Positions 1 through 64,000 of a stretch of DNA of 64,000 nt are shown here, piece by piece (the stretch's first letter is position 1; every line of letters starts with the position of its first letter). Origin of the DNA: Rufibacter immobilis (GTDB lineage: Bacteria; Bacteroidota; Bacteroidia; Cytophagales; Hymenobacteraceae). The position numbers were made by a program, and so were the translations under genes. The stretch lies in NCBI RefSeq assembly GCF_003721565.1, contig NZ_RJJE01000017.1, positions 1,600,636 through 1,664,635 on the forward strand, in the 5' to 3' direction. A model generated the notes under the pieces. That model saw only the letters and a program-made list of their open reading frames with translations, had not been told where the DNA came from and ran no database searches.

Positions 1-315
1 CTTGCCGTCCTGGGTAATCATGGTATCGGCGAAGGCCTGGATGTAGGTGAGGTACTTCTGGTCACGGGTGCGTTTCCAGACCCGCTCCAGCGCACTGGCG
101 AAGAGGCCTTGGGTATAGTCCCATTTGGGTTCTTTCCGGAAGTCGATCATCCAGCCCTGCGGACTGCGTTTCATCTCAGAGTCGGCCATCCAGACGGAAT
201 AGGGTTTGCCAGCCGGCGAGAGGGCAGCCGTGCTTCCGGCGGGGGTTTGGCCAGAGCGGCAAGCCGAAAACAGCAAGGCCAGCAGGGTGAGAATCAGTGA
301 GGTACGCTTCTTCAT
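1..315 (-). CDS. GH88/GH105-type unsaturated uronyl hydrolase lipoprotein (N-terminal part only)
   Basis: The reading frame starts at ATG 315 and runs leftward off the window, so only the first 105 residues are visible. It opens with MKKRTSLILTLLALLFSACR, a lipoprotein signal with the lipobox cysteine at residue 19. The mature part has KPYSVWMADSEMKR, then WMIDFRKEPKWDYTQGL, which is typical of GH88/GH105 hydrolases. These remove the 4,5-unsaturated uronic acid from lyase products, here probably from pectin or rhamnogalacturonan fragments in the periplasm. It is the last visible gene of the leftward pectin arm. A LacI-like operator half lies at 327-338, just before the start. The catalytic aspartates are beyond the edge. 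The family call is good; GH88 versus GH105 cannot be settled. Confidence 0.8.
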   Translation of the reverse strand, partial: MKKRTSLILTLLALLFSACRSGQTPAGSTAALSPAGKPYSVWMADSEMKRSPQGWMIDFRKEPKWDYTQGLFASALERVWKRTRDQKYLTYIQAFADTMITQDGK

Positions 316-326
316 AACTTCTTGGG

Positions 327-338
327 GTAATCGTTTCA
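327..338 (-). promoter_or_regulatory. candidate LacI-family operator before the GH105 gene
   Basis: On the minus strand this reads TGAAACGATTAC, which matches GCAAACGATTAC in front of kduI (11581-11592) at 10 of 12 positions. It lies 12 bp before the start codon of the hydrolase, which fits repressor control by the LacI-type protein encoded at 13316-14380. This is inference from similarity of sites only. Confidence 0.4.
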
Positions 339-375
339 AAGTGCACGGCTCCCTCTGGCAGATGAACCATGTTTT

Positions 376-413
376 CGTTTAGGGGCCGTTTTTCCGAAAA
401 GAGCCGCTAAACG
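376..413. repeat. Pal-1 palindrome copy 1
   Basis: Intergenic inverted repeat with the core GTTTAGGGGCCGTTTTT, a two-base centre CC and an imperfect complementary arm (GAAAAGAGCCGCTAAAC). It sits between the pectinesterase stop and the GH105 start, both leftward genes. Confidence 0.85.
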
Positions 414-420
414 CGCTTCT

Positions 421-1365
421 TCATTTCTTAGGGTTCCAGTGGTCCTGGCCCGCCAGCACCACCTCGGGTTTAGCCAGTTTCTTCGCTTCTTTTTTCTTCA
501 GTTGCTTTGACCAGGCCACCCGCTTCTCGGGCGCAGCCCCGGGGCCGGTAGAGTTGTACTCGGCGTAGAAGGTGGTTTTCTCGGCTTCGGGTTTGCTCCA
601 GTTGTGCCAGCCCTCGGGCCTGATGTGCGCGCCCAAGGTTGAGTTGAGGAAAACCGTCTGCGCGAAAGGCCGCCAGGGCCTGCCCAGGTATACTTTGGGG
701 GCCTCCGGGATTCCGGTCACGGTGCAGTTCAGGAACACAAACCCGTAAGGCTGGCCCTGCGGCGTAGAGGCCGCCGTGATGTACGAGTTCTTTTTGCAGT
801 GAATGGTGCAGTTCTCAAAGAAGGCAGTGGCCGGCCCGAAGATAAAGTCGGTGGTGCCTTCAATGTAGCAGTTCTGGTAGTATTGGCGGCTGTTGTCTAC
901 CCCGGCGTACAGGGTGTCCTGGTTGCCCACAATGCGGCAGTTGGTAAACACGCAGCGGTCGGCCTCAACGTGCAGCGCCACGGCCTGCCCCACCGGGCCC
1001 GCGCTGTTCTCAAAGGTGAGGTTCTGGGCCCTGAACTCATTGCCCTGCACCAGCACCGTGTAAGACGTGAATGTGTTGATGTTGCCTTTGCCCGAATAAT
1101 CATCCCAGACAATGATGGTTTTATCGCGGTCTTCGCCAATGAAGGAGACCTTGGTTTTCCAAGACGAAATCACCAGTTTCTCTTTGTAGACCCCGTTCCT
1201 GATCTGGATTTCCATGCGCTCACTGGGGAAAGCCGGAATAGCGTCTACCGCCGCCTGGATGGAGGTGTAGTCGCCGCTCCCATCCTGGGCCACCACCAGC
1301 TTCTGCTGCTGCGCCTGCGCCAGAAATCCGGCAAGAGACAATACGAGTACTGCTATCCACTTCAT
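421..1365 (-). CDS. pectinesterase (CE8 family), secreted
   Basis: This 314-aa protein removes methyl esters from homogalacturonan so that lyases can cut it. Residues 1-19 form a signal peptide ending AQAQ, with no lipobox. The right-handed beta-helix carries the CE8 catalytic set: Q127 in GQAVAL, Q149-D150 in NQDTLY, D173 in TDFIFG and R229 in LGRPW. Length is normal for bacterial CE8. The C-terminus is basic (KQLKKKEAKKLAK). The stop of the upstream pectate lyase (1377) is 11 bp away, so the two are probably cotranscribed, and demethylation and lyase cleavage are sequential steps. Pal-1 copy 1 follows the gene. Confidence 0.93.
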   Translation of the reverse strand: MKWIAVLVLSLAGFLAQAQQQKLVVAQDGSGDYTSIQAAVDAIPAFPSERMEIQIRNGVYKEKLVISSWKTKVSFIGEDRDKTIIVWDDYSGKGNINTFTSYTVLVQGNEFRAQNLTFENSAGPVGQAVALHVEADRCVFTNCRIVGNQDTLYAGVDNSRQYYQNCYIEGTTDFIFGPATAFFENCTIHCKKNSYITAASTPQGQPYGFVFLNCTVTGIPEAPKVYLGRPWRPFAQTVFLNSTLGAHIRPEGWHNWSKPEAEKTTFYAEYNSTGPGAAPEKRVAWSKQLKKKEAKKLAKPEVVLAGQDHWNPKK

Positions 1366-1376
1366 GTGCGTCCCTC

Positions 1377-2783
1377 CTACTTTACCAGGCTGTTCAGATA
1401 CACTTCTATGTTGGAATACTGCTGGTGCAGCGTGAACGTGGATGCGTCTGCCGCATTGGCCGGGTCAAGTTTATGCGCTTTCTCCCAGGCGTCTGGCATG
1501 CCGTCCTGATCCTTATCTGGGGGAGCCTCCGAAGATTTCAGTTGCGGGAAGCCCCCTACATCCTGTGGCGAGTCTATGATGCCGTTCTGCTTTTTGCCGC
1601 TTCTGGAGTTTCCGGTCCGCACTTCCTGCACCACCCGCGCATCAACGGCGTCTCGCTTCAAACTGGCGCCCGCATGGGCCAGCACCGCCTCATAGGCCGC
1701 TTTGGGTTCCTGCACCTGTATGGTGGCAGCCTGGAAAGGCTGGTTTGCTTTTACCGCCTGCACAGAATCCTGATGGTCTGGCTGCACCCCGCCTGCCCAA
1801 TTGTCTTTGCTTACCGCGGCAAATCCTTCCACGTAATTTCCCTGCACGTAAAATTTCCCGTAAGGCGCCGATGGGTTCACAATTCTGTTCCGCTTAGATT
1901 CTAAGGTAGCCGGACCGGATTTGAAATAATTGTTGACCACGTTGTAACGGCCCTTCTCACCACCGTACATGCTGTTGTGCCCCCAGTTGTAGATTACGTT
2001 ATTGGTGAAATCCACCAGCTCGTCTGGCTTGTTGGGCACCGATTTTGAACCGCTGAACCGGGGGTTACGGCTGTTGTTGCTCGCAATAAGGTTATGGTGG
2101 AAAGAGGCCCCCTGGCCGCCCCAGATACCGCCGTAGCCGTGGTCTCCCTTTTCATGCACGGAGTGGTTCAGAGCTTCAGCAATAATGCTCCACTGCAAGG
2201 TGAAGTTCTGGTTATAATAGAAAGAGGCGCACTCATCGGTGGCCCAACTCATGGAGCAGTGGTCTATGATGAGGTTCTTGTTTCCCCGGTTGGCCCCCAA
2301 GGCGTCGGCTTGTTGTTTCTGCGCATCGCCCAGCCGGAAGCGGAGGTACCGCAGAATCACGTTATCGGCTTTCACACTTACCTGGTAATTCTTGAGGCAA
2401 ATGCCGTCACCGGGCGCCGACTGTCCGGCAATGGTGAGGTCTCCGTTGTTGATGTCCAGCGGCGATTGCAGCTCAATGTTCCCAGATACGGCGAAGATAA
2501 TGATGCGCGGCCCTTTCTTCCGGATGGCCTCGCGCAGACTTCCCGGCCCGCTGTCGTTCAGGTTGGTGACCACCACTACCTGTCCGCCGCGGCCACCGGT
2601 GGTGTACTTCCCAAAGCCTTCGGCCCCGGGAAACGCCAGCGCCTGCGGGTTGCCGGTAGAAGCTTGCCCGGTGGAGCCGGCGGTGGATGGGGTCACGTTC
2701 TGGGCGCACCCGGTGAGACTGATCATCTGGAAAGCGATTCCCAACAGGGGAAGCTTGGGGAAACGGTGCAAAATGTTCATCAT
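1377..2783 (-). CDS. pectate lyase family 1 lipoprotein
   Basis: The 468-aa protein has a signal peptide with lipobox LTGC (cysteine 26) followed by a Ser/Thr/Gly linker, so it is probably anchored in the outer membrane. From about residue 50 (FPGAEGFGKYTTGGRGG) it is a PL1-type parallel beta-helix. It includes the IDHCSMSWATDE and NLIASNNSRNPR segments that carry the calcium-binding acids and catalytic basic residues in this family. The C-terminal DKDQDGMPDAWEKAH stretch looks like a calcium-binding dockerin/TSP3-type loop, common in Bacteroidota PL1 enzymes. It cleaves polygalacturonate by beta-elimination, giving the unsaturated ends used by the GH105 and Kdu enzymes. A second ATG one codon later is an alternative start. 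Confidence 0.92.
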   Translation of the reverse strand: MMNILHRFPKLPLLGIAFQMISLTGCAQNVTPSTAGSTGQASTGNPQALAFPGAEGFGKYTTGGRGGQVVVVTNLNDSGPGSLREAIRKKGPRIIIFAVSGNIELQSPLDINNGDLTIAGQSAPGDGICLKNYQVSVKADNVILRYLRFRLGDAQKQQADALGANRGNKNLIIDHCSMSWATDECASFYYNQNFTLQWSIIAEALNHSVHEKGDHGYGGIWGGQGASFHHNLIASNNSRNPRFSGSKSVPNKPDELVDFTNNVIYNWGHNSMYGGEKGRYNVVNNYFKSGPATLESKRNRIVNPSAPYGKFYVQGNYVEGFAAVSKDNWAGGVQPDHQDSVQAVKANQPFQAATIQVQEPKAAYEAVLAHAGASLKRDAVDARVVQEVRTGNSRSGKKQNGIIDSPQDVGGFPQLKSSEAPPDKDQDGMPDAWEKAHKLDPANAADASTFTLHQQYSNIEVYLNSLVK

Positions 2784-2889
2784 CTGTACTCTGGTAAATT
2801 GAGGGAGGCCCTTCTGCTGCTTATCTTCCCTTGCCTCCGGTTGTGTTTCTGCTGCCCTTTAACTTAGTGGCGGGGCAGGTATGACTCCT

Positions 2890-2925
2890 GTTTAGGGGCT
2901 CTTTTTCGAAAAACGGCCTCTAAAC
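2890..2925. repeat. Pal-1 palindrome copy 2
   Basis: GTTTAGGGGCTCTTTTT followed by CG and AAAAACGGCCTCTAAAC, between the DUF4861 gene and the pectate lyase gene. The arms have a few mismatches. Confidence 0.85.
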
Positions 2926-2966
2926 GGAAACATATCCTAAAGCTTAATCGCGCTTGGCGCCGGGTT

Positions 2967-4265
2967 CTATTTGGAGAGCTTCACCTGTACCGGATTAGCC
3001 AGCTCCTCCGCTACTCTATTCAGGTATTGGTGGAATTCGGCCTCGGTTTTGATGCCGTTGGGCTCCAGTTCCCAGGCCGCCAGAAAGTAATATTCGGCCT
3101 GGCCGTTGGCTGGTTTGAGCTGCACCACATGGTTCAACGGGTCTTCGGTGATTTCCAGGAGGTCCTGGGATTTGAACAGCACGGCAATACCCACATTGTC
3201 TGGCGGGTTGTTCAGTGTCTGCGGGCCGTACGTGGCAATGTAGCCGTACCGTTTGCCTGCTTCCCCTTTAGAAGTCACCAGTTTGGCGGCTTTGTCTTTG
3301 ATGAGGCCCGTGCTGATGTTCTGCGGCTGTCCGTTCTCCAGGCGCATCTGGTGGCGGGTAAGTCTGGTGCCCGCATGGATGCTGAGCTGCGAGTGCACGT
3401 TCAGTTTGAGGCCCGCCATCTGCCACCCGTAATAGTCTGTGAGGATAGACGAATACACATCTCCGTTCTGGGTGATTTTGCTGTAAGTGCTGTCGGTTTT
3501 CTCCACGCGCACGGCCTTTCCGTTGTCAAACATAGCCAGGGAACCTACCCCCAGAGCTTTACCCACCTTGAGGATGTCCATGCCCCAGGGCTGTTGGTTG
3601 TGGTAAGAATCATAACCATCCAGCCCCACCTGTTGCAGCACCATGGCATTGGTTTTCTTCCCGAACACGTCTACCCCATTGCGCCAGTCCAGGTAAAAGC
3701 GGTAGCCCACTTTGTCCGATTCCCAACCCGGCCCCTCGTAGCGCAGGTAATAGGAATGGTCGGTGAGCTCAGAGGGCACGCGCAGGGAATCAATGTTCTG
3801 GAAGGTGCCGCCAATGTATTTCCGGTTTTCCCAGCGGCCACCCACCTTTTTGGAAAGCTCGGCTTGGGTGCGTTTGGGGTAGGTGCGCTTGTTGGTCCCG
3901 TTCTCGTTGAACCTGACGGTAAGATTGCGGGTCTCGCCGGCCTTCAGGTTGTCCAGCACCAACGCGATGCCTGTGTTGAAGGTGTCTTTGGCATTGTACT
4001 GGCTGGGCACCTCAGCGGTACCGTCATACACGGCAAAAGCTTGTCCATTGAACCTGCGGTGACTCTTTTGCAGATCGGCCTCATTGATCAGCACGAACAC
4101 GCTTTCGCGTTCACGGTTGAGGGGATTGGTTACTTGTACAGTAAAGGATTGGGGGAATTCAGGGGATGAACCTGCCTGCGGACTTTGGCTGGTGGCACAG
4201 CCCAGGCTCTGCAGCAGCAGGAATGCGAACACTCCGTTCATCCATTTCTTTACGTGACTCGTCAT
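2967..4265 (-). CDS. DUF4861 domain lipoprotein of the pectin locus
   Basis: A 432-aa protein with a signal peptide and lipobox SLGC (cysteine 23). The mature region starts with a beta-rich segment (FTVQVTNPLNRERESVFVLI) and continues as a DUF4861 protein, a family often found in Bacteroidota pectin utilisation loci, with no biochemical role that I can name. Tryptophan- and tyrosine-rich motifs (SYYLRYEGPGWESDKVGYRFYLDWRNG) suggest a carbohydrate-binding or carbohydrate-active fold. It is leftward, between the DUF5123-like lipoprotein and the pectate lyase, each separated by a Pal-1 element. Family assignment is fairly sure, function unknown. Confidence 0.8.
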   Translation of the reverse strand: MTSHVKKWMNGVFAFLLLQSLGCATSQSPQAGSSPEFPQSFTVQVTNPLNRERESVFVLINEADLQKSHRRFNGQAFAVYDGTAEVPSQYNAKDTFNTGIALVLDNLKAGETRNLTVRFNENGTNKRTYPKRTQAELSKKVGGRWENRKYIGGTFQNIDSLRVPSELTDHSYYLRYEGPGWESDKVGYRFYLDWRNGVDVFGKKTNAMVLQQVGLDGYDSYHNQQPWGMDILKVGKALGVGSLAMFDNGKAVRVEKTDSTYSKITQNGDVYSSILTDYYGWQMAGLKLNVHSQLSIHAGTRLTRHQMRLENGQPQNISTGLIKDKAAKLVTSKGEAGKRYGYIATYGPQTLNNPPDNVGIAVLFKSQDLLEITEDPLNHVVQLKPANGQAEYYFLAAWELEPNGIKTEAEFHQYLNRVAEELANPVQVKLSK

Positions 4266-4319
4266 AGTCTATTCTGGTGCTAAGTGAAATCTGCCGGGGC
4301 AGAAGTAAATTCAGATGCT

Positions 4320-4355
4320 GTTTAGGGGCTTTTTTTGGAAAAACAGGCGCTAAAC
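4320..4355. repeat. Pal-1 palindrome copy 3
   Basis: GTTTAGGGGCTTTTTTT, centre GG, then AAAAACAGGCGCTAAAC, in the 205-bp gap between 4266 and 4470. I see nothing else in that gap. Confidence 0.85.
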
Positions 4356-4470
4356 GGCTTTCAAATTCATGTTCTCAGGTTCTTTCTCTGTAAGCGTAGA
4401 GGTATGATCAGATGTTATTCTAACCATACCTCCACCCTCTTACTTCCTATACAAAACTCAATTTAGTGAT

Positions 4471-6120
4471 CTACAGCGCCCATCTTGGGTCACCTATAGC
4501 AGTTCCTCCAATTCCGGCGGTTCTCAGCTCTGAACCGGTAGGCAGGGTAAAGTCTGTGGTAGCAGCCGTCCAGCCAAGGTCAATGGTTTTGTTGTTGGAT
4601 TGGGTCACCACAGATGAGAATATCAATGGTGCCAATGGTGAACCACTTTCTATTTTGAAATAGTTATTACTTTTAAATTCAAGGTTTGAGCCCACCCCAG
4701 CCCTGATAGCATTTGGACCAACGGTTTGTCCGGGTTTAGGAGCATTAGCGACGATGCTGTTTTGCATGGTAAAATTCACCACAATAGAAGCAGTTGCGTC
4801 AAAAATGATGTTGTCTCTTCCGCCAGAGCCAAAGTTGTTCAATGTCACCCTATCCACGAAAAAAGTGGGCCGGTTGGATGGGGTAAAAGCAGTGGCATAG
4901 CTAATGAACCCTCTCCCCGCTTCATTAAAAGTAGAATTCGTTACATCTAATCTGTTTAACTCCAACTTGTCCAGCATAAAGGTCTGGTAGTTAGAGATCA
5001 CATTTTTAGATACTATACATTGATCAATTTTAATAAAATCAATTTTCTGAGTACCGGCCTCCACTACCCTGTTCCCTCTCATGAAAGTGCTCTTCAAGTC
5101 ATGCACAATGCAGTTCTCTACCGTAATAGAAGATAATGTACCAGGTGTAGCATCAATATTAATGAAGTAGTCTCCGGTTGCTTCACCTAACTTATTTTTC
5201 CCATCAAATTCTATTCCATTGATGCGTATTCCAGCCCCTGCTCCTTTTAGCGTGATTTCCTTGAAATGCACTTTCGTGTCACGAGGGTTTCCTGAAACTG
5301 AGCGAAGGGTGATATACTTTCCTGCTATCAAAATATTGGAAGTAGAAGCATCATACACTCCAGGTTCCAATCCAATCACATCACCAGGGGCTGCACTGGC
5401 AGCGGCAGCTACCAGATCACTTCCCGCAGCTAAGGTATATGTGAAAATACTAGGCTCTGTGGTGGTGAAGGAAGTGACACCTTTGCTTACACTGCCAGCA
5501 AATATTTCAGCGGTGTAGGCAGTAGAAGCCGTTAAACTGGTGAGCTTAATTTCTCTAGCGGCTACTTGCTCTGGTGTTAGCATCACCTCCGTTGGCGTGC
5601 CACCTGCGGGTGTAACTACTATTTTTGTCAATCCCGGAGATTCCCTCCACCTGAGAATTGCCGTCTTGTCCTTGATTTCTGTGTTAACTACAGGGGAAAA
5701 TATCTGCTCCCCCCTGATTCTGAACCTAGAACTCACCAACCACTTTGATTCTGGGGAATTACCTTTGGCATTGGTTTTTACCCTGGCAAAGAAATATTCT
5801 TTTATTGGCAGCTGGGCATCTGTGAACGTGATAGCAGCCGTATCTGTCTGTCCCGTTAAGATAACTGGTGTCTGAAACAGAGTATCTTTTGCTACTTCCA
5901 CAGTATAGGTGGTAGTGGCTGCCTCTGTGTTCAAAGAAGCTTTCCAGTATAATTCTACACTTGTTTCACCACTGGAAGCCCCTATCTCTCCGGCAGGCAT
6001 GAACATGCGAGAGAGTTCCATCTGCTCCTCCTCATCTGATTCGCAAGAAATTACTCCTAACAAGCCTATGACAAAAGCAGGGAACAACCACTTGCTAATT
6101 TTATTATTAAGACTCTTCAT
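4471..6120 (-). CDS. surface lipoprotein with Fn3-like and DUF5123/DUF4957-type beta-helix domains
   Basis: The 549-aa product has a signal peptide with lipobox VISC (cysteine 26) and an acidic run (ESDEEEQ) after it, a pattern linked to surface export of Bacteroidota lipoproteins. Residues about 45-130 and 140-225 look like two fibronectin-III-like folds. From about residue 230 the protein is a right-handed beta-helix of the kind in DUF4957/DUF5123 proteins next to pectin SusC/SusD pairs. It lies 27 bp after susD in the same direction, so it probably works with SusCD as a third surface glycan-binding protein or as a lyase-like enzyme. No clear lyase catalytic residues were identified, so binding is the more cautious role. 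Confidence 0.75.
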   Translation of the reverse strand: MKSLNNKISKWLFPAFVIGLLGVISCESDEEEQMELSRMFMPAGEIGASSGETSVELYWKASLNTEAATTTYTVEVAKDTLFQTPVILTGQTDTAAITFTDAQLPIKEYFFARVKTNAKGNSPESKWLVSSRFRIRGEQIFSPVVNTEIKDKTAILRWRESPGLTKIVVTPAGGTPTEVMLTPEQVAAREIKLTSLTASTAYTAEIFAGSVSKGVTSFTTTEPSIFTYTLAAGSDLVAAAASAAPGDVIGLEPGVYDASTSNILIAGKYITLRSVSGNPRDTKVHFKEITLKGAGAGIRINGIEFDGKNKLGEATGDYFINIDATPGTLSSITVENCIVHDLKSTFMRGNRVVEAGTQKIDFIKIDQCIVSKNVISNYQTFMLDKLELNRLDVTNSTFNEAGRGFISYATAFTPSNRPTFFVDRVTLNNFGSGGRDNIIFDATASIVVNFTMQNSIVANAPKPGQTVGPNAIRAGVGSNLEFKSNNYFKIESGSPLAPLIFSSVVTQSNNKTIDLGWTAATTDFTLPTGSELRTAGIGGTAIGDPRWAL

Positions 6121-6147
6121 ATCTTCTGTATCTGGTTAGAGGATGTG

Positions 6148-8010
6148 TTAATATCCGTAGTCTTGGGATAATCTGTAGTTTTGGCTTATCACTCCTGAGA
6201 AAATAGGGAATACTTCAGAATGGTTTGGCTTGAAGTGGCTTGCAAAACCAGAGTTAGGTCCAGTGATCTGAGCCGCAGTTACAGCCTTTCTCCAATTGAG
6301 TGATCTATACCCTGCGGGGGCTGTAGCTGGTTCTTTGGTGTACATTACTTGTGCAATGGACCCACCGTATTGATCTGTTGAAGCTGTTCCTCCAAATAAA
6401 TCAAAATTGGCGGCTTCCTGCTGTGCGGTGACACTGGATCCAAGCAGCGCATTGGTCTTGTAGTAGATAACAGCTGGAACATTTGCATAACGACCAGTTC
6501 CATTCATCATGGCTGTCATTTTCTCGCGGGTTTCAAGAATCTTTGCTTCTAGAAGGTTCCACCTGATCAAATCATACTTTCTAATGCCCTCACCACCAAA
6601 CTCTAGGTATCTTTCATTGACAATCGCTCTGAAAAAACCAGTCTTGTCTGTAGGGGTAACGCCCATTCTTGCCTCCGTTTCATAAGCATCAAAATAGGCT
6701 CTTTTGCGCACCTCTTCAAAGGCGGCTATTGCCTGAGCGGTAGGTCCACTTAGCTCGTTCTCGGCTTCCGCGAACATCAACAGTACATCTGCATATCGTA
6801 TCAAAGGCCAATTGATTCCCAAAGTCTGATTAGCCCCTGAGATAGCGGTCCAGTATTTCCTAAATTTACCCTCTCTCATTTGCAGAGGAGTAGTAAGCAC
6901 TTTATTATCTGTGCCATCTACCTGAAGATAGGCTAAGGTTACATCTCTCCTGGAGTCTCCTATGGAATCAAAGGCATAGAAGTAAGTAGGTACTGCCGTG
7001 GTTAGGCCATTGGCGCGTCCATATTTACTGGCCCCGTCAATTCTTGGTCCGTTGCCAAAACCTAGTTTGGTATCTGTTCTGGAGTTGCCGCCAAATGCGC
7101 CTACCTGCCAAATGTGTTCCTTGGTTACATCTGACACCCCGTTTCCATGGAGACTACGGAAAACATTTTCGTACTTAGGATTAAGCCCATTCTCTTTTCT
7201 CTGGATAATATCCGCCGTCTCATTTCTGGCAATGGTGTAATACCCCTGATAATCCGGCAAACGCTCCATTCTTCTGCTTTCTCTTCTGAGAGCATATCCT
7301 CCTCTAGCTAAAGCAATTCTAGCCCTTAGTGCTTTTACGGCTGCCTTAGTTACCCTTGTGGTAGGGTCACCGGACTCACTTTGCCATGGTACAAGTTCAG
7401 AGGCTATTCTTAAATCCTCTAACAGTTTATCATAGATTTCATCTTGATTGGTCTTAGGCAGATACAGATCCTTTACATCTGCTGAAGGTTCAAAATGGGC
7501 AGGAACATCTCCCCAGTTCCTGATCAGCTCATGGTAAAACTGGGCTCTAAGGGTTAAAGCTTCACCATGTAACTTTCTCATTAATGCCTGTTCGGCGGCC
7601 GTGCCACTGGTGTATAGATCAGAAGCCGGAATGTACTTTATGCAAATGTTTGCACGCTCTATGCCTCTGTACAATTGTAAGAAAGGGCCTTCCAAGTCTG
7701 GGTATTTAGGGCTTACTTCAAAATGGGCAATACCCGTGCGCTGCTCAGCATTCCAGTCACCTGTCACAATAAAATCATCTGCTGCATTAGGGAATAAAGT
7801 AGAGATGCGGCTGCCATATCCGTTATCTCCACTTAATTGGTTGTATACTCCGGCAATAGCCCCTTCAGCATAAGTAGTACTGCTAAAAACAGTGGTTTGC
7901 GCCAAGGTAGAGGGGTTCTCAATCTCTAAATAATCTTCGCAGGATGATACGGTTACCGAACCACCCAAAAACAAGGCTAATGCGTAGGCTTTATAAATAT
8001 TTCTTTTCAT
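6148..8010 (-). CDS. SusD/RagB family outer-membrane glycan-binding lipoprotein
   Basis: A 620-aa lipoprotein with lipobox VSSC (cysteine 24) and the usual SusD opening (CEDYLEIENPSTLAQTTVFSS). It is rich in TPR-like helices (YRGIERANICIKYI, HGEALTLRAQFYHELIRNWGDVPAH), which is the SusD fold. It also has the C-terminal RYLEFGGEGIRKYDLIRWN segment characteristic of the family. It sits 16 bp after susC, in the normal order. It acts as the lid of the SusC transporter on the cell surface and should bind pectin-derived oligogalacturonides, judged from its neighbours. Confidence 0.95.
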   Translation of the reverse strand: MKRNIYKAYALALFLGGSVTVSSCEDYLEIENPSTLAQTTVFSSTTYAEGAIAGVYNQLSGDNGYGSRISTLFPNAADDFIVTGDWNAEQRTGIAHFEVSPKYPDLEGPFLQLYRGIERANICIKYIPASDLYTSGTAAEQALMRKLHGEALTLRAQFYHELIRNWGDVPAHFEPSADVKDLYLPKTNQDEIYDKLLEDLRIASELVPWQSESGDPTTRVTKAAVKALRARIALARGGYALRRESRRMERLPDYQGYYTIARNETADIIQRKENGLNPKYENVFRSLHGNGVSDVTKEHIWQVGAFGGNSRTDTKLGFGNGPRIDGASKYGRANGLTTAVPTYFYAFDSIGDSRRDVTLAYLQVDGTDNKVLTTPLQMREGKFRKYWTAISGANQTLGINWPLIRYADVLLMFAEAENELSGPTAQAIAAFEEVRKRAYFDAYETEARMGVTPTDKTGFFRAIVNERYLEFGGEGIRKYDLIRWNLLEAKILETREKMTAMMNGTGRYANVPAVIYYKTNALLGSSVTAQQEAANFDLFGGTASTDQYGGSIAQVMYTKEPATAPAGYRSLNWRKAVTAAQITGPNSGFASHFKPNHSEVFPIFSGVISQNYRLSQDYGY

Positions 8011-8026
8011 TGTAGTAAAAGCTTGA

Positions 8027-11000
8027 TTAGAAGGTGATGTTTACTCCGCCTAAGATGTACTTGGAGCGAGGATATGCAGCATAGTCTACACCAGGGGTTA
8101 AAGGAGTTGACCTTCTGGTATTCGCTTCCGGATCATATCCATCATAACCGGTGATGGTAATCAGATTATTTGTAGTGGCATAGACTCTAAACTTAGAGAC
8201 TACCTTCAGCCTCCGCACAAGATGTTCTGGTAGAGAATACCCCAAGGTGATGTTACTAATGCGCAGGAAAGAGCCATCTTCAATGGCAAAAGAATGCAGG
8301 AAGTAATTTCCCAGCGAAGGAACCCAATATTTGGCGTTGGTATTTAGGGCTCTTAATTCATTAGGTGTGTTAACCAGTTCACCGTTTGCATCTGCCCATC
8401 TGAACCTATCTTTCATGAACGCGAGCAGGTTGTTGTCCCGTTGCGTGTATTGGGTAGTAAACTCCATTTTATTGGCGTTGTACACCTTATTCCCTACAGA
8501 GAAGTTCATAAAGACGCTCAAGTCAAATCCCTTATAGGCAAACTGTTGATTAAATCCTCCAATGAACTTTGGCTGAGCATTTCCTAAGATGGTTTTGTCG
8601 TTTGCGGTGATCATCGGATTTCCGTCATCCGTTAAATCCTTCAGTTTAAGATCTCCGGGCCTTGGGGCTCTGTTGCCTAAAGCAACTCTGCTGGAGTTTG
8701 CCACTCCTTCTTTTAAGACATAATTTCCATCTGTATCAAAAACAAAAGTATTGGTAGCTGCATCTATCAAGAAGTCATCTACGGCATAGAAACCATCAGA
8801 CTCGTACCCATAGAAATTACCAATAGGCTGCCCCACTTGGACATTAAAATCCTCAAGATCATTTACCCACCCAGATTGGTAGAGCTCGCTTTGTTTAGGA
8901 TTCCCAGATGGATCCAAACCTAAACTAACTACTTTGTTTTTATTGAAGGCAATGTTGAAACTAGCGTTCCACATGAAGTCACCTTTATCTATTACAACGC
9001 CATTCAGCTGCAGTTCTACACCTTTGTTTTCTGTCTTACCCACATTCTGCATTTGAAATTCATACCCGCTGGTTTGTGGTATTCTGGCTCTGAACAACAG
9101 ATCTTCAGTGGAGTTTTGATAAAAGTCAACCGAGGCACTTAATCTGTTCTTGAAGAAAGAAGCGTCTACTCCAAAATTGCGAGAAATGGTTGTTTCCCAT
9201 TTCAAGAAAGCATTGGCCAATTCGTCAGATGCAAAACCAGGGGTTACCGCTTCTCCGAATGCATAACCGTTTGTGGCTGTTGCAGTAAAAATGGTTTTGA
9301 AAAGATCTTGCCCTATCCTGTTGTTTCCAACTGCCCCATAACTGAAGCGCACTTTCAAGTCACTCAGCCAATCTTGTGCACTTTGCATAAAGGGTTCTTC
9401 TATGGCCCGCCACATCAATGAAGCAGAAGGAAATGTCCCATGCTGCAAGCCCTTTGCGAACAAAGAAGAACCATCCCGTCTGATATTGAAATTTGCGAAA
9501 TACTTCCCTCTGTAGTTATATCCTACTCTCCCAAAAAAGGAAAGTAATCTGTTGCCTGACTCTGCCGTACTGGGAGCATCTTGTTGAAGACCATCTGGTG
9601 CTTTAGCCTGCCCAATACTTGCAAACGCCTGTTTGGGAGTTATATCAACGGGCAACCATTTAACTCTCATATTCCTAGAGTTACCTGTGGTTTGCACTAC
9701 TTCATGACCAGCTAACAAATCAAAATTGTGGTCTTCCCCTAATTTATACTTATAGGTGAGCGTGTTGGAGTTAGTCAAGGTATATCCCTCTGACTCAAAT
9801 AGATCTACAACCGGCTGTGCATTGTTATCACGTGCCAACCCGGTCACTGTGCCATTAAAGGTATTGGTTGTTCTAGACACTGCGTTTATTCCTAATACAC
9901 TTCTAAAAGTCAGATTTTTAAGAAGCTCAAGACTAAACCAACCGTTCACAATGATGTCATTCCTATAATCATTTTTTATTTCATTATTTGCCAACAGCAC
10001 AGGACTCGTCAAATTGGTCGCAGTAAAATAAGCGGGGTCAAATTCATCAACCTCACTCTCAAACCCAGGGGCAATAAATGGTCTAAACCTTACTGCGTTT
10101 CTTAGTCTGTTTGAAGATTGTGATTGCGTGCTTGAGGTACCTACTCCATCTATGCGTTGACGGCTATAGCGGGTTGTGAGCCCTACTCTGAACTTATCAT
10201 TAACTTTGTGATCAAATTTGAAGGAAGCAAGGGTACGGGTAAAACCGGAATTCAACATAATTCCTTCCTCATCGGCATGATTAAGGGTAAAATTGAACGT
10301 TGTCTCTTTAGATCCTCCGGTCACACCAAGTACATGGGTCTGGCTAAACGCATCTCTCCCAAAAACCTTTTCCTGCCAATCTGCCTCTGACATACTTCTA
10401 TAAATATCCAGATCCTCCCATCTACCGTATCTATCCCGAAAAGAGGCGCGGGTTTCATCATTTGCATTGCTGTATAGATTGTATGACTCATATTGATACT
10501 GCACAAAGTCATAAGGATTCAATACATCCAATTTATTTACAATGCTCCTCGTTCCGGCATAGCCGTTATAGGTTACCTGAGTTTTCTGTTCTACACCACC
10601 TTTTGTTGTAATAATCACCACTCCATTAGCCCCTCTCGCTCCATAAATAGAAGTAGAAGCTGCATCTTTCAATACATCAATAGATTGTATTTCTTGTGGA
10701 GAGATGATAGAAAGTGCATTCTCCATTTGAATACCATCAACTATATAAAGCGGGGAATTATCTTGGCTAATTGAGCCCCCACCCCGCACCCTAATCTGTA
10801 TATCAGCTCCTGGACGGCCCTCGGTTGTAGTTACCTGCACTCCAGCCAATCTACCGGCCAATGCTTCAGCTGCTGTACTTACAGGAATATCCTGTAGATC
10901 TTTTGAGGTAACTGAAGCCACAGACCCAGTAAGTTCTTTTCTGGGAACAGTTCCATATCCAATCACTACCACCTCATCTATTGCCTTTGCATCAGACGCC

Positions 11001-11311
11001 AACGCCGCATTCATTGTGGTTCTCCCGTTCAGCGGCACCTCCTTAGACAGGAAGCCAATGTATGAGAACACCAGCGTTCCGGCCCCATTAGGCACATTGA
11101 GGGTGAAATTACCGTCCACGTCTGTCGCGCTGGCGGTAGTAGTTCCTTTCAGGAGAACGGTTACACCCGGCAGGCTTTCTCCCTTTTCATCAGTTACTCT
11201 CCCCTTCACGGTCACAGACTGAGCAGCGGCACCTATCGCCGCAATGAAAACAATGGGAAGAACGAGCAGGCACCGTATCTTCTTTAGTAAAGCTTGTCGC
11301 ATAGGTAACAT
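8027..11311 (-). CDS. SusC/RagA family TonB-linked outer-membrane transporter
   Basis: The 1094-aa protein has a signal peptide, then a CarboxypepD_reg-like domain (about residues 33-110, VKGRVTDEKGESLPGVTVLLKG). Next come the TonB-box region (DEVVVIGYGT), a plug domain with the SusC-specific IRVRGGGSISQDNSPLYIVDGIQ stretch, and a long beta-barrel ending in ITF with a terminal aromatic residue. It takes up oligosaccharides using proton-motive force passed by TonB. It is first in the leftward pectin operon and diverges from kduI across a 306-bp control region. MLPMRQ offers two starts, 9 bp apart. Confidence 0.96.
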   Translation of the reverse strand: MLPMRQALLKKIRCLLVLPIVFIAAIGAAAQSVTVKGRVTDEKGESLPGVTVLLKGTTTASATDVDGNFTLNVPNGAGTLVFSYIGFLSKEVPLNGRTTMNAALASDAKAIDEVVVIGYGTVPRKELTGSVASVTSKDLQDIPVSTAAEALAGRLAGVQVTTTEGRPGADIQIRVRGGGSISQDNSPLYIVDGIQMENALSIISPQEIQSIDVLKDAASTSIYGARGANGVVIITTKGGVEQKTQVTYNGYAGTRSIVNKLDVLNPYDFVQYQYESYNLYSNANDETRASFRDRYGRWEDLDIYRSMSEADWQEKVFGRDAFSQTHVLGVTGGSKETTFNFTLNHADEEGIMLNSGFTRTLASFKFDHKVNDKFRVGLTTRYSRQRIDGVGTSSTQSQSSNRLRNAVRFRPFIAPGFESEVDEFDPAYFTATNLTSPVLLANNEIKNDYRNDIIVNGWFSLELLKNLTFRSVLGINAVSRTTNTFNGTVTGLARDNNAQPVVDLFESEGYTLTNSNTLTYKYKLGEDHNFDLLAGHEVVQTTGNSRNMRVKWLPVDITPKQAFASIGQAKAPDGLQQDAPSTAESGNRLLSFFGRVGYNYRGKYFANFNIRRDGSSLFAKGLQHGTFPSASLMWRAIEEPFMQSAQDWLSDLKVRFSYGAVGNNRIGQDLFKTIFTATATNGYAFGEAVTPGFASDELANAFLKWETTISRNFGVDASFFKNRLSASVDFYQNSTEDLLFRARIPQTSGYEFQMQNVGKTENKGVELQLNGVVIDKGDFMWNASFNIAFNKNKVVSLGLDPSGNPKQSELYQSGWVNDLEDFNVQVGQPIGNFYGYESDGFYAVDDFLIDAATNTFVFDTDGNYVLKEGVANSSRVALGNRAPRPGDLKLKDLTDDGNPMITANDKTILGNAQPKFIGGFNQQFAYKGFDLSVFMNFSVGNKVYNANKMEFTTQYTQRDNNLLAFMKDRFRWADANGELVNTPNELRALNTNAKYWVPSLGNYFLHSFAIEDGSFLRISNITLGYSLPEHLVRRLKVVSKFRVYATTNNLITITGYDGYDPEANTRRSTPLTPGVDYAAYPRSKYILGGVNITF

Positions 11312-11370
11312 TTAAGAGTTTGTTAATTGGTGAGGAAACGATAGTAGGCTTAGCAGTGTGCACTAGAAAT

Positions 11371-11386
11371 GCGCAACCGATTGCAT
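11371..11386. promoter_or_regulatory. candidate LacI-family operator, susC side
   Basis: GCGCAACCGATTGCAT contains the quasi-palindrome GCAA-CCGA-TTGC, the general form of LacI-family operators with a central CG. It would lie in the susC leader, downstream of the presumed start of transcription. Confidence 0.5.
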
Positions 11387-11564
11387 ATTTAACATTATTT
11401 GAAATCAATCACAAAAAAATACCTCATTTTTTTAACACATTTGTAATACAAGTTTCTTTAAAGCCCATCCTTTGATAAATCAGCATTATAAAGACTACCA
11501 TTAAACAGAAGTTCATTCATGCATGATGAAGATTTTTCTACCCAACTACGACCCAACCTGTTGA

Positions 11565-11572
11565 TAAATTTG
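11565..11572 (+). promoter_or_regulatory. Bacteroidota-type minus-7 promoter element of kduI
   Basis: TAAATTTG fits the phylum consensus TAnnTTTG exactly. I do not see a good TTTG minus-33 partner at the usual distance. Transcription would begin near 11579, directly before the operator-like site at 11581. Confidence 0.5.
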
Positions 11573-11580
11573 TAATTTGC

Positions 11581-11592
11581 GCAAACGATTAC
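11581..11592. promoter_or_regulatory. candidate LacI-family operator, kduI side
   Basis: GCAAACGATTAC lies at the expected transcription start of kduI, where bound repressor would block initiation. Related sites occur at 11371-11386 and 327-338. Confidence 0.5.
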
Positions 11593-11617
11593 ACCTATTA
11601 CCCGCAACACCACCACT

Positions 11618-12454
11618 ATGAACCATACCACCAGACACGCCATTCACCCTACAGACGCAAAAAGCTATGACACCCAGAAACTGCGCGAAGCTTTCTTAAT
11701 TGAGAGCCTGTTCAAGGCAGATGCCGTTGAAGTAGTGTATACTTTATATGACCGCTTGATTGTGGGAGGCGTTCACCCAGTTACACGCCCAGTGGCGTTA
11801 GATACCTTCCCCACCCTGCGCTCTGAATTTTTCCTGGAGCGCCGTGAACTAGGCATTATCAATGTTTCTTCAGAGAGCACCGTCACGGTAGACGGCAAGG
11901 AATTCACCTTGAAAACCAAAGAAGCTTTATACATTGGCAAAGGAGTAAGAGAAGTGATCTTCCACCCGGCTCCAAACGGGGCGGACACCAGATTCTATTT
12001 CAACTCTGCTCCCGCCCACCACGCGTATCCTACCAAAAAAGTAACCTTAGAAGAAGCCGAAACGGTAGAAACAGGAGCCTTGGAGAACTCCAACCACAGA
12101 ACAATCAGAAAAGTATTGATCAACTCGGTGGTAGATACCTGCCAGTTGCAGATGGGCGTGACCGAACTGAAGACCGGCAGTGTCTGGAATACCATGCCCG
12201 CTCACACCCATGACCGAAGAATGGAGGCCTATTTCTATTTTGAGCTCCCGGAAGACCAAATGGTCTGCCACTTTATGGGTGAACCGCAGGAAACCCGCCA
12301 CTTGTGGGTAAAAAATCAGCAAGCGGTGATTTCCCCCCCTTGGTCTATCCACTCCGGGGCCGGAACCTCCAATTATACCTTCATTTGGGGAATGGCCGGC
12401 GAAAACCTGGATTACAATGACATGGACAAATTCCCCATCACTGACCTTAAGTAA
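11618..12454 (+). CDS. kduI: 5-dehydro-4-deoxy-D-glucuronate isomerase
   Basis: A 278-aa cupin enzyme that converts 5-keto-4-deoxyuronate, which forms from the unsaturated uronate released by pectin breakdown, into 3-deoxy-D-glycero-2,5-hexodiulosonate. The zinc ligands known from the Escherichia coli enzyme are present at the same numbers: H196 and H198 in PAHTHDRR, E203 in RMEAYFY and H245 in WSIHSG. Length matches the family exactly. It starts the rightward catabolic arm and is followed 5 bp later by kduD, the next step. The operator at 11581-11592 and the TAAATTTG box precede it. Confidence 0.97.
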   Translation: MNHTTRHAIHPTDAKSYDTQKLREAFLIESLFKADAVEVVYTLYDRLIVGGVHPVTRPVALDTFPTLRSEFFLERRELGIINVSSESTVTVDGKEFTLKTKEALYIGKGVREVIFHPAPNGADTRFYFNSAPAHHAYPTKKVTLEEAETVETGALENSNHRTIRKVLINSVVDTCQLQMGVTELKTGSVWNTMPAHTHDRRMEAYFYFELPEDQMVCHFMGEPQETRHLWVKNQQAVISPPWSIHSGAGTSNYTFIWGMAGENLDYNDMDKFPITDLK

Positions 12455-12459
12455 GCTTC

Positions 12460-13248
12460 ATGAAAGAACTGTTTGATTTAACGGGTAATGTTGCGTTAGT
12501 AACTGGGGCCACCCATGGTTTGGGCATGGCCATGGCTACGGCCCTGGCAAAAGCGGGCGCTACCCTGGTGGTGAACGGCAATACCCCGGCAAAAATGGAG
12601 CGTGCCCTGGAGCTGTACCGGCAAAATGGCATTGAGGCCAAAGGCTATCTATTTGACGTCACTGATGAAGCTGCCGCCCAGGAAAATATTGAGCGCATTG
12701 AACAGGAAGTAGGCCCAATTGCCATTCTGGTGAACAATGCGGGCATGATCAAACGCATTCCGGCCCTGGAAATGGAAGTAGCCGATTTCAGGAAAGTGCT
12801 GGACGTAGATCTTACCGGTCCGTTCATCATGTCAAAGCAAGTGGGCAAACACATGGTGCAAAGGCAAGCCGGCAAAATCATCAATATCTGTTCTATGATG
12901 AGCGAATTGGGCCGCGACACGGTTTCTGCCTATGCGGCGGCCAAAGGAGGTCTGAAAATGCTCACCCGTAACCTGGCAACCGAGTGGGCCAGGTATAACA
13001 TCCAGGTCAACGGCATAGGGCCGGGTTATTTTGCCACCGACCAGACGGCTCCCATACGCGTAGATGGCCACCCCTTCAATGAGTTCATCATTCACCGCAC
13101 CCCCGCCGGGCGTTGGGGTGACCCGGAGGATTTGGCAGGGGCCACCATTTTTCTGGCCAGCCGCGCCAGTGACTTTGTCAATGGGCAAATTCTTTACGTA
13201 GATGGTGGCATCCTGGCCACCATTGGCAAGCCCAGCAACGAGCGGTAA
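12460..13248 (+). CDS. kduD: SDR-family 2-deoxy-D-gluconate 3-dehydrogenase / gluconate 5-dehydrogenase type (KduD role)
   Basis: The 262-aa short-chain dehydrogenase has the NAD(P)-binding motif TGATHGLG (residues 15-22), NNAG at 92-95 and the catalytic S145, Y158 and K162. KduD reduces 3-deoxy-D-glycero-2,5-hexodiulosonate to 2-keto-3-deoxygluconate (KDG). Members of this branch are often annotated as gluconate 5-dehydrogenase. Its position 5 bp after kduI, in a locus with kdgK and eda, makes the KduD role much more likely. It is a cytoplasmic enzyme and probably cotranscribed with kduI. Confidence 0.9.
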   Translation: MKELFDLTGNVALVTGATHGLGMAMATALAKAGATLVVNGNTPAKMERALELYRQNGIEAKGYLFDVTDEAAAQENIERIEQEVGPIAILVNNAGMIKRIPALEMEVADFRKVLDVDLTGPFIMSKQVGKHMVQRQAGKIINICSMMSELGRDTVSAYAAAKGGLKMLTRNLATEWARYNIQVNGIGPGYFATDQTAPIRVDGHPFNEFIIHRTPAGRWGDPEDLAGATIFLASRASDFVNGQILYVDGGILATIGKPSNER

Positions 13249-13315
13249 GAACACAGCGACGGAATAATTGTTTTAGGAGTGACCACCCTCCACACACGGT
13301 GACCATTCACATACT

Positions 13316-14380
13316 ATGGGAAGTAAACCAAAGGTGACCATTCACCACATTGCTGAGAAACTCAACATAACGGCCTCCACCGTTTCCCGGGCCCTGAACG
13401 ACAACCCCAGAATAAGCGAGGCTACCAAAAAAGCGGTGATCAAAGCTGCCAAGCAGTTGAACTATCAGCCTAACAACATTGCGGCGGCCTTGCGGAACGG
13501 CAAGAGCCACCTCATTGGCATTATCATCCCTACCGCCGACCGGTCGTTCTTCGCCTCCGTGGTGCGCGGCATAGAGGAAATTGCGAATAGAGTGAACTAC
13601 AAGGTGATCATTTCGCAGTCTTATGACAACTATGAGAAGGAAGTACAGACGGTGGACGCGCTGCTGAGTGCTCGGGTAGACGGTATCATTGTCTCCATTG
13701 GGAAGAACACCGAGAACTTTGATCACTTCAAACGGGCCCAGGAGAAAGGGATTCCGCTGGTATTGTTTGACCGCACCACAGATGAACTGGAAGTCAGTCA
13801 GGTGATGATTGATGATTATCTGGGGGCCTACAAAGTAGTGGAGCACCTGATCCAGCAAGGGTGCCGGCGCATCGCCCATTTCACCAGCCCCAAAAAAGTA
13901 AGCATTTTCAAGGAGCGGCTGAGAGGCTACATGGATGCCCTGCGGGATTATGAGGTGCCGTTTTACGAGGAGTTGGTGGTAAAAAGCAATCTCCAGCTGG
14001 AAGACGGCCGCAGCAGCATGGAACAACTGCTGGAGCTGCCCCAATGGCCAGACGCCGTTTTCTCCGCGAGTGATTACGGAGCCATGGGCGCGTTGCAGGT
14101 GCTGAAGGAAAGAGGCATCAAAGCTCCCCAGGAAGTGGCCTTGGCCGGTTTCGGGAATGAGCCGTTCACTTCCTTCTCAGACCCCGCCCTCACCACGGTA
14201 GACCAGTTCAGCTTAACCATGGGCCGCATCACCGCCGAGCTTTTCTTTGAGAGTTTCAAGACAGAACCAGACAAAAAACTGGTTCCGCAAAAGACGGTGC
14301 TCAAACCGGAGCTGATCATTAGAGGATCCTCGCTGAAGACTGAGGCACTGAAGAAAGACCGGGAAGACTCCTCTGTTTAG
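13316..14380 (+). CDS. LacI-family transcriptional regulator of the pectin/uronate locus
   Basis: A 354-aa protein with an N-terminal LacI helix-turn-helix (residues about 5-50: VTIHHIAEKLNITASTVSRALNDN, then SEATKKAVIKAAKQLNYQPN). It is followed by a periplasmic-binding-protein-like effector domain (HLIGIIIPTADRSFFASVVRGIEE, DGIIVSIGKNT, PLVLFDR). Genes on both sides suggest KDG, a uronate or a keto-uronate as the effector. LacI-type sites in the susC/kduI gap and before the GH105 gene are its probable targets. The 13-bp sequence GGTGACCATTCAC occurs twice around the start (13298-13310 and 13333-13345, the second inside the gene). This could be an autoregulatory site or chance. Confidence 0.93.
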   Translation: MGSKPKVTIHHIAEKLNITASTVSRALNDNPRISEATKKAVIKAAKQLNYQPNNIAAALRNGKSHLIGIIIPTADRSFFASVVRGIEEIANRVNYKVIISQSYDNYEKEVQTVDALLSARVDGIIVSIGKNTENFDHFKRAQEKGIPLVLFDRTTDELEVSQVMIDDYLGAYKVVEHLIQQGCRRIAHFTSPKKVSIFKERLRGYMDALRDYEVPFYEELVVKSNLQLEDGRSSMEQLLELPQWPDAVFSASDYGAMGALQVLKERGIKAPQEVALAGFGNEPFTSFSDPALTTVDQFSLTMGRITAELFFESFKTEPDKKLVPQKTVLKPELIIRGSSLKTEALKKDREDSSV

Positions 14381-14421
14381 CGTGCCCTGAGAAGCAAGAA
14401 ACCCGCTTACGAATGGAATGC

Positions 14422-14456
14422 GTTTAGCGGCTCTTTTTTCAAAAACAGCGCTAAAC
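14422..14456. repeat. Pal-1 palindrome copy 4
   Basis: GTTTAGCGGCTCTTTTTTC then AAAAACAGCGCTAAAC, between the LacI gene and uxaB. It ends about 100 bp before uxaB, so it could sit in the uxaB promoter region or at the end of the regulator transcript. Confidence 0.85.
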
Positions 14457-14553
14457 TGGAAGTGACAGCTATAGAAGAGACGGGCAGCCATTGGGTTACC
14501 CACATAACAGAATTGTGCGAGAAGGACTCTTCTCTAATTTTAACAAGAAGCGT

Positions 14554-15978
14554 ATGCAGCCATTGAACAGAACTACCGCGCAGATTACTCAAACCCGGCC
14601 CACCAAAGTGGTGCAGTTTGGCGAAGGGAATTTCCTGCGCGGCTTTGTGGATTGGATCATTGACATCCTGAACGAAAAGACTGACTTTAACGGGGCGGTC
14701 ACCGTTATTCAGCCCCAGAACAAAGACAAATACAAACTCCTGAACCAGCAAGACGGCCTGTTCCATGTGCTGCTGGAAGGGATTCAGGAGGGCCGCAACA
14801 TGCAGGAGACCAGGCTCATCAGCTGCGTAAGCCACGCGTTAAGCCCCTATACCAGTTATCACGAGTATCTGGCCCTGGGCGAAAACCCTGATCTGGAGTT
14901 CATTTTCTCCAACACTACTGAAGCCGGCATCGCCTTTGAACCCTCAGATGTCACGCCAGACACCACCCCGGTTTCTTTCCCCGGCAAACTAACCGCCCTG
15001 CTTTACCGCCGCTTCACCCATTTCAAGGGCGCAAAAGACAAAGCCCTCACCATTATTCCCTGTGAACTGATTGAGAAAAACGGCGAAAAACTCCGCGACA
15101 TCGTGCTCCAGTACGCGTCGCTCTGGAACCTGCCCGCCCCCTTTGCCGACTGGATAGAGCAGGACACCATTTTCTGCAATACCCTGGTAGACCGCATTGT
15201 ACCGGGCTTCCCGCATGACACCTATGCCCATATTCAGCAGGAGCTGGGGTTTGAAGACAAGCTGCTGGTAAAAGCCGAACCCTTCCACTTACTGGTGATT
15301 GAGGCCCCGGCGTCGGTGGCCAAAGCGTTTCCAGCGGCACAGACAGGGTTGCAGGTGAAATTTGTGGAAGATCTTACCCCTTACCGGACCAGTAAAGTAC
15401 GGATTCTGAACGGAGCGCACACCACCTTGGTGCCCGTGGCTTACCTACAGGGGCTGCGCACCGTGCGGGAGGCGGTGGAAGATGAGAAGACTGGCCAGTT
15501 CATCAGGGAAGCCATTCTGGAGGAAATCATCCCCACCCTTGACCTACCTGGCCAGGAGTTAACCCAGTTTGCCCAAGATGTGATAGACCGTTTCCGGAAC
15601 CCCTTCATCCGCCACGAGCTGCTGTCCATTGCGCTTAACTCGGTCTCTAAATACAAGGTGCGGGTGTTGCCTTCGGTGCTGGAGTACCACGCCAGGAATG
15701 GCCGGCTGCCCCAACGTCTGCTCCACGCGCTGGCGGCTCTTATTTTATTCTACAGAGGCGAGTACAACGGCGAGCAGATTCCGCTGAACGATACCCCTGA
15801 AGTCCTGGCTTTCTTCCAGACCGCCTGGCAAAAAAGCTCCGTGGCAGAAACGGTGCAAGCCGTTCTGGCTAACCAGGAGTTCTGGGAGCAGGACCTTACG
15901 CAGGTGCCTAATTTGGAAGCCACTGTAGCACAGCAACTGACCCTCCTGCTGGAGCAGGAACAGGTACGGGCCTCTTAG
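14554..15978 (+). CDS. uxaB: tagaturonate reductase
   Basis: The chosen start ATG 14554 gives 474 aa beginning MQPLNRTT and aligned with known UxaB proteins (VVQFGEGNFLRGFVDWIID near the N-terminus). An upstream ATG at 14491 would add 21 unlike residues and is less likely. The protein is a mannitol-dehydrogenase-family NAD-dependent oxidoreductase that reduces D-tagaturonate to D-altronate. The conserved KVRILNGAHT segment, which holds the catalytic lysine region of the family, is present. It is followed by uxaC after 164 bp containing a decayed Pal-1 copy. Confidence 0.93.
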   Translation: MQPLNRTTAQITQTRPTKVVQFGEGNFLRGFVDWIIDILNEKTDFNGAVTVIQPQNKDKYKLLNQQDGLFHVLLEGIQEGRNMQETRLISCVSHALSPYTSYHEYLALGENPDLEFIFSNTTEAGIAFEPSDVTPDTTPVSFPGKLTALLYRRFTHFKGAKDKALTIIPCELIEKNGEKLRDIVLQYASLWNLPAPFADWIEQDTIFCNTLVDRIVPGFPHDTYAHIQQELGFEDKLLVKAEPFHLLVIEAPASVAKAFPAAQTGLQVKFVEDLTPYRTSKVRILNGAHTTLVPVAYLQGLRTVREAVEDEKTGQFIREAILEEIIPTLDLPGQELTQFAQDVIDRFRNPFIRHELLSIALNSVSKYKVRVLPSVLEYHARNGRLPQRLLHALAALILFYRGEYNGEQIPLNDTPEVLAFFQTAWQKSSVAETVQAVLANQEFWEQDLTQVPNLEATVAQQLTLLLEQEQVRAS

Positions 15979-16038
15979 GTGGTCCATAAATCAATACAAT
16001 CTGATCAAAAACAGAGCAATGCATGGTGCATGGCGCTT

Positions 16039-16074
16039 GTTTTTGACCTATTTTCACAAAATCGGCCGCTAAAC
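16039..16074. repeat. Pal-1 palindrome copy 5 (decayed)
   Basis: GTTTTTGACCTATTTTC then ACAAAATCGGCCGCTAAAC. One half keeps the CTAAAC end while the other has become GTTTTTG. It lies between uxaB and uxaC. Confidence 0.6.
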
Positions 16075-16142
16075 GCAAAAGTGGGTTTGTCCTGCTTCTT
16101 GGGCTTTTCGGTGTATTTCCATTAAACATTACCCTTACGTCC

Positions 16143-17540
16143 ATGTCCTTTTTAGACGATAATTTCTTACTCCAGACCAAGACGGCCCAAACGTTATACC
16201 ATGAGCATGCCAAGCACATGCCCATCATTGACTACCACTGCCACCTGAACCCGGAGGACATTGCCAACGACAGAAAATTCAACAACCTCACCCAGATCTG
16301 GCTAGAGGGCGACCATTATAAGTGGCGCGCCATGCGCACCAACGGCATTCCGGAACGCTTCTGCACCGGCGACGCCGATGACTATGAGAAGTTTGAGAAG
16401 TGGGCCCAGACCGTGCCCTACACCATGCGCAACCCACTGTACCACTGGACCCACATGGAGCTCAAGAGTCCCTTCGGGATTGAGAAAGTCCTGAAACCGG
16501 AGAGTGCCCGTGAGATCTATGAAGCCGCCACCGCCCAACTGCAAACTCCGGAGTTCAGCGTACGTGGCATCCTGAAGAAAATGAACGTGGTCACCATCTG
16601 CACCACCGACGACCCCACCGACAGCCTGGAGCATCACCAAAGAATCGCCGCAGATGATTTCGGGATCAAGGTGTTGCCTACTTTCCGGCCAGACAAAGCC
16701 ATGGCCATTGAAGACGCCGGGTTCCTGGCTTATCTGCAAAAACTGGAAGCCGCCTCCGGGGTGTCCATCAGCAAGTACCAGCACTTACTGGATGCCTTAC
16801 AACAGCGCCATGACTTCTTCCATGCCCAGGGCGGCCGCCTCTCTGACCACGGCCTGGAAACCATGTACGCCGAAGAATACACTGATCAGGAAATTGCCCA
16901 GATCTTTGAGAAAGCCTTGCAGCAACAGGCCCTCACCCAACAGGAGGTGCTTAAGTTTAAATCTGCCATGCTGGTGGAACTGGCGCTCATGGACCACGCC
17001 AAAGGCTGGACCCAGCAGTTCCACCTGGGTGCGTTACGCAACAACAGCACCCGCATGATGCGTGAGTTGGGCCCAGATACCGGTTTTGACTCCATCGGGG
17101 ATTTTGATGTGGCGCGCCCTCTCTCCAGATTCATGGACAAACTGGACAACTCAGACCAATTGGCCAAAACCATTCTGTACAATCTGAACCCCAGCCAGAA
17201 CGAGCTGTACGCCACCATGATCGGTAATTTCAATGACGGCAGCACCCCGGGCAAAATCCAGTACGGATCGGCTTGGTGGTTCCTGGACCAAAAGGACGGC
17301 ATGGAGCGCCAGATGAACGCCTTGTCTAACATGGGCCTCCTGAGCCGCTTCGTGGGCATGCTCACCGACTCCAGAAGCTTCCTCTCCTATCCGCGGCACG
17401 AATACTTCAGAAGAATTCTGTGCAACATGCTGGGCAACGACGTGGAGAACGGCGAGCTACCGGCCTCTGAGCTGGCCTGGATTGGGCAAATGGTGGAAAA
17501 CATCTGCTACCACAACGCCAAGAACTTCTTCAACTTCTAA
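16143..17540 (+). CDS. uxaC: glucuronate/galacturonate isomerase
   Basis: The 465-aa protein isomerises D-galacturonate to D-tagaturonate (and D-glucuronate to D-fructuronate). It belongs to the amidohydrolase-fold uronate isomerases: the N-terminal metal-binding segment IIDYHCHLNPEDIANDRKF, ICTTDDPTDSLEHH, and the late GMLTDSRSFLSYPRHEYFRRILC block are all diagnostic. Length is normal (about 470). The start of kdgK is 3 bp after the stop, so uxaC, kdgK, eda and the transporter probably form one transcript. Confidence 0.97.
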   Translation: MSFLDDNFLLQTKTAQTLYHEHAKHMPIIDYHCHLNPEDIANDRKFNNLTQIWLEGDHYKWRAMRTNGIPERFCTGDADDYEKFEKWAQTVPYTMRNPLYHWTHMELKSPFGIEKVLKPESAREIYEAATAQLQTPEFSVRGILKKMNVVTICTTDDPTDSLEHHQRIAADDFGIKVLPTFRPDKAMAIEDAGFLAYLQKLEAASGVSISKYQHLLDALQQRHDFFHAQGGRLSDHGLETMYAEEYTDQEIAQIFEKALQQQALTQQEVLKFKSAMLVELALMDHAKGWTQQFHLGALRNNSTRMMRELGPDTGFDSIGDFDVARPLSRFMDKLDNSDQLAKTILYNLNPSQNELYATMIGNFNDGSTPGKIQYGSAWWFLDQKDGMERQMNALSNMGLLSRFVGMLTDSRSFLSYPRHEYFRRILCNMLGNDVENGELPASELAWIGQMVENICYHNAKNFFNF

Positions 17541-17543
17541 GCC

Positions 17544-18566
17544 ATGGGAAAAGTACTTTCGTTTGGAGAACTCCTGTTGAGAATCTGCCCAGATGGGGAG
17601 GGCGAATGGTTAGGCCAAAACAAATTGCCGTTCTACGTGGGCGGCGCCGAACTGAACGTAGCCACCGCCTTAGCTCTCTGGGGAGTGCCCTCGGCATATC
17701 TCACAGCGTTACCGGAAAACTTTCTCTCTGAGCAGCTATTGGAGTACCTGCAGGAACTCCAGATAGATATAAGCCCGGTGGTGATACAAGGCGAGCGGAT
17801 TGGTCTTTATTATCTCCCCAAAGGAAAAGACCTCAAAAACGCCGGCGTTATCTATGACCGCAAAGGCTCGGCCTACGCAGATCTCACCCCTGGCAGCATT
17901 GACTGGGATGCTGTTTTTGAAGGCGTAAGCTGGTTCCATTTCAGCGCCATCTGCCCCGCCCTGAATCAAAGCGTTGCCGATGTCTGCGCCGAAGCCCTGC
18001 AAGCGGCCGCTGACCGTAACATCTTTGTCTCCTTAGATCTGAATTACCGCGCCAAACTTTGGAAATACGGTAAAGAACCACTTGACATAATGCCAACGTT
18101 GGCATTATCTTGTGATCTGATCATGGGCAACGTGTGGGCTGCGAATAAAATGCTGGGGATGCCGTTACAGGAAGACCTGGTGCAGGACATAGACAAAGAC
18201 AATCTGCTGCAACATGCCACCCTCACCTCTGAGGCTATCTTAAAGGAGTTCCCCAGATGCAAGATGGTGGCCAATACTTTCCGTTTTGACCACGGGCCGC
18301 AGGGAATCCGCTATTTCACCACTCTTTACGCCCAGGGTGAACTGCATGTCTCGCAGGAATATGTGGTGGATACCATCCTAGATAAAGTAGGCAGCGGAGA
18401 CTGTTTCATGGCCGGACTTATCTACGGCTTGTATCACCAGCGGGCACCTCAGGAAACCCTTGAATTCGCGACTGCGGCTGCCTTCAAAAAATTGTTCATT
18501 GAAAGTGACGCTACTACCAGCACGGTAGCTGAAATAGAGGAAACCATAAAAGCCTATGCCAACTAA
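17544..18566 (+). CDS. kdgK: 2-dehydro-3-deoxygluconokinase (PfkB family)
   Basis: This 340-aa ribokinase-like sugar kinase phosphorylates KDG to KDPG. It shows the PfkB N-terminal signature (LSFGELLLRICP, GGAELNVATALALWG) and the catalytic C-terminal motif DKVGSGDCFMAGLIYG with the GxGD aspartate. It starts 3 bp after uxaC and overlaps eda by 11 bp, consistent with translational coupling. In this locus KDG arrives both from KduD and from the tagaturonate/altronate route. Some members act on other keto-sugars, but the context is decisive. Confidence 0.93.
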   Translation: MGKVLSFGELLLRICPDGEGEWLGQNKLPFYVGGAELNVATALALWGVPSAYLTALPENFLSEQLLEYLQELQIDISPVVIQGERIGLYYLPKGKDLKNAGVIYDRKGSAYADLTPGSIDWDAVFEGVSWFHFSAICPALNQSVADVCAEALQAAADRNIFVSLDLNYRAKLWKYGKEPLDIMPTLALSCDLIMGNVWAANKMLGMPLQEDLVQDIDKDNLLQHATLTSEAILKEFPRCKMVANTFRFDHGPQGIRYFTTLYAQGELHVSQEYVVDTILDKVGSGDCFMAGLIYGLYHQRAPQETLEFATAAAFKKLFIESDATTSTVAEIEETIKAYAN

Positions 18567-19215
18567 AGAAACCGCCTTGCAGGCCATCCTGGACCAAGGT
18601 CTGTTGCCCCTGTTCTTCCACCAAGACCCTGAACTGAGCCTGGAGGTGATCAAGGTGCTATACAACGCAGGCATCAGAACACTGGAGTACACCAACCGCG
18701 GTGCCGCCGCATTGGAGAACTTCACTTTTCTGAAAGCTGAGCTGAAGTCATACGAAGACCTGCAACTGGGTATTGGTACCATCAAAACAGTGCAGCAGGC
18801 CAATGACTTCCTCAAAGCCGGAGCCGATTACATTGTGGCGCCCATTGTGGACCCGCAAGTGGGCCATGTGGTGCATGAGGCGGGCTTGCTCTGGATTCCG
18901 GGCTGCTTTACCCCCACAGAGATTCATGTGGCGCAAACGGCAAAGGCGGCCTTGATCAAGATCTTCCCGGCCAACATTGTAGGTCCGGCGTTTGTGTCTT
19001 CCATCAAAGAGCTCTTCCCGGGCCAGCTGTTCATACCTACCGGAGGCGTGGAAATGGAGGCCGAAAACATCAGGACCTGGTTTAAGGCCGGCGTGTGTGC
19101 CGTGGGCATGGGCAGCAAGCTCATCAGCAAAGAAGTATTGGCCCAGCGCCAGCTAGATCACCTGTTTGCCCAGACCCAGGAAGCGATTAGGCTGGTGCAA
19201 ACTTCCCGAACCTAG
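18556..19215 (+). CDS. eda: KDPG / KHG aldolase
   Basis: The 219-aa class I aldolase splits KDPG into pyruvate and glyceraldehyde 3-phosphate. The general base E44 (TLEYTNRG) and the Schiff-base lysine K135 in LIKIFPAN are present, with GCFTPTE (116-122) and GIGT (72-75) as further family blocks. It overlaps kdgK by 11 bp and precedes the hexuronate transporter by 29 bp. It is the last enzymatic step of the uronate pathway encoded here. Confidence 0.95.
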   Translation: MPTKETALQAILDQGLLPLFFHQDPELSLEVIKVLYNAGIRTLEYTNRGAAALENFTFLKAELKSYEDLQLGIGTIKTVQQANDFLKAGADYIVAPIVDPQVGHVVHEAGLLWIPGCFTPTEIHVAQTAKAALIKIFPANIVGPAFVSSIKELFPGQLFIPTGGVEMEAENIRTWFKAGVCAVGMGSKLISKEVLAQRQLDHLFAQTQEAIRLVQTSRT

Positions 19216-19244
19216 AACCTATCCACTACCAAACGAACAAACAT

Positions 19245-20642
19245 ATGTCCTCAACAAAACAAACAACACCCGCGGAGACAATCCAGGGAAAGATTGGCGG
19301 CTACCGGTGGACCATCTGCGGCCTTCTCTTTTTCGCGACCACGGTGAATTACCTGGACAGACAGGTACTGAGCCTTTTGCAGCCCATGTTGGCCGAGAAG
19401 TTTGGCTGGTCAAATACAGATTACGCGAATATTGCCGCCGTTTTCCAGTTTACCTACGCTATTTCCATGTTGTTTGCCGGCCGTATCATAGACCGGTTGG
19501 GGACTAAATGGGGCTACGCCTGGGCTTTGATCATCTGGTCTTTGGCCGCCATCTTACACGCCTACGCAGAACCATTGGGCAGGGCGGTGAGCCCGGTCTT
19601 CACGGCAGTGGGGTTTGCGGCCATTCCCGTCTCAGTGCTGGGGTTTATGGTGGCGCGGGCATTTCTGGGCTTTGGGGAATCCGGTAACTTTCCGGCGGCC
19701 ATCAAGGCAACGGCAGAATATTTTCCTAAAAAAGAACGCTCCCTGGCCACAGGTATCTTCAATTCTGGCTCCAATGTGGGGGCTATTCTGGCTCCTATCA
19801 CCGTGCCTTGGATTGCCTCTCACCTAGGCTGGGAATACACTTTCTTTATTATTGGGGCCATTGGTTTCCTGTGGCTCGTCTTCTGGTTTTACTACTATGA
19901 AACCCCAGACAGGCAGAAAAGACTCACCTCCTCAGAAAGGGCGTACATCAGCAGTGACAGCGAGCCAGTCTTGGAACCCGATTCTCCCGCATCGGCGGAG
20001 AAGGTTTCCTGGTTTAAGCTGCTGGGCTTCAAACAAACCTGGGCCTTCGCTTTCGGGAAGCTGATGACCGACGGGGTTTGGTGGTTCTTCCTGTTCTGGT
20101 TACCGGCTTACCTGAAAGTTCAGTACGGCCTCACGGGCACAGAAGTGATGCTCCCACTGGCGGCGCTGTACAGCATGACCATGATTGGCAGTATTGGCGG
20201 CGGCTGGTTCCCGGTGTACTTCATTAACAAGGGCTACAACCCGTATGAAGGCAGAATGAGAGCCATGCTCGTGATTGCGCTCTTCCCGCTGCTGGTATTG
20301 GCGGCCCAGCCGTTGGGGCACATCAGTTACTGGTTCCCGGTGCTGTTCATCGGGATTGGTGCCTCTGCCCACCAGGCGTGGTCGGCTAACATTTTCACCA
20401 CGGTATCAGACATGTTCCCCAAAAAATCGGTGGCTTCTGTGACCGGAATCGGGGGAATGGCCGGGGGTATAGGCGGGGTGCTGGTGACCAAAGCGGGCGG
20501 CTACCTGTTTGACCACTATGAGAAACTGGGCCAGATTGAAACCGGCTACACCATCATGTTCGCGTTCTGTGCGGTGGCCTACCTGGCTGCCTGGGCCGTG
20601 ATGAAAACGCTGGTGCCTAAAATGAAGCCGGTCGCTTTGTAA
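19245..20642 (+). CDS. exuT: MFS hexuronate (galacturonate/glucuronate) transporter, ExuT type
   Basis: A 465-aa inner-membrane protein with 12 predicted helices. It carries the anion:cation symporter family signature NYLDRQVLSLLQPMLAEKFGW in the first helix and loop, followed by AGRIIDRLGTKWGYAWALIIWS. A second conserved block is GESGNFPAAIKATAEYFPKKERSLATGIFNSGSNVGAI. These match ExuT/GudP-type uronate transporters. As the final gene of the uxaC-kdgK-eda-exuT run it imports monomeric uronates released in the periplasm. A strong terminator follows directly (20665-20704). Confidence 0.92.
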   Translation: MSSTKQTTPAETIQGKIGGYRWTICGLLFFATTVNYLDRQVLSLLQPMLAEKFGWSNTDYANIAAVFQFTYAISMLFAGRIIDRLGTKWGYAWALIIWSLAAILHAYAEPLGRAVSPVFTAVGFAAIPVSVLGFMVARAFLGFGESGNFPAAIKATAEYFPKKERSLATGIFNSGSNVGAILAPITVPWIASHLGWEYTFFIIGAIGFLWLVFWFYYYETPDRQKRLTSSERAYISSDSEPVLEPDSPASAEKVSWFKLLGFKQTWAFAFGKLMTDGVWWFFLFWLPAYLKVQYGLTGTEVMLPLAALYSMTMIGSIGGGWFPVYFINKGYNPYEGRMRAMLVIALFPLLVLAAQPLGHISYWFPVLFIGIGASAHQAWSANIFTTVSDMFPKKSVASVTGIGGMAGGIGGVLVTKAGGYLFDHYEKLGQIETGYTIMFAFCAVAYLAAWAVMKTLVPKMKPVAL

Positions 20643-20664
20643 ATAATAATAGAGAAAAGCACAG

Positions 20665-20704
20665 CAAAACGGCAGGGTTTCTCAAATCCTGCCGTTTTGT
20701 TTTG
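20665..20704 (+). terminator. Rho-independent terminator of the uronate operon
   Basis: AAAACGGCAGG (20666-20676) pairs perfectly with CCTGCCGTTTT (20688-20698) over an 11-base loop, followed by GTTTTGG. It ends the uxaC-exuT transcript. Confidence 0.85.
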
Positions 20705-20741
20705 GCTCTTTACAGATTGCCCTTCCTGCAAGTGAAGCGGC

Positions 20742-20781
20742 GCGTTTTGGGTCTTATTTCGGAAAAAGAGCCCCTAAACGC
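20742..20781. repeat. Pal-1 palindrome copy 6
   Basis: GCGTTTTGGGTCTTATTTC then GGAAAAAGAGCCCCTAAACGC. The left half shows the GTTTTGG variant. It lies between the exuT terminator and the MFS gene. Confidence 0.7.
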
Positions 20782-20886
20782 CTTTTGAGTAAAATGGCTT
20801 CATTCTGAACTTCCTTTCCCTTAACCCCACCTGCCTTAGGCACGTTGGGAATTTGCGTAGCCTCTGGCGCTCCACCCTTCTTTACC

Positions 20887-22053
20887 ATGATGCAGACTAA
20901 GCTGAAGCAACGCATTGCGCTGGGAGTTTTATTTTTCCAGAGCGGCCTCTGCTTTTCTTCCTGGGCCTCCAGAATACCGGATATCAAAAACAGTTTCCTG
21001 TTCAGTGACAGTGAATTCGGTACGCTCTTACTCATCAGGCCACTGGGTTCTCTGTTGGGTTTGCCGCTGGCCGGATGGGTAGTAGACCGGTACGGCAGCA
21101 AATATTCCGCAGCCATAGGAATTCTGGGTTTCAGTGTGAGTCTGGTGCTGCTGGGGATTGCCCCGGCGGTGGCGTGGCTGGCGGTGAGCCTGCTGCTGTT
21201 TGGGCTTTCTTCCAACCTGACCAGTATTTCCATCAACGCGCAGGCGCTGGCGGTGCAGAAAAGCTACGGACGCACCATCATGTCCTCGTTCCATGGCTTG
21301 TGGAGTCTGGCAGGGTTCTGTGGTGCCAGTGTGGGAGCCGCCGCCATCTCCCTGGGGCTGGAGCGCGTTACCCATTTTCTGCTCATTATGGGCACGGTGT
21401 TCCTATTTGTTTTCCTGAGCCTGCCCCACCTCAACCCAGACCAGGAGACAAAAAGCAAGCGGCTCTCTTTTGCCAAACCTGACCCTCAACTGCTTCGTCT
21501 GGGTCTTATTGCCTTCTGCGGCATGCTATGCGAGGGCTGCATGTTAGACTGGTCTGGGGTGTACTTTAAACAGGTGCTGCACGCGGAGCAGGGCTGGGTT
21601 ACCGCAGGGTTTATGGCGTACATGGGTTCTATGGCGGCGGGCCGGTTTGTCTCAGACCGGTTTGCCAACCGGTACGGAAGCACCAGAATGATACAGGTGA
21701 ATGGTCTTCTCATCTGTAGCGGTTTGCTGTTGGCGGTCATAGTGCCCAGTTTCCCTATGGCTATTCTCGGTTTTATTTTAGTGGGAGCCGGTACGTCATC
21801 GGTGATTCCGCTTACGTATACCCAAGTGGGTAAAAACCAAACCTTATCCACTGGTTTGGCGCTGGCCTTGGTATCTACCATCGGTTACTTTGGCTTTCTG
21901 CTGGGGCCTCCGCTCATTGGTTTCATAGCCGACTGGCTTAGTTTGCGCGTATCCTTCACGGTAGTGGCTCTGGTAGGCATCTCCATTACGTTACTGGTCT
22001 TGCTCAGGGCCCAGCAGAACCCGGTGAAGCCCGCTCTGCCCACCCAGAGATAG
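20887..22053 (+). CDS. MFS transporter, YbjJ-like
   Basis: The start MMQTKLKQRIALG at 20887 (or ATG 20890) gives about 388 aa; a longer frame from 20845 adds residues unlike this family. The protein has about 12 hydrophobic helices and opens with LGVLFFQSGLCFSSWASRIPDIK, close to the YbjJ/fucose-permease-like branch of the major facilitator superfamily. AGWVVDRYGSKYS carries the loop 2-3 motif. The substrate is unknown. It is a single gene between two Pal-1 elements, separated from the uronate operon by a terminator, so it need not belong to pectin use. Confidence 0.8.
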   Translation: MMQTKLKQRIALGVLFFQSGLCFSSWASRIPDIKNSFLFSDSEFGTLLLIRPLGSLLGLPLAGWVVDRYGSKYSAAIGILGFSVSLVLLGIAPAVAWLAVSLLLFGLSSNLTSISINAQALAVQKSYGRTIMSSFHGLWSLAGFCGASVGAAAISLGLERVTHFLLIMGTVFLFVFLSLPHLNPDQETKSKRLSFAKPDPQLLRLGLIAFCGMLCEGCMLDWSGVYFKQVLHAEQGWVTAGFMAYMGSMAAGRFVSDRFANRYGSTRMIQVNGLLICSGLLLAVIVPSFPMAILGFILVGAGTSSVIPLTYTQVGKNQTLSTGLALALVSTIGYFGFLLGPPLIGFIADWLSLRVSFTVVALVGISITLLVLLRAQQNPVKPALPTQR

Positions 22054-22060
22054 AGAACGC

Positions 22061-22104
22061 TTGCGTTTAGGGGCTCTTTTTCCAAAAAGAGCCCCTAAAC
22101 GCAA
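22061..22104. repeat. Pal-1 palindrome copy 7 (perfect 21-bp arms)
   Basis: Arms of 21 bp (22061-22081 and 22084-22104) are perfectly complementary around the centre CC. The core is GTTTAGGGGCTCTTTTT with TTGC as outer arm. It lies 8 bp after the MFS stop and well before ppc. The rest of the gap to 22300 is AT-rich and shows no other clear feature. Confidence 0.95.
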
Positions 22105-22300
22105 ATGCGTCGCTTGGCGTAACGGAAGGAAATCAAAATCTAAAATGACAATAAAACCGAAGATATGTTTGCGTTCTCATAAGCAAAGCTTTTCTTTAAA
22201 GAATAATTTTTAACACAACCCTTTACAGCCTTACATACTGTAAAATTGCTATCAGGTAATTTTTACCTAGCAGCGACATGCACAACGTACACCTTTACCT

Positions 22301-24877
22301 ATGGATGGTTCTTCAAATACTGCCTTACAGACGTATGATAAACACGTAGGGCTCAAGTTTCAGCTATACAACAGCCTGTTCACCGCGCTCCCGTTCCATA
22401 GAGTGGAAAAGACGGGGGTATTGCTTTCCATTTTTCTGCTGCACTGCGAGGAAGGCTTCGCGAAGGAACTGAGTCCCGCAGAAATCATCACCACGTTCTT
22501 CAGCCAATACACGCCCTACCGCACTGAGCAGGAGCAGACCGACCTGCTCTTCCGGTTTGTGCAGTACGCCGAGCGCCAGGTGGTGCTGTTTGATGCCCTG
22601 GAAGATGCCTCTTTCCGGGAAACCCATGACATGGCCGGGGCCGGAACCCTCAAACACCTGCAGGCCGAAGTAGAGCAAACCCAGACCCAGGAGCAACTGC
22701 GTGAGAAGCTGAAGGATTTTTCGGTGCGGTTGGTGCTCACGGCCCACCCCACCCAGTTCTACCCCAGCGAAGTGCTGGGCATCATCAATGACTTGTCCAA
22801 AGCCTTGGTGAGTGACAACACCGCGCAGGTGAACAGTTACCTACGCCAACTGGGCAAAACGCCTTTCTTCAAAAGCGAGAAGCCGTCACCGTATGATGAG
22901 GCCGTGAGTTTGATCTGGTACCTGGAGAACGTGTTTTACCAGGCGGCTGGGCAAATCATGACCTCGCTCAAGAACCAGTTCCCGGAGGCCGTGCCGGAGC
23001 AGCACCCCTTAATTAGACTAGGCTTCTGGCCCGGCGGCGACCGCGATGGCAATCCCTTCGTGACCGCTGACATCACCCTCCGGGTGGCCGAAGCCCTGCG
23101 CGGGGCCATTATCAAATCCTACTACCAGGATGTGCGCAAGCTCAAGCGCCGCCTCACCTTTAAAGGGGTGTTAAACGAGCTGGTGGCGCTGGAGGCCAAA
23201 CTGTACAACAACCTGTTCTTGCCGGGCTATAAAGCCGATATCTCCAAAGAAGACCTGCTGGCACCGCTGCATAAAATCAAGGAGACCCTCATCAGAGACC
23301 ACAACAGCCTCTTCCTGCCCCTGGCCGAAAACCTGATCCGGAAGGTGGAGTTGTTCGGGTTGTATTTCGCGTCATTAGATGTGCGGCAGGATAGCTCGGC
23401 CCACACCGAGGTACTGGAAGCCATTGCCGCCACGGCCCAGGTGTTGCCCCAGAATTACGCCCAGCTTACGGCAGAGGAGAAAATCAATGCCTTGCTCACT
23501 GCCCCCGCCACGGTAGACCCGGCTTCGCTGGAAAGCGAGCTGCACCAGGACACGCTCCAGTCCATGCAGGCCATGAAAACCATCCAGGCCATTAACGGCG
23601 AGGAAGGCAGCCATCGCTACATCATCAGCCACAGCACCAGCGCCCTTGACGTGATGGAAGTCTACGGCCTGTTCCTGCTCAGCGGCTGGCAACCCGAGGC
23701 CCTTACCGTAGACATTGTGCCGCTCTTTGAAACCATAGATGATCTCCAGAACGCCCCGGAGGTGATGGAAGCCTTGTACCGTTCGCCGGTGTACCGGCAG
23801 CACCTGCACCGGCGCAGGAACATCCAAACCATTATGCTGGGCTTCTCAGACGGCACCAAAGACGGCGGCTACCTCATGTCTAACTGGAGCATCTACAAAG
23901 CGAAGGAAGAGCTGACCCGGCTGGCCCAGCAGTATGATTTGCAGGTGGTGTTCTTTGACGGGCGCGGCGGTCCACCCGCGCGCGGCGGCGGCAGAACGCA
24001 CCAGTTCTACGCCTCCATGGGGCCTAAAATCGCGAGCAAGGAGATTCAGCTTACCATCCAGGGCCAGACCATCAGCTCCAACTTTGGGACTACGGATGCG
24101 GCGCAGTACAACATGGAGCAGCTCATGCACGCCGGCATCCGGAACGCGCTGTTCACGGCCCGCGAGACCACGCTGTCTGAGGCCGAGGAACAGCTCATGC
24201 AACGCCTCGCCGAGGTGAGTTACCAGGCCTACAACACCCTCAAGAACCACCCCGATTTTCTGGAGTACCTCAACTACGCCAGCCCATTGCGGTACTACGC
24301 CGAGGCCAACATTGGCAGCCGCCCAGCCAAACGCAAACCCGGCAAACTGAACCTGAACGACCTCAGAGCCGTGCCCTATGTAGGCTCCTGGAGCCAGTTG
24401 AAGCAGAACCTGCCCGGCTATTACGGGGTGGGCGCCGCCATGGAAAAACTGGAGGCCGAAGGCCAGTGGGAAGCCATTGAGAAGCTCTACCAGCGCTCCC
24501 TGTTCTTCCGGACCCTGCTGGGCAACAGCGAGATGGCCATGACCAAGTGCTTCTTCCCGCTCACGGCGTTTCTTGCCAAACACCCGCACTACGGCCCGCT
24601 CTGGAACATGATCCACCAGGAGTTTGAGCGGAGCAAACGCTACGTGCTGCGCCTCACGGGCAACGCGCACCTCATGGCCGACAAACCAGTGAACCTGCTT
24701 TCCATCCAGATGCGGCAACGCATTGAACTGCCCCTGCTCACCATCCAGCAATTCGCGCTCACTAACATCAGGGAAATGGAAGAACAGGAAAAAGAGGTCA
24801 CGAACAAACCCGTGCTGGAAAAACTGGTGATGCGCTGCTCCTTCGGGATTATCAACGCGGAACGGAATTCGGCTTAA
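22301..24877 (+). CDS. ppc: phosphoenolpyruvate carboxylase
   Basis: The 858-aa enzyme carboxylates PEP to oxaloacetate, an anaplerotic reaction. It carries the catalytic histidine H149 in LVLTAHPTQ, the WPGGDRDGNPFV block, the mobile arginine-rich loop FFDGRGGPPARGGG (about 551-564) and LLGNSEMAM. It is the divergent form found in Bacteroidota: the usual HPTE is HPTQ, and the C-terminus is INAERNSA instead of the NTG end of proteobacterial enzymes. The usual IPW.FAWTQ block reads VPYVGSWSQ. Allosteric control may therefore differ. It is monocistronic, with a terminator right after it. Confidence 0.93.
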   Translation: MDGSSNTALQTYDKHVGLKFQLYNSLFTALPFHRVEKTGVLLSIFLLHCEEGFAKELSPAEIITTFFSQYTPYRTEQEQTDLLFRFVQYAERQVVLFDALEDASFRETHDMAGAGTLKHLQAEVEQTQTQEQLREKLKDFSVRLVLTAHPTQFYPSEVLGIINDLSKALVSDNTAQVNSYLRQLGKTPFFKSEKPSPYDEAVSLIWYLENVFYQAAGQIMTSLKNQFPEAVPEQHPLIRLGFWPGGDRDGNPFVTADITLRVAEALRGAIIKSYYQDVRKLKRRLTFKGVLNELVALEAKLYNNLFLPGYKADISKEDLLAPLHKIKETLIRDHNSLFLPLAENLIRKVELFGLYFASLDVRQDSSAHTEVLEAIAATAQVLPQNYAQLTAEEKINALLTAPATVDPASLESELHQDTLQSMQAMKTIQAINGEEGSHRYIISHSTSALDVMEVYGLFLLSGWQPEALTVDIVPLFETIDDLQNAPEVMEALYRSPVYRQHLHRRRNIQTIMLGFSDGTKDGGYLMSNWSIYKAKEELTRLAQQYDLQVVFFDGRGGPPARGGGRTHQFYASMGPKIASKEIQLTIQGQTISSNFGTTDAAQYNMEQLMHAGIRNALFTARETTLSEAEEQLMQRLAEVSYQAYNTLKNHPDFLEYLNYASPLRYYAEANIGSRPAKRKPGKLNLNDLRAVPYVGSWSQLKQNLPGYYGVGAAMEKLEAEGQWEAIEKLYQRSLFFRTLLGNSEMAMTKCFFPLTAFLAKHPHYGPLWNMIHQEFERSKRYVLRLTGNAHLMADKPVNLLSIQMRQRIELPLLTIQQFALTNIREMEEQEKEVTNKPVLEKLVMRCSFGIINAERNSA

Positions 24878-24900
24878 CCAGACCTCTCGCGTTCACACAT

Positions 24901-24942
24901 CGGCGGCGGCTCCTTTCATTGGGTGCCGCCGCCGTTATTTTT
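24901..24942 (+). terminator. Rho-independent terminator of ppc
   Basis: CGGCGGCGGC (24901-24910) pairs with GCCGCCGCCG (24925-24934), followed by TTATTTTT. Confidence 0.9.
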
Positions 24943-24992
24943 GGAACAAGGGCATCAACTCAAGACAAATACGTTGATTGGAGTGCGCATTT

Positions 24993-25155
24993 CGTCCCCC
25001 TTGGAAGGGGGTAGGGGGATGACCAATACGTTAGAAGACGTCAAAAGCTTCTATTTGGTGCTCTCTACCTGTTCCGAGATATTAAGATATATTTCCTCTG
25101 CACGAGTAATCATCCCCCTACCTCCTTCAAAGGGGGACTATATACCACTCGGGAC
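24993..25155. repeat. MITE-like element with about 29-bp inverted ends plus a 19-bp tail
   Basis: The left end 24993-25022 (starts CGTCCCCCTTGGAAGGGGGT) is an imperfect inverted repeat of 25110-25138 (TCATCCCCCTACCTCCTTCA and on). They enclose about 87 bp with no reading frame. The adjoining 25137-25155 (minus strand GTCCCGAGTGGTATATAGT) recurs inverted at 28687-28705, so related sequence bounds the AT-rich island on both sides. Confidence 0.75.
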
Positions 25156-25175
25156 AAGCGGTCATAAAATAGCAA

Positions 25176-25198
25176 AAGGAGCTTTAGGGCTCCTTTTT
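25176..25198 (-). terminator. terminator after the 48-aa gene (hairpin usable on both strands)
   Basis: GGAGC-TTTAGG-GCTCC flanked by A-run on the left and T-run on the right, immediately after the leftward small gene. On the minus strand GGAGC CCTAAA GCTCC is followed by TTTT. Confidence 0.7.
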
Positions 25199-25345
25199 TT
25201 ACTTCTTCTCTTCTTCGCCGGCCTGGGGCTTGTCCTTCTTATCGTCCCGTACCGCCACTTTCAGCAAGTCCTCAAGGGTGCCGCTTACGTGCAGCTTCTC
25301 CTCGTACTTGTTGGGTCGTTTCTTGGCTACTTTCTTTTTTACCAT
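25199..25345 (-). CDS. small basic conserved protein, 48 aa
   Basis: ATG at 25345 to TAA at 25199 encodes MVKKKVAKKRPNKYEEKLHV, then SGTLEDLLKVAVRDDKKDKP and QAGEEEKK. A lysine-rich N-terminus is followed by KYEEKLHVSGTLEDLLKVAV, then an acidic/lysine tail. Small proteins with this NKYEEKL.(V/I).GTFDDL(V/L)K.SV pattern are common in Cytophagales and Flavobacteriia and remain uncharacterised (from memory of the pattern). Coding is supported by an unbroken frame, a hairpin terminator directly behind the stop, and core-genome-like base composition in contrast to the AT-rich DNA beginning just upstream. Function unknown. Confidence 0.7.
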   Translation of the reverse strand: MVKKKVAKKRPNKYEEKLHVSGTLEDLLKVAVRDDKKDKPQAGEEEKK

Positions 25346-25546
25346 GAACAAATATACTAAATCAGTTATAAACTTATAAGTTATAATGGGTTGACTTATG
25401 CTGAATCATCTACATCAAGGCAAGAGGATGTCGGATAATTTGCTTTAACGACACTTCGCTGAAGATTCATTATTGTTATTACCCGATAAACAAAATAAAA
25501 TCCGACAACATTTTGTTTTTGTTCGAGGATACGTTACTTTTACATC

Positions 25547-26329
25547 GTGCAAGTCGAAAAAAACATCGAGGATTACAAATCAGGGATACCTGCTTCAGGG
25601 AGCACCAATGGTGTTAACCTATTGGAATGCCTTAAAGATGAGCTTAGTGTAATTGAAGATAAAAAGAATCAATTATTCATTAGCTACCAATCGGAAGTAC
25701 AAAGTCTTGAAACTCGAGAAAAAGAGATTTCAAATATAATTAAGGGATTAGAGGAGCTTATCCTTAAAGCAGAGCAGTTACTGCGCACAGAAGTTAATGA
25801 TGCTTCTGTATCTGTTGTCGGATACAAGGTGGATAAAGCTAAAGAGGACAATAGTCAGGTTGATCAAAATGACAAATCAGATCAACCTACACAGTTGACT
25901 AGCCCTGATAAAGTAGAATTAACTGTACCTGTAAAGAAAGGAGACTTAAGAGGTTTAGTGTTAGAGGTTATCAGATCTTATGATAACTTCTTGTCCTCTA
26001 ATGAGGTTAGTCGAATTATTAATGCAGAATATCCTGAAGCAGGTTACTCAATCAAACAGGTGCAGGATGCTTTGAAAGACGCTAAAAGAGCTTCAATTGA
26101 AAAAGGGAAAATAACTGGACAGTTTATTTACCCTAAACAAGGGAAAAAGCTGTTTCTGTTTGGGTTATTAGATTTTTACACTGATAAACATAACCCGACA
26201 ACCCTAAAAAAAGAGTATTTTGATAAGTTAAACGAAAAAGCTAAAATAAAAGGCTACTCTCTTAAACCGCTTGACACTCCTTCTAAATCAGAACACCAGG
26301 AGCGTCTTTTTAATGGACAAGAGGTATAA
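25547..26329 (+). CDS. accessory protein with N-terminal coiled coil and C-terminal winged-helix-like region
   Basis: The 260-aa frame starts with GTG (25547) and contains no internal methionine, so the non-ATG start is hard to avoid. Residues about 25-85 form a predicted coiled coil (LKDELSVIEDKKNQLFISYQSEVQ and on). A charged, probably disordered linker (about 95-130, many D, Q, S, K) leads to a helical unit, RGLVLEVIRSYDNFLSSNEVSRIIN, then AGYSIKQVQDALKDAK. That unit resembles a winged helix such as HARE-HTH. The upstream DNA offers TTTTTG and TACTTTTA as weak promoter boxes. It is AT-rich and lies in the acquired island just before a hairpin array. I do not recognise the family; DNA or RNA binding is a guess. 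Confidence 0.65.
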   Translation: MQVEKNIEDYKSGIPASGSTNGVNLLECLKDELSVIEDKKNQLFISYQSEVQSLETREKEISNIIKGLEELILKAEQLLRTEVNDASVSVVGYKVDKAKEDNSQVDQNDKSDQPTQLTSPDKVELTVPVKKGDLRGLVLEVIRSYDNFLSSNEVSRIINAEYPEAGYSIKQVQDALKDAKRASIEKGKITGQFIYPKQGKKLFLFGLLDFYTDKHNPTTLKKEYFDKLNEKAKIKGYSLKPLDTPSKSEHQERLFNGQEV

Positions 26330-26354
26330 AAAAAAGGGTAGCTTCTGCTACCCC
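26328..26354 (-). terminator. Rho-independent terminator on the minus strand
   Basis: GGGTAGC (26336-26342) pairs with GCTACCC (26347-26353). The A-run at 26328-26335 gives a U-run after the hairpin only for leftward transcripts. It therefore ends transcription from the transposase or from the hairpin region, and faces the end of the rightward gene. Confidence 0.7.
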
Positions 26355-26385
26355 AAAGTGATTAGTTGATTTAAGGGAACTTTGA

Positions 26386-26563
26386 TTAAGAAGACCGTCG
26401 GAGCGGTTAGGCTTCCAAAACCTAGCCGTGGCTCTCTTAATTAAGAGGTCTAGCGTCCAAAACTAGACCACTTCTTATTTCAACTGATAGGTTAGTTGCG
26501 AGCTAACCTAATAATACTTACGAAGTTGGCTAGTGCACTAGGATAAAATCCTTTACTTGGTGC
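26386..26563 (+). other. array of four hairpins, candidate structured RNA
   Basis: No reading frame is visible, but four hairpins follow one another. H1 has CGGTTAGG (26404) with CCTAGCCG (26421), closed by TTAAGA/TCTTAA. H2 has GGTCTAG (26447) with CTAGACC (26463), closed by TTAAGAG/CTTCTTA. H3 has AGGTTAG (26489) with CTAACCT (26503). H4 has GCACTA (26535) with TTGGTGC (26557), around GGAT-AAA-ATCC. H1 and H2 share the loop sequence TCCAAAA. A strong rightward terminator follows at 26674. Transcription is not shown. Confidence 0.4.
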
Positions 26564-26673
26564 AGACCACATTAGAGTTGCGAATATTAACAATAGTCTC
26601 ATTAGCTATACTGTTAAATATCTGCCACGCCAATTTTGTAAGTACAGGTTTTGGATGTGATACCATTTAATTA

Positions 26674-26705
26674 GGCTACCTGTAAACAGGTAGCCTTTCC
26701 TGTTT
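26674..26705 (+). terminator. rightward terminator after the hairpin array
   Basis: GGCTACCTGT (26674-26683) pairs perfectly with ACAGGTAGCC (26686-26695) around AA, then TTTCCTGTTT. It would end a rightward transcript running through the hairpin array. Confidence 0.65.
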
Positions 26706-26769
26706 ACTTACAAATATATAGAATCTGTTTATGAAATACAAGAACCTCATTGTTTAAAGGTGTAGGTTT

Positions 26770-27692
26770 CTATGCAATAAGATTATCATAAGTAATTCTA
26801 GTATTGCCTACTTTAGAAACCGCATCTTCAAATCTGGTGCAGTATGTTATCGTTCTGTAGTTGTATCTGTAGCCGAACTCATGGCAGTATCTGTGTAAGT
26901 GTTTGGGGCTTACGCTATGATAGATACCGTAGATACCTCTCTTTAGCTGGCTCCAAAAACCCTCTATGCTGTCGTGTGGAACTCGCCGCGTACATACTCG
27001 TCCTGTGCGTGGTTAATTACCTTGTGTGCTTTGAGCTCTTTGTATAGGTCTTTATAACCGCCGAAGCCGTCTGTCACCAGCATTGCGTCTGAACTTACTT
27101 TCTCGCGAAGAATAGGTTTAAGGGTAGAACCGTCTGCCTTTGCTACTATGAAAGTATGCACCTTGCCGTTTCTCTGTAGGAGCCCGGAAACAGGTGTTTT
27201 ATGTACATAGCCCGTTCCCTTCTCGCGTAGTTCCTTACGTACTTTCTTGTGCTTATTGGCAGCCTTGCCGCCTACATAAGTCTCATCTGCCTCAACAGTC
27301 CCTTCCAGCATCTGCGGGGCTTTCTCTTTCAGCATCTCACGGATACGGTGTAGCACGAACCATGCGCTTTTCTGCGTGATGTTCAAATCCCTAGACAACT
27401 GCAAAGAACTGATACATTTCTTATGAGCGGTAACCAGATACATTGCGGCAAACCAAGTTCTAAGCTTAATCTTCGTGTTCTCGAAGATAGTCCCCGTTGT
27501 TACGGTGAACTTCTTGTGACACAGTTTCTCAGAGCATTTATAACCTCTGTTCGTCACATAGGCTTTCACGCATCCGCAATGAGGACAGGCAGGGGTATCA
27601 CCCCAACGCTGCTGCGCCAGGTACTGCTTGCACCTTTCCTCATCCTTGAAGAAGTCTAGTACTTGGATTAGTGAATTGAACTGGCTTTTCAT
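26770..27692 (-). pseudogene. IS1595-family (ISXO2-like) transposase with a frameshift
   Basis: The frame from ATG 27692 encodes a zinc ribbon (CPHCG at about 36-40, CSEKLCHKKF) and then the DDE-type core: ADETYVGGKAANK, ILREKVSSDAMLVTDGFGGY, HKVINHAQDEYVRGEFHT. At about 26970-26975 one base is missing, and the frame stops at 26964. Continuing in the neighbouring frame gives SIEGFWSQLKRGIYGIYHS and a plausible C-terminus ending DNLIA at 26770. The break falls inside the conserved HTNSIEGFW-type block near the last catalytic residue, so the protein should be inactive unless ribosomes shift. No slippery heptamer or clear terminal inverted repeats were seen. Confidence 0.88.
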
Positions 27693-27806
27693 TTAAGTTT
27701 CTGACTTATAACTTTGTAAAGACACAACTTATCCCAGTAAATACCTAATTTAGTTGTTAAAAGTTACGGTGTAGACATAAAAAAAAGAGAGCGGTTAGGC
27801 TCTCTT

Positions 27807-28304
27807 TTATCTTTTAATAAACATTCCGTCTCTTACTTGCTCGTAAGCACTTATGATATTATCCTTGTAAATATGGGTACTATGGAATATTAATGAAGAA
27901 TGAACTTCCATATCTTCTGTACTATTGAATCCATTGATTTTAGTAAGTGGTAGTACAGATTTACTTTCAGAGTACCAAGTATCAAAGATTCTTTTCCTCC
28001 CGCCGTGCATGTTATCAGAACTATCACACACAGTTATTAGCACCCTATCCAAATCTTCTTTGAAGAACGATTCCAGCAAAAGTGAAATAGTTGCCTTTGT
28101 TCGGCCGTTGTCATCCTTTGGCCTTCTTTTGTTCTCTCCTAAGTCCGCTACGTCAAAATTGAAAGTGAAAAACAGGTCTTTTATAAGAGGGTACTCTGTA
28201 AAGAATTCTTGGTAAGCCTCAAAATAGGCATAATACCTAACTCCTTTGTCTGTTATAAAAGAATACCCTATACCTTGTTTATCTAGATTATAATGGAGTG
28301 ACAA
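27807..28304 (-). CDS. DUF6169 family protein
   Basis: A 165-aa soluble protein (SLHYNLDKQGIGYSFITDKGVRYYAYFEAYQEFF) that fits the Bacteroidota family DUF6169, of unknown function. It contains a conserved middle block DNGRTKATISLLLESFFKEDLDRVLITVCDSSD, then KRIFDTWY. No signal peptide or membrane segment. The start at 28304 overlaps the end of the small upstream gene by 17 bp, so the two are translationally coupled. This small-protein-first pair, an operator-like palindrome at the promoter and a location in an acquired AT-rich island recall toxin-antitoxin or related accessory modules; this is inference. Confidence 0.75.
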   Translation of the reverse strand: MSLHYNLDKQGIGYSFITDKGVRYYAYFEAYQEFFTEYPLIKDLFFTFNFDVADLGENKRRPKDDNGRTKATISLLLESFFKEDLDRVLITVCDSSDNMHGGRKRIFDTWYSESKSVLPLTKINGFNSTEDMEVHSSLIFHSTHIYKDNIISAYEQVRDGMFIKR

Positions 28305-28500
28305 ATTTATACCCCTTCGCCTCTAGTTGCTCAAAAGAACCGCCTTTTTTTATGTGCTCATGTATCTCCCTCTTTCGCTCTATCATCTTAGCGAAGGCAG
28401 CAGAGATAGGCTTTGCTGTTTCTTTCTTAACCGATTTCATCTTTCTTTCTTCTAGTTGTTCTTTTCTTCTTTCTGTTGCAAGATATACTACTGTATACAT
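28288..28500 (-). CDS. small charged protein upstream of DUF6169
   Basis: Up to 70 aa from ATG 28500; an ATG at 28440 (MKSVKKETAKPISAAFAKMI) would give 50 aa. The second start is favoured because a TAATTTTG promoter box at 28510-28517 would otherwise leave almost no leader, and purine-rich AGAAGAAAGAAAG precedes it. The sequence is helical and very charged (FAKMIERKREIHEHIKKGGSFEQLEAKGYKFVTPL). The C-terminal SFEQLEAKGYKF is an uncommon motif that I do not recognise. It overlaps DUF6169 by 17 bp. It could be an antitoxin or partner protein. Confidence 0.6.
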   Translation of the reverse strand: MYTVVYLATERRKEQLEERKMKSVKKETAKPISAAFAKMIERKREIHEHIKKGGSFEQLEAKGYKFVTPL

Positions 28501-28509
28501 TGTAGCAAC

Positions 28510-28537
28510 AAAATTAGTTTAAATCTTATTAAGATTT
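28510..28537 (-). promoter_or_regulatory. promoter with overlapping palindromic operator for the DUF6169 pair
   Basis: On the minus strand TAATTTTG (28517-28510) fits the TAnnTTTG minus-7 consensus. Directly upstream, AAATCTTATTAAGATTT (28521-28537) is a perfect 17-bp palindrome covering the area from about minus-14 to minus-33. Such a placement suits an autorepressor. Confidence 0.5.
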
Positions 28538-28653
28538 CCCATCTAACCCCCTTTATTATTACTGGTAGCAACGACCATACCAAGAATATGATTAACAATT
28601 CAATTACCAGCATAGGAACGACATTTAGGTTCTCTTTCTTGTATGCTAGATTT

Positions 28654-28684
28654 AGCAGCGATTAAAGTAACTTTAATCGCTGCT
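28654..28684. repeat. perfect 31-bp palindrome at the island edge
   Basis: AGCAGCGATTAAAGT (28654-28668), one base A, then its exact reverse complement (28670-28684). It adjoins the right MITE-related end at 28687. It could be a terminator without U-run, an operator, or a recombination site. Confidence 0.7.
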
Positions 28685-28686
28685 CT

Positions 28687-28725
28687 GTCCCAAGTAGTAT
28701 ATAGTTGCCCTTCCAAGGGGGACGG
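28687..28725. repeat. partial MITE-like end, right flank of the island
   Basis: GTCCCAAGTAGTATATAGT (28687-28705) matches the inverted left-flank sequence at 25137-25155 in 17 of 19 positions. It is followed by CCCTTCCAAGGGGGACGG, the same type of end as at 24993. The element is truncated here. Confidence 0.65.
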
Positions 28726-28753
28726 AATGCTTGACAATTCCCCATCTCTTGCT

Positions 28754-28789
28754 GTTTTAGCCCGAAATCAGGAAAAAGCGCCCCTAAAC
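28754..28789. repeat. Pal-1 palindrome copy 8 (decayed)
   Basis: GTTTTAGCCCGAAATC then AGGAAAAAGCGCCCCTAAAC. Right half well kept, left half decayed. It lies beyond the hutG stop. Confidence 0.6.
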
Positions 28790-28837
28790 GGGAACCGGCA
28801 AGACAATGAGCAGTTTCCTGAGGCACACGTGTAGCCT

Positions 28838-28882
28838 TTGCGTTTTGGGGCTCTTTTTCTAAAAACAGGCGCTAAACGCCAA
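28838..28882. repeat. Pal-1 palindrome copy 9
   Basis: TTTGCGTTTTGGGGCTCTTT on the left, AAAAACAGGCGCTAAACGCC on the right, 9 bp after the hutG stop on the minus strand. It may serve as the 3-prime end structure of the hut transcript. Confidence 0.75.
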
Positions 28883-28890
28883 AACTTCGC

Positions 28891-29856
28891 TTAATGCCAT
28901 TCCTGCACCAGATGGAAGATGAGGGCGGCGGCTAGTTTGGCCGTCCGGTTGTCTATGTCTAAAGCGGGATTAAGTTCCACCACGTCAAGGGAAAGGACTT
29001 TGCCGCTTTGGATGATTTGCCGGAGCAAGGGCAATGCCGCGTGCGGGGTAATACCCAGGGCGGTGGGCGCACTTACGCCGGGAGCATACGCGGCCGCAAA
29101 CACATCCAGATCAATGCTGAGGTACACCTTCTCTACCCCATCTAGGAACTCACGAAGCTTCTGCTGCACGGTTTCCGCCCCGGTTTGCAACTCCTCGGCG
29201 GTGCAGTACTGAACGCCTAAATCAGCCGCCGTCTTAAAGAGTTTGCGGGTGTTGCCGTACTCCTGAATGCCCAGGCAGAGGTAACGGAACTCCTGCCCTC
29301 CGGCTTGCAGGGCATCGGCGATTTGGAGGAAAGGGCTGCCGGAACTGGGGTGCTGACCGTAGGTTCTCAGGTCAAAATGGGCATCAAGGTTGATGATCCC
29401 CAGCTTCTCGCCGGGCTTCAATTGCGGCTGTATGCCCAGAAAATGCCCGAATGCGGTTTCATGGCCGCCACCCAGCACCAAAGGTTTGTAGCCCTTCCGG
29501 AGCAGCATCTGCACTTTTCGGCCCAATTGGGCTTGGGCTTCTTCCAACCGCTGGTTCGCGCAGATCACATCACCGCCGCCGAAGAGTTGCACCTCGTCCG
29601 GCAGATGATCGGCGAGAGCCGACATGGCCTGCCGGATGGCCGAGGGCGCCGCCGCCGCTCCTACCCGCCCTTGGTTGCGCCGCACGCCTTCGTCGCAGCT
29701 GAACCCCAGGAAAATAATGCTGCCCTCGCTTTCCGCCACCTCCCTGGAAAGATCAAGCAACTGAACTATCTGGTGCCACCGCAACCCCAATACGCCATCC
29801 TGAGGATCAATTCTTCCGTTCCAGGTTGTTTTATCAGATGGTTTGTACATAGGCAA
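28891..29856 (-). CDS. hutG: formimidoylglutamase (arginase family)
   Basis: A 321-aa arginase-fold enzyme that hydrolyses N-formimino-L-glutamate to glutamate and formamide, the last step of histidine breakdown. Manganese ligands are visible in LGGGHETAFGH, IINLDAHFDLR and LSIDLDVFAAA. The preceding gene hutI ends 21 bp upstream, giving a hutI-hutG pair. The arginase family also includes agmatinase, but the neighbours settle the role. Confidence 0.93.
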   Translation of the reverse strand: MPMYKPSDKTTWNGRIDPQDGVLGLRWHQIVQLLDLSREVAESEGSIIFLGFSCDEGVRRNQGRVGAAAAPSAIRQAMSALADHLPDEVQLFGGGDVICANQRLEEAQAQLGRKVQMLLRKGYKPLVLGGGHETAFGHFLGIQPQLKPGEKLGIINLDAHFDLRTYGQHPSSGSPFLQIADALQAGGQEFRYLCLGIQEYGNTRKLFKTAADLGVQYCTAEELQTGAETVQQKLREFLDGVEKVYLSIDLDVFAAAYAPGVSAPTALGITPHAALPLLRQIIQSGKVLSLDVVELNPALDIDNRTAKLAAALIFHLVQEWH

Positions 29857-29877
29857 TCAAGTTAATGCGGGGCTAAG

Positions 29878-31161
29878 TTAAGGCTCCTGGCGAGAAAGCA
29901 AAGGTTGTTGCAGGTTATAACGCCGGCCACGCTTCCAGATGATGGCAGGTTTGAGTTTTCCCTGGCGGTACAGAACCTCCTGGTAGTGGCTGGTAGGGAA
30001 AGCCACCATATCGGCGAGAAAGCCGGGGGCTATGATTCCCCGGTCTGTGAGGCCCAGGGCCAGGGCGGCGCGATGGGTAATACCGGCCAGGGTTTCAGTT
30101 AAGGTTAATTTCTGAGCGGCACCCAGCAGGGCGGCCTGTAAGAGCAAATCGCCCATGGGCGCAGAACCCGGGTTCCAGTCGGTGGCAACGGCGACGCAGA
30201 GGCCGTGGTCCAGCAGTTGCCGCGCCGGGGCGAAGTGCATGCCCAATCCCAGCGAAGCGCCGGGCAACACAGTAGCCACTACTCCCGCTTCTTTCAGGTG
30301 CAGCATGGCCGTGGCATCGCTGGCTTCCAGATGGTCGGCGCTCACGGCCCCCACCTGGGCGGCTACCTGGCTGCCCCCGGTACTGAACTGATCGGCGTGC
30401 ACAGTTACGTCAAAGCCTAAGGCTTTAGCGGTTTGTAAGAACTTAATGGCTTCTGATTCTGTGAAGGCGGTGTCTTCCACAAAAATATCTACCCGCTGCG
30501 CCAGCCCACGGGCTTTTACCTGCGGCAGTAATTCCTGCGCAATATGCGTGAGGTAGTTACCGGACTGCGAAAATTCCGGTGGGCGCATGTGGGCGGCCAG
30601 GCAGGTGGGCACCAGATCCAGGGGTTGCTCCTGGTGTACTTGGTTAATTACCTCCAGCATTTTGAGCTCATCGGCTACGGTGAGGCCGTAACCACTTTTC
30701 ACCTCGCAGGTGGTCACGCCCTCAGACAAATGCTGCTGGCAACGCTCATGCAGCGTTTGGGCCAATTCCTCTGGAGAGGCGGCTCTCGTTTTCCGGACGG
30801 TGTCCAGAATGCCGCCGCCGTTGCGGGCAATTTCCAGATAGGTTTTACCGGCAACGCGCTGGGCAAAATCGTTCGCCCGGGAGCCCGCGAAGCACAGGTG
30901 CGTATGGGCATCTATGAACCCAGGCAGCAGCACCAGGGGCTCCGTCAGTTCCTGCACCGCGTAACCAAGGGCCTGAGCTTTCTGGGCCAGTGGCGCGTAA
31001 GTGCCCACTTCTACGATTTTCTCACCTAACAGCACAATTCCCGTCTGCTCCAGTACTTCCAGTTGATGGTCTTGCAAAGGCCCCGCCGCCGGGAGCCCGG
31101 CCATGGTCACGATCTGGTGAAAAGGCCCCAGGAGCAGGTAGTTTTCCGGTGATGCTTGCAT
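29878..31161 (-). CDS. hutI: imidazolonepropionase
   Basis: The 427-aa amidohydrolase converts 4-imidazolone-5-propionate to N-formimino-L-glutamate. Metal and substrate motifs are in order: GFIDAHTHLCFAGSRANDFAQR (N-terminal HxH), ACLAAHMRPPEF, FDVTVHADQFSTGG, and ATDWNPGSAP with the metal-binding aspartate. Length is typical (about 410). It is cytoplasmic and in one direction with hutG and hutU. A hairpin and a Pal-1 copy separate it from hutU, so it may have its own promoter. Confidence 0.95.
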   Translation of the reverse strand: MQASPENYLLLGPFHQIVTMAGLPAAGPLQDHQLEVLEQTGIVLLGEKIVEVGTYAPLAQKAQALGYAVQELTEPLVLLPGFIDAHTHLCFAGSRANDFAQRVAGKTYLEIARNGGGILDTVRKTRAASPEELAQTLHERCQQHLSEGVTTCEVKSGYGLTVADELKMLEVINQVHQEQPLDLVPTCLAAHMRPPEFSQSGNYLTHIAQELLPQVKARGLAQRVDIFVEDTAFTESEAIKFLQTAKALGFDVTVHADQFSTGGSQVAAQVGAVSADHLEASDATAMLHLKEAGVVATVLPGASLGLGMHFAPARQLLDHGLCVAVATDWNPGSAPMGDLLLQAALLGAAQKLTLTETLAGITHRAALALGLTDRGIIAPGFLADMVAFPTSHYQEVLYRQGKLKPAIIWKRGRRYNLQQPLLSRQEP

Positions 31162-31205
31162 GAAGTTAAAATTAAAACGGATGAATTCTCGCTTCTGGAG
31201 GTTCA

Positions 31206-31240
31206 GTTTTGAGCAGTTTTAGGAAAAAGAGCCGCTAAAC
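31206..31240. repeat. Pal-1 palindrome copy 10 (decayed left half)
   Basis: GTTTTGAGCAGTTTTA then GGAAAAAGAGCCGCTAAAC, between hutU and hutI. Confidence 0.65.
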
Positions 31241-31302
31241 GGCTTGGGAGCTGGAACCACCCTTTCCCCTTTCCTATCACCCATGATCTTATAAATACAG
31301 AA

Positions 31303-31341
31303 CCACGCACCGCGTTCCTGAACGGAAGACGCAGTGCGTGG
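31303..31341 (-). terminator. putative terminator/attenuator after hutU
   Basis: CCACGCAC (31303-31310) pairs with GTGCGTGG (31334-31341), and the stem continues inward with GCGTTCC/GGAAGACGC imperfectly. It is followed on the minus strand by TTCTGTATTT, a weak U-run. It lies 34 bp after the hutU stop. Confidence 0.5.
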
Positions 31342-31375
31342 ACTTAGATAACGCCCCACAAGGCGCAGCATAACG

Positions 31376-33091
31376 TTAGATAGTAAGACCGTGCTTTACG
31401 GCGTTTTGCTGGGCGGTTTCATAACCGGCATCGGCGTGGCGGAAGATGCCCAGGGCCGGGTCATTGTGCAGCACGCGGCGCAGGCAGCGGTCGGCACGTT
31501 CAGAGCCATCGGCCACAATCACCATGCCGGCGTGCTGGGAGAAGCCCATGCCTACGCCCCCGCCGTGGTGGAAGGAAATCCAGGTGGCCCCGCCGCTGGC
31601 GTTGGCCATGAGGTTGAGCAGCGGCCAGTCAGACACGGCGTCTGACCCGTCTTTCATGCCTTCGGTTTCGCGGTACGGAGATGCCACGGAGCCGCAGTCC
31701 AGATGGTCGCGGCCAATCACGAGGGGGGCTTTCACCTTGCCTTCGCGCACCAGCTGGTTAAAGAGCAACCCGGCTTTCTCGCGCTCGCCCATGCCCAGCC
31801 AGCAGATGCGGCTAGGCAAGCCCTGAAACGATACTTTGAGGCTCGCCTCGTTGAGCCAGCCAATCATGTGCGTATTCTCGGGGAAAAGCTGTTTGAGGGC
31901 TTCATCGGTTACTTTGATGTCCTCGGGGTCACCGGACAAAGCCACCCACCGGAACGGTCCTTTGCCTTCACAGAACAAAGGCCTGATGTACTCCGGCACA
32001 AAACCGGGAATCTGGAAAGCGTTGGCCTCGCCGCCCTGTTGGGCGTATTCCCGCAGGTTATTGCCGTAATCAAAGGTACAGCTGCCGCGGCGCTGCATTT
32101 CCAGCATATAGCCCACGTGGCGGGCCATGCTCTGAAGCGAACGGGCTTTGTATTCCTGCGGATCACTTTGCCGAAGCGCCAGCGCTTCTTCCAGCGTGAG
32201 GCCGTGGGGCACGTACCCATTGATGGGATCATGGGCCGAGGTTTGGTCTGTGAGGATGTCTGGGATAATCTCGTCTTCCAGCAGTTTCTCCAGCACATCG
32301 CCTATGTTGCCCACCAGGCCAATAGACACGGCCTCGCCTTTGTGGCGGGCGGCCAGCACCAGGCGCATGGCATGGTGGTAGTCATAGGAAATATGGTCCA
32401 GGTAGCCGGTTTCAACCCGTTTCTTGATGCGTTCAGGGTCAATGTCTACGCCCAAGAAAGTAGCGCCCGCCATGGTGGCTGCCAACGGCTGAGCGCCGCC
32501 CATGCCGCCCAAGCCCCCGCTCACCACCAGTTTATGGCGCAGGTCACCGTTATAGTGCCTTCGGCCGCAGGCGGCGAAGGTTTCATAGGTGCCCTGCAAA
32601 ATGCCCTGGGTGCCAATGTAGATCCAGGAACCGGCGGTCATCTGTCCGTACATCATGAGGCCGCGTTCGCGGAGTTGGTTGAAGTGTTCCCAGGTAGACC
32701 AGCGGGGCACCAGGTTGCTGTTGGCGATGAGTACGCGCGGAGCCTCGGCGTGGCTCCTGATCTTGCCCACCGGCTTCCCAGACTGGATGAGCAGGCTCTC
32801 GTCTTCCTCCAGGGTCAGCAGCAGCTCCACAATCTTGCGGGCATCCTGGGGGGTGCGGGCCGCCTGGCCAATGCCGCCGTACACCACCAATTCCTCGGGC
32901 TTTTCGGCCACGTCATTAGACAGGTTGTTCAGGAACATTCTGAGCGCCGCCTCAGCGGGCCAGTTTTTGGCGTGGAGCCGCGGGCCGCGGGGCGGAATGT
33001 ACACCGGGTGCGCCGCATACGTCTGGACAAAATCTTCTATGGCCGAAGCAGCGTCTGGTTGAGCAAGGGCAGAGAGGGAACTGTTTTGCAT
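31376..33091 (-). CDS. hutU: urocanate hydratase
   Basis: The start ATG 33091 ([13 protein letters not shown]) gives 571 aa, near the usual 555. The open frame extends upstream to 33556, but that part does not look like urocanase. The enzyme uses NAD as an electrophile to hydrate urocanate to imidazolonepropionate. The NAD site [21 protein letters not shown], the [24 protein letters not shown] block and CRSPYRE-like region ([33 protein letters not shown]) are diagnostic. It is first of the visible hut genes; hutH (histidine ammonia-lyase) is not in this window. Confidence 0.97.
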
Positions 33092-33294
33092 GGTTAAGAA
33101 ACTGAAGGTTGGGTGAGACGGCATTATGGCGAGGCAATACGAGGGGTACGGCCCTGCCTGAGAGGTTTTGAAGGTACTAATTTTTCTTATTAAACCCACA
33201 CGCAAAGCTAACGAGCGCTTGGTACGGAAGAAGAATTTGAATCTAATTCGGCCGGTCACATGAAACCCACAGCGTCTAGCCAGCGGGCAACACC

Positions 33295-33330
33295 GTTTTT
33301 GGCGTGTTTTCGGAAAAACGGCCCCTAAAC
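33295..33330. repeat. Pal-1 palindrome copy 11
   Basis: GTTTTTGGCGTGTTTTC then GGAAAAACGGCCCCTAAAC in the 342-bp divergent gap between hutU and the VF530 gene. Apart from this repeat I see no clear promoter in that gap. Confidence 0.7.
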
Positions 33331-33433
33331 GCAAAACAGGTGCGGCAGGCGCAGAAATGCAGGTCCATTTGCTTGCCTTGGGCGCGGCCATTCTCGTAAA
33401 CTCCCAGAGAAAGACTACCTTTGCAGGGAAATT

Positions 33434-33649
33434 ATGGAAGAACAGAAAAACAATCCGTTGCACGGGAAAACCCTGGAGATGATTTTGGTGCAGCTGGTAG
33501 ACCATTACGGTTGGGAAGAATTGGGTGAGCGCATCAGAATCAACAGCTTCAACCACAACCCCACCATTAAGTCCAGCCTCACGTTTTTGCGTAAAACTCC
33601 CTGGGCGCGCACCAAAGTGGAAGAACTGTACCTGAGAACCTTCAGGTAA
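33434..33649 (+). CDS. VF530-family (DUF2132) small DNA-binding-like protein
   Basis: The 71-aa protein [20 protein letters not shown] shows the compact VF530 family pattern: [41 protein letters not shown] in slightly different form ([30 protein letters not shown]). VF530 proteins are small helical proteins in many bacteria; structural work suggests DNA binding, but the role is unclear. It stands alone between hutU (divergent) and rluF. Confidence 0.85.
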
Positions 33650-33746
33650 CCTATTCGCGCTCCCGTAACTGAAATATTTTCATAAGGCACCTAGAGCAGC
33701 TGAGTCACGTTCAGTCGCTCTATTCAAACCCATTCACTGAGGTACC

Positions 33747-34856
33747 ATGTCAACAGATACCAGCATCCGGCTCAATAAATTCATCAGCGACTCGGGCTTC
33801 TGCTCGCGCCGCGAGGCCGACCAATACATAGAAGACGGCCGGGTGAGCATCAATAACCGCACGGCAAAAAAAGGCGCCACCGTAAAACCCGGCGACAAAG
33901 TAGCCGTGGACGGCGAACCCATCCGGGCGAAGAAACCCTCTGACCGCGCGGTGTACATCGCCTTTAACAAACCCACCGGCATTACCACCACCACAGACCC
34001 CAACGACAAGAAGAACATCATTGACTTCATTGGGTTTCCCAAGCGCATTTTCCCCATTGGGCGGCTAGACAACGCCTCTGAGGGACTCATTCTGCTCACC
34101 AACGACGGCGACATTGTGAACAAGATCCTGCGCGCCGACAACAACCACGAGAAGGAGTACGTGGTGATGGTGGACAAGCCCGTGACCGATGACTTTGTGA
34201 AGCAGATGTCCAATGGCGTGCGGCTGGCCGAAGGGCTTACCAAAAAAGCCGTGGTGCACCAGCAGGGTCACAAAGCCTTCAGGATTGTGCTTACCCAAGG
34301 CCTCAACCGCCAGATCAGACGCATGTGCGAGACCTTGGGCTACAAAGTGGAGAAGCTGAAGCGCGTGCGCATCATGAACATCAAGCTCGCTGATTTACCC
34401 ACCGGCCACTGGCGTTACCTCACCCTGGAGGAGCTCAAGACCATGAACCAGCTGCTGGCAGACTCCTCCAAGTTTGAGGACGCTTCCACCTGGGGCAAGG
34501 AGCCGCGCAAAAAAGCCGTGGAGGCCGCGCCCGAGGAAGAGGAGGACATCATGGAAGAGTTTGGCGTGAAAGTGCACCGCGTGGCGCTGCCCCGGCCTAC
34601 CAGAGAAAATACCTATGAAAACCCCAAAGCCAAATCCACCCGCAAGCCCAAAGGTTCGGCGGGCGCTGGCGGGGCATCCCGGGACACCGTTGGTGGCTCA
34701 GGTCCTAAAAGAAGCTCGGCCAAACCGGCAGGTGGCGGTGCTCCGGGCAAGTCGGGACGCCAATCATCGGGGGCGGGTTCTTCGCGTTCGGCCCGCCCCG
34801 CCGCTGACCAGAAGCCCAAAAGAACGGCCGGCACCAGAGGCAGAGGCCGCCGGTAA
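33747..34856 (+). CDS. rluF: RluF/RsuA-family pseudouridine synthase with long disordered basic tail
   Basis: The 369-aa protein starts with an S4 RNA-binding domain (about 7-60: IRLNKFISDSGFCSRREADQYIEDGRVSIN). The RsuA/RluB/E/F catalytic domain follows, with the catalytic aspartate D108 in IGRLDNASEGL, the FNKPTG motif at 73-78, and GLNRQIRRMCETLGY. RluF modifies U2604 of 23S rRNA. The enzyme core ends near residue 235. The last 135 residues are a low-complexity tail, first acidic (EEEEDIMEEF), then rich in K, R, S, G and P with RGRGRR at the end. Such tails occur in Bacteroidota homologues and may bind RNA. Confidence 0.88.
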   Translation: MSTDTSIRLNKFISDSGFCSRREADQYIEDGRVSINNRTAKKGATVKPGDKVAVDGEPIRAKKPSDRAVYIAFNKPTGITTTTDPNDKKNIIDFIGFPKRIFPIGRLDNASEGLILLTNDGDIVNKILRADNNHEKEYVVMVDKPVTDDFVKQMSNGVRLAEGLTKKAVVHQQGHKAFRIVLTQGLNRQIRRMCETLGYKVEKLKRVRIMNIKLADLPTGHWRYLTLEELKTMNQLLADSSKFEDASTWGKEPRKKAVEAAPEEEEDIMEEFGVKVHRVALPRPTRENTYENPKAKSTRKPKGSAGAGGASRDTVGGSGPKRSSAKPAGGGAPGKSGRQSSGAGSSRSARPAADQKPKRTAGTRGRGRR

Positions 34857-34872
34857 CCTACCCTATGAAAGC

Positions 34873-34925
34873 ACAAAAAGCGTTTAGGGGCTGTTTTTCA
34901 AAAAACGGCCCCTAAACGCTTTTTG
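34873..34925. repeat. Pal-1 palindrome copy 12 (25-bp arms with one wobble)
   Basis: The left arm 34873-34897 and right arm from 34901 pair completely except one U-G wobble, around centre CA. The outer arm is CAAAAAG/CTTTTTG, different from other copies yet self-complementary. It lies 17 bp after rluF and 64 bp before the EcsC gene. Confidence 0.95.
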
Positions 34926-34988
34926 TTTGCCTCTTCCCCGCCCTTTGCCGTTCTTGTACCCAATCCCACACTATCTTTTTCAAGCCCT

Positions 34989-35756
34989 ATGGCCACCTCC
35001 GCGTACGAAGAAACCATGCTCCTGGAACTCCGGGAGTGGCAGCAGCAAATGCTGAAAGATCCCTCCCTGGTGAACCACTTCACGCGCGGCCTGCAGCAGA
35101 AAATCAACCGCTACATACCAGAGAAGGTACACCAGGCCGTTACCGCCACCATCAAGCAGATGATCAGGGCGGTTTTGTTCGGGGCGAAGCACACCACCGC
35201 CAAACCCAATCCGGGCTTATCGCTGGAAGCCCGCGAGGCGGCCGTGCGGGAGCGCATTGCGTTTTACCGAAGTACGGCCGCCGCCGAGGGAGGCATTACC
35301 GGGGCCGGGGGAATTCTTTTGGGCCTCGCCGATTTCCCGCTCCTGCTGGGCATTAAACTCAAGATGCTGTTTGACCTGGCGGCCCTGTACGGCCACTCCG
35401 TGGATGATTACCGCGAGCGGGTGTACCTGCTCCATATTTTCCAGTTGGCGTTCAGCAGCCAGCAGCAGCGCCGCGAGGTGTACCTGCAGATGGTGGACTG
35501 GGAAACCCAGAAACTGCACCTGCCCCAGGACATTCACCAGTTTGACTGGCGCACCTTCCAGCAGGAGTACCGTGACTACATTGACCTGGCCAAACTGGCA
35601 CAGCTTATCCCAATCATTGGCGCACCGGTGGGCGCCGTGGTAAACTACCGCCTGCTGCAGAAACTGGGCACCACTGCCATGAACGCCTACCGCATGCGCT
35701 GGCGCGAGCAGCTCTTCCTGAACCAAATGCCTCCGTCCCCAGATTTGCTTCCCTAA
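34989..35756 (+). CDS. EcsC family protein
   Basis: From ATG 34989 the product is 255 aa (MATSAYEETMLLELREWQQQ); an ATG at 34923 overlaps the Pal-1 end and is rejected. Conserved EcsC features: a helical N-terminal segment, a glycine-rich hydrophobic stretch AAAEGGITGAGGILLGLADFPLLLGIKLKMLFDLAALYG, and a second one, LIPIIGAPVGAVVNYRLLQKLG. These glycine-rich amphipathic helices suggest membrane association. EcsC proteins are widespread and poorly understood; the name comes from a Bacillus ABC transporter locus. Pal-1 copies lie on both sides. Confidence 0.85.
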   Translation: MATSAYEETMLLELREWQQQMLKDPSLVNHFTRGLQQKINRYIPEKVHQAVTATIKQMIRAVLFGAKHTTAKPNPGLSLEAREAAVRERIAFYRSTAAAEGGITGAGGILLGLADFPLLLGIKLKMLFDLAALYGHSVDDYRERVYLLHIFQLAFSSQQQRREVYLQMVDWETQKLHLPQDIHQFDWRTFQQEYRDYIDLAKLAQLIPIIGAPVGAVVNYRLLQKLGTTAMNAYRMRWREQLFLNQMPPSPDLLP

Positions 35757-35760
35757 ATTC

Positions 35761-35777
35761 ATCGGCCACGGGCCGAT
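35761..35777. repeat. short hairpin after the EcsC gene
   Basis: ATCGGCC-ACG-GGCCGAT, 5 bp after the stop codon, with no U-run. It could stabilise the mRNA end. Confidence 0.4.
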
Positions 35778-35782
35778 ATCCA

Positions 35783-35817
35783 GTTTAGAGTGAATTCTGG
35801 AAAAAGAGCCGCTAAAC
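35783..35817. repeat. Pal-1 palindrome copy 13
   Basis: GTTTAGAGTGAATTCTGG then AAAAAGAGCCGCTAAAC, between the EcsC and M48 genes. The left arm is partly decayed. Confidence 0.7.
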
Positions 35818-35960
35818 GCGTTTCTACAGCTTGGCCGCTTCCCAGATAAGTCCTAAAACTAGCAGCCGTAACCCAGGGCTCTTCCGGCACGTTGCAAGGG
35901 AATCTCCAGCGGCGTTCGGTGCCCTGAGAGAGCAGCACGTTTGGCCTAACTTCTACCACT

Positions 35961-37427
35961 ATGAGAAAGCACTTCGTTTATAGCTTGGCTACCTCTGTAT
36001 TCCTGCTATTCAACTCCTGCGCCACCAACCCCGTGACCGGCAAACGCGACATCAGTCTGGTGTCTGAAGAACAGGAAATAGCCATGGGCCTGGAGGCCGA
36101 CCCGCAGATTGTGGCGCAGTACGGCCTGGTGCAGAACCCCACCCTTCAGAAGTTCATCCAGGAGAAAGGGCAGCAGATGGCAGCCGTCTCGCACAGGCCA
36201 AACCTGAAATACGAGTTCAAGATTGTGGACTCGCCTATTCTCAATGCCTTCGCCGTGCCCGGCGGATATGTGTATTTTACACGGGGCATTATGGCGCACT
36301 TCAACAGTGAAGCGCAGTTTGCCGGGGTGCTGGGGCACGAGATTGGCCACATCACCGCCCGCCACTCGGCGCAGCAGCAAAGTAAATCCATCCTGACGCA
36401 GGGCGTGCTGCTGGGCGGCATGATCGCATTCCCGGAACTGGCTGAGCTGGGCGATGTGGCCTCACAGGGCGCCAGCCTCCTGTTCCTCAAATTCGGCCGC
36501 GACGATGAGCGCCAGTCTGATGAGTTGGGCGTGGAGTATTCTACCAAGATAGGCTATGACGCCAGCCACATGGCTGATTTCTTCCAGACGCTGCAACGGC
36601 AAAGCGCCCAGAGCGGCCAAGGTGAGATTCCGGAGTGGCAGTCTACCCACCCTAACCCCGCCAACCGCTATTCCACGGTACACCAGCTCGCCGACCAGTG
36701 GAAACAGAAAACCAACGCCACCAACCTGAAAGAGGGCCGGGACAGCTACCTACGCATGATTGACGGCCTCATTTACGGCGAAGATCCTAAACAGGGCTTC
36801 GTGGAGAACAACACCTTCTACCATCCTGAGCTTAAATTCCAGTTCCCGGTGCCCACCGGCTGGAACATCCAGAACACGCCGCAACAGGTGCAGATGGCTC
36901 CCAAAGACGGGAAAGCCCTGTTGTTCCTGCGGCTGGCCCAGGGTACGTCACTGGAGACCGCCGCCCAGCAGATGCTCCAGGCAAACCAACTGCAGGCGAT
37001 AGAATCAAAACAGGTAACGGTAAACGGGCTGCCGGCATTGGCGGTCATTGCGCAGCAATCTACGCAACAGCAACAGCAGGCTCAACAGCAACAAGCGGCC
37101 CCTATCCAGGCCTTGAGTTATTTCATCCAGTACGGCGGCAATATTTATAACATTACCGGAGTTTCGGCGGCGACAGACTTCAACAATTATTTCCAGTCAT
37201 TCAGCGCCGTGGCCCAGAACTTCCGGCAGCTCACCGACCAGGAGAAGATCAACCGGAAGCCAGAAGTGGTACGCATCAAGACGGTGAAAGCTGCCGGTAC
37301 GCTTACGCAGGTACTCAGAACTTTCAGCGTACCAGACAAACGGCTGGAGGAAATGGCTATCCTCAACGGCATGCAATTAACCGACCGCGTGGAAGCGAAA
37401 ACGTTGATCAAGGTCATTGAGAAGTAA
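35961..37427 (+). CDS. M48-family zinc metalloprotease lipoprotein
   Basis: The 488-aa protein has a lipoprotein signal (lipobox FNSC, cysteine 20) followed by ATNPVTGKRDISLVSEEQEIAMG, typical of BepA/LoiP-like periplasmic M48 proteases. The zinc motif is HEIGH at 126-130, with the third ligand in DDERQSDELGVEYS (about 188-195). Residues about 215-285 complete the peptidase. Further on is a beta-rich region, a glutamine-rich stretch (QQSTQQQQQAQQQQ), and a C-terminal LysM-like segment. A role in outer-membrane protein quality control is likely from the family. It is a single gene with its own terminator. Confidence 0.9.
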   Translation: MRKHFVYSLATSVFLLFNSCATNPVTGKRDISLVSEEQEIAMGLEADPQIVAQYGLVQNPTLQKFIQEKGQQMAAVSHRPNLKYEFKIVDSPILNAFAVPGGYVYFTRGIMAHFNSEAQFAGVLGHEIGHITARHSAQQQSKSILTQGVLLGGMIAFPELAELGDVASQGASLLFLKFGRDDERQSDELGVEYSTKIGYDASHMADFFQTLQRQSAQSGQGEIPEWQSTHPNPANRYSTVHQLADQWKQKTNATNLKEGRDSYLRMIDGLIYGEDPKQGFVENNTFYHPELKFQFPVPTGWNIQNTPQQVQMAPKDGKALLFLRLAQGTSLETAAQQMLQANQLQAIESKQVTVNGLPALAVIAQQSTQQQQQAQQQQAAPIQALSYFIQYGGNIYNITGVSAATDFNNYFQSFSAVAQNFRQLTDQEKINRKPEVVRIKTVKAAGTLTQVLRTFSVPDKRLEEMAILNGMQLTDRVEAKTLIKVIEK

Positions 37428-37442
37428 GCGCATTAAACAAAA

Positions 37443-37480
37443 AAGAAGCGGCTGCTATAAAAGGCAGCCGCTTCTTTTTT
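37443..37480 (+). terminator. Rho-independent terminator of the M48 protease gene
   Basis: GAAGCGGCTGC (37445-37455) pairs perfectly with GCAGCCGCTTC (37464-37474), then TTTTTT. The A-run on the left makes it usable in both directions. Confidence 0.92.
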
Positions 37481-37508
37481 GTCGGTTCCCTGTAACAGGA
37501 ATTCACCA

Positions 37509-37552
37509 TTGCGTTTAGGGGCTCTTTTTCAAAAAAGAGCCCCTAAACGCAA
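37509..37552. repeat. Pal-1 palindrome copy 14 (perfect 21-bp arms)
   Basis: Same sequence as copy 7 apart from the centre CA instead of CC. It lies between two convergent transcription units, 6 bp beyond the stop codon of the leftward ABC permease. Confidence 0.95.
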
Positions 37553-37558
37553 GGTGGG

Positions 37559-38941
37559 TTATTTGACAGAAGCCACTTTCCACCGGTATAAAAGTAATCC
37601 CGCTCCAAACACCACTAACACACTTATGAAAAGCTTCACCACACCAGCGGTAGCCGAGGCCACGTCTGGGGAGCTGGCGAAATGATGTTTAGGCTCCTGT
37701 TCGAAATCTGCGTGGTGGAAGGTGATTTGCCGGAAGAGGAACGGGTAGTAGAACGCCCGGAGCGCATCGTGGTAACGGGTGGCGCTTTGCAGGAACTGCA
37801 CGTAAGACGGCAAGTCTGTCCCTGCCAGCGCGTTGAAAATTCCCTGCACATTCACCGGCACCGACAGCACATTCAGCCGTTGCACCAGTTCATGCCGGTT
37901 TAGCAGACTCTGTTTGTACTGGGAGGCCAAGTCTGCCACTGCCACATCGCCTAAGTGATGGAAGGCATAGTACCAGCGCCAAACAAACCGCTCTTTGATT
38001 TGGGCAGTATCCTGCCACTGCGGGTACAGGGCGAAGAACTTTTCCATGGTCTCCTCCTTGGGTTTGTCCCAGCCGCCGTGCACCACTTCGCGCTGTTTTA
38101 TGGTTAATGCCAGCGCCTGCGGTACGGGCTGCTTGATGGAGACATACACGTTCAACAATGCCGGCACCACAATGGTGAGCAGCAGCCATACGCCCAGCAG
38201 AGTTACCGCATTGAAAGCCGAATTTTTCTGCAATCCCGCCACCAGAAACGCCACCGCAAACCAGAACAGGCAGTACAAGACCACCACGCCCAGCCAGAGC
38301 GCCACCCGCCCATCGGGCACCACGTTGCCCCAGAGCATAGCGATAATGGAAAGCAGCAAGCCCAAACTCAGTACCACCAGCATTCTGAACGTTAGCTTCG
38401 CGCCTACAATGAGGGGCAGACTAATGGGTTGAGACAGCAACAAGGGCAAGGTTCCCTGTTCCTTCTCTACAGACAGAATGTTGAAGCAGAGCCCAATGAT
38501 GAGCAGCGGAAACAGGTACACCAGCACAAAAGACAAATCAAAGTTGCCCGCCAGTACCTTCTGTGGATTGATGTTCTCCGTGTCATACAACTGGGACTGC
38601 AAATTAAGCAACCTGAGCTTGATGTAGTACGGGTTCACGTCGCGTTGCCCCAGCGCCAAAGCGGCCCATGAATCTGGATGGTGCACAGCGAAGGTGGAAT
38701 GGTAATACCCAATATCGCCGGCATCTGCGCCCGCGGGGTATTTGGCTTTCATCTCTTCCACATTGTGCTCCGTCAGTTTCTGCAATCCGGCAAGGTTTTG
38801 CCGTTGGCGCTCTACCTCAGTGGTGCCGTAGTAAATGCCATACAAGCCTGCCAGCAAGGTGAGCGTGACTAAGATGAGCAAGCCCTTATCGGCCCTGAAA
38901 TTGAGCCATTCGTATTTGATCAGTATCCAGAATTTTTTCAT
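37559..38941 (-). CDS. ABC-2 type transporter permease, DUF3526-type (second subunit)
   Basis: A 460-aa inner-membrane protein with an N-terminal helix (LILVTLTLLAGLYGIYYG), a large extracytoplasmic loop (about 40-125), and a helical block. The block includes LVYLFPLLIIGLCFNILSVEKEQGTLPLLLSQPISLPLIVGAKL, the ABC-2 permease motif with EKE.GT. A second periplasmic loop follows (about 275-425), then a final helix. This layout with a DUF3526-like domain matches the NosY-related permeases of Bacteroidota. It is 3 bp from the paralogous permease upstream and transcribed with it. Substrate unknown. Confidence 0.85.
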   Translation of the reverse strand: MKKFWILIKYEWLNFRADKGLLILVTLTLLAGLYGIYYGTTEVERQRQNLAGLQKLTEHNVEEMKAKYPAGADAGDIGYYHSTFAVHHPDSWAALALGQRDVNPYYIKLRLLNLQSQLYDTENINPQKVLAGNFDLSFVLVYLFPLLIIGLCFNILSVEKEQGTLPLLLSQPISLPLIVGAKLTFRMLVVLSLGLLLSIIAMLWGNVVPDGRVALWLGVVVLYCLFWFAVAFLVAGLQKNSAFNAVTLLGVWLLLTIVVPALLNVYVSIKQPVPQALALTIKQREVVHGGWDKPKEETMEKFFALYPQWQDTAQIKERFVWRWYYAFHHLGDVAVADLASQYKQSLLNRHELVQRLNVLSVPVNVQGIFNALAGTDLPSYVQFLQSATRYHDALRAFYYPFLFRQITFHHADFEQEPKHHFASSPDVASATAGVVKLFISVLVVFGAGLLLYRWKVASVK

Positions 38942-38944
38942 CCC

Positions 38945-40366
38945 TTATACAATTTGAGTTTTGTCTATGAGCCGGAAGCCCACCGTGCACACCAGCACCA
39001 GCCACAGGAATAAAGCCGCCAAAGAGAAGACGTGGTGACTTAGGGCCCATTGCACGGGCGGTGTCTCGTAGGAAAATGGCTTGAACTCCTTCCAGGTGTC
39101 GGAGCTGAGACGGGTGGTTTTGTCTTTGTAGGTGAGGCGGGTGGCCTGTAGGTGGTTCAACCCCTGCGCTAACTTATAGCGGTACTCCTCGGCCTCTTCC
39201 TGGAAATGGAGGTAGTGCGAAAAATCAGAGCCCGCCATGCCCATTGACAAATGCCGCACCGCCAAGTACGGGTTCAGAAACGCTGCCAGCTCAGAGATAA
39301 GGTTCTGTTGCTGGAAGGTGTTAGTTAATTTGTCAAAATGTTCTCGGTACACGCGGGTGCTCTGTTCTTCGCCGGCCGCCATGATGATTCCGTCCACATT
39401 CACCGGTAATTGGCTCAGCGAATCTACTCCGTACTTCCGGAGCAGCTCTTTTTTGAGCCCTCCGGCGCGTGCATCCTGTGCGTTATGCCCGTCAATGCCT
39501 TTGGCTACTTCCTCGTGCACATCGGCGTCCATCTGGGCTTTGGTGGGCGTGGTGTACAAGGTGTTGCCCAGGTTGGCCGCGGCTTTGGGAATGATCACGC
39601 AGAACAGAATCCAGATACCCAGCAAGGTCACCAAAGCGGTGCTGGACCGCCGGTGCAACGCCGAGATGATAACCGACAGCACAATGAAAATGAAAAAGTA
39701 CACCAGATAAAAAGACAGGAACAGCAACAGCCGCCAAACGGTATCTGGATGCAGATCAAACCCGTTCTGCCCGAACAGCAGCCCAGCCGCCAGTAATAGC
39801 GCGGGGGTAACCACTAGGGCCACGGTTTTGCTGTAGCCTTTGATCTTAGCCCAGGCAATCCGGCGCAAAGACACGCCCTGGCTCAGCAGAATCTTAAGGG
39901 TACCCGTTTCTTTCTCCTGGGTAAACGCCCCGAAACAAAGGAAAACAATGAGCAGCGGCAGGAGCATCTGCAATACAAAGGCCACTGTCATCTCCCCAAA
40001 CCGAATGAGTGAGGAAGATTGCTGCGCCTGGCTGAAGTTGGCGCTGTTCTGCCGGTGCGCCTCCATAAACACCGAGGCCCCGGTAAATGAATCTAACCCA
40101 AAGTCCAGAAAACTAAGGCTGGATTTGGGCCTAAACGCGAAGGAACCGTAATGGGCCATGCGGTGCGGGTGGCGGTCTTGGGAATTATGGAACTGGTGGT
40201 TTACTTCCTCTTGCGCTACCATCCGTTCCTGCTGCAACGTATGCGCGCTATACAACCCCACCACGGTGGCGGCCAGCAAAAGCAGCAACACGAGTACGCT
40301 CAGCACGACAAAACGCTTATCGCGGAGCGTACTCAGGAATTCTTTTTGGGCTATGCTTCTCACCAT
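38945..40366 (-). CDS. ABC-2 type transporter permease, DUF3526-type (first subunit)
   Basis: Start MVRSIAQKEFLSTLRDKRF at 40366 gives 473 aa; the longer frame would overlap the ATPase gene. The topology equals the next gene: N-terminal helix, periplasmic loop with FRPKSSLSFLDFGLDSFTG, helical block with the FTQEKETGTLKILLSQGVSLRRIAWAKI motif, a second loop and a terminal helix. The two permeases are clearly related and should form a heterodimer with the ATPase encoded 1 bp upstream. A role in export, or in maturing periplasmic metal or lipoprotein factors, is possible from the neighbouring genes, not shown. Confidence 0.85.
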   Translation of the reverse strand: MVRSIAQKEFLSTLRDKRFVVLSVLVLLLLLAATVVGLYSAHTLQQERMVAQEEVNHQFHNSQDRHPHRMAHYGSFAFRPKSSLSFLDFGLDSFTGASVFMEAHRQNSANFSQAQQSSSLIRFGEMTVAFVLQMLLPLLIVFLCFGAFTQEKETGTLKILLSQGVSLRRIAWAKIKGYSKTVALVVTPALLLAAGLLFGQNGFDLHPDTVWRLLLFLSFYLVYFFIFIVLSVIISALHRRSSTALVTLLGIWILFCVIIPKAAANLGNTLYTTPTKAQMDADVHEEVAKGIDGHNAQDARAGGLKKELLRKYGVDSLSQLPVNVDGIIMAAGEEQSTRVYREHFDKLTNTFQQQNLISELAAFLNPYLAVRHLSMGMAGSDFSHYLHFQEEAEEYRYKLAQGLNHLQATRLTYKDKTTRLSSDTWKEFKPFSYETPPVQWALSHHVFSLAALFLWLVLVCTVGFRLIDKTQIV

Positions 40367-40367
40367 G

Positions 40368-41078
40368 TTAGTTGTGCATATAGTTGAGGTACAGTTTCTC
40401 CAGTTCATTGGCATCTAGCGCGGCAGTACCCAGCACGTCCACCAGTTCCCCTTCGCGCATAATGCCCACTCGGGTGCCTACTTCTTTGGCCCGGAAGATG
40501 TCATGCGTGGCCATGAAAATGGCCGTGCCCTGGCTACTCAGTTTCAGCAGCAGATCAGAGAACTCGTTGCTGGCTTTGGGGTCTAGACCGGAGGTAGGTT
40601 CATCCAGCAGCAGCACTTTGGCGTGTTTGGCCACCGCAATGGCAATGCCCACTTTCTGGCGCATCCCTTTAGAATAGGTCCCCACTTTGCGCGATGCTGC
40701 CTCGGCAGGCAAGCCGGCCTCTATCAAGTAAAACAACAGCTGCTCCTTGTCATATTCAAACCCCGCCAGGCTGCTGAACAAAGCCAAGTTTTCCAGCCCC
40801 GTGAGGTTGGGGTACAGCATCACATTTTCGGGAATGTAGGCCAGGTATTCTTTCACCTTGAGCAGATGATCAGCCACTTCCAAACCATTAATGTAGGCGG
40901 CCCCGGAGGTAGGCGTGATAAAGCCCAGGAACAAATTGATGGTGGTAGATTTACCGGCCCCGTTCTGCCCCAGAAGGCAAAAAATCTCACCCGGTTTAAT
41001 CTGTAGGTTGAGACCTTTGAGGGCCAGTTTATCTTGGTATTCTTTCTTGAGTTGTCTTGCTTCTAAGGCAAATTCCAT
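40368..41078 (-). CDS. ABC transporter ATP-binding protein (ABC-2 exporter type)
   Basis: The 236-aa ATPase has Walker A GQNGAGKST (about 38-46), Q-loop region FITPTSG, signature YSKGMRQKVGIA and Walker B VLLLDEPTSGLDPKA, with the switch histidine in ATHD. It is closest in form to NosF/CcmA-like ATPases. It is the first of the three-gene transporter unit; 142 bp separate it from the DUF4625 lipoprotein gene upstream, without an evident terminator. Confidence 0.93.
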   Translation of the reverse strand: MEFALEARQLKKEYQDKLALKGLNLQIKPGEIFCLLGQNGAGKSTTINLFLGFITPTSGAAYINGLEVADHLLKVKEYLAYIPENVMLYPNLTGLENLALFSSLAGFEYDKEQLLFYLIEAGLPAEAASRKVGTYSKGMRQKVGIAIAVAKHAKVLLLDEPTSGLDPKASNEFSDLLLKLSSQGTAIFMATHDIFRAKEVGTRVGIMREGELVDVLGTAALDANELEKLYLNYMHN

Positions 41079-41220
41079 AGACGTATTTAATTGAGTGAGC
41101 GGAGAATATAAAAAATGAAACAGCAGCTGGTTTAAGTGTAATTTGACCAGGCCATTTGTGTTCAGTTAGTATTCTACTGGACATTATTTTATAGTGAAGG
41201 AGCGAAACCTTGTCAATGGG

Positions 41221-41694
41221 TTATTGTACTTTAATGCTCAACCCCTTTAAGGTCTGCCAGCCTTCCTGGTCTGTTAAGCGGATCAGAAAATGGTAATCGC
41301 CGGGGTCCACGTCTGCCGGAATCTGTATCTGGTAATTTCCTTCGTATTCGCGTTGGCCCTCCGGAATAGGAAAGTCTTTGATGAGCAGGAACGGTTTTAC
41401 CGGCGCTTTTACCGGCTCCATGGCGCATTCCGTTACCTCGGTGCTGTGGGTGTGGTGGTCGAAGTTGTGGTGAATGTCCACGCTCAGGGAGCCGAGCCGG
41501 AGGTTATCCCGCAGCCGCACACGGAAGGTGAAGGTTTCCCCTCGCTTAACGGTACTGCATTGGACCGGAAAGGCACCGGCAAAACTGGTGTCAATCACCG
41601 GGTATTCGGTGTCCAGTACTTCTTCCTCGTCACCTTGGCAACTAGACAGCAAGAAGAGAGTCGTGGCCAACATGCTGATGATGATCTTTTTCAT
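41221..41694 (-). CDS. DUF4625 lipoprotein, histidine-rich (short form)
   Basis: Start MKKIIISMLATTLFLLSSCQ at 41694, lipobox LSSC, giving 157 aa. One Ig-like DUF4625 domain: a central histidine cluster HHNFDHHTHSTE (about 75-86) followed by ECAMEPVK, and the terminal NYQIQIPADVDPGDYHFLIRLTDQEGW block. The His cluster suggests binding of a transition metal. It is cotranscribed with a longer DUF4625 lipoprotein upstream. It probably sits at the outer membrane and passes metal or senses it; function not established for the family. Confidence 0.82.
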   Translation of the reverse strand: MKKIIISMLATTLFLLSSCQGDEEEVLDTEYPVIDTSFAGAFPVQCSTVKRGETFTFRVRLRDNLRLGSLSVDIHHNFDHHTHSTEVTECAMEPVKAPVKPFLLIKDFPIPEGQREYEGNYQIQIPADVDPGDYHFLIRLTDQEGWQTLKGLSIKVQ

Positions 41695-41871
41695 GGTTGA
41701 AATTTTAGTCTTGTCTTTAGATGATGCTTGACCTTCTTTTCCGGCGCGCAAGAGCTTCGGGCTGAATAGCCAAGTGTACTTTCACGGAAGTGCCGCCTCC
41801 CTCTCTCGGACTTGTTCCGGTGCCGGTGTGGGTTTGGCAGCAACGTTATTCCAGGCATGGCAGGAGGATGG

Positions 41872-41917
41872 TTTCTGTTTAGGGGCTCTTTTTGGAAAAA
41901 CAGCCCCTAAACAGAAA
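41872..41917. repeat. Pal-1 palindrome copy 15 (22-bp arms, outer arm TTTCTG)
   Basis: The core GTTTAGGGGCTCTTTTT, centre GG, AAAAACAGCCCCTAAAC, extended by TTTCT/AGAAA, a private but self-complementary outer arm. It lies between the two DUF4625 genes of the leftward run. Confidence 0.93.
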
Positions 41918-41986
41918 TACCTTACCTCCGTGAACCTCTTGAGAAAATCATTGGGAAAACTCCGGCACTACTTAAGATTGATCTGG

Positions 41987-42928
41987 TTACTTCATCTCTA
42001 TGGGAAGCTCTATGTAGTGGAAGAAACTGAAGTCATAGGTGGTGTTTTTATAAACCACGCCGTAATAGTAAGTACCAGACTCCCAGGGTTTGGCACCGTT
42101 GACAGGGCTTGGCTGCGGGGCATTGTTGTCATTTGCCGCTCCAATAGTGAGGTTTGGGAAGTCACGAACGGGGGTAAACGTCGCCGGATCAAAAATAGAA
42201 TTGGTGAAAAAATCGGCCGCCGCCCAGCCCTTGTGTTCGTAGACGTCATAGACAATTGCCTTACTGAAATCTATCTGCTCCACAGACTCTGGCCGATGGT
42301 TCAACTTCTTGTTGATCAATAAGAGGTACATCTTCCCGTCGCCTTTGACCCCAGAAATGGCAACTTGGGAATTGAACACGTCTCCCTTCTGGAGTTTCTG
42401 CCCTGCATTGACAAATTTCCCATCCCAGTAGAAAGGCTCCCCTTTGGCAAAGAGGTTGAAGATGCTTAGCTGCGGGTTTACGGGCAGGTTTTTCTCCTCA
42501 TAGAGAATAATGCTTCGTTTCTCCTCTAACTTGGCGCCATTCTGATTATTGACCATGATCAGGAAATCGTAATTCCCCTCGGCCGCGTCGGCCGGTATGT
42601 CGAAATGCTTGTGTACTTTGGCGTTCTTGGCTCCTTTGTACTGGTCCCAGGTGATCTCGTGCTGCCATACCTTAGAGTACGTTTCACCGCTTCTCTGTTG
42701 TATCCTAACCTGCACGTTCTCAATCTTATCACCAGCCAAAATATCTGCGTTCAGGTGAAAATCCCTGCCAATTACGCCTACCCCGTTGTTACCAAGCCCT
42801 ACCTCAATGTTGTCAATGGTAGGTTTGGGTAAAACGGGGGCAGGTTCATCGTCCTCGTCGCAGGAAGTAAAGAGGCCAACTGCCAAAAGCAGAAATAGGT
42901 ATTGTTTTACTAGTGCTTTCACGTTCAT
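41987..42928 (-). CDS. DUF4625 lipoprotein (long form)
   Basis: The start MNVKALVKQYLFLLLAVGLF at 42928 gives 313 aa, lipobox FTSC (cysteine 23), then an acidic stretch DEDDEPAP. Residues about 35-145 form the DUF4625 Ig-like domain (PTIDNIEVGLGNNGVGVIGRDFHLNADI, ENVQVRIQQRSGE). The histidines WQHEITWDQ and KVHKHFDIP correspond to the His cluster of the short homologue. The remaining C-terminal domain (about 160-313) is beta-rich and unfamiliar. Its N-terminal five residues and signal resemble those of the next gene upstream (MNVNTFLKNYF). Confidence 0.78.
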   Translation of the reverse strand: MNVKALVKQYLFLLLAVGLFTSCDEDDEPAPVLPKPTIDNIEVGLGNNGVGVIGRDFHLNADILAGDKIENVQVRIQQRSGETYSKVWQHEITWDQYKGAKNAKVHKHFDIPADAAEGNYDFLIMVNNQNGAKLEEKRSIILYEEKNLPVNPQLSIFNLFAKGEPFYWDGKFVNAGQKLQKGDVFNSQVAISGVKGDGKMYLLLINKKLNHRPESVEQIDFSKAIVYDVYEHKGWAAADFFTNSIFDPATFTPVRDFPNLTIGAANDNNAPQPSPVNGAKPWESGTYYYGVVYKNTTYDFSFFHYIELPIEMK

Positions 42929-43027
42929 TGTTTTTTTGAAAGTTGAAGTGTTTGTAGATGCATAGCCAGCGAAAGCCACTCTTTGGTTTCTAGCTGAATA
43001 ACCGCTTCTGAATATCACGGAGAGCCT

Positions 43028-43068
43028 CTCCGCAACAGCTTTGGCCCTTGGCCGAGGCTGTTGCGGAG
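43028..43068 (-). repeat. strong intercistronic hairpin
   Basis: CTCCGCAACAGC (43028-43039) pairs perfectly with GCTGTTGCGGAG (43057-43068); the loop has its own GGCC/GGCC pair. There is no U-run. It lies between two leftward lipoprotein genes and could stabilise the upstream mRNA part or reduce read-through. Confidence 0.6.
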
Positions 43069-43132
43069 TTGTGCTGTGTATTTCTCTTCTATGTGTCAGA
43101 AGAGTTTAGAAAAGTTCTTCACCGCTACCTCC

Positions 43133-44407
43133 TTAGTGCGATTCACTTGTTTCAAAACCGAGGATAACCAGCTTGGTAGGCTGAGCGGAGACTTTGATTT
43201 TGGAGACACTGGTAAGGTCTGCCAACGACACCTGATGGACCTCCCCTAACGCCGGCAGGGCGATGTAGGCAAACTTCTCGGTTGCTTCCAATACTGGCTT
43301 AAGTGTTTCTGCGGCAGCAGTAGGCGAAATGATTTTGCCTTCCTTTTTGAGGTTTCCGGTTGCCAGATCATACACTTTGAGGGTGCCGTCTAAGAGCAGC
43401 AGCAACAGGTTACGGCCTGCCTTGTCTACCTTACACTGCATGATGCTCGTACTCTCAAAAATTGGGATCATTTCGTTAGTAGCCAGGTCTATATAGTAAG
43501 CACCCTTCAAATTGGAATACCCTACAAACTTCTTAGCCCCCTCTGCATACAACATGGTTCCGAGGCGAACCTCACCGAAACCAGCGGGATTAGGAATGAG
43601 TCGTTGCTGTCCGGATTGCGTCACTACCAAAGCTCCGCCTTCGGCGCCAAACACCGCATTGGTACCATCCGTGGCATTTCCGTGAATCCGGCTGGTTGGC
43701 AACGTGGAAGCGATCACCTCATTACCTGAAGCATTGATAATCTTTACTCCGTGAGGCCCCGCCAAAGTAGAGGATTTATCAACTACGGTAACCCCGTAGG
43801 TGCCATTGTTGAATTTCACCATAGCCCCATGGTGTGGGTCTAAACCAGCATTGACTACCCGCATTTTCGCGCCAGGTACATGAAAATCAGATTCACGGGC
43901 TACGGTGAGGGTACCGTCTCCGTCATTGAAAATGATGGATTCATCACCCTTGGATTTGAAATGCGAAGGTTTTAATCCTTCACCAGTTATGGCAGCAAAA
44001 GTAGGGGTTCCTTTTTCATCCACGTGGTCCCCGTGGTACTCCAGGCCACTGTCAAAGAACTCCACCCTGTTTTGGCTCCCGAACAACAAGGCCGCAAAAC
44101 GCCCTGAGGCCGTGGGATACAAAGATGCATTGGGGTATTTTGCCTGGAATGCAAGGGTAGTGCCATCGGCTGGCTTTATCTGGGTAATGGTAGTAGAGGT
44201 ACCATCTGAGGTGAGCAGCCGGACGTACTCAAATTCCTTTACTGCCTGAACTGGTTGGGGCTCTGGGTCATTTTCATCTTTGTCACAGGACGCGAGAACG
44301 GCTATGGCAAGAAAGCCCAGGAGCGCATGCTGCACGCCTTTATGGATGGAGTAAGTAGTACCCTGGATCTGGGAGAAGTAGTTCTTTAGAAATGTATTAA
44401 CGTTCAT
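43133..44407 (-). CDS. AztD-like histidine-rich beta-propeller lipoprotein, putative metallochaperone
   Basis: A 424-aa protein with an unusually long N-region before the signal helix (HALLGFLAIAVLASC, lipid cysteine 41). The mature part is a repeated beta-sheet propeller. Histidine motifs recur at blade edges: GLEYHGDHVDEKG (H125, H128), LDPHHGAMV (H192-H193), GPHGV (H219) and RIHGNA (H242). This resembles the zinc chaperone AztD of Paracoccus, which hands zinc to a periplasmic binding protein. Here it would be lipid-anchored, next to a TonB receptor and DUF4625 His-rich proteins. Resemblance is judged by eye. Zinc is the best guess. Confidence 0.65.
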   Translation of the reverse strand: MNVNTFLKNYFSQIQGTTYSIHKGVQHALLGFLAIAVLASCDKDENDPEPQPVQAVKEFEYVRLLTSDGTSTTITQIKPADGTTLAFQAKYPNASLYPTASGRFAALLFGSQNRVEFFDSGLEYHGDHVDEKGTPTFAAITGEGLKPSHFKSKGDESIIFNDGDGTLTVARESDFHVPGAKMRVVNAGLDPHHGAMVKFNNGTYGVTVVDKSSTLAGPHGVKIINASGNEVIASTLPTSRIHGNATDGTNAVFGAEGGALVVTQSGQQRLIPNPAGFGEVRLGTMLYAEGAKKFVGYSNLKGAYYIDLATNEMIPIFESTSIMQCKVDKAGRNLLLLLLDGTLKVYDLATGNLKKEGKIISPTAAAETLKPVLEATEKFAYIALPALGEVHQVSLADLTSVSKIKVSAQPTKLVILGFETSESH

Positions 44408-44489
44408 TGTCGAATCTTTAAAAATGATGTATTCGCCCCATGGATGGGGTATGCTTTTAAAATCTATGGGATTTAAACTAGGGGTCGCT

Positions 44490-44813
44490 TCAACTAAACT
44501 TCTTTGGCGGCCCTCTCAGAAAGATACCTGACTCCGTTTTGGGAGTAGGAGAAGTGATCCTATACACCAGCCACTGCGGCTCAGGCACCTTCCACTGTGT
44601 GATTGACCACGGCAACACTGGTACCGCTCCTTCCGCCTGGAAATGGCAGAGCAAGCAGTGGTCATATACCGCAACCACCGTTTTGGTTTTGTCAGACGGG
44701 CGGGAATGGTGGTTGACTAAGATGCCATGCACCGGCCCGCTGAGCACGGCCACCAGCCAGAGAGCCGTGACCATTCTCGCAGATCTTCCGCTATGAGGTT
44801 TGCTTTTAGTCAT
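44490..44813 (-). CDS. small exported His/Cys protein coupled to the TonB receptor gene
   Basis: 107 aa from ATG 44813, overlapping the receptor stop codon by 8 bp (shared ATGACTAA), so translation is coupled; ATG 44774 is an alternative. A hydrophobic segment (MVTALWLVAVLSGPVHGILV) is followed by VNHH and DHCLLCHF, a CxxC flanked by histidines. The C-terminus GIFLRGPPKKFS shares LRGPP with the 111-aa protein upstream of the receptor, so the two look like distant paralogues. This type, small with a signal, His/Cys cluster and RGPP end, resembles DUF2946-like metal-related proteins. Probably periplasmic metal binding. Confidence 0.65.
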   Translation of the reverse strand: MTKSKPHSGRSARMVTALWLVAVLSGPVHGILVNHHSRPSDKTKTVVAVYDHCLLCHFQAEGAVPVLPWSITQWKVPEPQWLVYRITSPTPKTESGIFLRGPPKKFS

Positions 44814-47211
44814 GGCGTAGAAGCGTGAAGGGCACTTTTAGAGAAAGAATAATATTGCGTCCAGCCTCGGGCAGTTCAATCAGGCGGTAAAAGCTGGTAT
44901 GGTTGAGGTAGCGGGTGTTCAGCAGATTCTGGGCTTGTACGCTTATGGAAAGCTCCTGTCTGCTGACGCGCAAGGTGGTGCCGGCAGAGAAGTTGAGCAC
45001 CTGGCTGGCGGGCGTCTTTTTCTCCGGCGGTACAATCCGGTATTGGCTACCCGTTAGCCGGTAGTCAAGCGAAAAATAGGTATTCTTGGGTCCCCGGCTG
45101 AACTGGGGCTCATAGCTGATATTGATGATCGCTGTCGGCGGGGGTGAAAAGGGCAACGTATAGCCCTTTTTCTCACCAGACAATTGTTCGCTGTACAAGT
45201 ATTCGGCTAGGAACTCGGTGCTCCAATGTTTCAGGAACCTGTACTTTGCCTCAAACTCTGCGCCGTAGCGCATTACGCTGCTTTGGGCATACTGGAATAC
45301 CTGATTACCGGCCCCATAATAATAGTCATGGCGTGAAGTTGGGTTTAGGTAGATGTAGTTGGGGAAGTAATTATAGAAGGAACTTAGCTGAACAGACCAT
45401 TTCGGTTGCGTCCAGGTCACGCTTACATCCAGTTGGTAAGACTGCTCCGGCGATAAACCTGGGTCTCCTTTTTCATAGCTGAAGTAATGGTAGTTCACGC
45501 CGTTAGCCGCTAATTCCTTCGCAATGGGCATCCGGAAGCTCTTCCCCAAATTGGCTTTGAGTTGTAGTTTCTCCCGGTTATAGTTGAAACCCGCTGACCA
45601 GATAAAACTTTGGAATTGCCGCTGCAGGCTGTCTGCCCTTACCAAGGCCTGAGAAACTGTGCCCTCCTGGGTCTGCACGTCAGAGTTAAACCAGTCTGTG
45701 TACTTGGTGATCTTGATCTTCCCGTAATCGTACCGCAAAGCTCCGTGCAGCAGCCAATGCTCGTTCAGCGTGAACTTGTCATACAGAAAAGCACCGGCAC
45801 TAAATTGCCTGAACGCCGGCACCAGAAAGCTCCAGCCACCAATGCTATTGTCTTGGTATTCTGTATTCACACCTGCGGCCAGGGTGTGCCTGCCCCAGGC
45901 CATGTTATCCTTTATATTGAGAGAATACACCTGCTTCTCAAACTCTCTTTCCAAGGTTTGAGGGGTGCGCATCCGGGTTGGGTACAGGGGCGGCATGTAC
46001 CCATGGTTGACATACGGGCTAAACTCCTGCCTGAAATTCTTCTGGTAACCAAGTTCCGCCTCCACCTCGTGGCCAGGTAAACTAAAAGAACTCCGGTTAA
46101 TGAGCTTGAAGTGATTAACTTTCTGGTAAGGCATCAGGATATCACGGTGAGAGGCATCCTGTTCCTCGGTGTTTACGCGGCGGGGCTCCAGGCCGTGGGC
46201 GTTGGCAAAGAACCCGCTCTTGCTGTAGGTGTTGCTCAGGTAGAACACAGACCGGTATTTCTCTTCCACCACGCCGGTGCTCAGGTGCAGGTTTGTCTCG
46301 TGGCCTGCGGTGTTGCGCAGGCGGTTGTCCTTCAGGTCCACGGCATAATCATAGACGTACACCCTACTGGTGGGGACCCGGTAATCTGCGTAATCTAAAC
46401 GGGTTACCCGGCTATCAAAGAACCAGCGCTCTTTCCGGCCATACAGGTTGAGAGAGGTGCCGTACAGGTTATTATTCGTTTTGCCTATGATATCTACCGC
46501 ACCGCCCAGCGTATGCTTTGGGGGAACAGGATGGGGTTTGATGTCAATGGCACCGGCAATGGCGTCTGATCCATAAACGAACGAGGCGGCTCCTTTGATC
46601 AACTCCACCTGGCTGGCGGCAAACTGGTCTATCTCCAGCCCGTGGTCTACCCCCCACTGCTGTCCCTCGTGTTTCACACCATTCTCCACTACCACCACCC
46701 GATTGAACCCCAGCCCCCTGATGAGCGGTTTGGATTGGCCAGAACCTATACCTATCGTCTTGATCCCCGGTTGGCGCTCCAGCGATTTCATCAGGCTTCC
46801 TCCCAGGTTACGTCTGATGTAGACCTCGTTCACTACCTCCACATTCATTGATTCCTCCCGTTTCCTGAACTCTGTACGGTCACCGGCCACCACAACTTCC
46901 CCAAGTTCCTGCGGAGCAGGGTAAAGGTTGATGTTTACCTCGGTGCCTCCGCCCACCAAGTGAACGGGTACCACTTGCTGCCGATAACCGGTATAGGAGA
47001 AGGTAAGGGAATAGTGACCGGCTGGCACGTGCGGAAAAGTGAAATAACCCGATGCGTCGCTTTGCGTGGCCAACATTGAAGGGCTCAGCCTAACCGTTAC
47101 CCCCGGTAAAGGATTGTTCCTCTCGTCTGTTATTTTTCCAGACAATGAAACATTTTGGCCCAGAGCATTCATGGCAAAGCTGAAGAGCAGTAAGAAAAGC
47201 GTAAGCTTCAT
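44806..47211 (-). CDS. TonB-dependent outer-membrane receptor, putative metal (zinc) uptake
   Basis: The start MKLTLFLLLFSFAMNALGQN at 47211 gives 801 aa; the open frame extends upstream but lacks a sensible signal there. A CarboxypepD_reg-like domain (about 21-105), TonB-box region ELGEVVVAGD, plug domain (GGSLMKSLERQPGIKTIGIG, LIRGLGFNRVVVVENGVKHEGQQWGVDHGLEIDQ) and a 22-strand barrel ending VPFTLLRHD follow. It lacks the SusC-specific features. His-containing segments (VKHEGQQWGVDHGL, HGLEPRR, ASHRDI) and the surrounding His-rich proteins point to a metal ligand, as in ZnuD-like receptors. The ligand is inferred, not seen. Confidence 0.82.
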   Translation of the reverse strand: MKLTLFLLLFSFAMNALGQNVSLSGKITDERNNPLPGVTVRLSPSMLATQSDASGYFTFPHVPAGHYSLTFSYTGYRQQVVPVHLVGGGTEVNINLYPAPQELGEVVVAGDRTEFRKREESMNVEVVNEVYIRRNLGGSLMKSLERQPGIKTIGIGSGQSKPLIRGLGFNRVVVVENGVKHEGQQWGVDHGLEIDQFAASQVELIKGAASFVYGSDAIAGAIDIKPHPVPPKHTLGGAVDIIGKTNNNLYGTSLNLYGRKERWFFDSRVTRLDYADYRVPTSRVYVYDYAVDLKDNRLRNTAGHETNLHLSTGVVEEKYRSVFYLSNTYSKSGFFANAHGLEPRRVNTEEQDASHRDILMPYQKVNHFKLINRSSFSLPGHEVEAELGYQKNFRQEFSPYVNHGYMPPLYPTRMRTPQTLEREFEKQVYSLNIKDNMAWGRHTLAAGVNTEYQDNSIGGWSFLVPAFRQFSAGAFLYDKFTLNEHWLLHGALRYDYGKIKITKYTDWFNSDVQTQEGTVSQALVRADSLQRQFQSFIWSAGFNYNREKLQLKANLGKSFRMPIAKELAANGVNYHYFSYEKGDPGLSPEQSYQLDVSVTWTQPKWSVQLSSFYNYFPNYIYLNPTSRHDYYYGAGNQVFQYAQSSVMRYGAEFEAKYRFLKHWSTEFLAEYLYSEQLSGEKKGYTLPFSPPPTAIINISYEPQFSRGPKNTYFSLDYRLTGSQYRIVPPEKKTPASQVLNFSAGTTLRVSRQELSISVQAQNLLNTRYLNHTSFYRLIELPEAGRNIILSLKVPFTLLRHD

Positions 47212-47674
47212 ACAGAGAAAAAATGAAGGACAGACCACAGACATGGCAAGTGTTACTCCTGCCACCAATCCAGATGTAGCCGTTCCGGTTTCCTGACTTT
47301 GGAGATGAGAGCATGTACCCAACCCATGCTTAAGCCTTGCGCAGACTTGGACATGGGTGAAAAGCCCTACCAGGAATAGCAAGGATTCCCTGGGCATATC
47401 ATCACCAACCAGCCGCACCGCTAGAGGAAGGACAAAGACATCTGATGTTTAGAAATTGTGCCGGAATGCCTGCATTAGCGGAGGCAAGGACACACAGAGA
47501 AGGGCAAGCACAGGCTGCTTAGAGAATTGGATGATAGAAGGGCATGAATATCCCTGAGTCATCTTCCCAGATTCTCAAAATGAATAGAATACACTCCTGC
47601 CACCTGCTCTCTCTAAGCAGAAAGAGTATGACAGAAAAGCTGCGCTACTACAATAGACAGTGGCTTACCAAAAG
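47212..47674 (-). promoter_or_regulatory. long leader/intergenic region before the TonB receptor
   Basis: 463 bp without a convincing gene. On the minus strand CAAAGTCAGGAAACCGG (complement of 47284-47300) resembles the B12 box AGTCAGGAGACC of cobalamin riboswitches. The hairpin GCATG/CATGC precedes it at the usual place, and GGGAATC occurs further upstream. The GGTGNAAATCC and GCCACTG core parts are not recognisable in order, so a riboswitch is doubtful. The 12-mer ACTCCTGCCACC appears twice (47256-47267, 47592-47603). Confidence 0.3.
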
Positions 47675-48010
47675 TTAAGAAAGGAGTTGGGGTGGTCCCC
47701 GAAGGTCAATGTTATTGGGATAGGTGAACTTCCAGGCAAAGCAGAAGTCTGTGGTAAGGGAACTAATGGCAACGGTGTAAACCGGAGTGGGTACCGTAGG
47801 CAGTTCCAAGAGGTGAGGCTGCCCGTAGTCTTTCTCTTTGCAATGTTTGTGCACTTTGCCCACGGTATGTTTGGCATCACCGGGGGCAGGCTCATCATGG
47901 GCCGCCGTGTGCTCGTGGTCATGCAACGCCAGAATCGCCGCCTCCGGTACCATTACCTGGCAGAAGAGCAGTAACAAAAAGCTGGCGATATAGGGTTGTA
48001 ACCGGAGCAT
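47675..48010 (-). CDS. small exported histidine-rich protein
   Basis: The 111-aa product starts with a signal peptide (MLRLQPYIASFLLLLFCQVM) and then a His-rich segment: LALHDHEHTAAHDEPAPGDAKHTVGKVHKHCKEKDYGQPH, with nine histidines and one cysteine in about 40 residues. The C-terminus has DLRGPPQLLS, matching the end of the 107-aa protein after the receptor. Small His-rich exported proteins of this build often accompany zinc- or copper-related TonB receptors in Bacteroidota. The palindrome GCAACTAAGTTGC lies upstream at 48132. Probably the first gene of the locus. Confidence 0.7.
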   Translation of the reverse strand: MLRLQPYIASFLLLLFCQVMVPEAAILALHDHEHTAAHDEPAPGDAKHTVGKVHKHCKEKDYGQPHLLELPTVPTPVYTVAISSLTTDFCFAWKFTYPNNIDLRGPPQLLS

Positions 48011-48131
48011 CTAAAACAGAAAAACAGCCTCTACACAACTGGGGCAGATCAGGGGGAAACGGGAGCGATTTGGATAAAGCCTTCCCGTCCTGGCCATTCG
48101 GCAGCAATAATAAACAACAGGACCTCTAAAT

Positions 48132-48144
48132 GCAACTAAGTTGC
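48132..48144. promoter_or_regulatory. candidate Fur/Zur-family operator
   Basis: GCAACT-A-AGTTGC is a perfect 6-1-6 palindrome in the 170-bp divergent-end gap upstream of the His-rich protein gene. Fur-superfamily metal regulators commonly use short AT-centred palindromes of this size, and the downstream genes look metal-related. The regulator is not in the window. Confidence 0.4.
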
Positions 48145-48180
48145 GGTTAAGTTTAAAGGAATGGTAGAAAAGAGTGTGTT

Positions 48181-49137
48181 TCAGTTCCTAAAGTTCTGGG
48201 TAATCATGAGTCTGCGGTCGCTGCCCTGGAGCACGCCAATGCCCACGCGGCCAAACCTATCGCGAAGAATGTTGGCGCGGTGGCCGGGCGAGTTCATGAG
48301 CCCCTCATGCGCAATGGTGAGCGTGGGCGCCAAGGCCAGGTTTTCACCGGCCAGCCGGAAAGGAACGTGCGCTTTCCGGATGCGGTCAAAGGGACTCCAA
48401 CCCTCAGGGGTGTAGTGCGAAAAATAACCCCGGCGGAACATGTCTTCAGAATGGCTTCGGGCCACGCGGCGCAAAGAGGTGTCGGCGGCCAGGGGTTGTA
48501 GGTTCTCCTTGGCGCGCTCCTGGTTGATGAGGTGGAGCATCTGGGCTTCCAGGTCGGGGCGTGGCGTCATGCGGGTGACTTTGTAGGGCAACTCAATCAT
48601 TTCCTCAGAGCCCGGCGCCACGGTGAGTTTGCGCATGGTGCGGTTCAAGGCTTCGTCAAAGACAGGGGCCAGCGCCATTTCGGCCTTTTCCGTCACCGAG
48701 GATAATCTAGAAGCCAGTTTGCTTTCCTGCACTTCCTCTTGAATGCTCTGCGGCAGGGGCAGCGCCATGAACAGCACCACCACAATAGCCGCCGTGACAA
48801 GTCCGCTTAGCAGCCCCGGTAACAAGCCCAGCACCTGGTTGCCCTTATGCCGATGCACATGGGCAGGCAGCCGGGAAACAATCACATCGCCCAGCGCCTG
48901 AATCAGGATACTGGACAACACCGCCACTATGAAAAAAGAAAGGGGCAAGAGCCACAGCTCGTTCCAGTCCAGCACCTGCTCCAGCCACGAAGCCACGTAT
49001 GGGTAAAACTTGAGCCCCAGCAGCAGGCTGCCCACCCACCGCACCAGGTCCAGCACTCCGTACACAAAACCCCGGTACCAGCCCGTCCAGAGGCTGGAAA
49101 GCACAATGATCAGCAGGAGTAAGTCAATGTAATTCAT
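48181..49137 (-). CDS. CvpA-like membrane domain fused to a CAP/SCP domain
   Basis: A 318-aa protein with an N-terminal CvpA/colicin V production-type domain: four helices within residues 1-125 (IDLLLLIIVLSSLWTGWYRGFVYGVLDLVRWVG at the start). A linker follows, then a C-terminal CAP (SCP/PR1) domain from about 195: MLHLINQERAKENLQPLAADTSLRRVARSHSEDMFRRGYFSH, then AGENLALAPT, GLMNSPGHRANIL, and the end GIGVLQGSDRRLMITQNFRN. The CAP active-site histidines (SHSEDM, SPGHR) are present. CvpA proteins take part in envelope homeostasis. CAP domains are extracytoplasmic, so the protein probably presents CAP in the periplasm. Confidence 0.88.
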   Translation of the reverse strand: MNYIDLLLLIIVLSSLWTGWYRGFVYGVLDLVRWVGSLLLGLKFYPYVASWLEQVLDWNELWLLPLSFFIVAVLSSILIQALGDVIVSRLPAHVHRHKGNQVLGLLPGLLSGLVTAAIVVVLFMALPLPQSIQEEVQESKLASRLSSVTEKAEMALAPVFDEALNRTMRKLTVAPGSEEMIELPYKVTRMTPRPDLEAQMLHLINQERAKENLQPLAADTSLRRVARSHSEDMFRRGYFSHYTPEGWSPFDRIRKAHVPFRLAGENLALAPTLTIAHEGLMNSPGHRANILRDRFGRVGIGVLQGSDRRLMITQNFRN

Positions 49138-49291
49138 CTTTCGTGTTTGCGTATGGGTGGTGTAGAAACTTAAGCAGATGGGCTTCTCCCGTTTCTTTTA
49201 CCGCTCTCTTTCTGGTTCTGTTACTTTATTTTCCGCCAAGGGAAACTTCCCCGTAGCTGGTTTTCCGTATAGCTTCTCAAAAAACGAGCAT

Positions 49292-49579
49292 ATGAGCAAA
49301 CAGGAAGTACAGCACGACGAAGAAGACCTGAGGTTCTACATAGCATTGGGCGAAGAAGACGCAGAACTCACCTACTCCCGCACCGAGCAGGAGGAACTGG
49401 ACCTGGATTACACCTACGTACCCCAAAGCCACCGCAACCAAGGCCTGGCCGACCAACTGGTGAAAACTGCCCTGGACTACGTGAAAGAGCACCAACTCAA
49501 GTTTGTGGCTTCCTGCCCCGTGGTGGAGGCCTACGTGAAGCGCCACCCAGAATACGCCCCTTTTATGGCAGATGCCTAA
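49292..49579 (+). CDS. YjdJ-type GNAT family N-acetyltransferase
   Basis: The ATG at 49292 (MSKQEVQHDEEDLRFYIALG) gives 95 aa, the normal size of the minimal GNAT_YjdJ group; a 49178 start would add unrelated residues. The acetyl-CoA binding part is YVPQSHRNQGLADQLVKTALDYVKE, followed by LKFVASCPVVEAYVKRHPEYA, where the CP..........HPEY motif is typical. Substrate unknown. Pal-1 copy 16 with a U-run follows as a probable terminator. Confidence 0.88.
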   Translation: MSKQEVQHDEEDLRFYIALGEEDAELTYSRTEQEELDLDYTYVPQSHRNQGLADQLVKTALDYVKEHQLKFVASCPVVEAYVKRHPEYAPFMADA

Positions 49580-49604
49580 ACCCTGTGATCCGGCATTGGA
49601 CTGT

Positions 49605-49660
49605 GCCTGCGTTTAGGGGCCGTTTTTGGAAAAACAGCCCCTAAACGCAGGCGTGTTTTT
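49605..49660 (+). terminator. Pal-1 palindrome copy 16 followed by a T-run, likely terminator
   Basis: Perfectly paired outer arm GCCTGC/GCAGGC around the Pal-1 core (49605-49627 and 49630-49652, centre GG), then GTGTTTTTTTTG. This is the only copy with a clear U-run behind it, so it can end the GNAT transcript. Confidence 0.75.
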
Positions 49661-49755
49661 TTTGACTCTTCGCCTGTGCTCCCCAGCCCAGAGATGAAGC
49701 CGAACAGAAAACTTGTTGTACCTTCGTCTTTCTACGTTGCGTACGTTTGTCACTC

Positions 49756-50631
49756 ATGAAAACCATCTCCATTGTAGGAACCGGGCTTATTGGCGGTTCG
49801 GCGGCCTTAGACCTCAGAAAAGCAGGAAATGTACGGGAACTGATTGGGGTAGACCAAAACCCGGAGCACGCCGCCCGCGCGGTGGAACTGGGCTTGGTGG
49901 ACCGCATTCTGCCCCTGCAAGAAGCTGCCGCCGTGTCTGATGTCCTTCTGGTGGCCATTCCGGTGTCCGCTATCCAGAAACTGCTGCCTTCGCTGTTGGA
50001 CATGCTGCCCCCGCAGGCGGTGGTCATTGACCTGGGCTCTACCAAAAGCCTTCTCTGCGAAGCCGTACGCCAGCACCCTAACCGGGCCCAGTTTGTGGCC
50101 GCCCACCCCATTGCGGGTACTGAGTACTCAGGCCCCACCGCCGCGCTGGAAGGTTTGTACCAGGGCAAGATGAACATCATCTGTGAGAAAGAGCTGTCCT
50201 CTGAACACGCGCTGCACACGGCCCAGGAAGTGTTTTCCACGCTAGGTCTCAAGACGATTTACATGCAGCCCGAGGAGCACGACAAGCACGTGGCCTACGT
50301 ATCGCACCTCTCGCACGTGAGCTCGTTTCTGCTGGGTTTGACCGTGCTGGACGTGGAGAAAGACGAACGCAACATCTTCACGCTGGCGGGTTCAGGCTTT
50401 GCGTCTACGGTGCGTCTGGCCAAAAGCTCCCCAGACATGTGGGCGCCCATCTTTGAGCAGAACGCCCATTTCCTGAGCCACGCCCTGGCCGAGTACATCA
50501 AGCACCTGCAACGCTTCCAGGAGTGTCTCCAGAGCGGCCAAACCCAGGAACTGTACCAGATGATGCAGCAGGCCAACCAGATCAGGCCCGTGCTGGATGG
50601 CATTGCGCAGGTGTCGCCGGTGGTGAAATAA
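49756..50631 (+). CDS. tyrA: prephenate dehydrogenase
   Basis: A 291-aa protein starting MKTISIVGTGLIGGSAALDL with the NAD-binding motif GTGLIGGS at 8-15. It continues with AHPIAGTEYSGPTAA and the helical C-terminal domain with HDKHVAYVSHLSHVSSFLL, which carries the prephenate-binding histidine of the family. No ACT domain or chorismate mutase domain is attached. It makes 4-hydroxyphenylpyruvate for tyrosine. No other aromatic amino acid gene is close. A TTG three codons earlier is not needed. Confidence 0.92.
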   Translation: MKTISIVGTGLIGGSAALDLRKAGNVRELIGVDQNPEHAARAVELGLVDRILPLQEAAAVSDVLLVAIPVSAIQKLLPSLLDMLPPQAVVIDLGSTKSLLCEAVRQHPNRAQFVAAHPIAGTEYSGPTAALEGLYQGKMNIICEKELSSEHALHTAQEVFSTLGLKTIYMQPEEHDKHVAYVSHLSHVSSFLLGLTVLDVEKDERNIFTLAGSGFASTVRLAKSSPDMWAPIFEQNAHFLSHALAEYIKHLQRFQECLQSGQTQELYQMMQQANQIRPVLDGIAQVSPVVK

Positions 50632-50635
50632 TCCT

Positions 50636-50671
50636 GTTTAGCGGCTGTTTTTGGAAAAAGAGCCCCTAAAC
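50636..50671. repeat. Pal-1 palindrome copy 17
   Basis: GTTTAGCGGCTGTTTTT, centre GG, AAAAAGAGCCCCTAAAC, immediately after tyrA. Confidence 0.85.
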
Positions 50672-50756
50672 GCAACGGCTGTCTATTTACCGTATAACTC
50701 CCTTTTGCCTGCTCCGTACCAAGGTGAAACACATTCTCTACTGGACCGAAGATATT

Positions 50757-51389
50757 ATGGGCATCTCTGATTTATTTGACAAGCTCAAGAAAGAGTGGGA
50801 AGTACTCAAGGGCAACGACGCCAAAGACAAGTTCTTCTACAACGAGAACACCTACCCAGACGAGGCCACCGCCCGGCGGGAGTTTGCCCGCAGCAAGCAG
50901 AAACTGTTTGACGTGAACCGCTGGTCTAAACTGCCGGGCATCAATTCCACCTTTCAGCTCTTTGACTCCTCCGGCCATCCATCTGAAGCCACCAAAGTAC
51001 AGGTAGGCGATTTTATGCAGATCATTCTGCCCGCCACCACCATTGAGAACTGGGTAACGGTGGTAGAGGTGACCGAGGAAGAGAACGCCGCCCAGTTCAT
51101 TGTGCGCCCCAGCCCCAAACCCGAGCCGCAGCGAAACCCTGACGAGAGCGACGGCGTGAAGCATTTCTTCTCCTCTGAAGCCACCAGTACCTTCCGCATC
51201 CTCCGCGACGGCACCAAGCTCATGGGCTTTGAGATTGGCCGCGACGAAGCCATCAATAACTCTGGCGAAGAGACACAAAACCGAACCTTGCTCAACACGC
51301 TTATCTCAGAAGGTGGCTGGGCTGGTTTTCAGGATTTGCAGTGGAACAAGATCACGCGCTACTACGTGCACCTGGAGGAGGTGGAATAA
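50757..51389 (+). CDS. conserved protein of unknown function, 210 aa
   Basis: From ATG 50757 (MGISDLFDKLKKEWEVLKGN); a GTG at 50724 would add 11 residues. It has an N-terminal helical part with FYNENTYPDEATARREFARSKQKLFDVNRWSKLPG, then beta-rich sequence (STFQLFDSSGHPSEATKVQVGDFMQIILP, NWVTVVEVTEEENAAQFIVRPSPKPEP), then a C-terminal part (FFSSEATSTFRILRDGTKLMGFEIGRDEAINNSGEETQNR). No signal peptide or membrane segment. I recognise no family. Codon use and GC content are like the core genome. It stands alone, convergent with the next gene. Confidence 0.7.
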   Translation: MGISDLFDKLKKEWEVLKGNDAKDKFFYNENTYPDEATARREFARSKQKLFDVNRWSKLPGINSTFQLFDSSGHPSEATKVQVGDFMQIILPATTIENWVTVVEVTEEENAAQFIVRPSPKPEPQRNPDESDGVKHFFSSEATSTFRILRDGTKLMGFEIGRDEAINNSGEETQNRTLLNTLISEGGWAGFQDLQWNKITRYYVHLEEVE

Positions 51390-51398
51390 GGCAGCCGC

Positions 51399-52034
51399 TT
51401 AGTCTGTTCGCTTCTTTCTTTTAGGATAGAGTTCCCCAATGAGCAGATTCAGGTTCAGTCCGCCGTTGGGCACTTTGCGGTTGTAGTTGAACACGCCCCC
51501 TACGCTCAGCCCGAACGCGTGAGTGGCCATCACGGCAAAATCACCGCGTATGCTCCAACCGGGTAGCCAATACGTCCTGACATCGTACTCATAATGGGTG
51601 CTGTTGAGAATGCCTCCCCATCCGCCGCTGGTCACTTTTTTAATGTTGTGCGGCATTTTGTACCGCACCAGAGAGGGCCCGGTGGAAAGGGAAAGGTGAA
51701 CTCTTTTTCGTTCGTTCCTGAATTTCCCTATGGTGAGATTAAGCTCGTCTACAGAATGTTTGGGGAGGTTATTGCCGAACAAAGCGGTGTTTCTCAGCTG
51801 CCCATCTTGGGTTTCTTCGTACTCCTGTGAATACATTCTCACGGCCAAAAGATAGTTCTGCCGGGTTTCCTTCACAAAAGAGCCATTCAAAATTGCGTGT
51901 GACTCACTGGAAGTAGGAATGGTGGTGCCCAGCATGAAGTAATATTTCCGGGTAAACGCAGTATCCGTGGCCGCCTGCCCAAGGGTGGAGAGACTATAGA
52001 AAAGGAACAAGGTAAACAGGGAGAAAGCTTTCAT
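51399..52034 (-). CDS. exported beta-rich protein of unknown function, 211 aa
   Basis: Begins MKAFSLFTLFLFYSLSTLGQ (start 52034), a signal peptide ending near residue 20-22 (GQA). The mature part has alternating aromatic and polar residues and repeated beta-strand patterns (YLLAVRMYSQEY, VHLSLSTGPSLVRYKM, GWSIRGDFAVMATHAFGLSVGGVFNYNRKV). It ends GLNLNLLIGELYPKRKKRTD. This looks like a small outer-membrane beta-barrel or periplasmic protein. No named family was recognised. Its stop is 9 bp from that of the preceding convergent gene. Confidence 0.65.
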   Translation of the reverse strand: MKAFSLFTLFLFYSLSTLGQAATDTAFTRKYYFMLGTTIPTSSESHAILNGSFVKETRQNYLLAVRMYSQEYEETQDGQLRNTALFGNNLPKHSVDELNLTIGKFRNERKRVHLSLSTGPSLVRYKMPHNIKKVTSGGWGGILNSTHYEYDVRTYWLPGWSIRGDFAVMATHAFGLSVGGVFNYNRKVPNGGLNLNLLIGELYPKRKKRTD

Positions 52035-52154
52035 GGCCAATACAGATTACGTGTGTGTTCTTACTCCTTTCCCTCCGCAAGCCCCAGCTCACTAAAGATA
52101 ACACTTTCCTCGTAAAACCAAATCAGTATCAACCAGTTGCAACAACCCTCTCAC

Positions 52155-52218
52155 AAAACGTCCTTTGCGTTTAGGGGCTCTTTTTGGAAAAAGAGCCCCT
52201 AAACGCAAAGGACGTTTT
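52155..52218. repeat. Pal-1 palindrome copy 18 (31-bp perfect arms, longest copy)
   Basis: Arms 52155-52185 and 52188-52218 are perfectly complementary around centre GG. The common core is extended by AAAACGTCCTTTGCG on the left and its exact complement on the right. It lies after the glycosyltransferase stop and before the upstream region of the exported protein. Confidence 0.97.
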
Positions 52219-52228
52219 CAGGATGGTG

Positions 52229-53284
52229 CTACTTTATCTGGGAAAGCAGCTTCTCCAACTCCCCAAACAGAATTTCGTTCCCCTCCTGCCGGTAGTGCTG
52301 CAACTGCTCCTGAAACTGCGGCACCTCGTACAGAAACGCTTTGAGTCCGTCTGGCGTGAACTCCGGGAAATAACGGCCATACCCCAGTTTCTGCACATAG
52401 GCGGCGTTGAGGTACTGCTCAAACTGCTTGGGAATGGGCACCGAACAGATGGGTTTTCGCAGATACACCGCCTCGCTCAGCAATGAAAAACCACCGTTGG
52501 CCACCACAGCCTTCGCCGAAGCCAGATCCTGGATGAAGCCCGCCTCACTGAACGCCTTCAGGTGTACATTGCCGTGCTGTTCTTCTTTGTTGAACCCGTA
52601 GACGTAGAAGGTTTCACCGGGCAGTTGCTGCAAGGTCTGCAAGAGGTTTTTCTGGTTCGTGCTGGATTGGTACACCAGCACATGGTTCCCCGGCCGGGGC
52701 TGCGCCCGCAGAATCTCTTCCCTAATGATGGGGGGCACCACCGTGGTATTGTCTTTGCACACCGGCACGTCAAAGAAAGAGGCCACCAGATAATGCGCTG
52801 AGCGGGGCACTTTGGCTTTCACCACGTTTCTGGCCACCTGGAAACTGCTCTTCCACTCGGGCAGCAGCGGCACGTCCAATACACAGCGGTTAATCACCTG
52901 CATGTTGTCTATGCTGATGACGGGCAATTTATGGTGCTTGGCGAAAAAGAAACTGAAGGACTCAAAATCTGAGATCACCACCTCCGGGCGGAATTTCTCC
53001 ATGAGCTCGCGGTACCGGTTAAAGTTCATCTTGAGCGTGGCCGGGGCGGTTCTGAGGGTCAGCATGGCTGTATTCACCGTGGAGACGGCTGCGTTGCGGT
53101 ACGCGATGTGAAAACCCTTGATCTCATGTACCCGCCCCGGGAAGGCCCTGGCCAGAAACTGGTACGCCCGCGCGCTGGACACTACCTGCACCTCATGCCC
53201 CTGCCCCAACAGGTACGTGATGATCACTTTGCTTCTGGTGGCGTGGCCCATGCCCTCGCCGGGTACTCCGTATAATATTTTCAT
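52229..53284 (-). CDS. GT-B glycosyltransferase, MJ1255/VC2487 family
   Basis: A 351-aa protein starting MKILYGVPGEGMGHATRSKV, the N-terminal GEG-GH-R motif of MurG/UGT-like enzymes. It continues to the C-terminal nucleotide-sugar part: NHVLVYQSSTNQKNLLQTL, GFIQDLASAKAVVANGGFSLLSEAVYLRKPICSVPIPKQFEQ. It fits the MJ1255/VC2487 family of putative glycosyltransferases. Acceptor and donor are unknown. It starts 4 bp after the PAP2 phosphatase stop and is probably cotranscribed, which hints at a lipid-linked acceptor. Confidence 0.82.
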   Translation of the reverse strand: MKILYGVPGEGMGHATRSKVIITYLLGQGHEVQVVSSARAYQFLARAFPGRVHEIKGFHIAYRNAAVSTVNTAMLTLRTAPATLKMNFNRYRELMEKFRPEVVISDFESFSFFFAKHHKLPVISIDNMQVINRCVLDVPLLPEWKSSFQVARNVVKAKVPRSAHYLVASFFDVPVCKDNTTVVPPIIREEILRAQPRPGNHVLVYQSSTNQKNLLQTLQQLPGETFYVYGFNKEEQHGNVHLKAFSEAGFIQDLASAKAVVANGGFSLLSEAVYLRKPICSVPIPKQFEQYLNAAYVQKLGYGRYFPEFTPDGLKAFLYEVPQFQEQLQHYRQEGNEILFGELEKLLSQIK

Positions 53285-53288
53285 CTGC

Positions 53289-54086
53289 TTAAGAATATTG
53301 CTCTGGGTGGGTAGCCACTTTGAAGACCCGCTTCAACACCCCAGACAAAGAAAACAAATAAGCCAGCACCATGCCCGTTGCCGACCCCAGGGAAACATCC
53401 AGCTCAGAATGCACGCCCAAAGCCACCCTGGACATACAGACCAGCACCGCCCACAGCATGGGCAGCACCAACCAAGGGCGGTGCCGGCGCGGCAGCTGGA
53501 GCCCCAGCCACATGGTGAGCATAGAGCCCAGCAGGAAAGCGTTCTGGGAGTGGCCCGATGGGAAAGAATAGCCCGCCTCGCTCACCCAATGCTCCAGCAC
53601 CACCGGCGAGATCTGGGTATACTTCTCAGGGTTCTTTTTCAGATACTCCGCCAGATACACCCGGCGCGTCTCAGCGTCTTGCAGGTAAAAAGTGTCCAGC
53701 AAGGAAGCCTCCTGCCCTTTGCCGCCCAGCAGAAACTGATGGCTGGGGCGTGGCACCTCCGCCAGCGGCTTTATCACGTACTCGTTCAGCATGGCCATAC
53801 TGCCCAGCGTGAACAGCAAAAACAGAAACGCCACCGTGAAAGATTGTGCCCGCAACTTAAGGCCTGTCTGTTGGCTGGCCGCCAGCAGACAGAGCAAAAT
53901 GCCCAGCACCGGCGTGCCGTAAACACCGCCAGACTGGGATAATACGTACCAGAAAAGCGTATCACGGTCGGCCTGCAGGTAACCGCTGAACGACACCGGC
54001 AGCAGCCACACCACCAGCACCAGCAAAAGCCAGCTCACGCCCGTGAGCAGAAGGGCAAACTTATTTTGGCTTAAATGTTTCCTCAT
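53289..54086 (-). CDS. PAP2-family membrane phosphatase
   Basis: The 265-aa protein has about six hydrophobic helices and the three PAP2 motifs: KPLAEVPRP (KxxxxxxRP), YSFPSGHSQNAF (PSGH) and SRVALGVHSELDV (SRxxxxxHxxxD). It dephosphorylates a lipid pyrophosphate or phosphate such as undecaprenyl diphosphate or phosphatidate at the membrane. It has a PSGH loop insertion of about 50 residues between motifs 1 and 2. It is followed 4 bp later by the glycosyltransferase gene. Confidence 0.92.
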   Translation of the reverse strand: MRKHLSQNKFALLLTGVSWLLLVLVVWLLPVSFSGYLQADRDTLFWYVLSQSGGVYGTPVLGILLCLLAASQQTGLKLRAQSFTVAFLFLLFTLGSMAMLNEYVIKPLAEVPRPSHQFLLGGKGQEASLLDTFYLQDAETRRVYLAEYLKKNPEKYTQISPVVLEHWVSEAGYSFPSGHSQNAFLLGSMLTMWLGLQLPRRHRPWLVLPMLWAVLVCMSRVALGVHSELDVSLGSATGMVLAYLFSLSGVLKRVFKVATHPEQYS

Positions 54087-54160
54087 GGATGAACCTACCC
54101 AGAACTTCTTGTGGAAGGGATGGGCATAAAATGGAAAGATACGGCATTGCGCGCAATTAA

Positions 54161-55675
54161 CTACGCCGGAGCCAACACCTTTCCCTGCTCCAGCCGCAGC
54201 ACCTTAGTTACACAAGCTGGAATCTCCTGGGCGTAGTGCGTCACGTAGAGCAGCGTGGTAGTACTATGGGCACAGATCTGTTCCAGCAGTTCTTTGAACC
54301 CTCTCTGCTGTTGCGCATCCATCCCCTGGCAAGGCTCGTCCAGAATAAGTAGCGGCGGATGCTTAATGAGGGCCCGCGCCAGAAGGCATAGCCGCTGCAC
54401 ACTAGCTGAGACCGTTCTGAGCGGTTTGTCTTTTGCGTCTGCCACACCCATAAGTTCCAGCCAGCGCAGGGCTTGGGCCGCATTCTCAGGTTGGCTTTTC
54501 CGCATCAGCCCCAGCGTGTCATACAACCCAGACTCCACCACCTCCAGGCAGGTGTTTTGGTACGGGAAAAACTGAAACAGCTCCGGCGAGACAAACCCAA
54601 TTTTCTTTCTGATGTCCCAGATGGTTTCACCGGTGCCGCGCTTACGGTCAAAGAGCGTAATGTCCTGGGCAAAGGCCTGCGGGTGGTCGCCGTTGAGCAA
54701 ACTGAGCAGCGTGCTTTTCCCGGCTCCGTTAGGTCCCAGCAATGCCCACCGTTCCCCTTGCTGCACCCGCCAGTCCACGTTCTGCAACACCGTTTTGTGG
54801 CCGTAGCGCACGTTTACATTCTTCAGTTCCAGAATGGTTTCATACGCAGCCAGCGGTTTGTCTGAAAGCAAACCCGTTAGGGCAGCAGCATCCAGAGCCG
54901 GTTTTTGGCCATGGCTAAATACTTGGTGGTGAAAGTTTTCCTTCGGCTGTGCCGAAATAATTTTGCCTTGATGCAGTACCGCTACATGGGTAATAGCCCG
55001 GGGAATTTCCTGCGCAGAAGTAGCCATGACCACCGTTACGCCCGAGGCGATGATCTCAGAGAGCAATTGATTGAAATGGACACGGGACTCCGCATCCAGA
55101 CCAGTGAGCGGCATGTCCAGGAGCAACAATTGAGGGTTGCGCAGCATGGCGGCTGCCAGCAGCAGATGTTTGGTTTCGCCGTTAGAGAGAGTAATGAGTG
55201 GTTTATTCCTTAGCTCCTCCAGCCGGACAGCCTGCACCACTTTTTCCAGCGTCCAGACAGGATTTGGTCGGGACGGGGCCGGCAACCCAGACAGATATTC
55301 CTGAACGGTGGGCGCATCCTGGGCGTCTGAGGCATGGTACCGCTGTTGGTAGTAAAAGTCTGCGGTATTGGTGGAATGGTTCTTAAACGTATGCTTCTGC
55401 CCCACCTCCGCCACCAGATCCCGGAAAGAAGAAAAAGCATCTTGCTGCTTAGGATGGGTTTCCAGAAACCGCTCATAGAAGCCGTACGCCACGTGCCCTC
55501 CTACCACGCTCAACCTACCGGCCAGAGCCTGCAGCAGAGAGGTTTTGCCCGCGCCGCTCTCCCCCACCAAGGCCCACTGCTGCCCGGGCAGAATCTGGAA
55601 ATCCAGCTGGGAGAAAACGGTCTGGTTCACGTACCTGACGGATACGTTCTGGAAGGTGAGAAAAGGGAGAGACAT
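54161..55675 (-). CDS. ABC protein with two ATPase domains, ModF-like
   Basis: A 504-aa soluble protein with two ABC ATPase domains. The first has GESGAGKTS (about 38-46), LSNGETKHLLLAAAML and LLLLDMPLTGLD, where the Walker B glutamate is replaced by M (LLLDMP). The second has GPNGAGKST (about 315-323), a degenerate signature VSASVQRLCLLARAL in place of LSGGQ, and LLILDEPCQGMD. This resembles ModF (PhrA), a cytosolic ABC protein near molybdate systems, with no membrane partner here. Each domain thus has one damaged motif: Walker B glutamate in the first, signature in the second. A composite site may still work. Confidence 0.85.
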   Translation of the reverse strand: MSLPFLTFQNVSVRYVNQTVFSQLDFQILPGQQWALVGESGAGKTSLLQALAGRLSVVGGHVAYGFYERFLETHPKQQDAFSSFRDLVAEVGQKHTFKNHSTNTADFYYQQRYHASDAQDAPTVQEYLSGLPAPSRPNPVWTLEKVVQAVRLEELRNKPLITLSNGETKHLLLAAAMLRNPQLLLLDMPLTGLDAESRVHFNQLLSEIIASGVTVVMATSAQEIPRAITHVAVLHQGKIISAQPKENFHHQVFSHGQKPALDAAALTGLLSDKPLAAYETILELKNVNVRYGHKTVLQNVDWRVQQGERWALLGPNGAGKSTLLSLLNGDHPQAFAQDITLFDRKRGTGETIWDIRKKIGFVSPELFQFFPYQNTCLEVVESGLYDTLGLMRKSQPENAAQALRWLELMGVADAKDKPLRTVSASVQRLCLLARALIKHPPLLILDEPCQGMDAQQQRGFKELLEQICAHSTTTLLYVTHYAQEIPACVTKVLRLEQGKVLAPA

Positions 55676-55745
55676 GGAGAAAAGAGCAAATTCAGCGAAT
55701 AAAAATCTGTATAGAATAGAAAGTTATGCCCACTTGTGCTGGAAA

Positions 55746-55783
55746 CGTTTAGGGACTGTTTTTGAAAAAACAGCCCCTAAACG
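55746..55783. repeat. Pal-1 palindrome copy 19
   Basis: CGTTTAGGGACTGTTTTTG then AAAAAACAGCCCCTAAACG, with the surrounding GGAAA on both sides partly matching. It lies upstream of the ModF-like gene and after the glycerophosphodiesterase stop. Confidence 0.88.
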
Positions 55784-55835
55784 GAAACATCAGAAATGTA
55801 TTAGTTTGGAGTGTACCGCGCTGTGCACAAGAATC

Positions 55836-56870
55836 TTATTTCTTTACCTTGCCCAGTAAAATCTCTGGTTCGTTGGTGGTAATGAAATCCGCTTTGCGCT
55901 CCAGCAGCCAATCCATCATTTCGGGGGTGTTTACGGTCCAGACGTTTACGGTGAGGCCTAGTTGGTGGGCTTCGTTTATCCACTGCGGGTTCTTTTGCAC
56001 CACAGACAGGTTATAGTCAAAGCCCGTCATCTTGTCCTTGGCCAGCTCAGCGGGCGCTTTGCCGCCGTTGAGGTACGCCACCTTAGCCGATGGCTCCAGT
56101 TCCAGCACCTTTTTAAGAATGTCATAGTCAAAGCTGATGTAGTCTACCCAGCCCTGCGCCTTGTGCTTTTGCACCAACTCCACCACTTTTCTGGCCAGCG
56201 CCTGCCCCCGCTCTTTGCTCACAGAAGAAGGCTTTATCTCCAGAATGAGCTTGGTTTTGTTCTGGTTCAGGCCAGCCAGCAGGTAAGCCTCCAGCGTAGG
56301 CAACGGCTCGCCGTTGGGAAGTTTGAGTTTGGCCAGTTCCCCTGATGTTGTCTTTTCAATGTGCGTTCCTTTTACGTCATGGTCATGGTACACAAACAGC
56401 ACTGAGTCAGCGGACATGTGTACGTCAAACTCACTGCCGGCGCAGCCCAGCCTGATGGCATGTTGCAGGGCCGGAATGGAGTTTTCGCTCACGCCCGTAT
56501 TCTTGAACGCTCCGCGGTGGGCAATCACGCCGTTGGTGATGAACTCGTCTTTCACAATCCGGAAGGTTTCCTGTTTTCCGTTGGCCGCCAGCGTCACCTC
56601 CAGCCATTGATTTTGCGAGGCCGCCCCAGCGGTTTGCTTCAGCCGCAGGGTATTGTCTGTGCCTAACTCAAAGAGCTTCTTGCTTTCCCCCACCAGTTTC
56701 ACCTTAGGAACGGCAGTACCCTGGCCTACCGCCAGTACTTTTCCTATAGTCGGCTTGCCGGTAGTATAGGTGAAATTGGAAAGGGTAAGCTTTGTTTGGG
56801 CCATGGTAACGGAGCAGAAAGCGTAACTCAAGCTTACGCAAGCGGCCAGGCCGAGGAGCATTTTTTTCAT
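55836..56870 (-). CDS. secreted glycerophosphodiester phosphodiesterase
   Basis: The 344-aa protein has a signal peptide (about 1-24, SVTMA end). A beta-rich N-terminal domain follows (25-112, LTLSNFTYTTGKPTIGKV) and then a GDPD TIM barrel. Catalytic residues: H118-R119 in VIAHRGA, E147 and D149 in EFDVHMSAD, and H162 in FVYHDHD. ENSIPALQHAIRLG completes the signature, and TVNVWTVNTPEMMDWLLERKADFITTNEPE is the usual C-terminal barrel strand region. It releases glycerol 3-phosphate from glycerophosphodiesters in the periplasm. It is a single gene. Confidence 0.92.
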   Translation of the reverse strand: MKKMLLGLAACVSLSYAFCSVTMAQTKLTLSNFTYTTGKPTIGKVLAVGQGTAVPKVKLVGESKKLFELGTDNTLRLKQTAGAASQNQWLEVTLAANGKQETFRIVKDEFITNGVIAHRGAFKNTGVSENSIPALQHAIRLGCAGSEFDVHMSADSVLFVYHDHDVKGTHIEKTTSGELAKLKLPNGEPLPTLEAYLLAGLNQNKTKLILEIKPSSVSKERGQALARKVVELVQKHKAQGWVDYISFDYDILKKVLELEPSAKVAYLNGGKAPAELAKDKMTGFDYNLSVVQKNPQWINEAHQLGLTVNVWTVNTPEMMDWLLERKADFITTNEPEILLGKVKK

Positions 56871-57023
56871 GGGTTTAGGGTAGGATTAGCAGTTCAACTT
56901 ACACAGAATTAACGCATTGAAATTGACAACCTGAAGGCAATATGCAAAGAGGAAGCGTAAAAGCAGCAAGTACCTAAAATTTTGTAGCCACGCCCCAAGC
57001 CTGAGCAGAGAGCGTAAAGCGAA

Positions 57024-57053
57024 TGCCCCACCGCCTTTGACAGCAGCGGGGCA
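57024..57053 (-). terminator. putative terminator after ilvA
   Basis: TGCCCC..CCGC (57024-57034) and GC..GGGGCA (57043-57053) form an imperfect GC-rich hairpin about 40 bp after the ilvA stop, with no strong U-run. The rest of the 224-bp gap 56871-57094 shows no other feature. Confidence 0.4.
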
Positions 57054-57094
57054 CTCAAACTACACAACACTTACTAAAACGAACTAATAAAATC

Positions 57095-58366
57095 TTACAC
57101 AAATAGATTGAGGAAGTCCTGCTTGCCGTTGAGGTACTCATAGGCGAAGCCTTCCTCCAGCATTCTGAGTTTGATGGCTTCCACATCCTGCGGGTGCTTC
57201 ACCTCCACCCCAATGAACACCGGGCCTTTCTCTTTGTTGTTCTTCTTGATGTACTGGAAATGGATGATGTCGTCCTCGGGGTGCAATACGCGGTTCACGA
57301 AGGTTCTCAGCGCCCCGGGCTTCTGGTTGAACGTGACCATGAAGTAGTGCTTGAGGCCCTGGTGCTGCAGCGCGCGTTCCTTGATATCTTCCATGCGGGT
57401 GATGTCATTGTTGCTGCCGCTGATCACGCACACCACGTTTTTACCTTTGATTTCCCCGGCGAAATCTTTTAAAGCCGAAATGCTCAAGGTGCCGGCCGGT
57501 TCCAGCACCACGCCTTCCTCATTGTACATCTTGAGAATGTCTTCGCAGATTTGGCCTTCGGGCACCAGCACCACGTCATCTAGCAGTTCCCGGCAGATCT
57601 CAAATGTGATCTCACCGGGGCATTTCACGGCCGCCCCATCTACAAACGAGTCAATGGTCTCCAACGCCTGACGCTGATCTTCTTTAATGGACCGGTACAT
57701 AGACGGCGCGCCCAGCGGCTGTACCCCAATCAGTTTGGTATTGGGGCTCACCTGCTTGAACACACTAGAGACGCCAGAGGCCAACCCGCCCCCGCCAATA
57801 GGCATGAACAGGTAATCAATGGCAAAATCAGCGTCTTTGAAAATCTCCAGCCCCACGGTGGCCTGGCCTTCTACAATGGCCAGGTCATCAAACGGCGGAA
57901 TGAAAGTGCTCCCGCGCCCGTCGCAGAATTCCTTTGCGGCTTTGAACGTGTCATCATAGGTGGCACCGGTGAGCACCACCTCTACCATATCTTTCCCGAA
58001 GAGGCGCACTTTGTTCACCTTCTGGGCGGGCGTTTGGGCAGGCATGAAGATGTAGCCTTTGATGCCCAGCAATTGGCAGGCATAGGCCACCCCCTGCGCG
58101 TGGTTCCCAGCGCTTGAGCAGACAATCTCCCCCGCCCTTTCCTCGGCAGAAAGCGACGAAATCTTGTTATACGCCCCTCTTATTTTGTAGGAACGCACCA
58201 CCTGCAAATCTTCCCGCTTCAGGTAAATCTCGGCGTCATAGAGCTGCGACAGCCATAGGTTCTTCATGAGGGGCGTTTTGTAGATCACCCCTTTCAGGTT
58301 CTTGGCCGCTTTCTCTACATTTCCCAGCGCTACCACGGTTTCTAATGAAGCTGTCTGTTTCTGCAT
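57095..58366 (-). CDS. ilvA: threonine dehydratase (threonine ammonia-lyase)
   Basis: The start MQKQTASLETVVALGNVEKA at 58366 gives 423 aa; the open frame continues upstream through repeats and is not coding there. A PLP fold type II enzyme: the Schiff-base lysine is in VRSYKIRGAYNKI, SSAGNHAQGVAY binds substrate and cofactor, and MPIGGGGLASG is the phosphate-binding glycine loop. The C-terminal ACT-like regulatory domain (about 335-423, HYFMVTFNQKPGALRTFVNRVL) is single, the short form. It makes 2-oxobutanoate for isoleucine. It belongs to the ilv set but is separated from ilvC by about 430 bp of repeats. Confidence 0.95.
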   Translation of the reverse strand: MQKQTASLETVVALGNVEKAAKNLKGVIYKTPLMKNLWLSQLYDAEIYLKREDLQVVRSYKIRGAYNKISSLSAEERAGEIVCSSAGNHAQGVAYACQLLGIKGYIFMPAQTPAQKVNKVRLFGKDMVEVVLTGATYDDTFKAAKEFCDGRGSTFIPPFDDLAIVEGQATVGLEIFKDADFAIDYLFMPIGGGGLASGVSSVFKQVSPNTKLIGVQPLGAPSMYRSIKEDQRQALETIDSFVDGAAVKCPGEITFEICRELLDDVVLVPEGQICEDILKMYNEEGVVLEPAGTLSISALKDFAGEIKGKNVVCVISGSNNDITRMEDIKERALQHQGLKHYFMVTFNQKPGALRTFVNRVLHPEDDIIHFQYIKKNNKEKGPVFIGVEVKHPQDVEAIKLRMLEEGFAYEYLNGKQDFLNLFV

Positions 58367-58383
58367 GGTGAATTCCTCTTTCT

Positions 58384-58419
58384 GCTTTTGTCCTGTTTTC
58401 AGAAAATAAGCCCTAAAAC
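58384..58419. repeat. Pal-1 palindrome copy 20 (decayed)
   Basis: GCTTTTGTCCTGTTTTC then AGAAAATAAGCCCTAAAAC. Both halves have drifted; recognised by the central TTTTC/AGAAAA and CCCTAAAAC. Confidence 0.45.
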
Positions 58420-58433
58420 AAGTACCTTTTTCC

Positions 58434-58653
58434 CTGGCTGCCGAAGGATGCGTGGAGTCTCCCGACTCCCATATTACGCTTGGTCTAACTCCTGACAGAC
58501 CAACGCACTTCGAATCAGTGCCATTTCGGTCTGTTAGGGGACAGACCGGGGGAGGTAGTTTCCAGACTCCATTCGTCAAAATCCTACTCGTGGCTCCCGG
58601 CGAGTCTGGAGACTCGCATCATCTTTTGTCACGAGTCTTGAGACTCGCGCCAG
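58434..58653. repeat. Pal-2 composite palindrome, long copy
   Basis: Begins CTGGC and ends CGCGCCAG. It contains GGAGTCTCCCGACTCC, GCGAGTCTGGAGACTCGC and CGAGTCTTGAGACTCG hairpins, as the copy at 59956. It also has a roughly 90-bp insert (about 58479-58570) with two further hairpins built on GGTCT/AGACC. It lies between ilvC and ilvA. Confidence 0.85.
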
Positions 58654-58677
58654 TAGATGACGGTTACCGTTTGGTTT

Positions 58678-58714
58678 AAACGCCTGTGAAGCCTTAGAGA
58701 CTTCACAGGCGTTT
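58678..58714. terminator. perfect 14-bp hairpin between ilvC and ilvA
   Basis: AAACGCCTGTGAAG (58678-58691) and CTTCACAGGCGTTT (58701-58714) pair perfectly over a 9-base loop. It can act as a terminator in either direction, with TTT at the end of each arm. It lies 82 bp after the ilvC stop. Confidence 0.6.
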
Positions 58715-58716
58715 CT

Positions 58717-58752
58717 GTTTTGGGCCCATTTTCAAGAAAACATGTCCAAAAC
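58717..58752. repeat. Pal-1 palindrome copy 21 (decayed)
   Basis: GTTTTGGGCCCATTTTC then AAGAAAACATGTCCAAAAC. Both ends show the GTTTTGG/CCAAAAC variant. Confidence 0.6.
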
Positions 58753-58795
58753 GCACTAAAGATTTTATTCTTCTCCTGAGAAAAAGGAGGTAAGA

Positions 58796-59839
58796 CTATC
58801 TGCCGGAGCGGAGTTTTCTTACGGTAGCACCGGTCTGCCATAACTCTGACTCACGCACCTCCGCCAACTCGGCTTCCAGCTCGGCACGGTAGCCTGGGGT
58901 TGAACCGCGCTGAATGGTACGGGCCGCTTCCTGGCCAGACGCCACGCTGTCATACAGTTCATTCAATACAGGCAAGGTAGCCTCACGGAATTTGCCTTTC
59001 CAATCTAAAGCACCACGCTGAGCGGTTACAGAGCAGTTGCTGAACATCCAGTCCATACCGTTCTCGCCTACTAATGGCACCAGGCTCTGGGTTAGTTCTT
59101 CCACGGTTTCGTTGAACGCCTCAGACGGTGAGTGACCGCGCTGACGCAATACTTGGTACTGGGCTTCAATGATACCCGCCAAAGCACCCATCAACACACC
59201 GCGCTCACCAGTTAAATCAGAGTAGACTTCTTTTTTGAAATCAGTCTCAAATAGGTAACCAGAACCTACGCCAATGCCCATAGCAATAGCTTTCTCGTAG
59301 GCTTTACCTGTGGCATCCTGGAACACCGCGAACGAAGAGTTCAACCCGCTACCGGCTAAGAACAGACGGCGCAGGCTGGTGCCGCTTCCTTTAGGGGCTA
59401 CCAGAATCACATCTACATCAGCGGGCGGAACAATGTTGGTTTGCTCTTTGAACGTGATGCCGAAGCCGTGTGAGAAATACAGGGTGTTGCCTGGCTTCAA
59501 TCTTTCTTTGATGGTGGGCCAAACGGCAATCTGACCAGCGTCTGACAACAGGTTGCAGATGATGGTACCGCGCTCCACGGCTTCTTCAATAGAGAACAAG
59601 GTCTCGCCTTCTACAAAACCGTCTTGCTTGGCTTTCTCCCAAGAGGCTGAATCCTTGCGCTGGCCCACAATCACCTTGAAGCCATTGTCGCGCATGTTCA
59701 ACGCCTGACCCGGACCTTGCACGCCGTAGCCAATCACCGCAATCACTTCGTCTTTAAGCGTCTCTTGGGCTTTTGCCAACGGATATTCATCGCGGGTTAC
59801 AACGGTTTCTTCTACACCGCCGAAATTAATCTTTGCCAT
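58796..59839 (-). CDS. ilvC: ketol-acid reductoisomerase
   Basis: The 347-aa class I enzyme converts acetolactate or acetohydroxybutyrate to the dihydroxy acids using NADPH and magnesium. It has the dinucleotide-binding motif IGYGVQGPGQALNMRDNG, the PKGSGTSLRRLFLAGSGLNSSFAVFQDATGKA block, and the magnesium-binding segment in LTGERGVLMGALAGIIEAQYQVL. The normal GSQG motif reads VQGPGQA, as in the Bacteroidota/plant-like variant. The gene is the next after ilvN in the leftward run, but separated from it by 326 bp of repeats. Confidence 0.95.
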   Translation of the reverse strand: MAKINFGGVEETVVTRDEYPLAKAQETLKDEVIAVIGYGVQGPGQALNMRDNGFKVIVGQRKDSASWEKAKQDGFVEGETLFSIEEAVERGTIICNLLSDAGQIAVWPTIKERLKPGNTLYFSHGFGITFKEQTNIVPPADVDVILVAPKGSGTSLRRLFLAGSGLNSSFAVFQDATGKAYEKAIAMGIGVGSGYLFETDFKKEVYSDLTGERGVLMGALAGIIEAQYQVLRQRGHSPSEAFNETVEELTQSLVPLVGENGMDWMFSNCSVTAQRGALDWKGKFREATLPVLNELYDSVASGQEAARTIQRGSTPGYRAELEAELAEVRESELWQTGATVRKLRSGR

Positions 59840-59906
59840 TTTACTGTAGCTAATAAAGGTTTTAAGATGATTTACACTTCTAAAAGAGCCCTTCTGCGCT
59901 CTTTGC

Positions 59907-59942
59907 GTTTAGGAGCTGTTTTTGGAAAAACAGCCCCTAAAC
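59907..59942. repeat. Pal-1 palindrome copy 22
   Basis: GTTTAGGAGCTGTTTTT, centre GG, AAAAACAGCCCCTAAAC, upstream of ilvC. Confidence 0.9.
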
Positions 59943-59955
59943 GGCTTTTTTATCT

Positions 59956-60086
59956 CTGGCGCGAGTCTCCAGACTCGTGCCGATGGATGCGTGGAGTCTC
60001 CAGACTCCCATTACTTCTACTGGTGGTTCCCGGCGAGTCTGGAGACTCGCTTCATCTTTTGTCACGAGACTAGAGTCTCGCGCCAG
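59956..60086. repeat. Pal-2 composite palindrome, short copy
   Basis: A 131-bp element ending in CTGGCGCGAGTCTCCAGACT and its near complement (60063-60086). Inside are GGAGTCTCCAGACTCC and GCGAGTCTGGAGACTCGC hairpins. About 100 bp match the long copy at 58434-58653. It is in the ilvN-ilvC gap. Confidence 0.88.
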
Positions 60087-60103
60087 GAAATTCCAGACTT
60101 TCT

Positions 60104-60139
60104 GTTTTTGGCCTTTTTTCAGAAAAACAGGCTCTAAAA
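60104..60139. repeat. Pal-1 palindrome copy 23 (decayed)
   Basis: GTTTTTGGCCTTTTTTC then AGAAAAACAGGCTCTAAAA, 27 bp after the ilvN stop. Confidence 0.65.
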
Positions 60140-60165
60140 GCAATCGGACTCTCCTCGCCGCGGAA

Positions 60166-60774
60166 TTACATGCTGAACACCTTCTCGCGGCTGTTCAGGA
60201 ATTCGTTCTCCATGACCTCATGCCCCGGCTCGGCGCGCTCAAACTCACGCAGTTTGCGGTTGAAGCCGTCGCTGTCTTTGATGATGGCGATGCGGGCGCT
60301 GCGCACAAACTCAATCAACCCGAATGGCTGCAGAATTTTAATCAGGTTGTCGGTTTCCTCGCGGTGGCCGGTGGTTTCAAAGACAGTATAATCTTTTCTA
60401 ATCACCACCACACGGGCTCCATTTTCGCGCAGCAGCCGCTCCACTTTCGCTTTCTCGGCCACAATATCAGTGGGCACTTTGTAGAGGGCCATTTCTTGCC
60501 AAATCACATCTTCGTTGGTGTTGAAGTACACCTTGAGCACCTCTACCTGCTTCTCAATCTGGCGGGCAATTTTGCTCACCACCTCCTCAGTTTCGTGCAC
60601 CACGATGTTGAAGCGGTGAATTCCCTCTATCTCGCTGGGCGAGGTATTGAGGCTCTCAATGTTCATCTTGCGGCGCGAGAATATCATGGCGATGCGGTTG
60701 AGCAACCCAATCTGGTTCTCTGTGTACACCGTGATGTTGTATTCCTGCCGTTCTATTGGCGCTTGCTCACTCAT
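60166..60774 (-). CDS. ilvN: acetolactate synthase small (regulatory) subunit
   Basis: A 202-aa protein with an N-terminal ACT domain (about 11-85: YNITVYTENQIGLLNRIAMIFSRRKMNIESLNTSPSEIEGIHRF) and a C-terminal ALS small-subunit domain (about 95-175, ALYKVPTDIVAEKAKVERLLRENGARVVVIRKDY). It binds valine and controls the catalytic subunit encoded 21 bp upstream. The length, about 200, is of the longer IlvH-like kind usual in Bacteroidota (ilvH is an equally used symbol). Confidence 0.94.
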   Translation of the reverse strand: MSEQAPIERQEYNITVYTENQIGLLNRIAMIFSRRKMNIESLNTSPSEIEGIHRFNIVVHETEEVVSKIARQIEKQVEVLKVYFNTNEDVIWQEMALYKVPTDIVAEKAKVERLLRENGARVVVIRKDYTVFETTGHREETDNLIKILQPFGLIEFVRSARIAIIKDSDGFNRKLREFERAEPGHEVMENEFLNSREKVFSM

Positions 60775-60795
60775 CTTCTTCTTGGTTTAGCAAGG

Positions 60796-62529
60796 TTATT
60801 TCAATCTGATTTCACTCACGCTGCAGCCCTGCGGCACCATAGGGAACACGTTGTTCTCTTTGGTCACCATCACCTCCAGCAAGAAAGAGCCGGGGTTGGA
60901 GAGCATTTGCTGCAACGCCTCTACCAAGTCTTCGCGCTGGTTGATGCTGCGACCCGGTATGCCGTAACCCTTGGCTACCGTCACGTAATCTGGGCTGGTA
61001 ATGTCCACGAACGAGTAGCGGCGCTCATGGAACAGCTCCTGCCACTGGCGCACCATGCCCAGGAACTGGTTATTCAGAATCAGGATTTTCACGTCTATGC
61101 CGCTCTGCATGATGGTGCCCAGTTCCTGAATGGTCATCTGCACACCGCCGTCGCCAATTACGGCCACCACGGTTCTGTTAGGTGCCCCAAACTTGGCCCC
61201 GATGGCCGCCGGTAACGCGAAGCCCATGGTGCCCAAGCCGCCGCTGGTAATGTTGCTGCGGGTCTGGTTCAATTTGGCGTAGCGGCAGGCCACCATCTGG
61301 TGCTGGCCTACGTCGGTGACAATGATGACCTCGCCCTTAGTGAGCTCGTTCAGTTGCTGAATTACTTCGCCCATGGTCATCTCATCGCTGGTGGGGAACA
61401 ACTCTTCTCTGATGACAGCGTCAATTTCCTTCTGCTCGTACTCTTTGAACTTGGCCAGCCACTCGGTATGCTGTTTGGTTTCCACCATTTGGGTGAGCAA
61501 CGGTAAGGTTTCTTTGCAGTCGCCCCACACCGGCACGGTGGTTTTCACGTTCTTGTCAATCTCGGCGGGGTCAATGTCCAGGTGAATGACTTGGGCCTGC
61601 TTGGCATATTTGTCCAGGCGGCCGGTTACGCGGTCATCAAAGCGCATGCCTATGGCAATCAAGACATCGCACTCATTGGTCATCACGTTGGGGCCGTAGT
61701 TGCCGTGCATGCCCAGCATACCCACGTTCTGCGGGTGGTCGGTAGGCAACGCACCTGCGCCCATGATGGTCCAGGCCGCCGGGATTCCGGTTTTCTCCAG
61801 AAAAGTCCTGAACTCCTGCTCGGCAGAGCCGAGCATCACGCCCTGGCCCCATAGCACGAACGGCTTCTTGGCTTTATTAATTAATTCCGCCGCCTGGCGG
61901 ATGTATTCTTTGCGCACAATGGGCTTGGGCCGATAGCTGCGGATGTGGTCACACGGCGTGTAGCCCCGAAAAGCGAACTTCTGCAGCTGGGCGTTTTTGG
62001 TAATATCAATCAACACCGGACCGGGGCGACCACTGCGGGCAATGTGAAACGCTTTGGCCAATACCTCCGGAATCTCAGTGGCATCGGTTACCTGATAGTT
62101 CCACTTGGTGACCGGCGTGGTAATGCCAATTACATCTGCTTCCTGAAACGCATCTGTCCCTAGCAAGTGCGCGAATACCTGACCCGTGATACAGACCAAA
62201 GGCGTGCTGTCAATCAAGGCATCGGCGAGGCCGGTGACTAAATTGGTAGCACCGGGGCCGCTGGTAGCGAACACCACGCCTACTTTGCCGGAGCTTCGGG
62301 CATAGCCCTGGGCAGCGTGAATGCCGCCTTGCTCGTGGCGCACCAGTATGTGTTTCAAGTCACCTTCAAAGTCATAGAGCGCATCATAGATGGGCATGAT
62401 GGCTCCACCCGGATACCCGAAGATGGTGTCTACGCCTTCCACCACGAAGCCGTGCAGTAGCGCCTGGCTACCGCTAATCATGGTATCTGTCTCAGGCAAG
62501 GCTGGGGCTTGTTTCTCTTGCGTTAACAT
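60796..62529 (-). CDS. ilvB: acetolactate synthase large (catalytic) subunit
   Basis: With start [20 protein letters not shown] at 62529 the protein has 577 aa and overlaps the end of ilvD by 38 bp. ATG 62481 ([20 protein letters not shown]) would avoid the overlap and also fits. It is a ThDP-dependent enzyme: the catalytic glutamate is in [20 protein letters not shown], and [15 protein letters not shown] and the FAD region precede it. The ThDP/magnesium motif is [31 protein letters not shown]. It forms acetolactate from pyruvate, or acetohydroxybutyrate. Confidence 0.95.
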
Positions 62530-64000
62530 AGGCTTCGTCTTGTAAATCGGTGATACAACCGTGGCTGGCATCACTCACTGTTCTAATGTATTTCAATAGC
62601 ACACCGCCCTGCACGTTGGCTTTCGGGCGTTGCCACACGCTTCTGCGGGCAGTTAATTCGGCTTCGTCAAGCTGCACATCTATGGTGTTGGTGGTGGCGT
62701 CCAGCACAATCCAGTCGCCGTCTTCTACCAGAGCAATGGTGCCGCCGTCGTAGGCCTCTGGGCTCACGTGGCCAATCACAAAGCCGTGGGTACCACCCGA
62801 GAAACGGCCGTCGGTAATCAAAGCTACTTTGTCGCCTAACCCAGCACCCATGATGGCCGAGGTGGGTTTCAACATTTCGGGCATGCCCGGACCGCCTTTG
62901 GGCCCCACGTACCGGATGACGACGACCTGACCCGGTTGAATTTTCCCAGCGGCAATACCGTCATTCAGTTCTTCTTCTGAGTTGAACACAATGGCAGGGC
63001 CTTCAAACCGCAGTCCTTCTTTGCCCGAAATCTTAGCCACCGCTCCTTTAGAGGCCAGGTTGCCGTACAGAATCTGGATATGGCCGTCTGATTTGATGGG
63101 GTTGGAAAGTGGTCTCAGCAAATCCTGCTCCGCGCCCAGCGGTTTTATATTTTCCAGGTTTTCCGCCAAGGTTTTGCCAGTCACGGTCAATAAATCACCG
63201 TTCAGCAAACCAGCTTCCAGCAATGTTTTCTGCACAGCCGGTACACCGCCCAGCGCGGAAAGGTCTTCCATGAGGTACTTGCCACTGGGTTTCAAATCTG
63301 CCAACACCGGCACGCGGTTGCTCACGTCCTGGAAATCTTCCATAGTGAGATGCACGCCCGCCGCATGGGCAATGGCGATGAGGTGCAGCACGGCGTTGGT
63401 AGAACCGCCCAAAACCGTAATCATGACCAGCGCATTCTCAAACGCCTCACGGGTTAAGATGTCTCTGGGCTTGATGTCTTTCTCTAACAAATTCAGAATG
63501 TAGGCTCCGGTGTCCAGCGCTTCCTGGTTTTTCTCTGGGCTCACGGCTGTGGCCGAAGATGAGAACGGCAAGCTCATGCCCAGGGTCTCAATAGCCGCCG
63601 CCATGGTGTTGGCCGTGTACATTCCGCCGCAGGCGCCCGGACCCGGACACGCGTTCCGGATGATGCCGCGGTAGTCTTCGTCTGAGATAGTGCCATTCAG
63701 TTTTTTGCCGTAGGCCTCAAAACAAGACACAATGTTCAGCTTTTGGCCTTTGTACTCACCGCCTTTGATGGTGCCGCCGTAAATCATCACCGAGGGGCGG
63801 TTCAAGCGCGCCATGGCAATCAAGGCACCCGGCATGTTTTTATCACAGCCTACCACCGTGGCCACCGCATCATAGTAATGCGCACCGGCCATGGCTTCAA
63901 TGGAATCAGCAATCAGTTCTCTACTCACCAGAGAGTAGCGCATACCGGCGTTGCCGTTGGTAATGCCGTCGCTCACGCCAATGGTGTTGAACCGCAGGCC
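62492..64000 (-). CDS. ilvD: dihydroxy-acid dehydratase (N-terminus beyond the window)
   Basis: The frame is open to the window edge (first visible residues [20 protein letters not shown]), so about the first 60-70 residues are missing. The Fe-S cluster region is present: [18 protein letters not shown] and [19 protein letters not shown]. The C-terminal signature [41 protein letters not shown] is also present. It dehydrates dihydroxy acids to 2-oxo acids, the last common step to valine and isoleucine. It overlaps ilvB by 38 bp at its 3-prime end, consistent with an ilvD-ilvB-ilvN operon. Confidence 0.96.

What the first reader, a model, noticed from the sequence alone, without database searches (positions are those of the whole stretch)
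26328..26705. Hairpin array between two opposed terminators: candidate unknown structured RNA
About 380 bp without a gene hold four successive hairpins, two with the shared loop element TCCAAAA and with nested closing stems TTAAGA/TCTTAA. A terminator for rightward transcripts lies at 26674 and one for leftward transcripts at 26328. This arrangement suggests a discrete RNA on one strand, possibly the 3-prime part of the transcript of the methionine-free protein at 25547. Protein plus adjacent structured RNA in an acquired island is a form seen in several defence or mobile systems.
Basis: partly seen in the sequence, partly recalled or inferred. Interest (0 to 1): 0.62.

Follow-up and report, generated by a model that had tools for sequence, protein, structure and literature searches.

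The report
Orphan folded RNA in a chromosomal island
A 370-base gene-free stretch in an acquired bacterial island can fold, as rightward RNA, far better than chance into two branched domains behind an orphan protein gene, but no relative of RNA or protein was found, so its function stays untested.

Summary
In detail: 26330-26700 carries the hairpins and outward-facing terminators described. As + strand RNA it folds at -131.4 kcal/mol, z -8.6, into two branched domains (26361-26488, z -5.7; 26516-26643, z -5.35). The rightward strand is preferred as RNA (0 of 200 shuffles differ as much) but not as DNA; the + fold has 18 G-U pairs, the - fold 8. The ORF at 25547 is a real but orphan frame. The pair sits in an insertion between ppc-like and hutG-like genes that the 13 comparable same-genus genomes lack. 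No convincing relative of RNA or protein turned up in genome sets of up to 395, plasmids, phages, viral contigs or Rfam, so covariation is untestable. The shared loop TCCAAAA is weaker evidence than it looked: it is also the apex of abundant palindromes of this genome. A tail (26646-26655) is complementary to both loops (10 and 8 nt): a possible pseudoknot. Best reading: a structured 3' UTR, or an RNA derived from it, of the orphan gene. Rivals: a leftward RNA from a perhaps IS-borne promoter, or hairpin debris. Defence or ribonucleoprotein roles lack positive evidence.

The parts
25512..25542 (+). promoter-like pair TTTG - 19 nt - TACTTTTA (one mismatch to TAnnTTTG) just before the ORF; would make the mRNA nearly leaderless
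   Evidence: consensus from passages of PMC7366714 and PMC9723704
25547..26329 (+). orphan 260-aa ORF, GTG start, no ATG codon in frame; predicted coiled coil (res. 21-84) and possible winged helix (res. 134-220)
   Evidence: chance of such a stop-free frame 8e-10 at this composition; fold model low confidence (mean pLDDT 53.5)
26335..26354 (-). terminator for leftward transcripts
26361..26488 (+). domain 1: three-way junction carrying the two TCCAAAA hairpins (26403-26429, 26447-26469)
   Evidence: z -5.70 on +, -3.13 on -
26489..26509 (+). hairpin, 9 bp, between the two domains
   Evidence: mean pair probability 0.94
26515..26644 (+). domain 2: 16-bp closing helix (2 G-U pairs, no mismatch) with two inner branches
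   Evidence: z -5.35 on +, -1.51 on - (tested as 26516-26643)
26646..26655 (+). tail AGGUUUUGGA, complementary to 10 nt of hairpin 1 and 8 nt of hairpin 2: possible pseudoknot
   Evidence: 7 of 2000 tail shuffles reach 10 nt or more; mean unpaired probability 0.50 in the pseudoknot-free model
26673..26696 (+). terminator for rightward transcripts (10 bp, short T tail)
26711..26741 (-). promoter-like pair TTG - 20 nt - TATATTTG pointing leftward into the region; its -7 box lies in a candidate terminal repeat of the neighbouring IS

Best explanation
The stretch is the structured 3' part of the rightward transcript of the orphan gene at 25547. The mRNA starts at the TTTG/TACTTTTA promoter, passes the ORF, meets no rightward terminator at 26335-26354 (that one works leftward only), folds into two multibranched domains and ends near 26696. 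Most likely it acts as a stable 3' UTR or, after processing, as a 3'-UTR-derived RNA of about 340 nt in which the tail AGGUUUUGGA can pair with the UCCAAAA loops and tie the ends of the fold together. Shown by computation: the fold beyond chance, the strand preference, no rightward terminator found right after the ORF, the island. Inferred: transcription, processing, the pseudoknot, any function.
For: RNA z -8.56 on + versus -5.02 on -. Core without the end hairpins, 26356-26670: z -6.35 versus -3.23; strand energy difference -19.0 kcal/mol against a shuffle mean of -2.3, sd 5.4, 0 of 200 as large. As DNA the strands are equal, z -6.33 and -6.43, so the asymmetry is an RNA-parameter effect; G-U pairs number 18 on +, 8 on -, as selection on a rightward RNA would leave. 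16 of the 21 helices have mean pair probability 0.8 or more. Promoter-like element before the ORF. Tail complementary to both loops. 3'-UTR-derived and strain-specific sRNAs are known in Bacteroides (PMC7366714, passages).
Against: No convincing homologue, hence no covariation. No transcript data. No own + strand promoter found for a separate RNA. Other tiles of the genome fold as strongly, and RNase P in that sample is not among the 14 most extreme, so fold strength is a poor sign of function. The leftward strand has the better T tail and a promoter that fits the -7 consensus exactly. The tail is only about half unpaired in the model (0.50).
Confidence: 0.42

Rival explanations
1. The functional or at least the transcribed RNA is leftward: a discrete RNA of about 370 nt that starts near 26704 from the promoter TTG-N20-TATATTTG and ends at the T-rich terminator at 26335; possibly only transcription driven outward by the IS next door.
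For: Exact -7 box with TTG at 20 nt and a good terminator. In B. thetaiotaomicron a start site plus an intrinsic terminator marked the high-confidence intergenic sRNAs, and 76% of intergenic sRNA candidates had the canonical promoter (PMC7366714, passages).
Against: The - strand folds much worse as RNA. The -7 box lies in a candidate IS terminal repeat (26701-26720 with 27707-27726, 15 of 20 matches), so it may have arrived with the IS; that repeat is unproven, since another candidate pair scored higher (11 against 10).
Confidence: 0.2
2. No functional RNA: an intergenic remnant in which palindromic hairpins and terminators, common in this genus, have accumulated.
For: TCCAAAA is the apex of palindromes of this genome: 8 long ones in the window, 5 with exactly this word. 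The genus carries AGGTTTYCAAAACCT palindromes (pattern in 14 of 16 genomes, own genome included, reversed control 0). The R1 hits elsewhere below E 0.01 (3 genomes) rest on such palindromes. Tiles as structured exist: 20 of 3960. Terminator-like sites are frequent in 25300-28900 anyway (10 against 2.4 in shuffles). Singleton.
Against: Hairpin 1 does not match the outer arms of the 10 genus palindromes shown, and both hairpins have open 9-nt loops in the model instead of T:A-paired apices. Domain 2 has no such apex and is strand-specific. Palindrome debris should be strand-symmetric; of 14 equally strong tiles only 4 are as asymmetric.
Confidence: 0.25
3. RNA partner of the adjacent protein: a small ribonucleoprotein module (defence or mobile-element function) in which the coiled-coil/winged-helix protein binds the RNA.
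For: Adjacency, same strand, no rightward terminator found between them; both are orphans of the same island.
Against: No RNA-binding, nuclease or reverse transcriptase domain detected; the winged helix rests on a low-confidence model; no second locus to show that they travel together.
Confidence: 0.08
4. A DNA-level element (replication origin or recombination site of a former mobile element) whose single strand folds.
For: ssDNA fold also far beyond shuffles; the interval between ppc and hutG varies in the genus.
Against: No DNA strand preference while RNA has one; no integrase, relaxase or replication protein recognised among the four island proteins searched, apart from an integrase PHROG at E 0.57 over the coiled coil.
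Confidence: 0.05

Closest known systems
3'-UTR-derived or strain-specific intergenic sRNAs of Bacteroidota (B. thetaiotaomicron atlas, PMC7366714, passages read)
   Same: Low-GC, terminator-bounded stretch next to or behind an ORF; 27 of 49 high-confidence intergenic sRNAs there are strain-specific, as this seems to be
   Different: Expression unknown here; more branched than expected of a typical sRNA (inference)
Large ornate bacterial RNAs OLE, ROOL, GOLLD (PMC12286853, abstract and section list read)
   Same: Multi-domain fold; loop-tail contact conceivable
   Different: Smaller (their sizes recalled); no Rfam match; no covariation; no evidence of multimers
TnpB omega/right-end RNA (search listing only; architecture recalled)
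   Same: Structured RNA at the 3' side of an ORF in a mobile region
   Different: The protein is not TnpB-like in the profile searches
REP-like intergenic palindromes (PMC3733652, search listing only)
   Same: TTTTCCAAAA-type hairpin apices are abundant in this genome and genus
   Different: Open loops, non-matching arms, strand-specific multibranch fold, single copy

Membership tests
Any Rfam family (release 15) | score at or above the gathering threshold | tested here: not met
   best sub-threshold match AniS 21.6 bits against 50, on the - strand
Functional structured RNA | fold more stable than dinucleotide shuffles, with a strand preference | tested here: met
Functional structured RNA | covariation among homologues | tested here: inconclusive
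   no convincing homologue found:
3'-UTR-derived sRNA | rightward transcript with start or processing site in the 3' region and shared terminator | not testable with these tools
   only the terminator and the lack of an earlier rightward one are seen
TnpB right-end RNA or other RNA-guided nuclease system | adjacent RuvC/TnpB protein | tested here: not met
Retron | reverse transcriptase next to the ncRNA | tested here: not met
   none among the island proteins searched; most other genes of the window were not scanned with profiles
REP-like palindrome family of the genus | same arms and T:A-paired apex, several copies | tested here: not met
   hairpin 1 fits the core pattern with a changed apex (AGGCTTCCAAAACCT) but not the outer arms; the region is single copy

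The most novel reading that the evidence does not exclude
A previously undescribed two-part module: an orphan coiled-coil/winged-helix protein and a pseudoknotted, two-domain RNA on the same transcript, acting as one ribonucleoprotein carried by genomic islands and so rare that the genome sets searched here hold one recognisable copy.
Probability: 0.08. Interest if true: 0.75.

Novelty: new member of a known kind. Interest (0 to 1): 0.33.

Why it matters
If transcribed, it would be an elaborate orphan RNA outside any described family, and a case where strand-specific G-U support rather than covariation points to an RNA. If not, it shows how a hairpin-rich intergenic background can imitate an RNA gene in this group.

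Tried and rejected
Homologues of the protein: searches in 291 order genomes and 395 phylum genomes. One search gave 11 non-self matches in 10 genomes (E 2.1e-4 to 0.09). I listed the ORFs of 5 of them (L135, L141, L142, L143, L145) and dropped them as chance by eye, without an alignment; the other 6 were not opened. Pattern-seeded searches of genome contigs and viral contigs found no relative. Plasmids and phages: none.

Homologues of the RNA: blastn in 59 genomes, plasmids, phages and E. coli (82, with 25300-26710): only the own copy or nothing. Covariance models from a single sequence given as two identical rows: R1 (domain 1) in 204 family, 395 phylum and 291 order genomes; R2 (domain 2) in 291 order genomes; the sets overlap, and over 40 genomes the stricter filters can lose weak matches. 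R1: 5 genomes besides the own at E 0.14-0.54, poor or hairpin-only alignments (4 of 6 matches shown). R1: 3 genomes, best E 2.5e-4, palindromic hairpins and not the branched fold (sequence read for L277 and L278 only). R1 on the background loci: one match, L308, 20.2 bits, E 0.063, not followed. R2 gave 17.2 bits on the same palindrome in L278 and L279. Searches gave 67 and 16 loci. My test skipped 5 of these 83 because its gap was one base short; redone on all 83, with 2 (L230, L260) having both motifs in stems of 5 bp or more. Neither model scored any of the 83 at E 1 or better.

Repeat copy (MITE) rejected: single copy in the own genome at E 0.001. Known introns, riboswitches, tRNA and tmRNA rejected by Rfam and ARAGORN. 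A sigma-70 promoter scan was no better than shuffles (7 against 7.8).

Full report
What is there. The stretch 26330-26700 has no ORF of 60 aa or more and lies between the orphan ORF 25547-26329 and an IS1595-type transposase on the other strand. That the organism is a Bacteroidota member is my inference from its promoter type and gene content; no call names it.

Is it more than chance. As RNA the + strand folds at -131.4 kcal/mol against -87.8 (sd 5.1) for 100 shuffles, z -8.56; the - strand z is -5.02. Without the end hairpins z is -6.35 and -3.23. Each domain stands alone: -5.70 and -5.35 on +, -3.13 and -1.51 on -. The difference between strands exceeds all 200 shuffles. With DNA parameters the strands are equal. 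The + fold has 18 G-U pairs, the - fold 8. This fits selection on a rightward RNA better than a DNA element or symmetric palindromes. It is indirect evidence: a single sequence shows no selection directly.

How unusual. In the window no + strand tile of 637 is as extreme after correction for GC; on the - strand 16 of 637 are. In 400 kb of the same genome 20 of 3960 strand-tiles are as extreme; taken by the better strand 14 of 1980, and 4 of these have as large a strand difference. Rfam was run on 5 of the 20 background loci; its one hit, RNase P at L310 3097-3553, is longer than a tile and is not among the 14. The measure ranks the stretch high without proving function.

The shared loop. TCCAAAA in two loops is rare in shuffles (1 of 1000 with a shared word of 7), but that control is too mild. 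The window holds eight long palindromes with a T-run/A-run apex (22081, 34897, 37528, 41890, 49624, 52182, 55760, 59920), 5 of them with exactly TCCAAAA. The genus carries palindromes around AGGTTTYCAAAACCT: the search pattern occurs in 14 of 16 genomes, own included, 30 times in one, the reversed control 0 in all. Hairpin 1 fits that pattern with a changed apex, not the arms of the 10 examples shown. So the word may come from the local hairpin style. Against pure debris: both loops are open in the model (CNUCCAAAA; unpaired 0.84 and 0.98); if the two hairpins are duplicates, their stems differ by compensating changes (my reading of the sequence); and the tail 26646-26655 is complementary to 10 nt of hairpin 1 and 8 nt of hairpin 2 (7 of 2000 tail shuffles reach 10 or more). 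The tail is half unpaired in the model (0.50). A pseudoknot is a fair guess, no more.

The island. A ppc-like gene (PEP carboxylase profile, E 2e-156 but below its curated cut-off) and a hutG-like gene (name recalled, no profile search) are neighbours in the genus. From the distance between their matched ends is 4020 bp here, 5249 in G015 and 132 to 1159 in the other 12 of the 14 genomes with a ppc match. The gap regions of the 13 other genomes share only short pieces with the island, none in the ORF or the folded stretch. Some carry other cargo (G015: a 1274-aa ORF; G014 and G011: a 242-aa ORF), and none holds an R1 or R2 match at E 1.

The protein. 260 codons without stop have a chance of 8e-10 at this composition. 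Pfam's best match was a phage protein domain at E 0.0047, below its cut-off; PHROGs, NCBIfam and PDB sequences gave weak matches only, PADLOC none. A single-sequence AlphaFold model has a confident helix in 21-84 and a poor C-terminal part whose first Foldseek matches include Fur/PerR and other winged-helix proteins, none with E below 0.36. No convincing relative was found in any set searched.

Which strand is transcribed. Before the ORF lies TTTG-N19-TACTTTTA, one mismatch from the Bacteroidota -7 consensus (consensus in passages of PMC7366714 and PMC9723704). The mRNA would be almost leaderless, which those papers report as rare (3.7% and 5.5%). Into the region from the right points TTG-N20-TATATTTG, a full match, inside a candidate terminal repeat of the IS (26701-26720 with 27707-27726, 15 of 20; another candidate pair scored higher, so the IS ends are not settled). 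These were the only two hits under the criteria used in 1461 bp, both strands. Promoter and terminator alone would favour a leftward RNA; folding favours rightward. I weigh the fold more because the leftward promoter may have come with the IS; that is a judgement.

Verdict. A real, strongly and strand-specifically foldable stretch behind an orphan gene; most likely a structured 3' UTR or an RNA derived from it. No family membership, no covariation, no expression evidence. Ordinary kind, unusual degree.

Noticed in passing
22081, 34897, 37528, 41890, 49624, 52182, 55760, 59920: Eight long palindromes of the type GCGTTTAGGGGCTSTTTTTCCAAAAASAGCCCCTAAACGC or variants, a REP-like or terminator-like repeat of this genome; similar words elsewhere in the genome.
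   Followed up: partly
G015, G014, G012, G009 and other same-genus genomes: A second palindrome family, e.g. GACCTCACAGGTTTTCAAAACCTGTGAGGTC (L287), with 0 to 30 pattern matches per genome; few in the window's genome.
   Followed up: partly
about 26775-27692 (-): IS1595-type transposase broken by a frame change after the residues GEFHT, the rest continuing in another frame; a programmed frameshift is not excluded.
   Followed up: partly
26401-26413 and 27789-27801: Exact 13-nt direct repeat GAGCGGTTAGGCT, once in hairpin 1 and once in the terminator hairpin beside the DUF6169 gene.
   Followed up: no
27807-28304 and 28288-28500 (-): DUF6169 gene overlapped by a 70-aa ORF, possibly a two-gene unit of the island.
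   Followed up: no
ppc-hutG interval of the genus (about 24880-28890 here; L181, L182, L183): Variable interval with different cargo in different species.
   Followed up: partly
L310 8601-8971, - strand: Strongly structured and strand-asymmetric tile (26.9 kcal/mol); no Rfam match.
   Followed up: no
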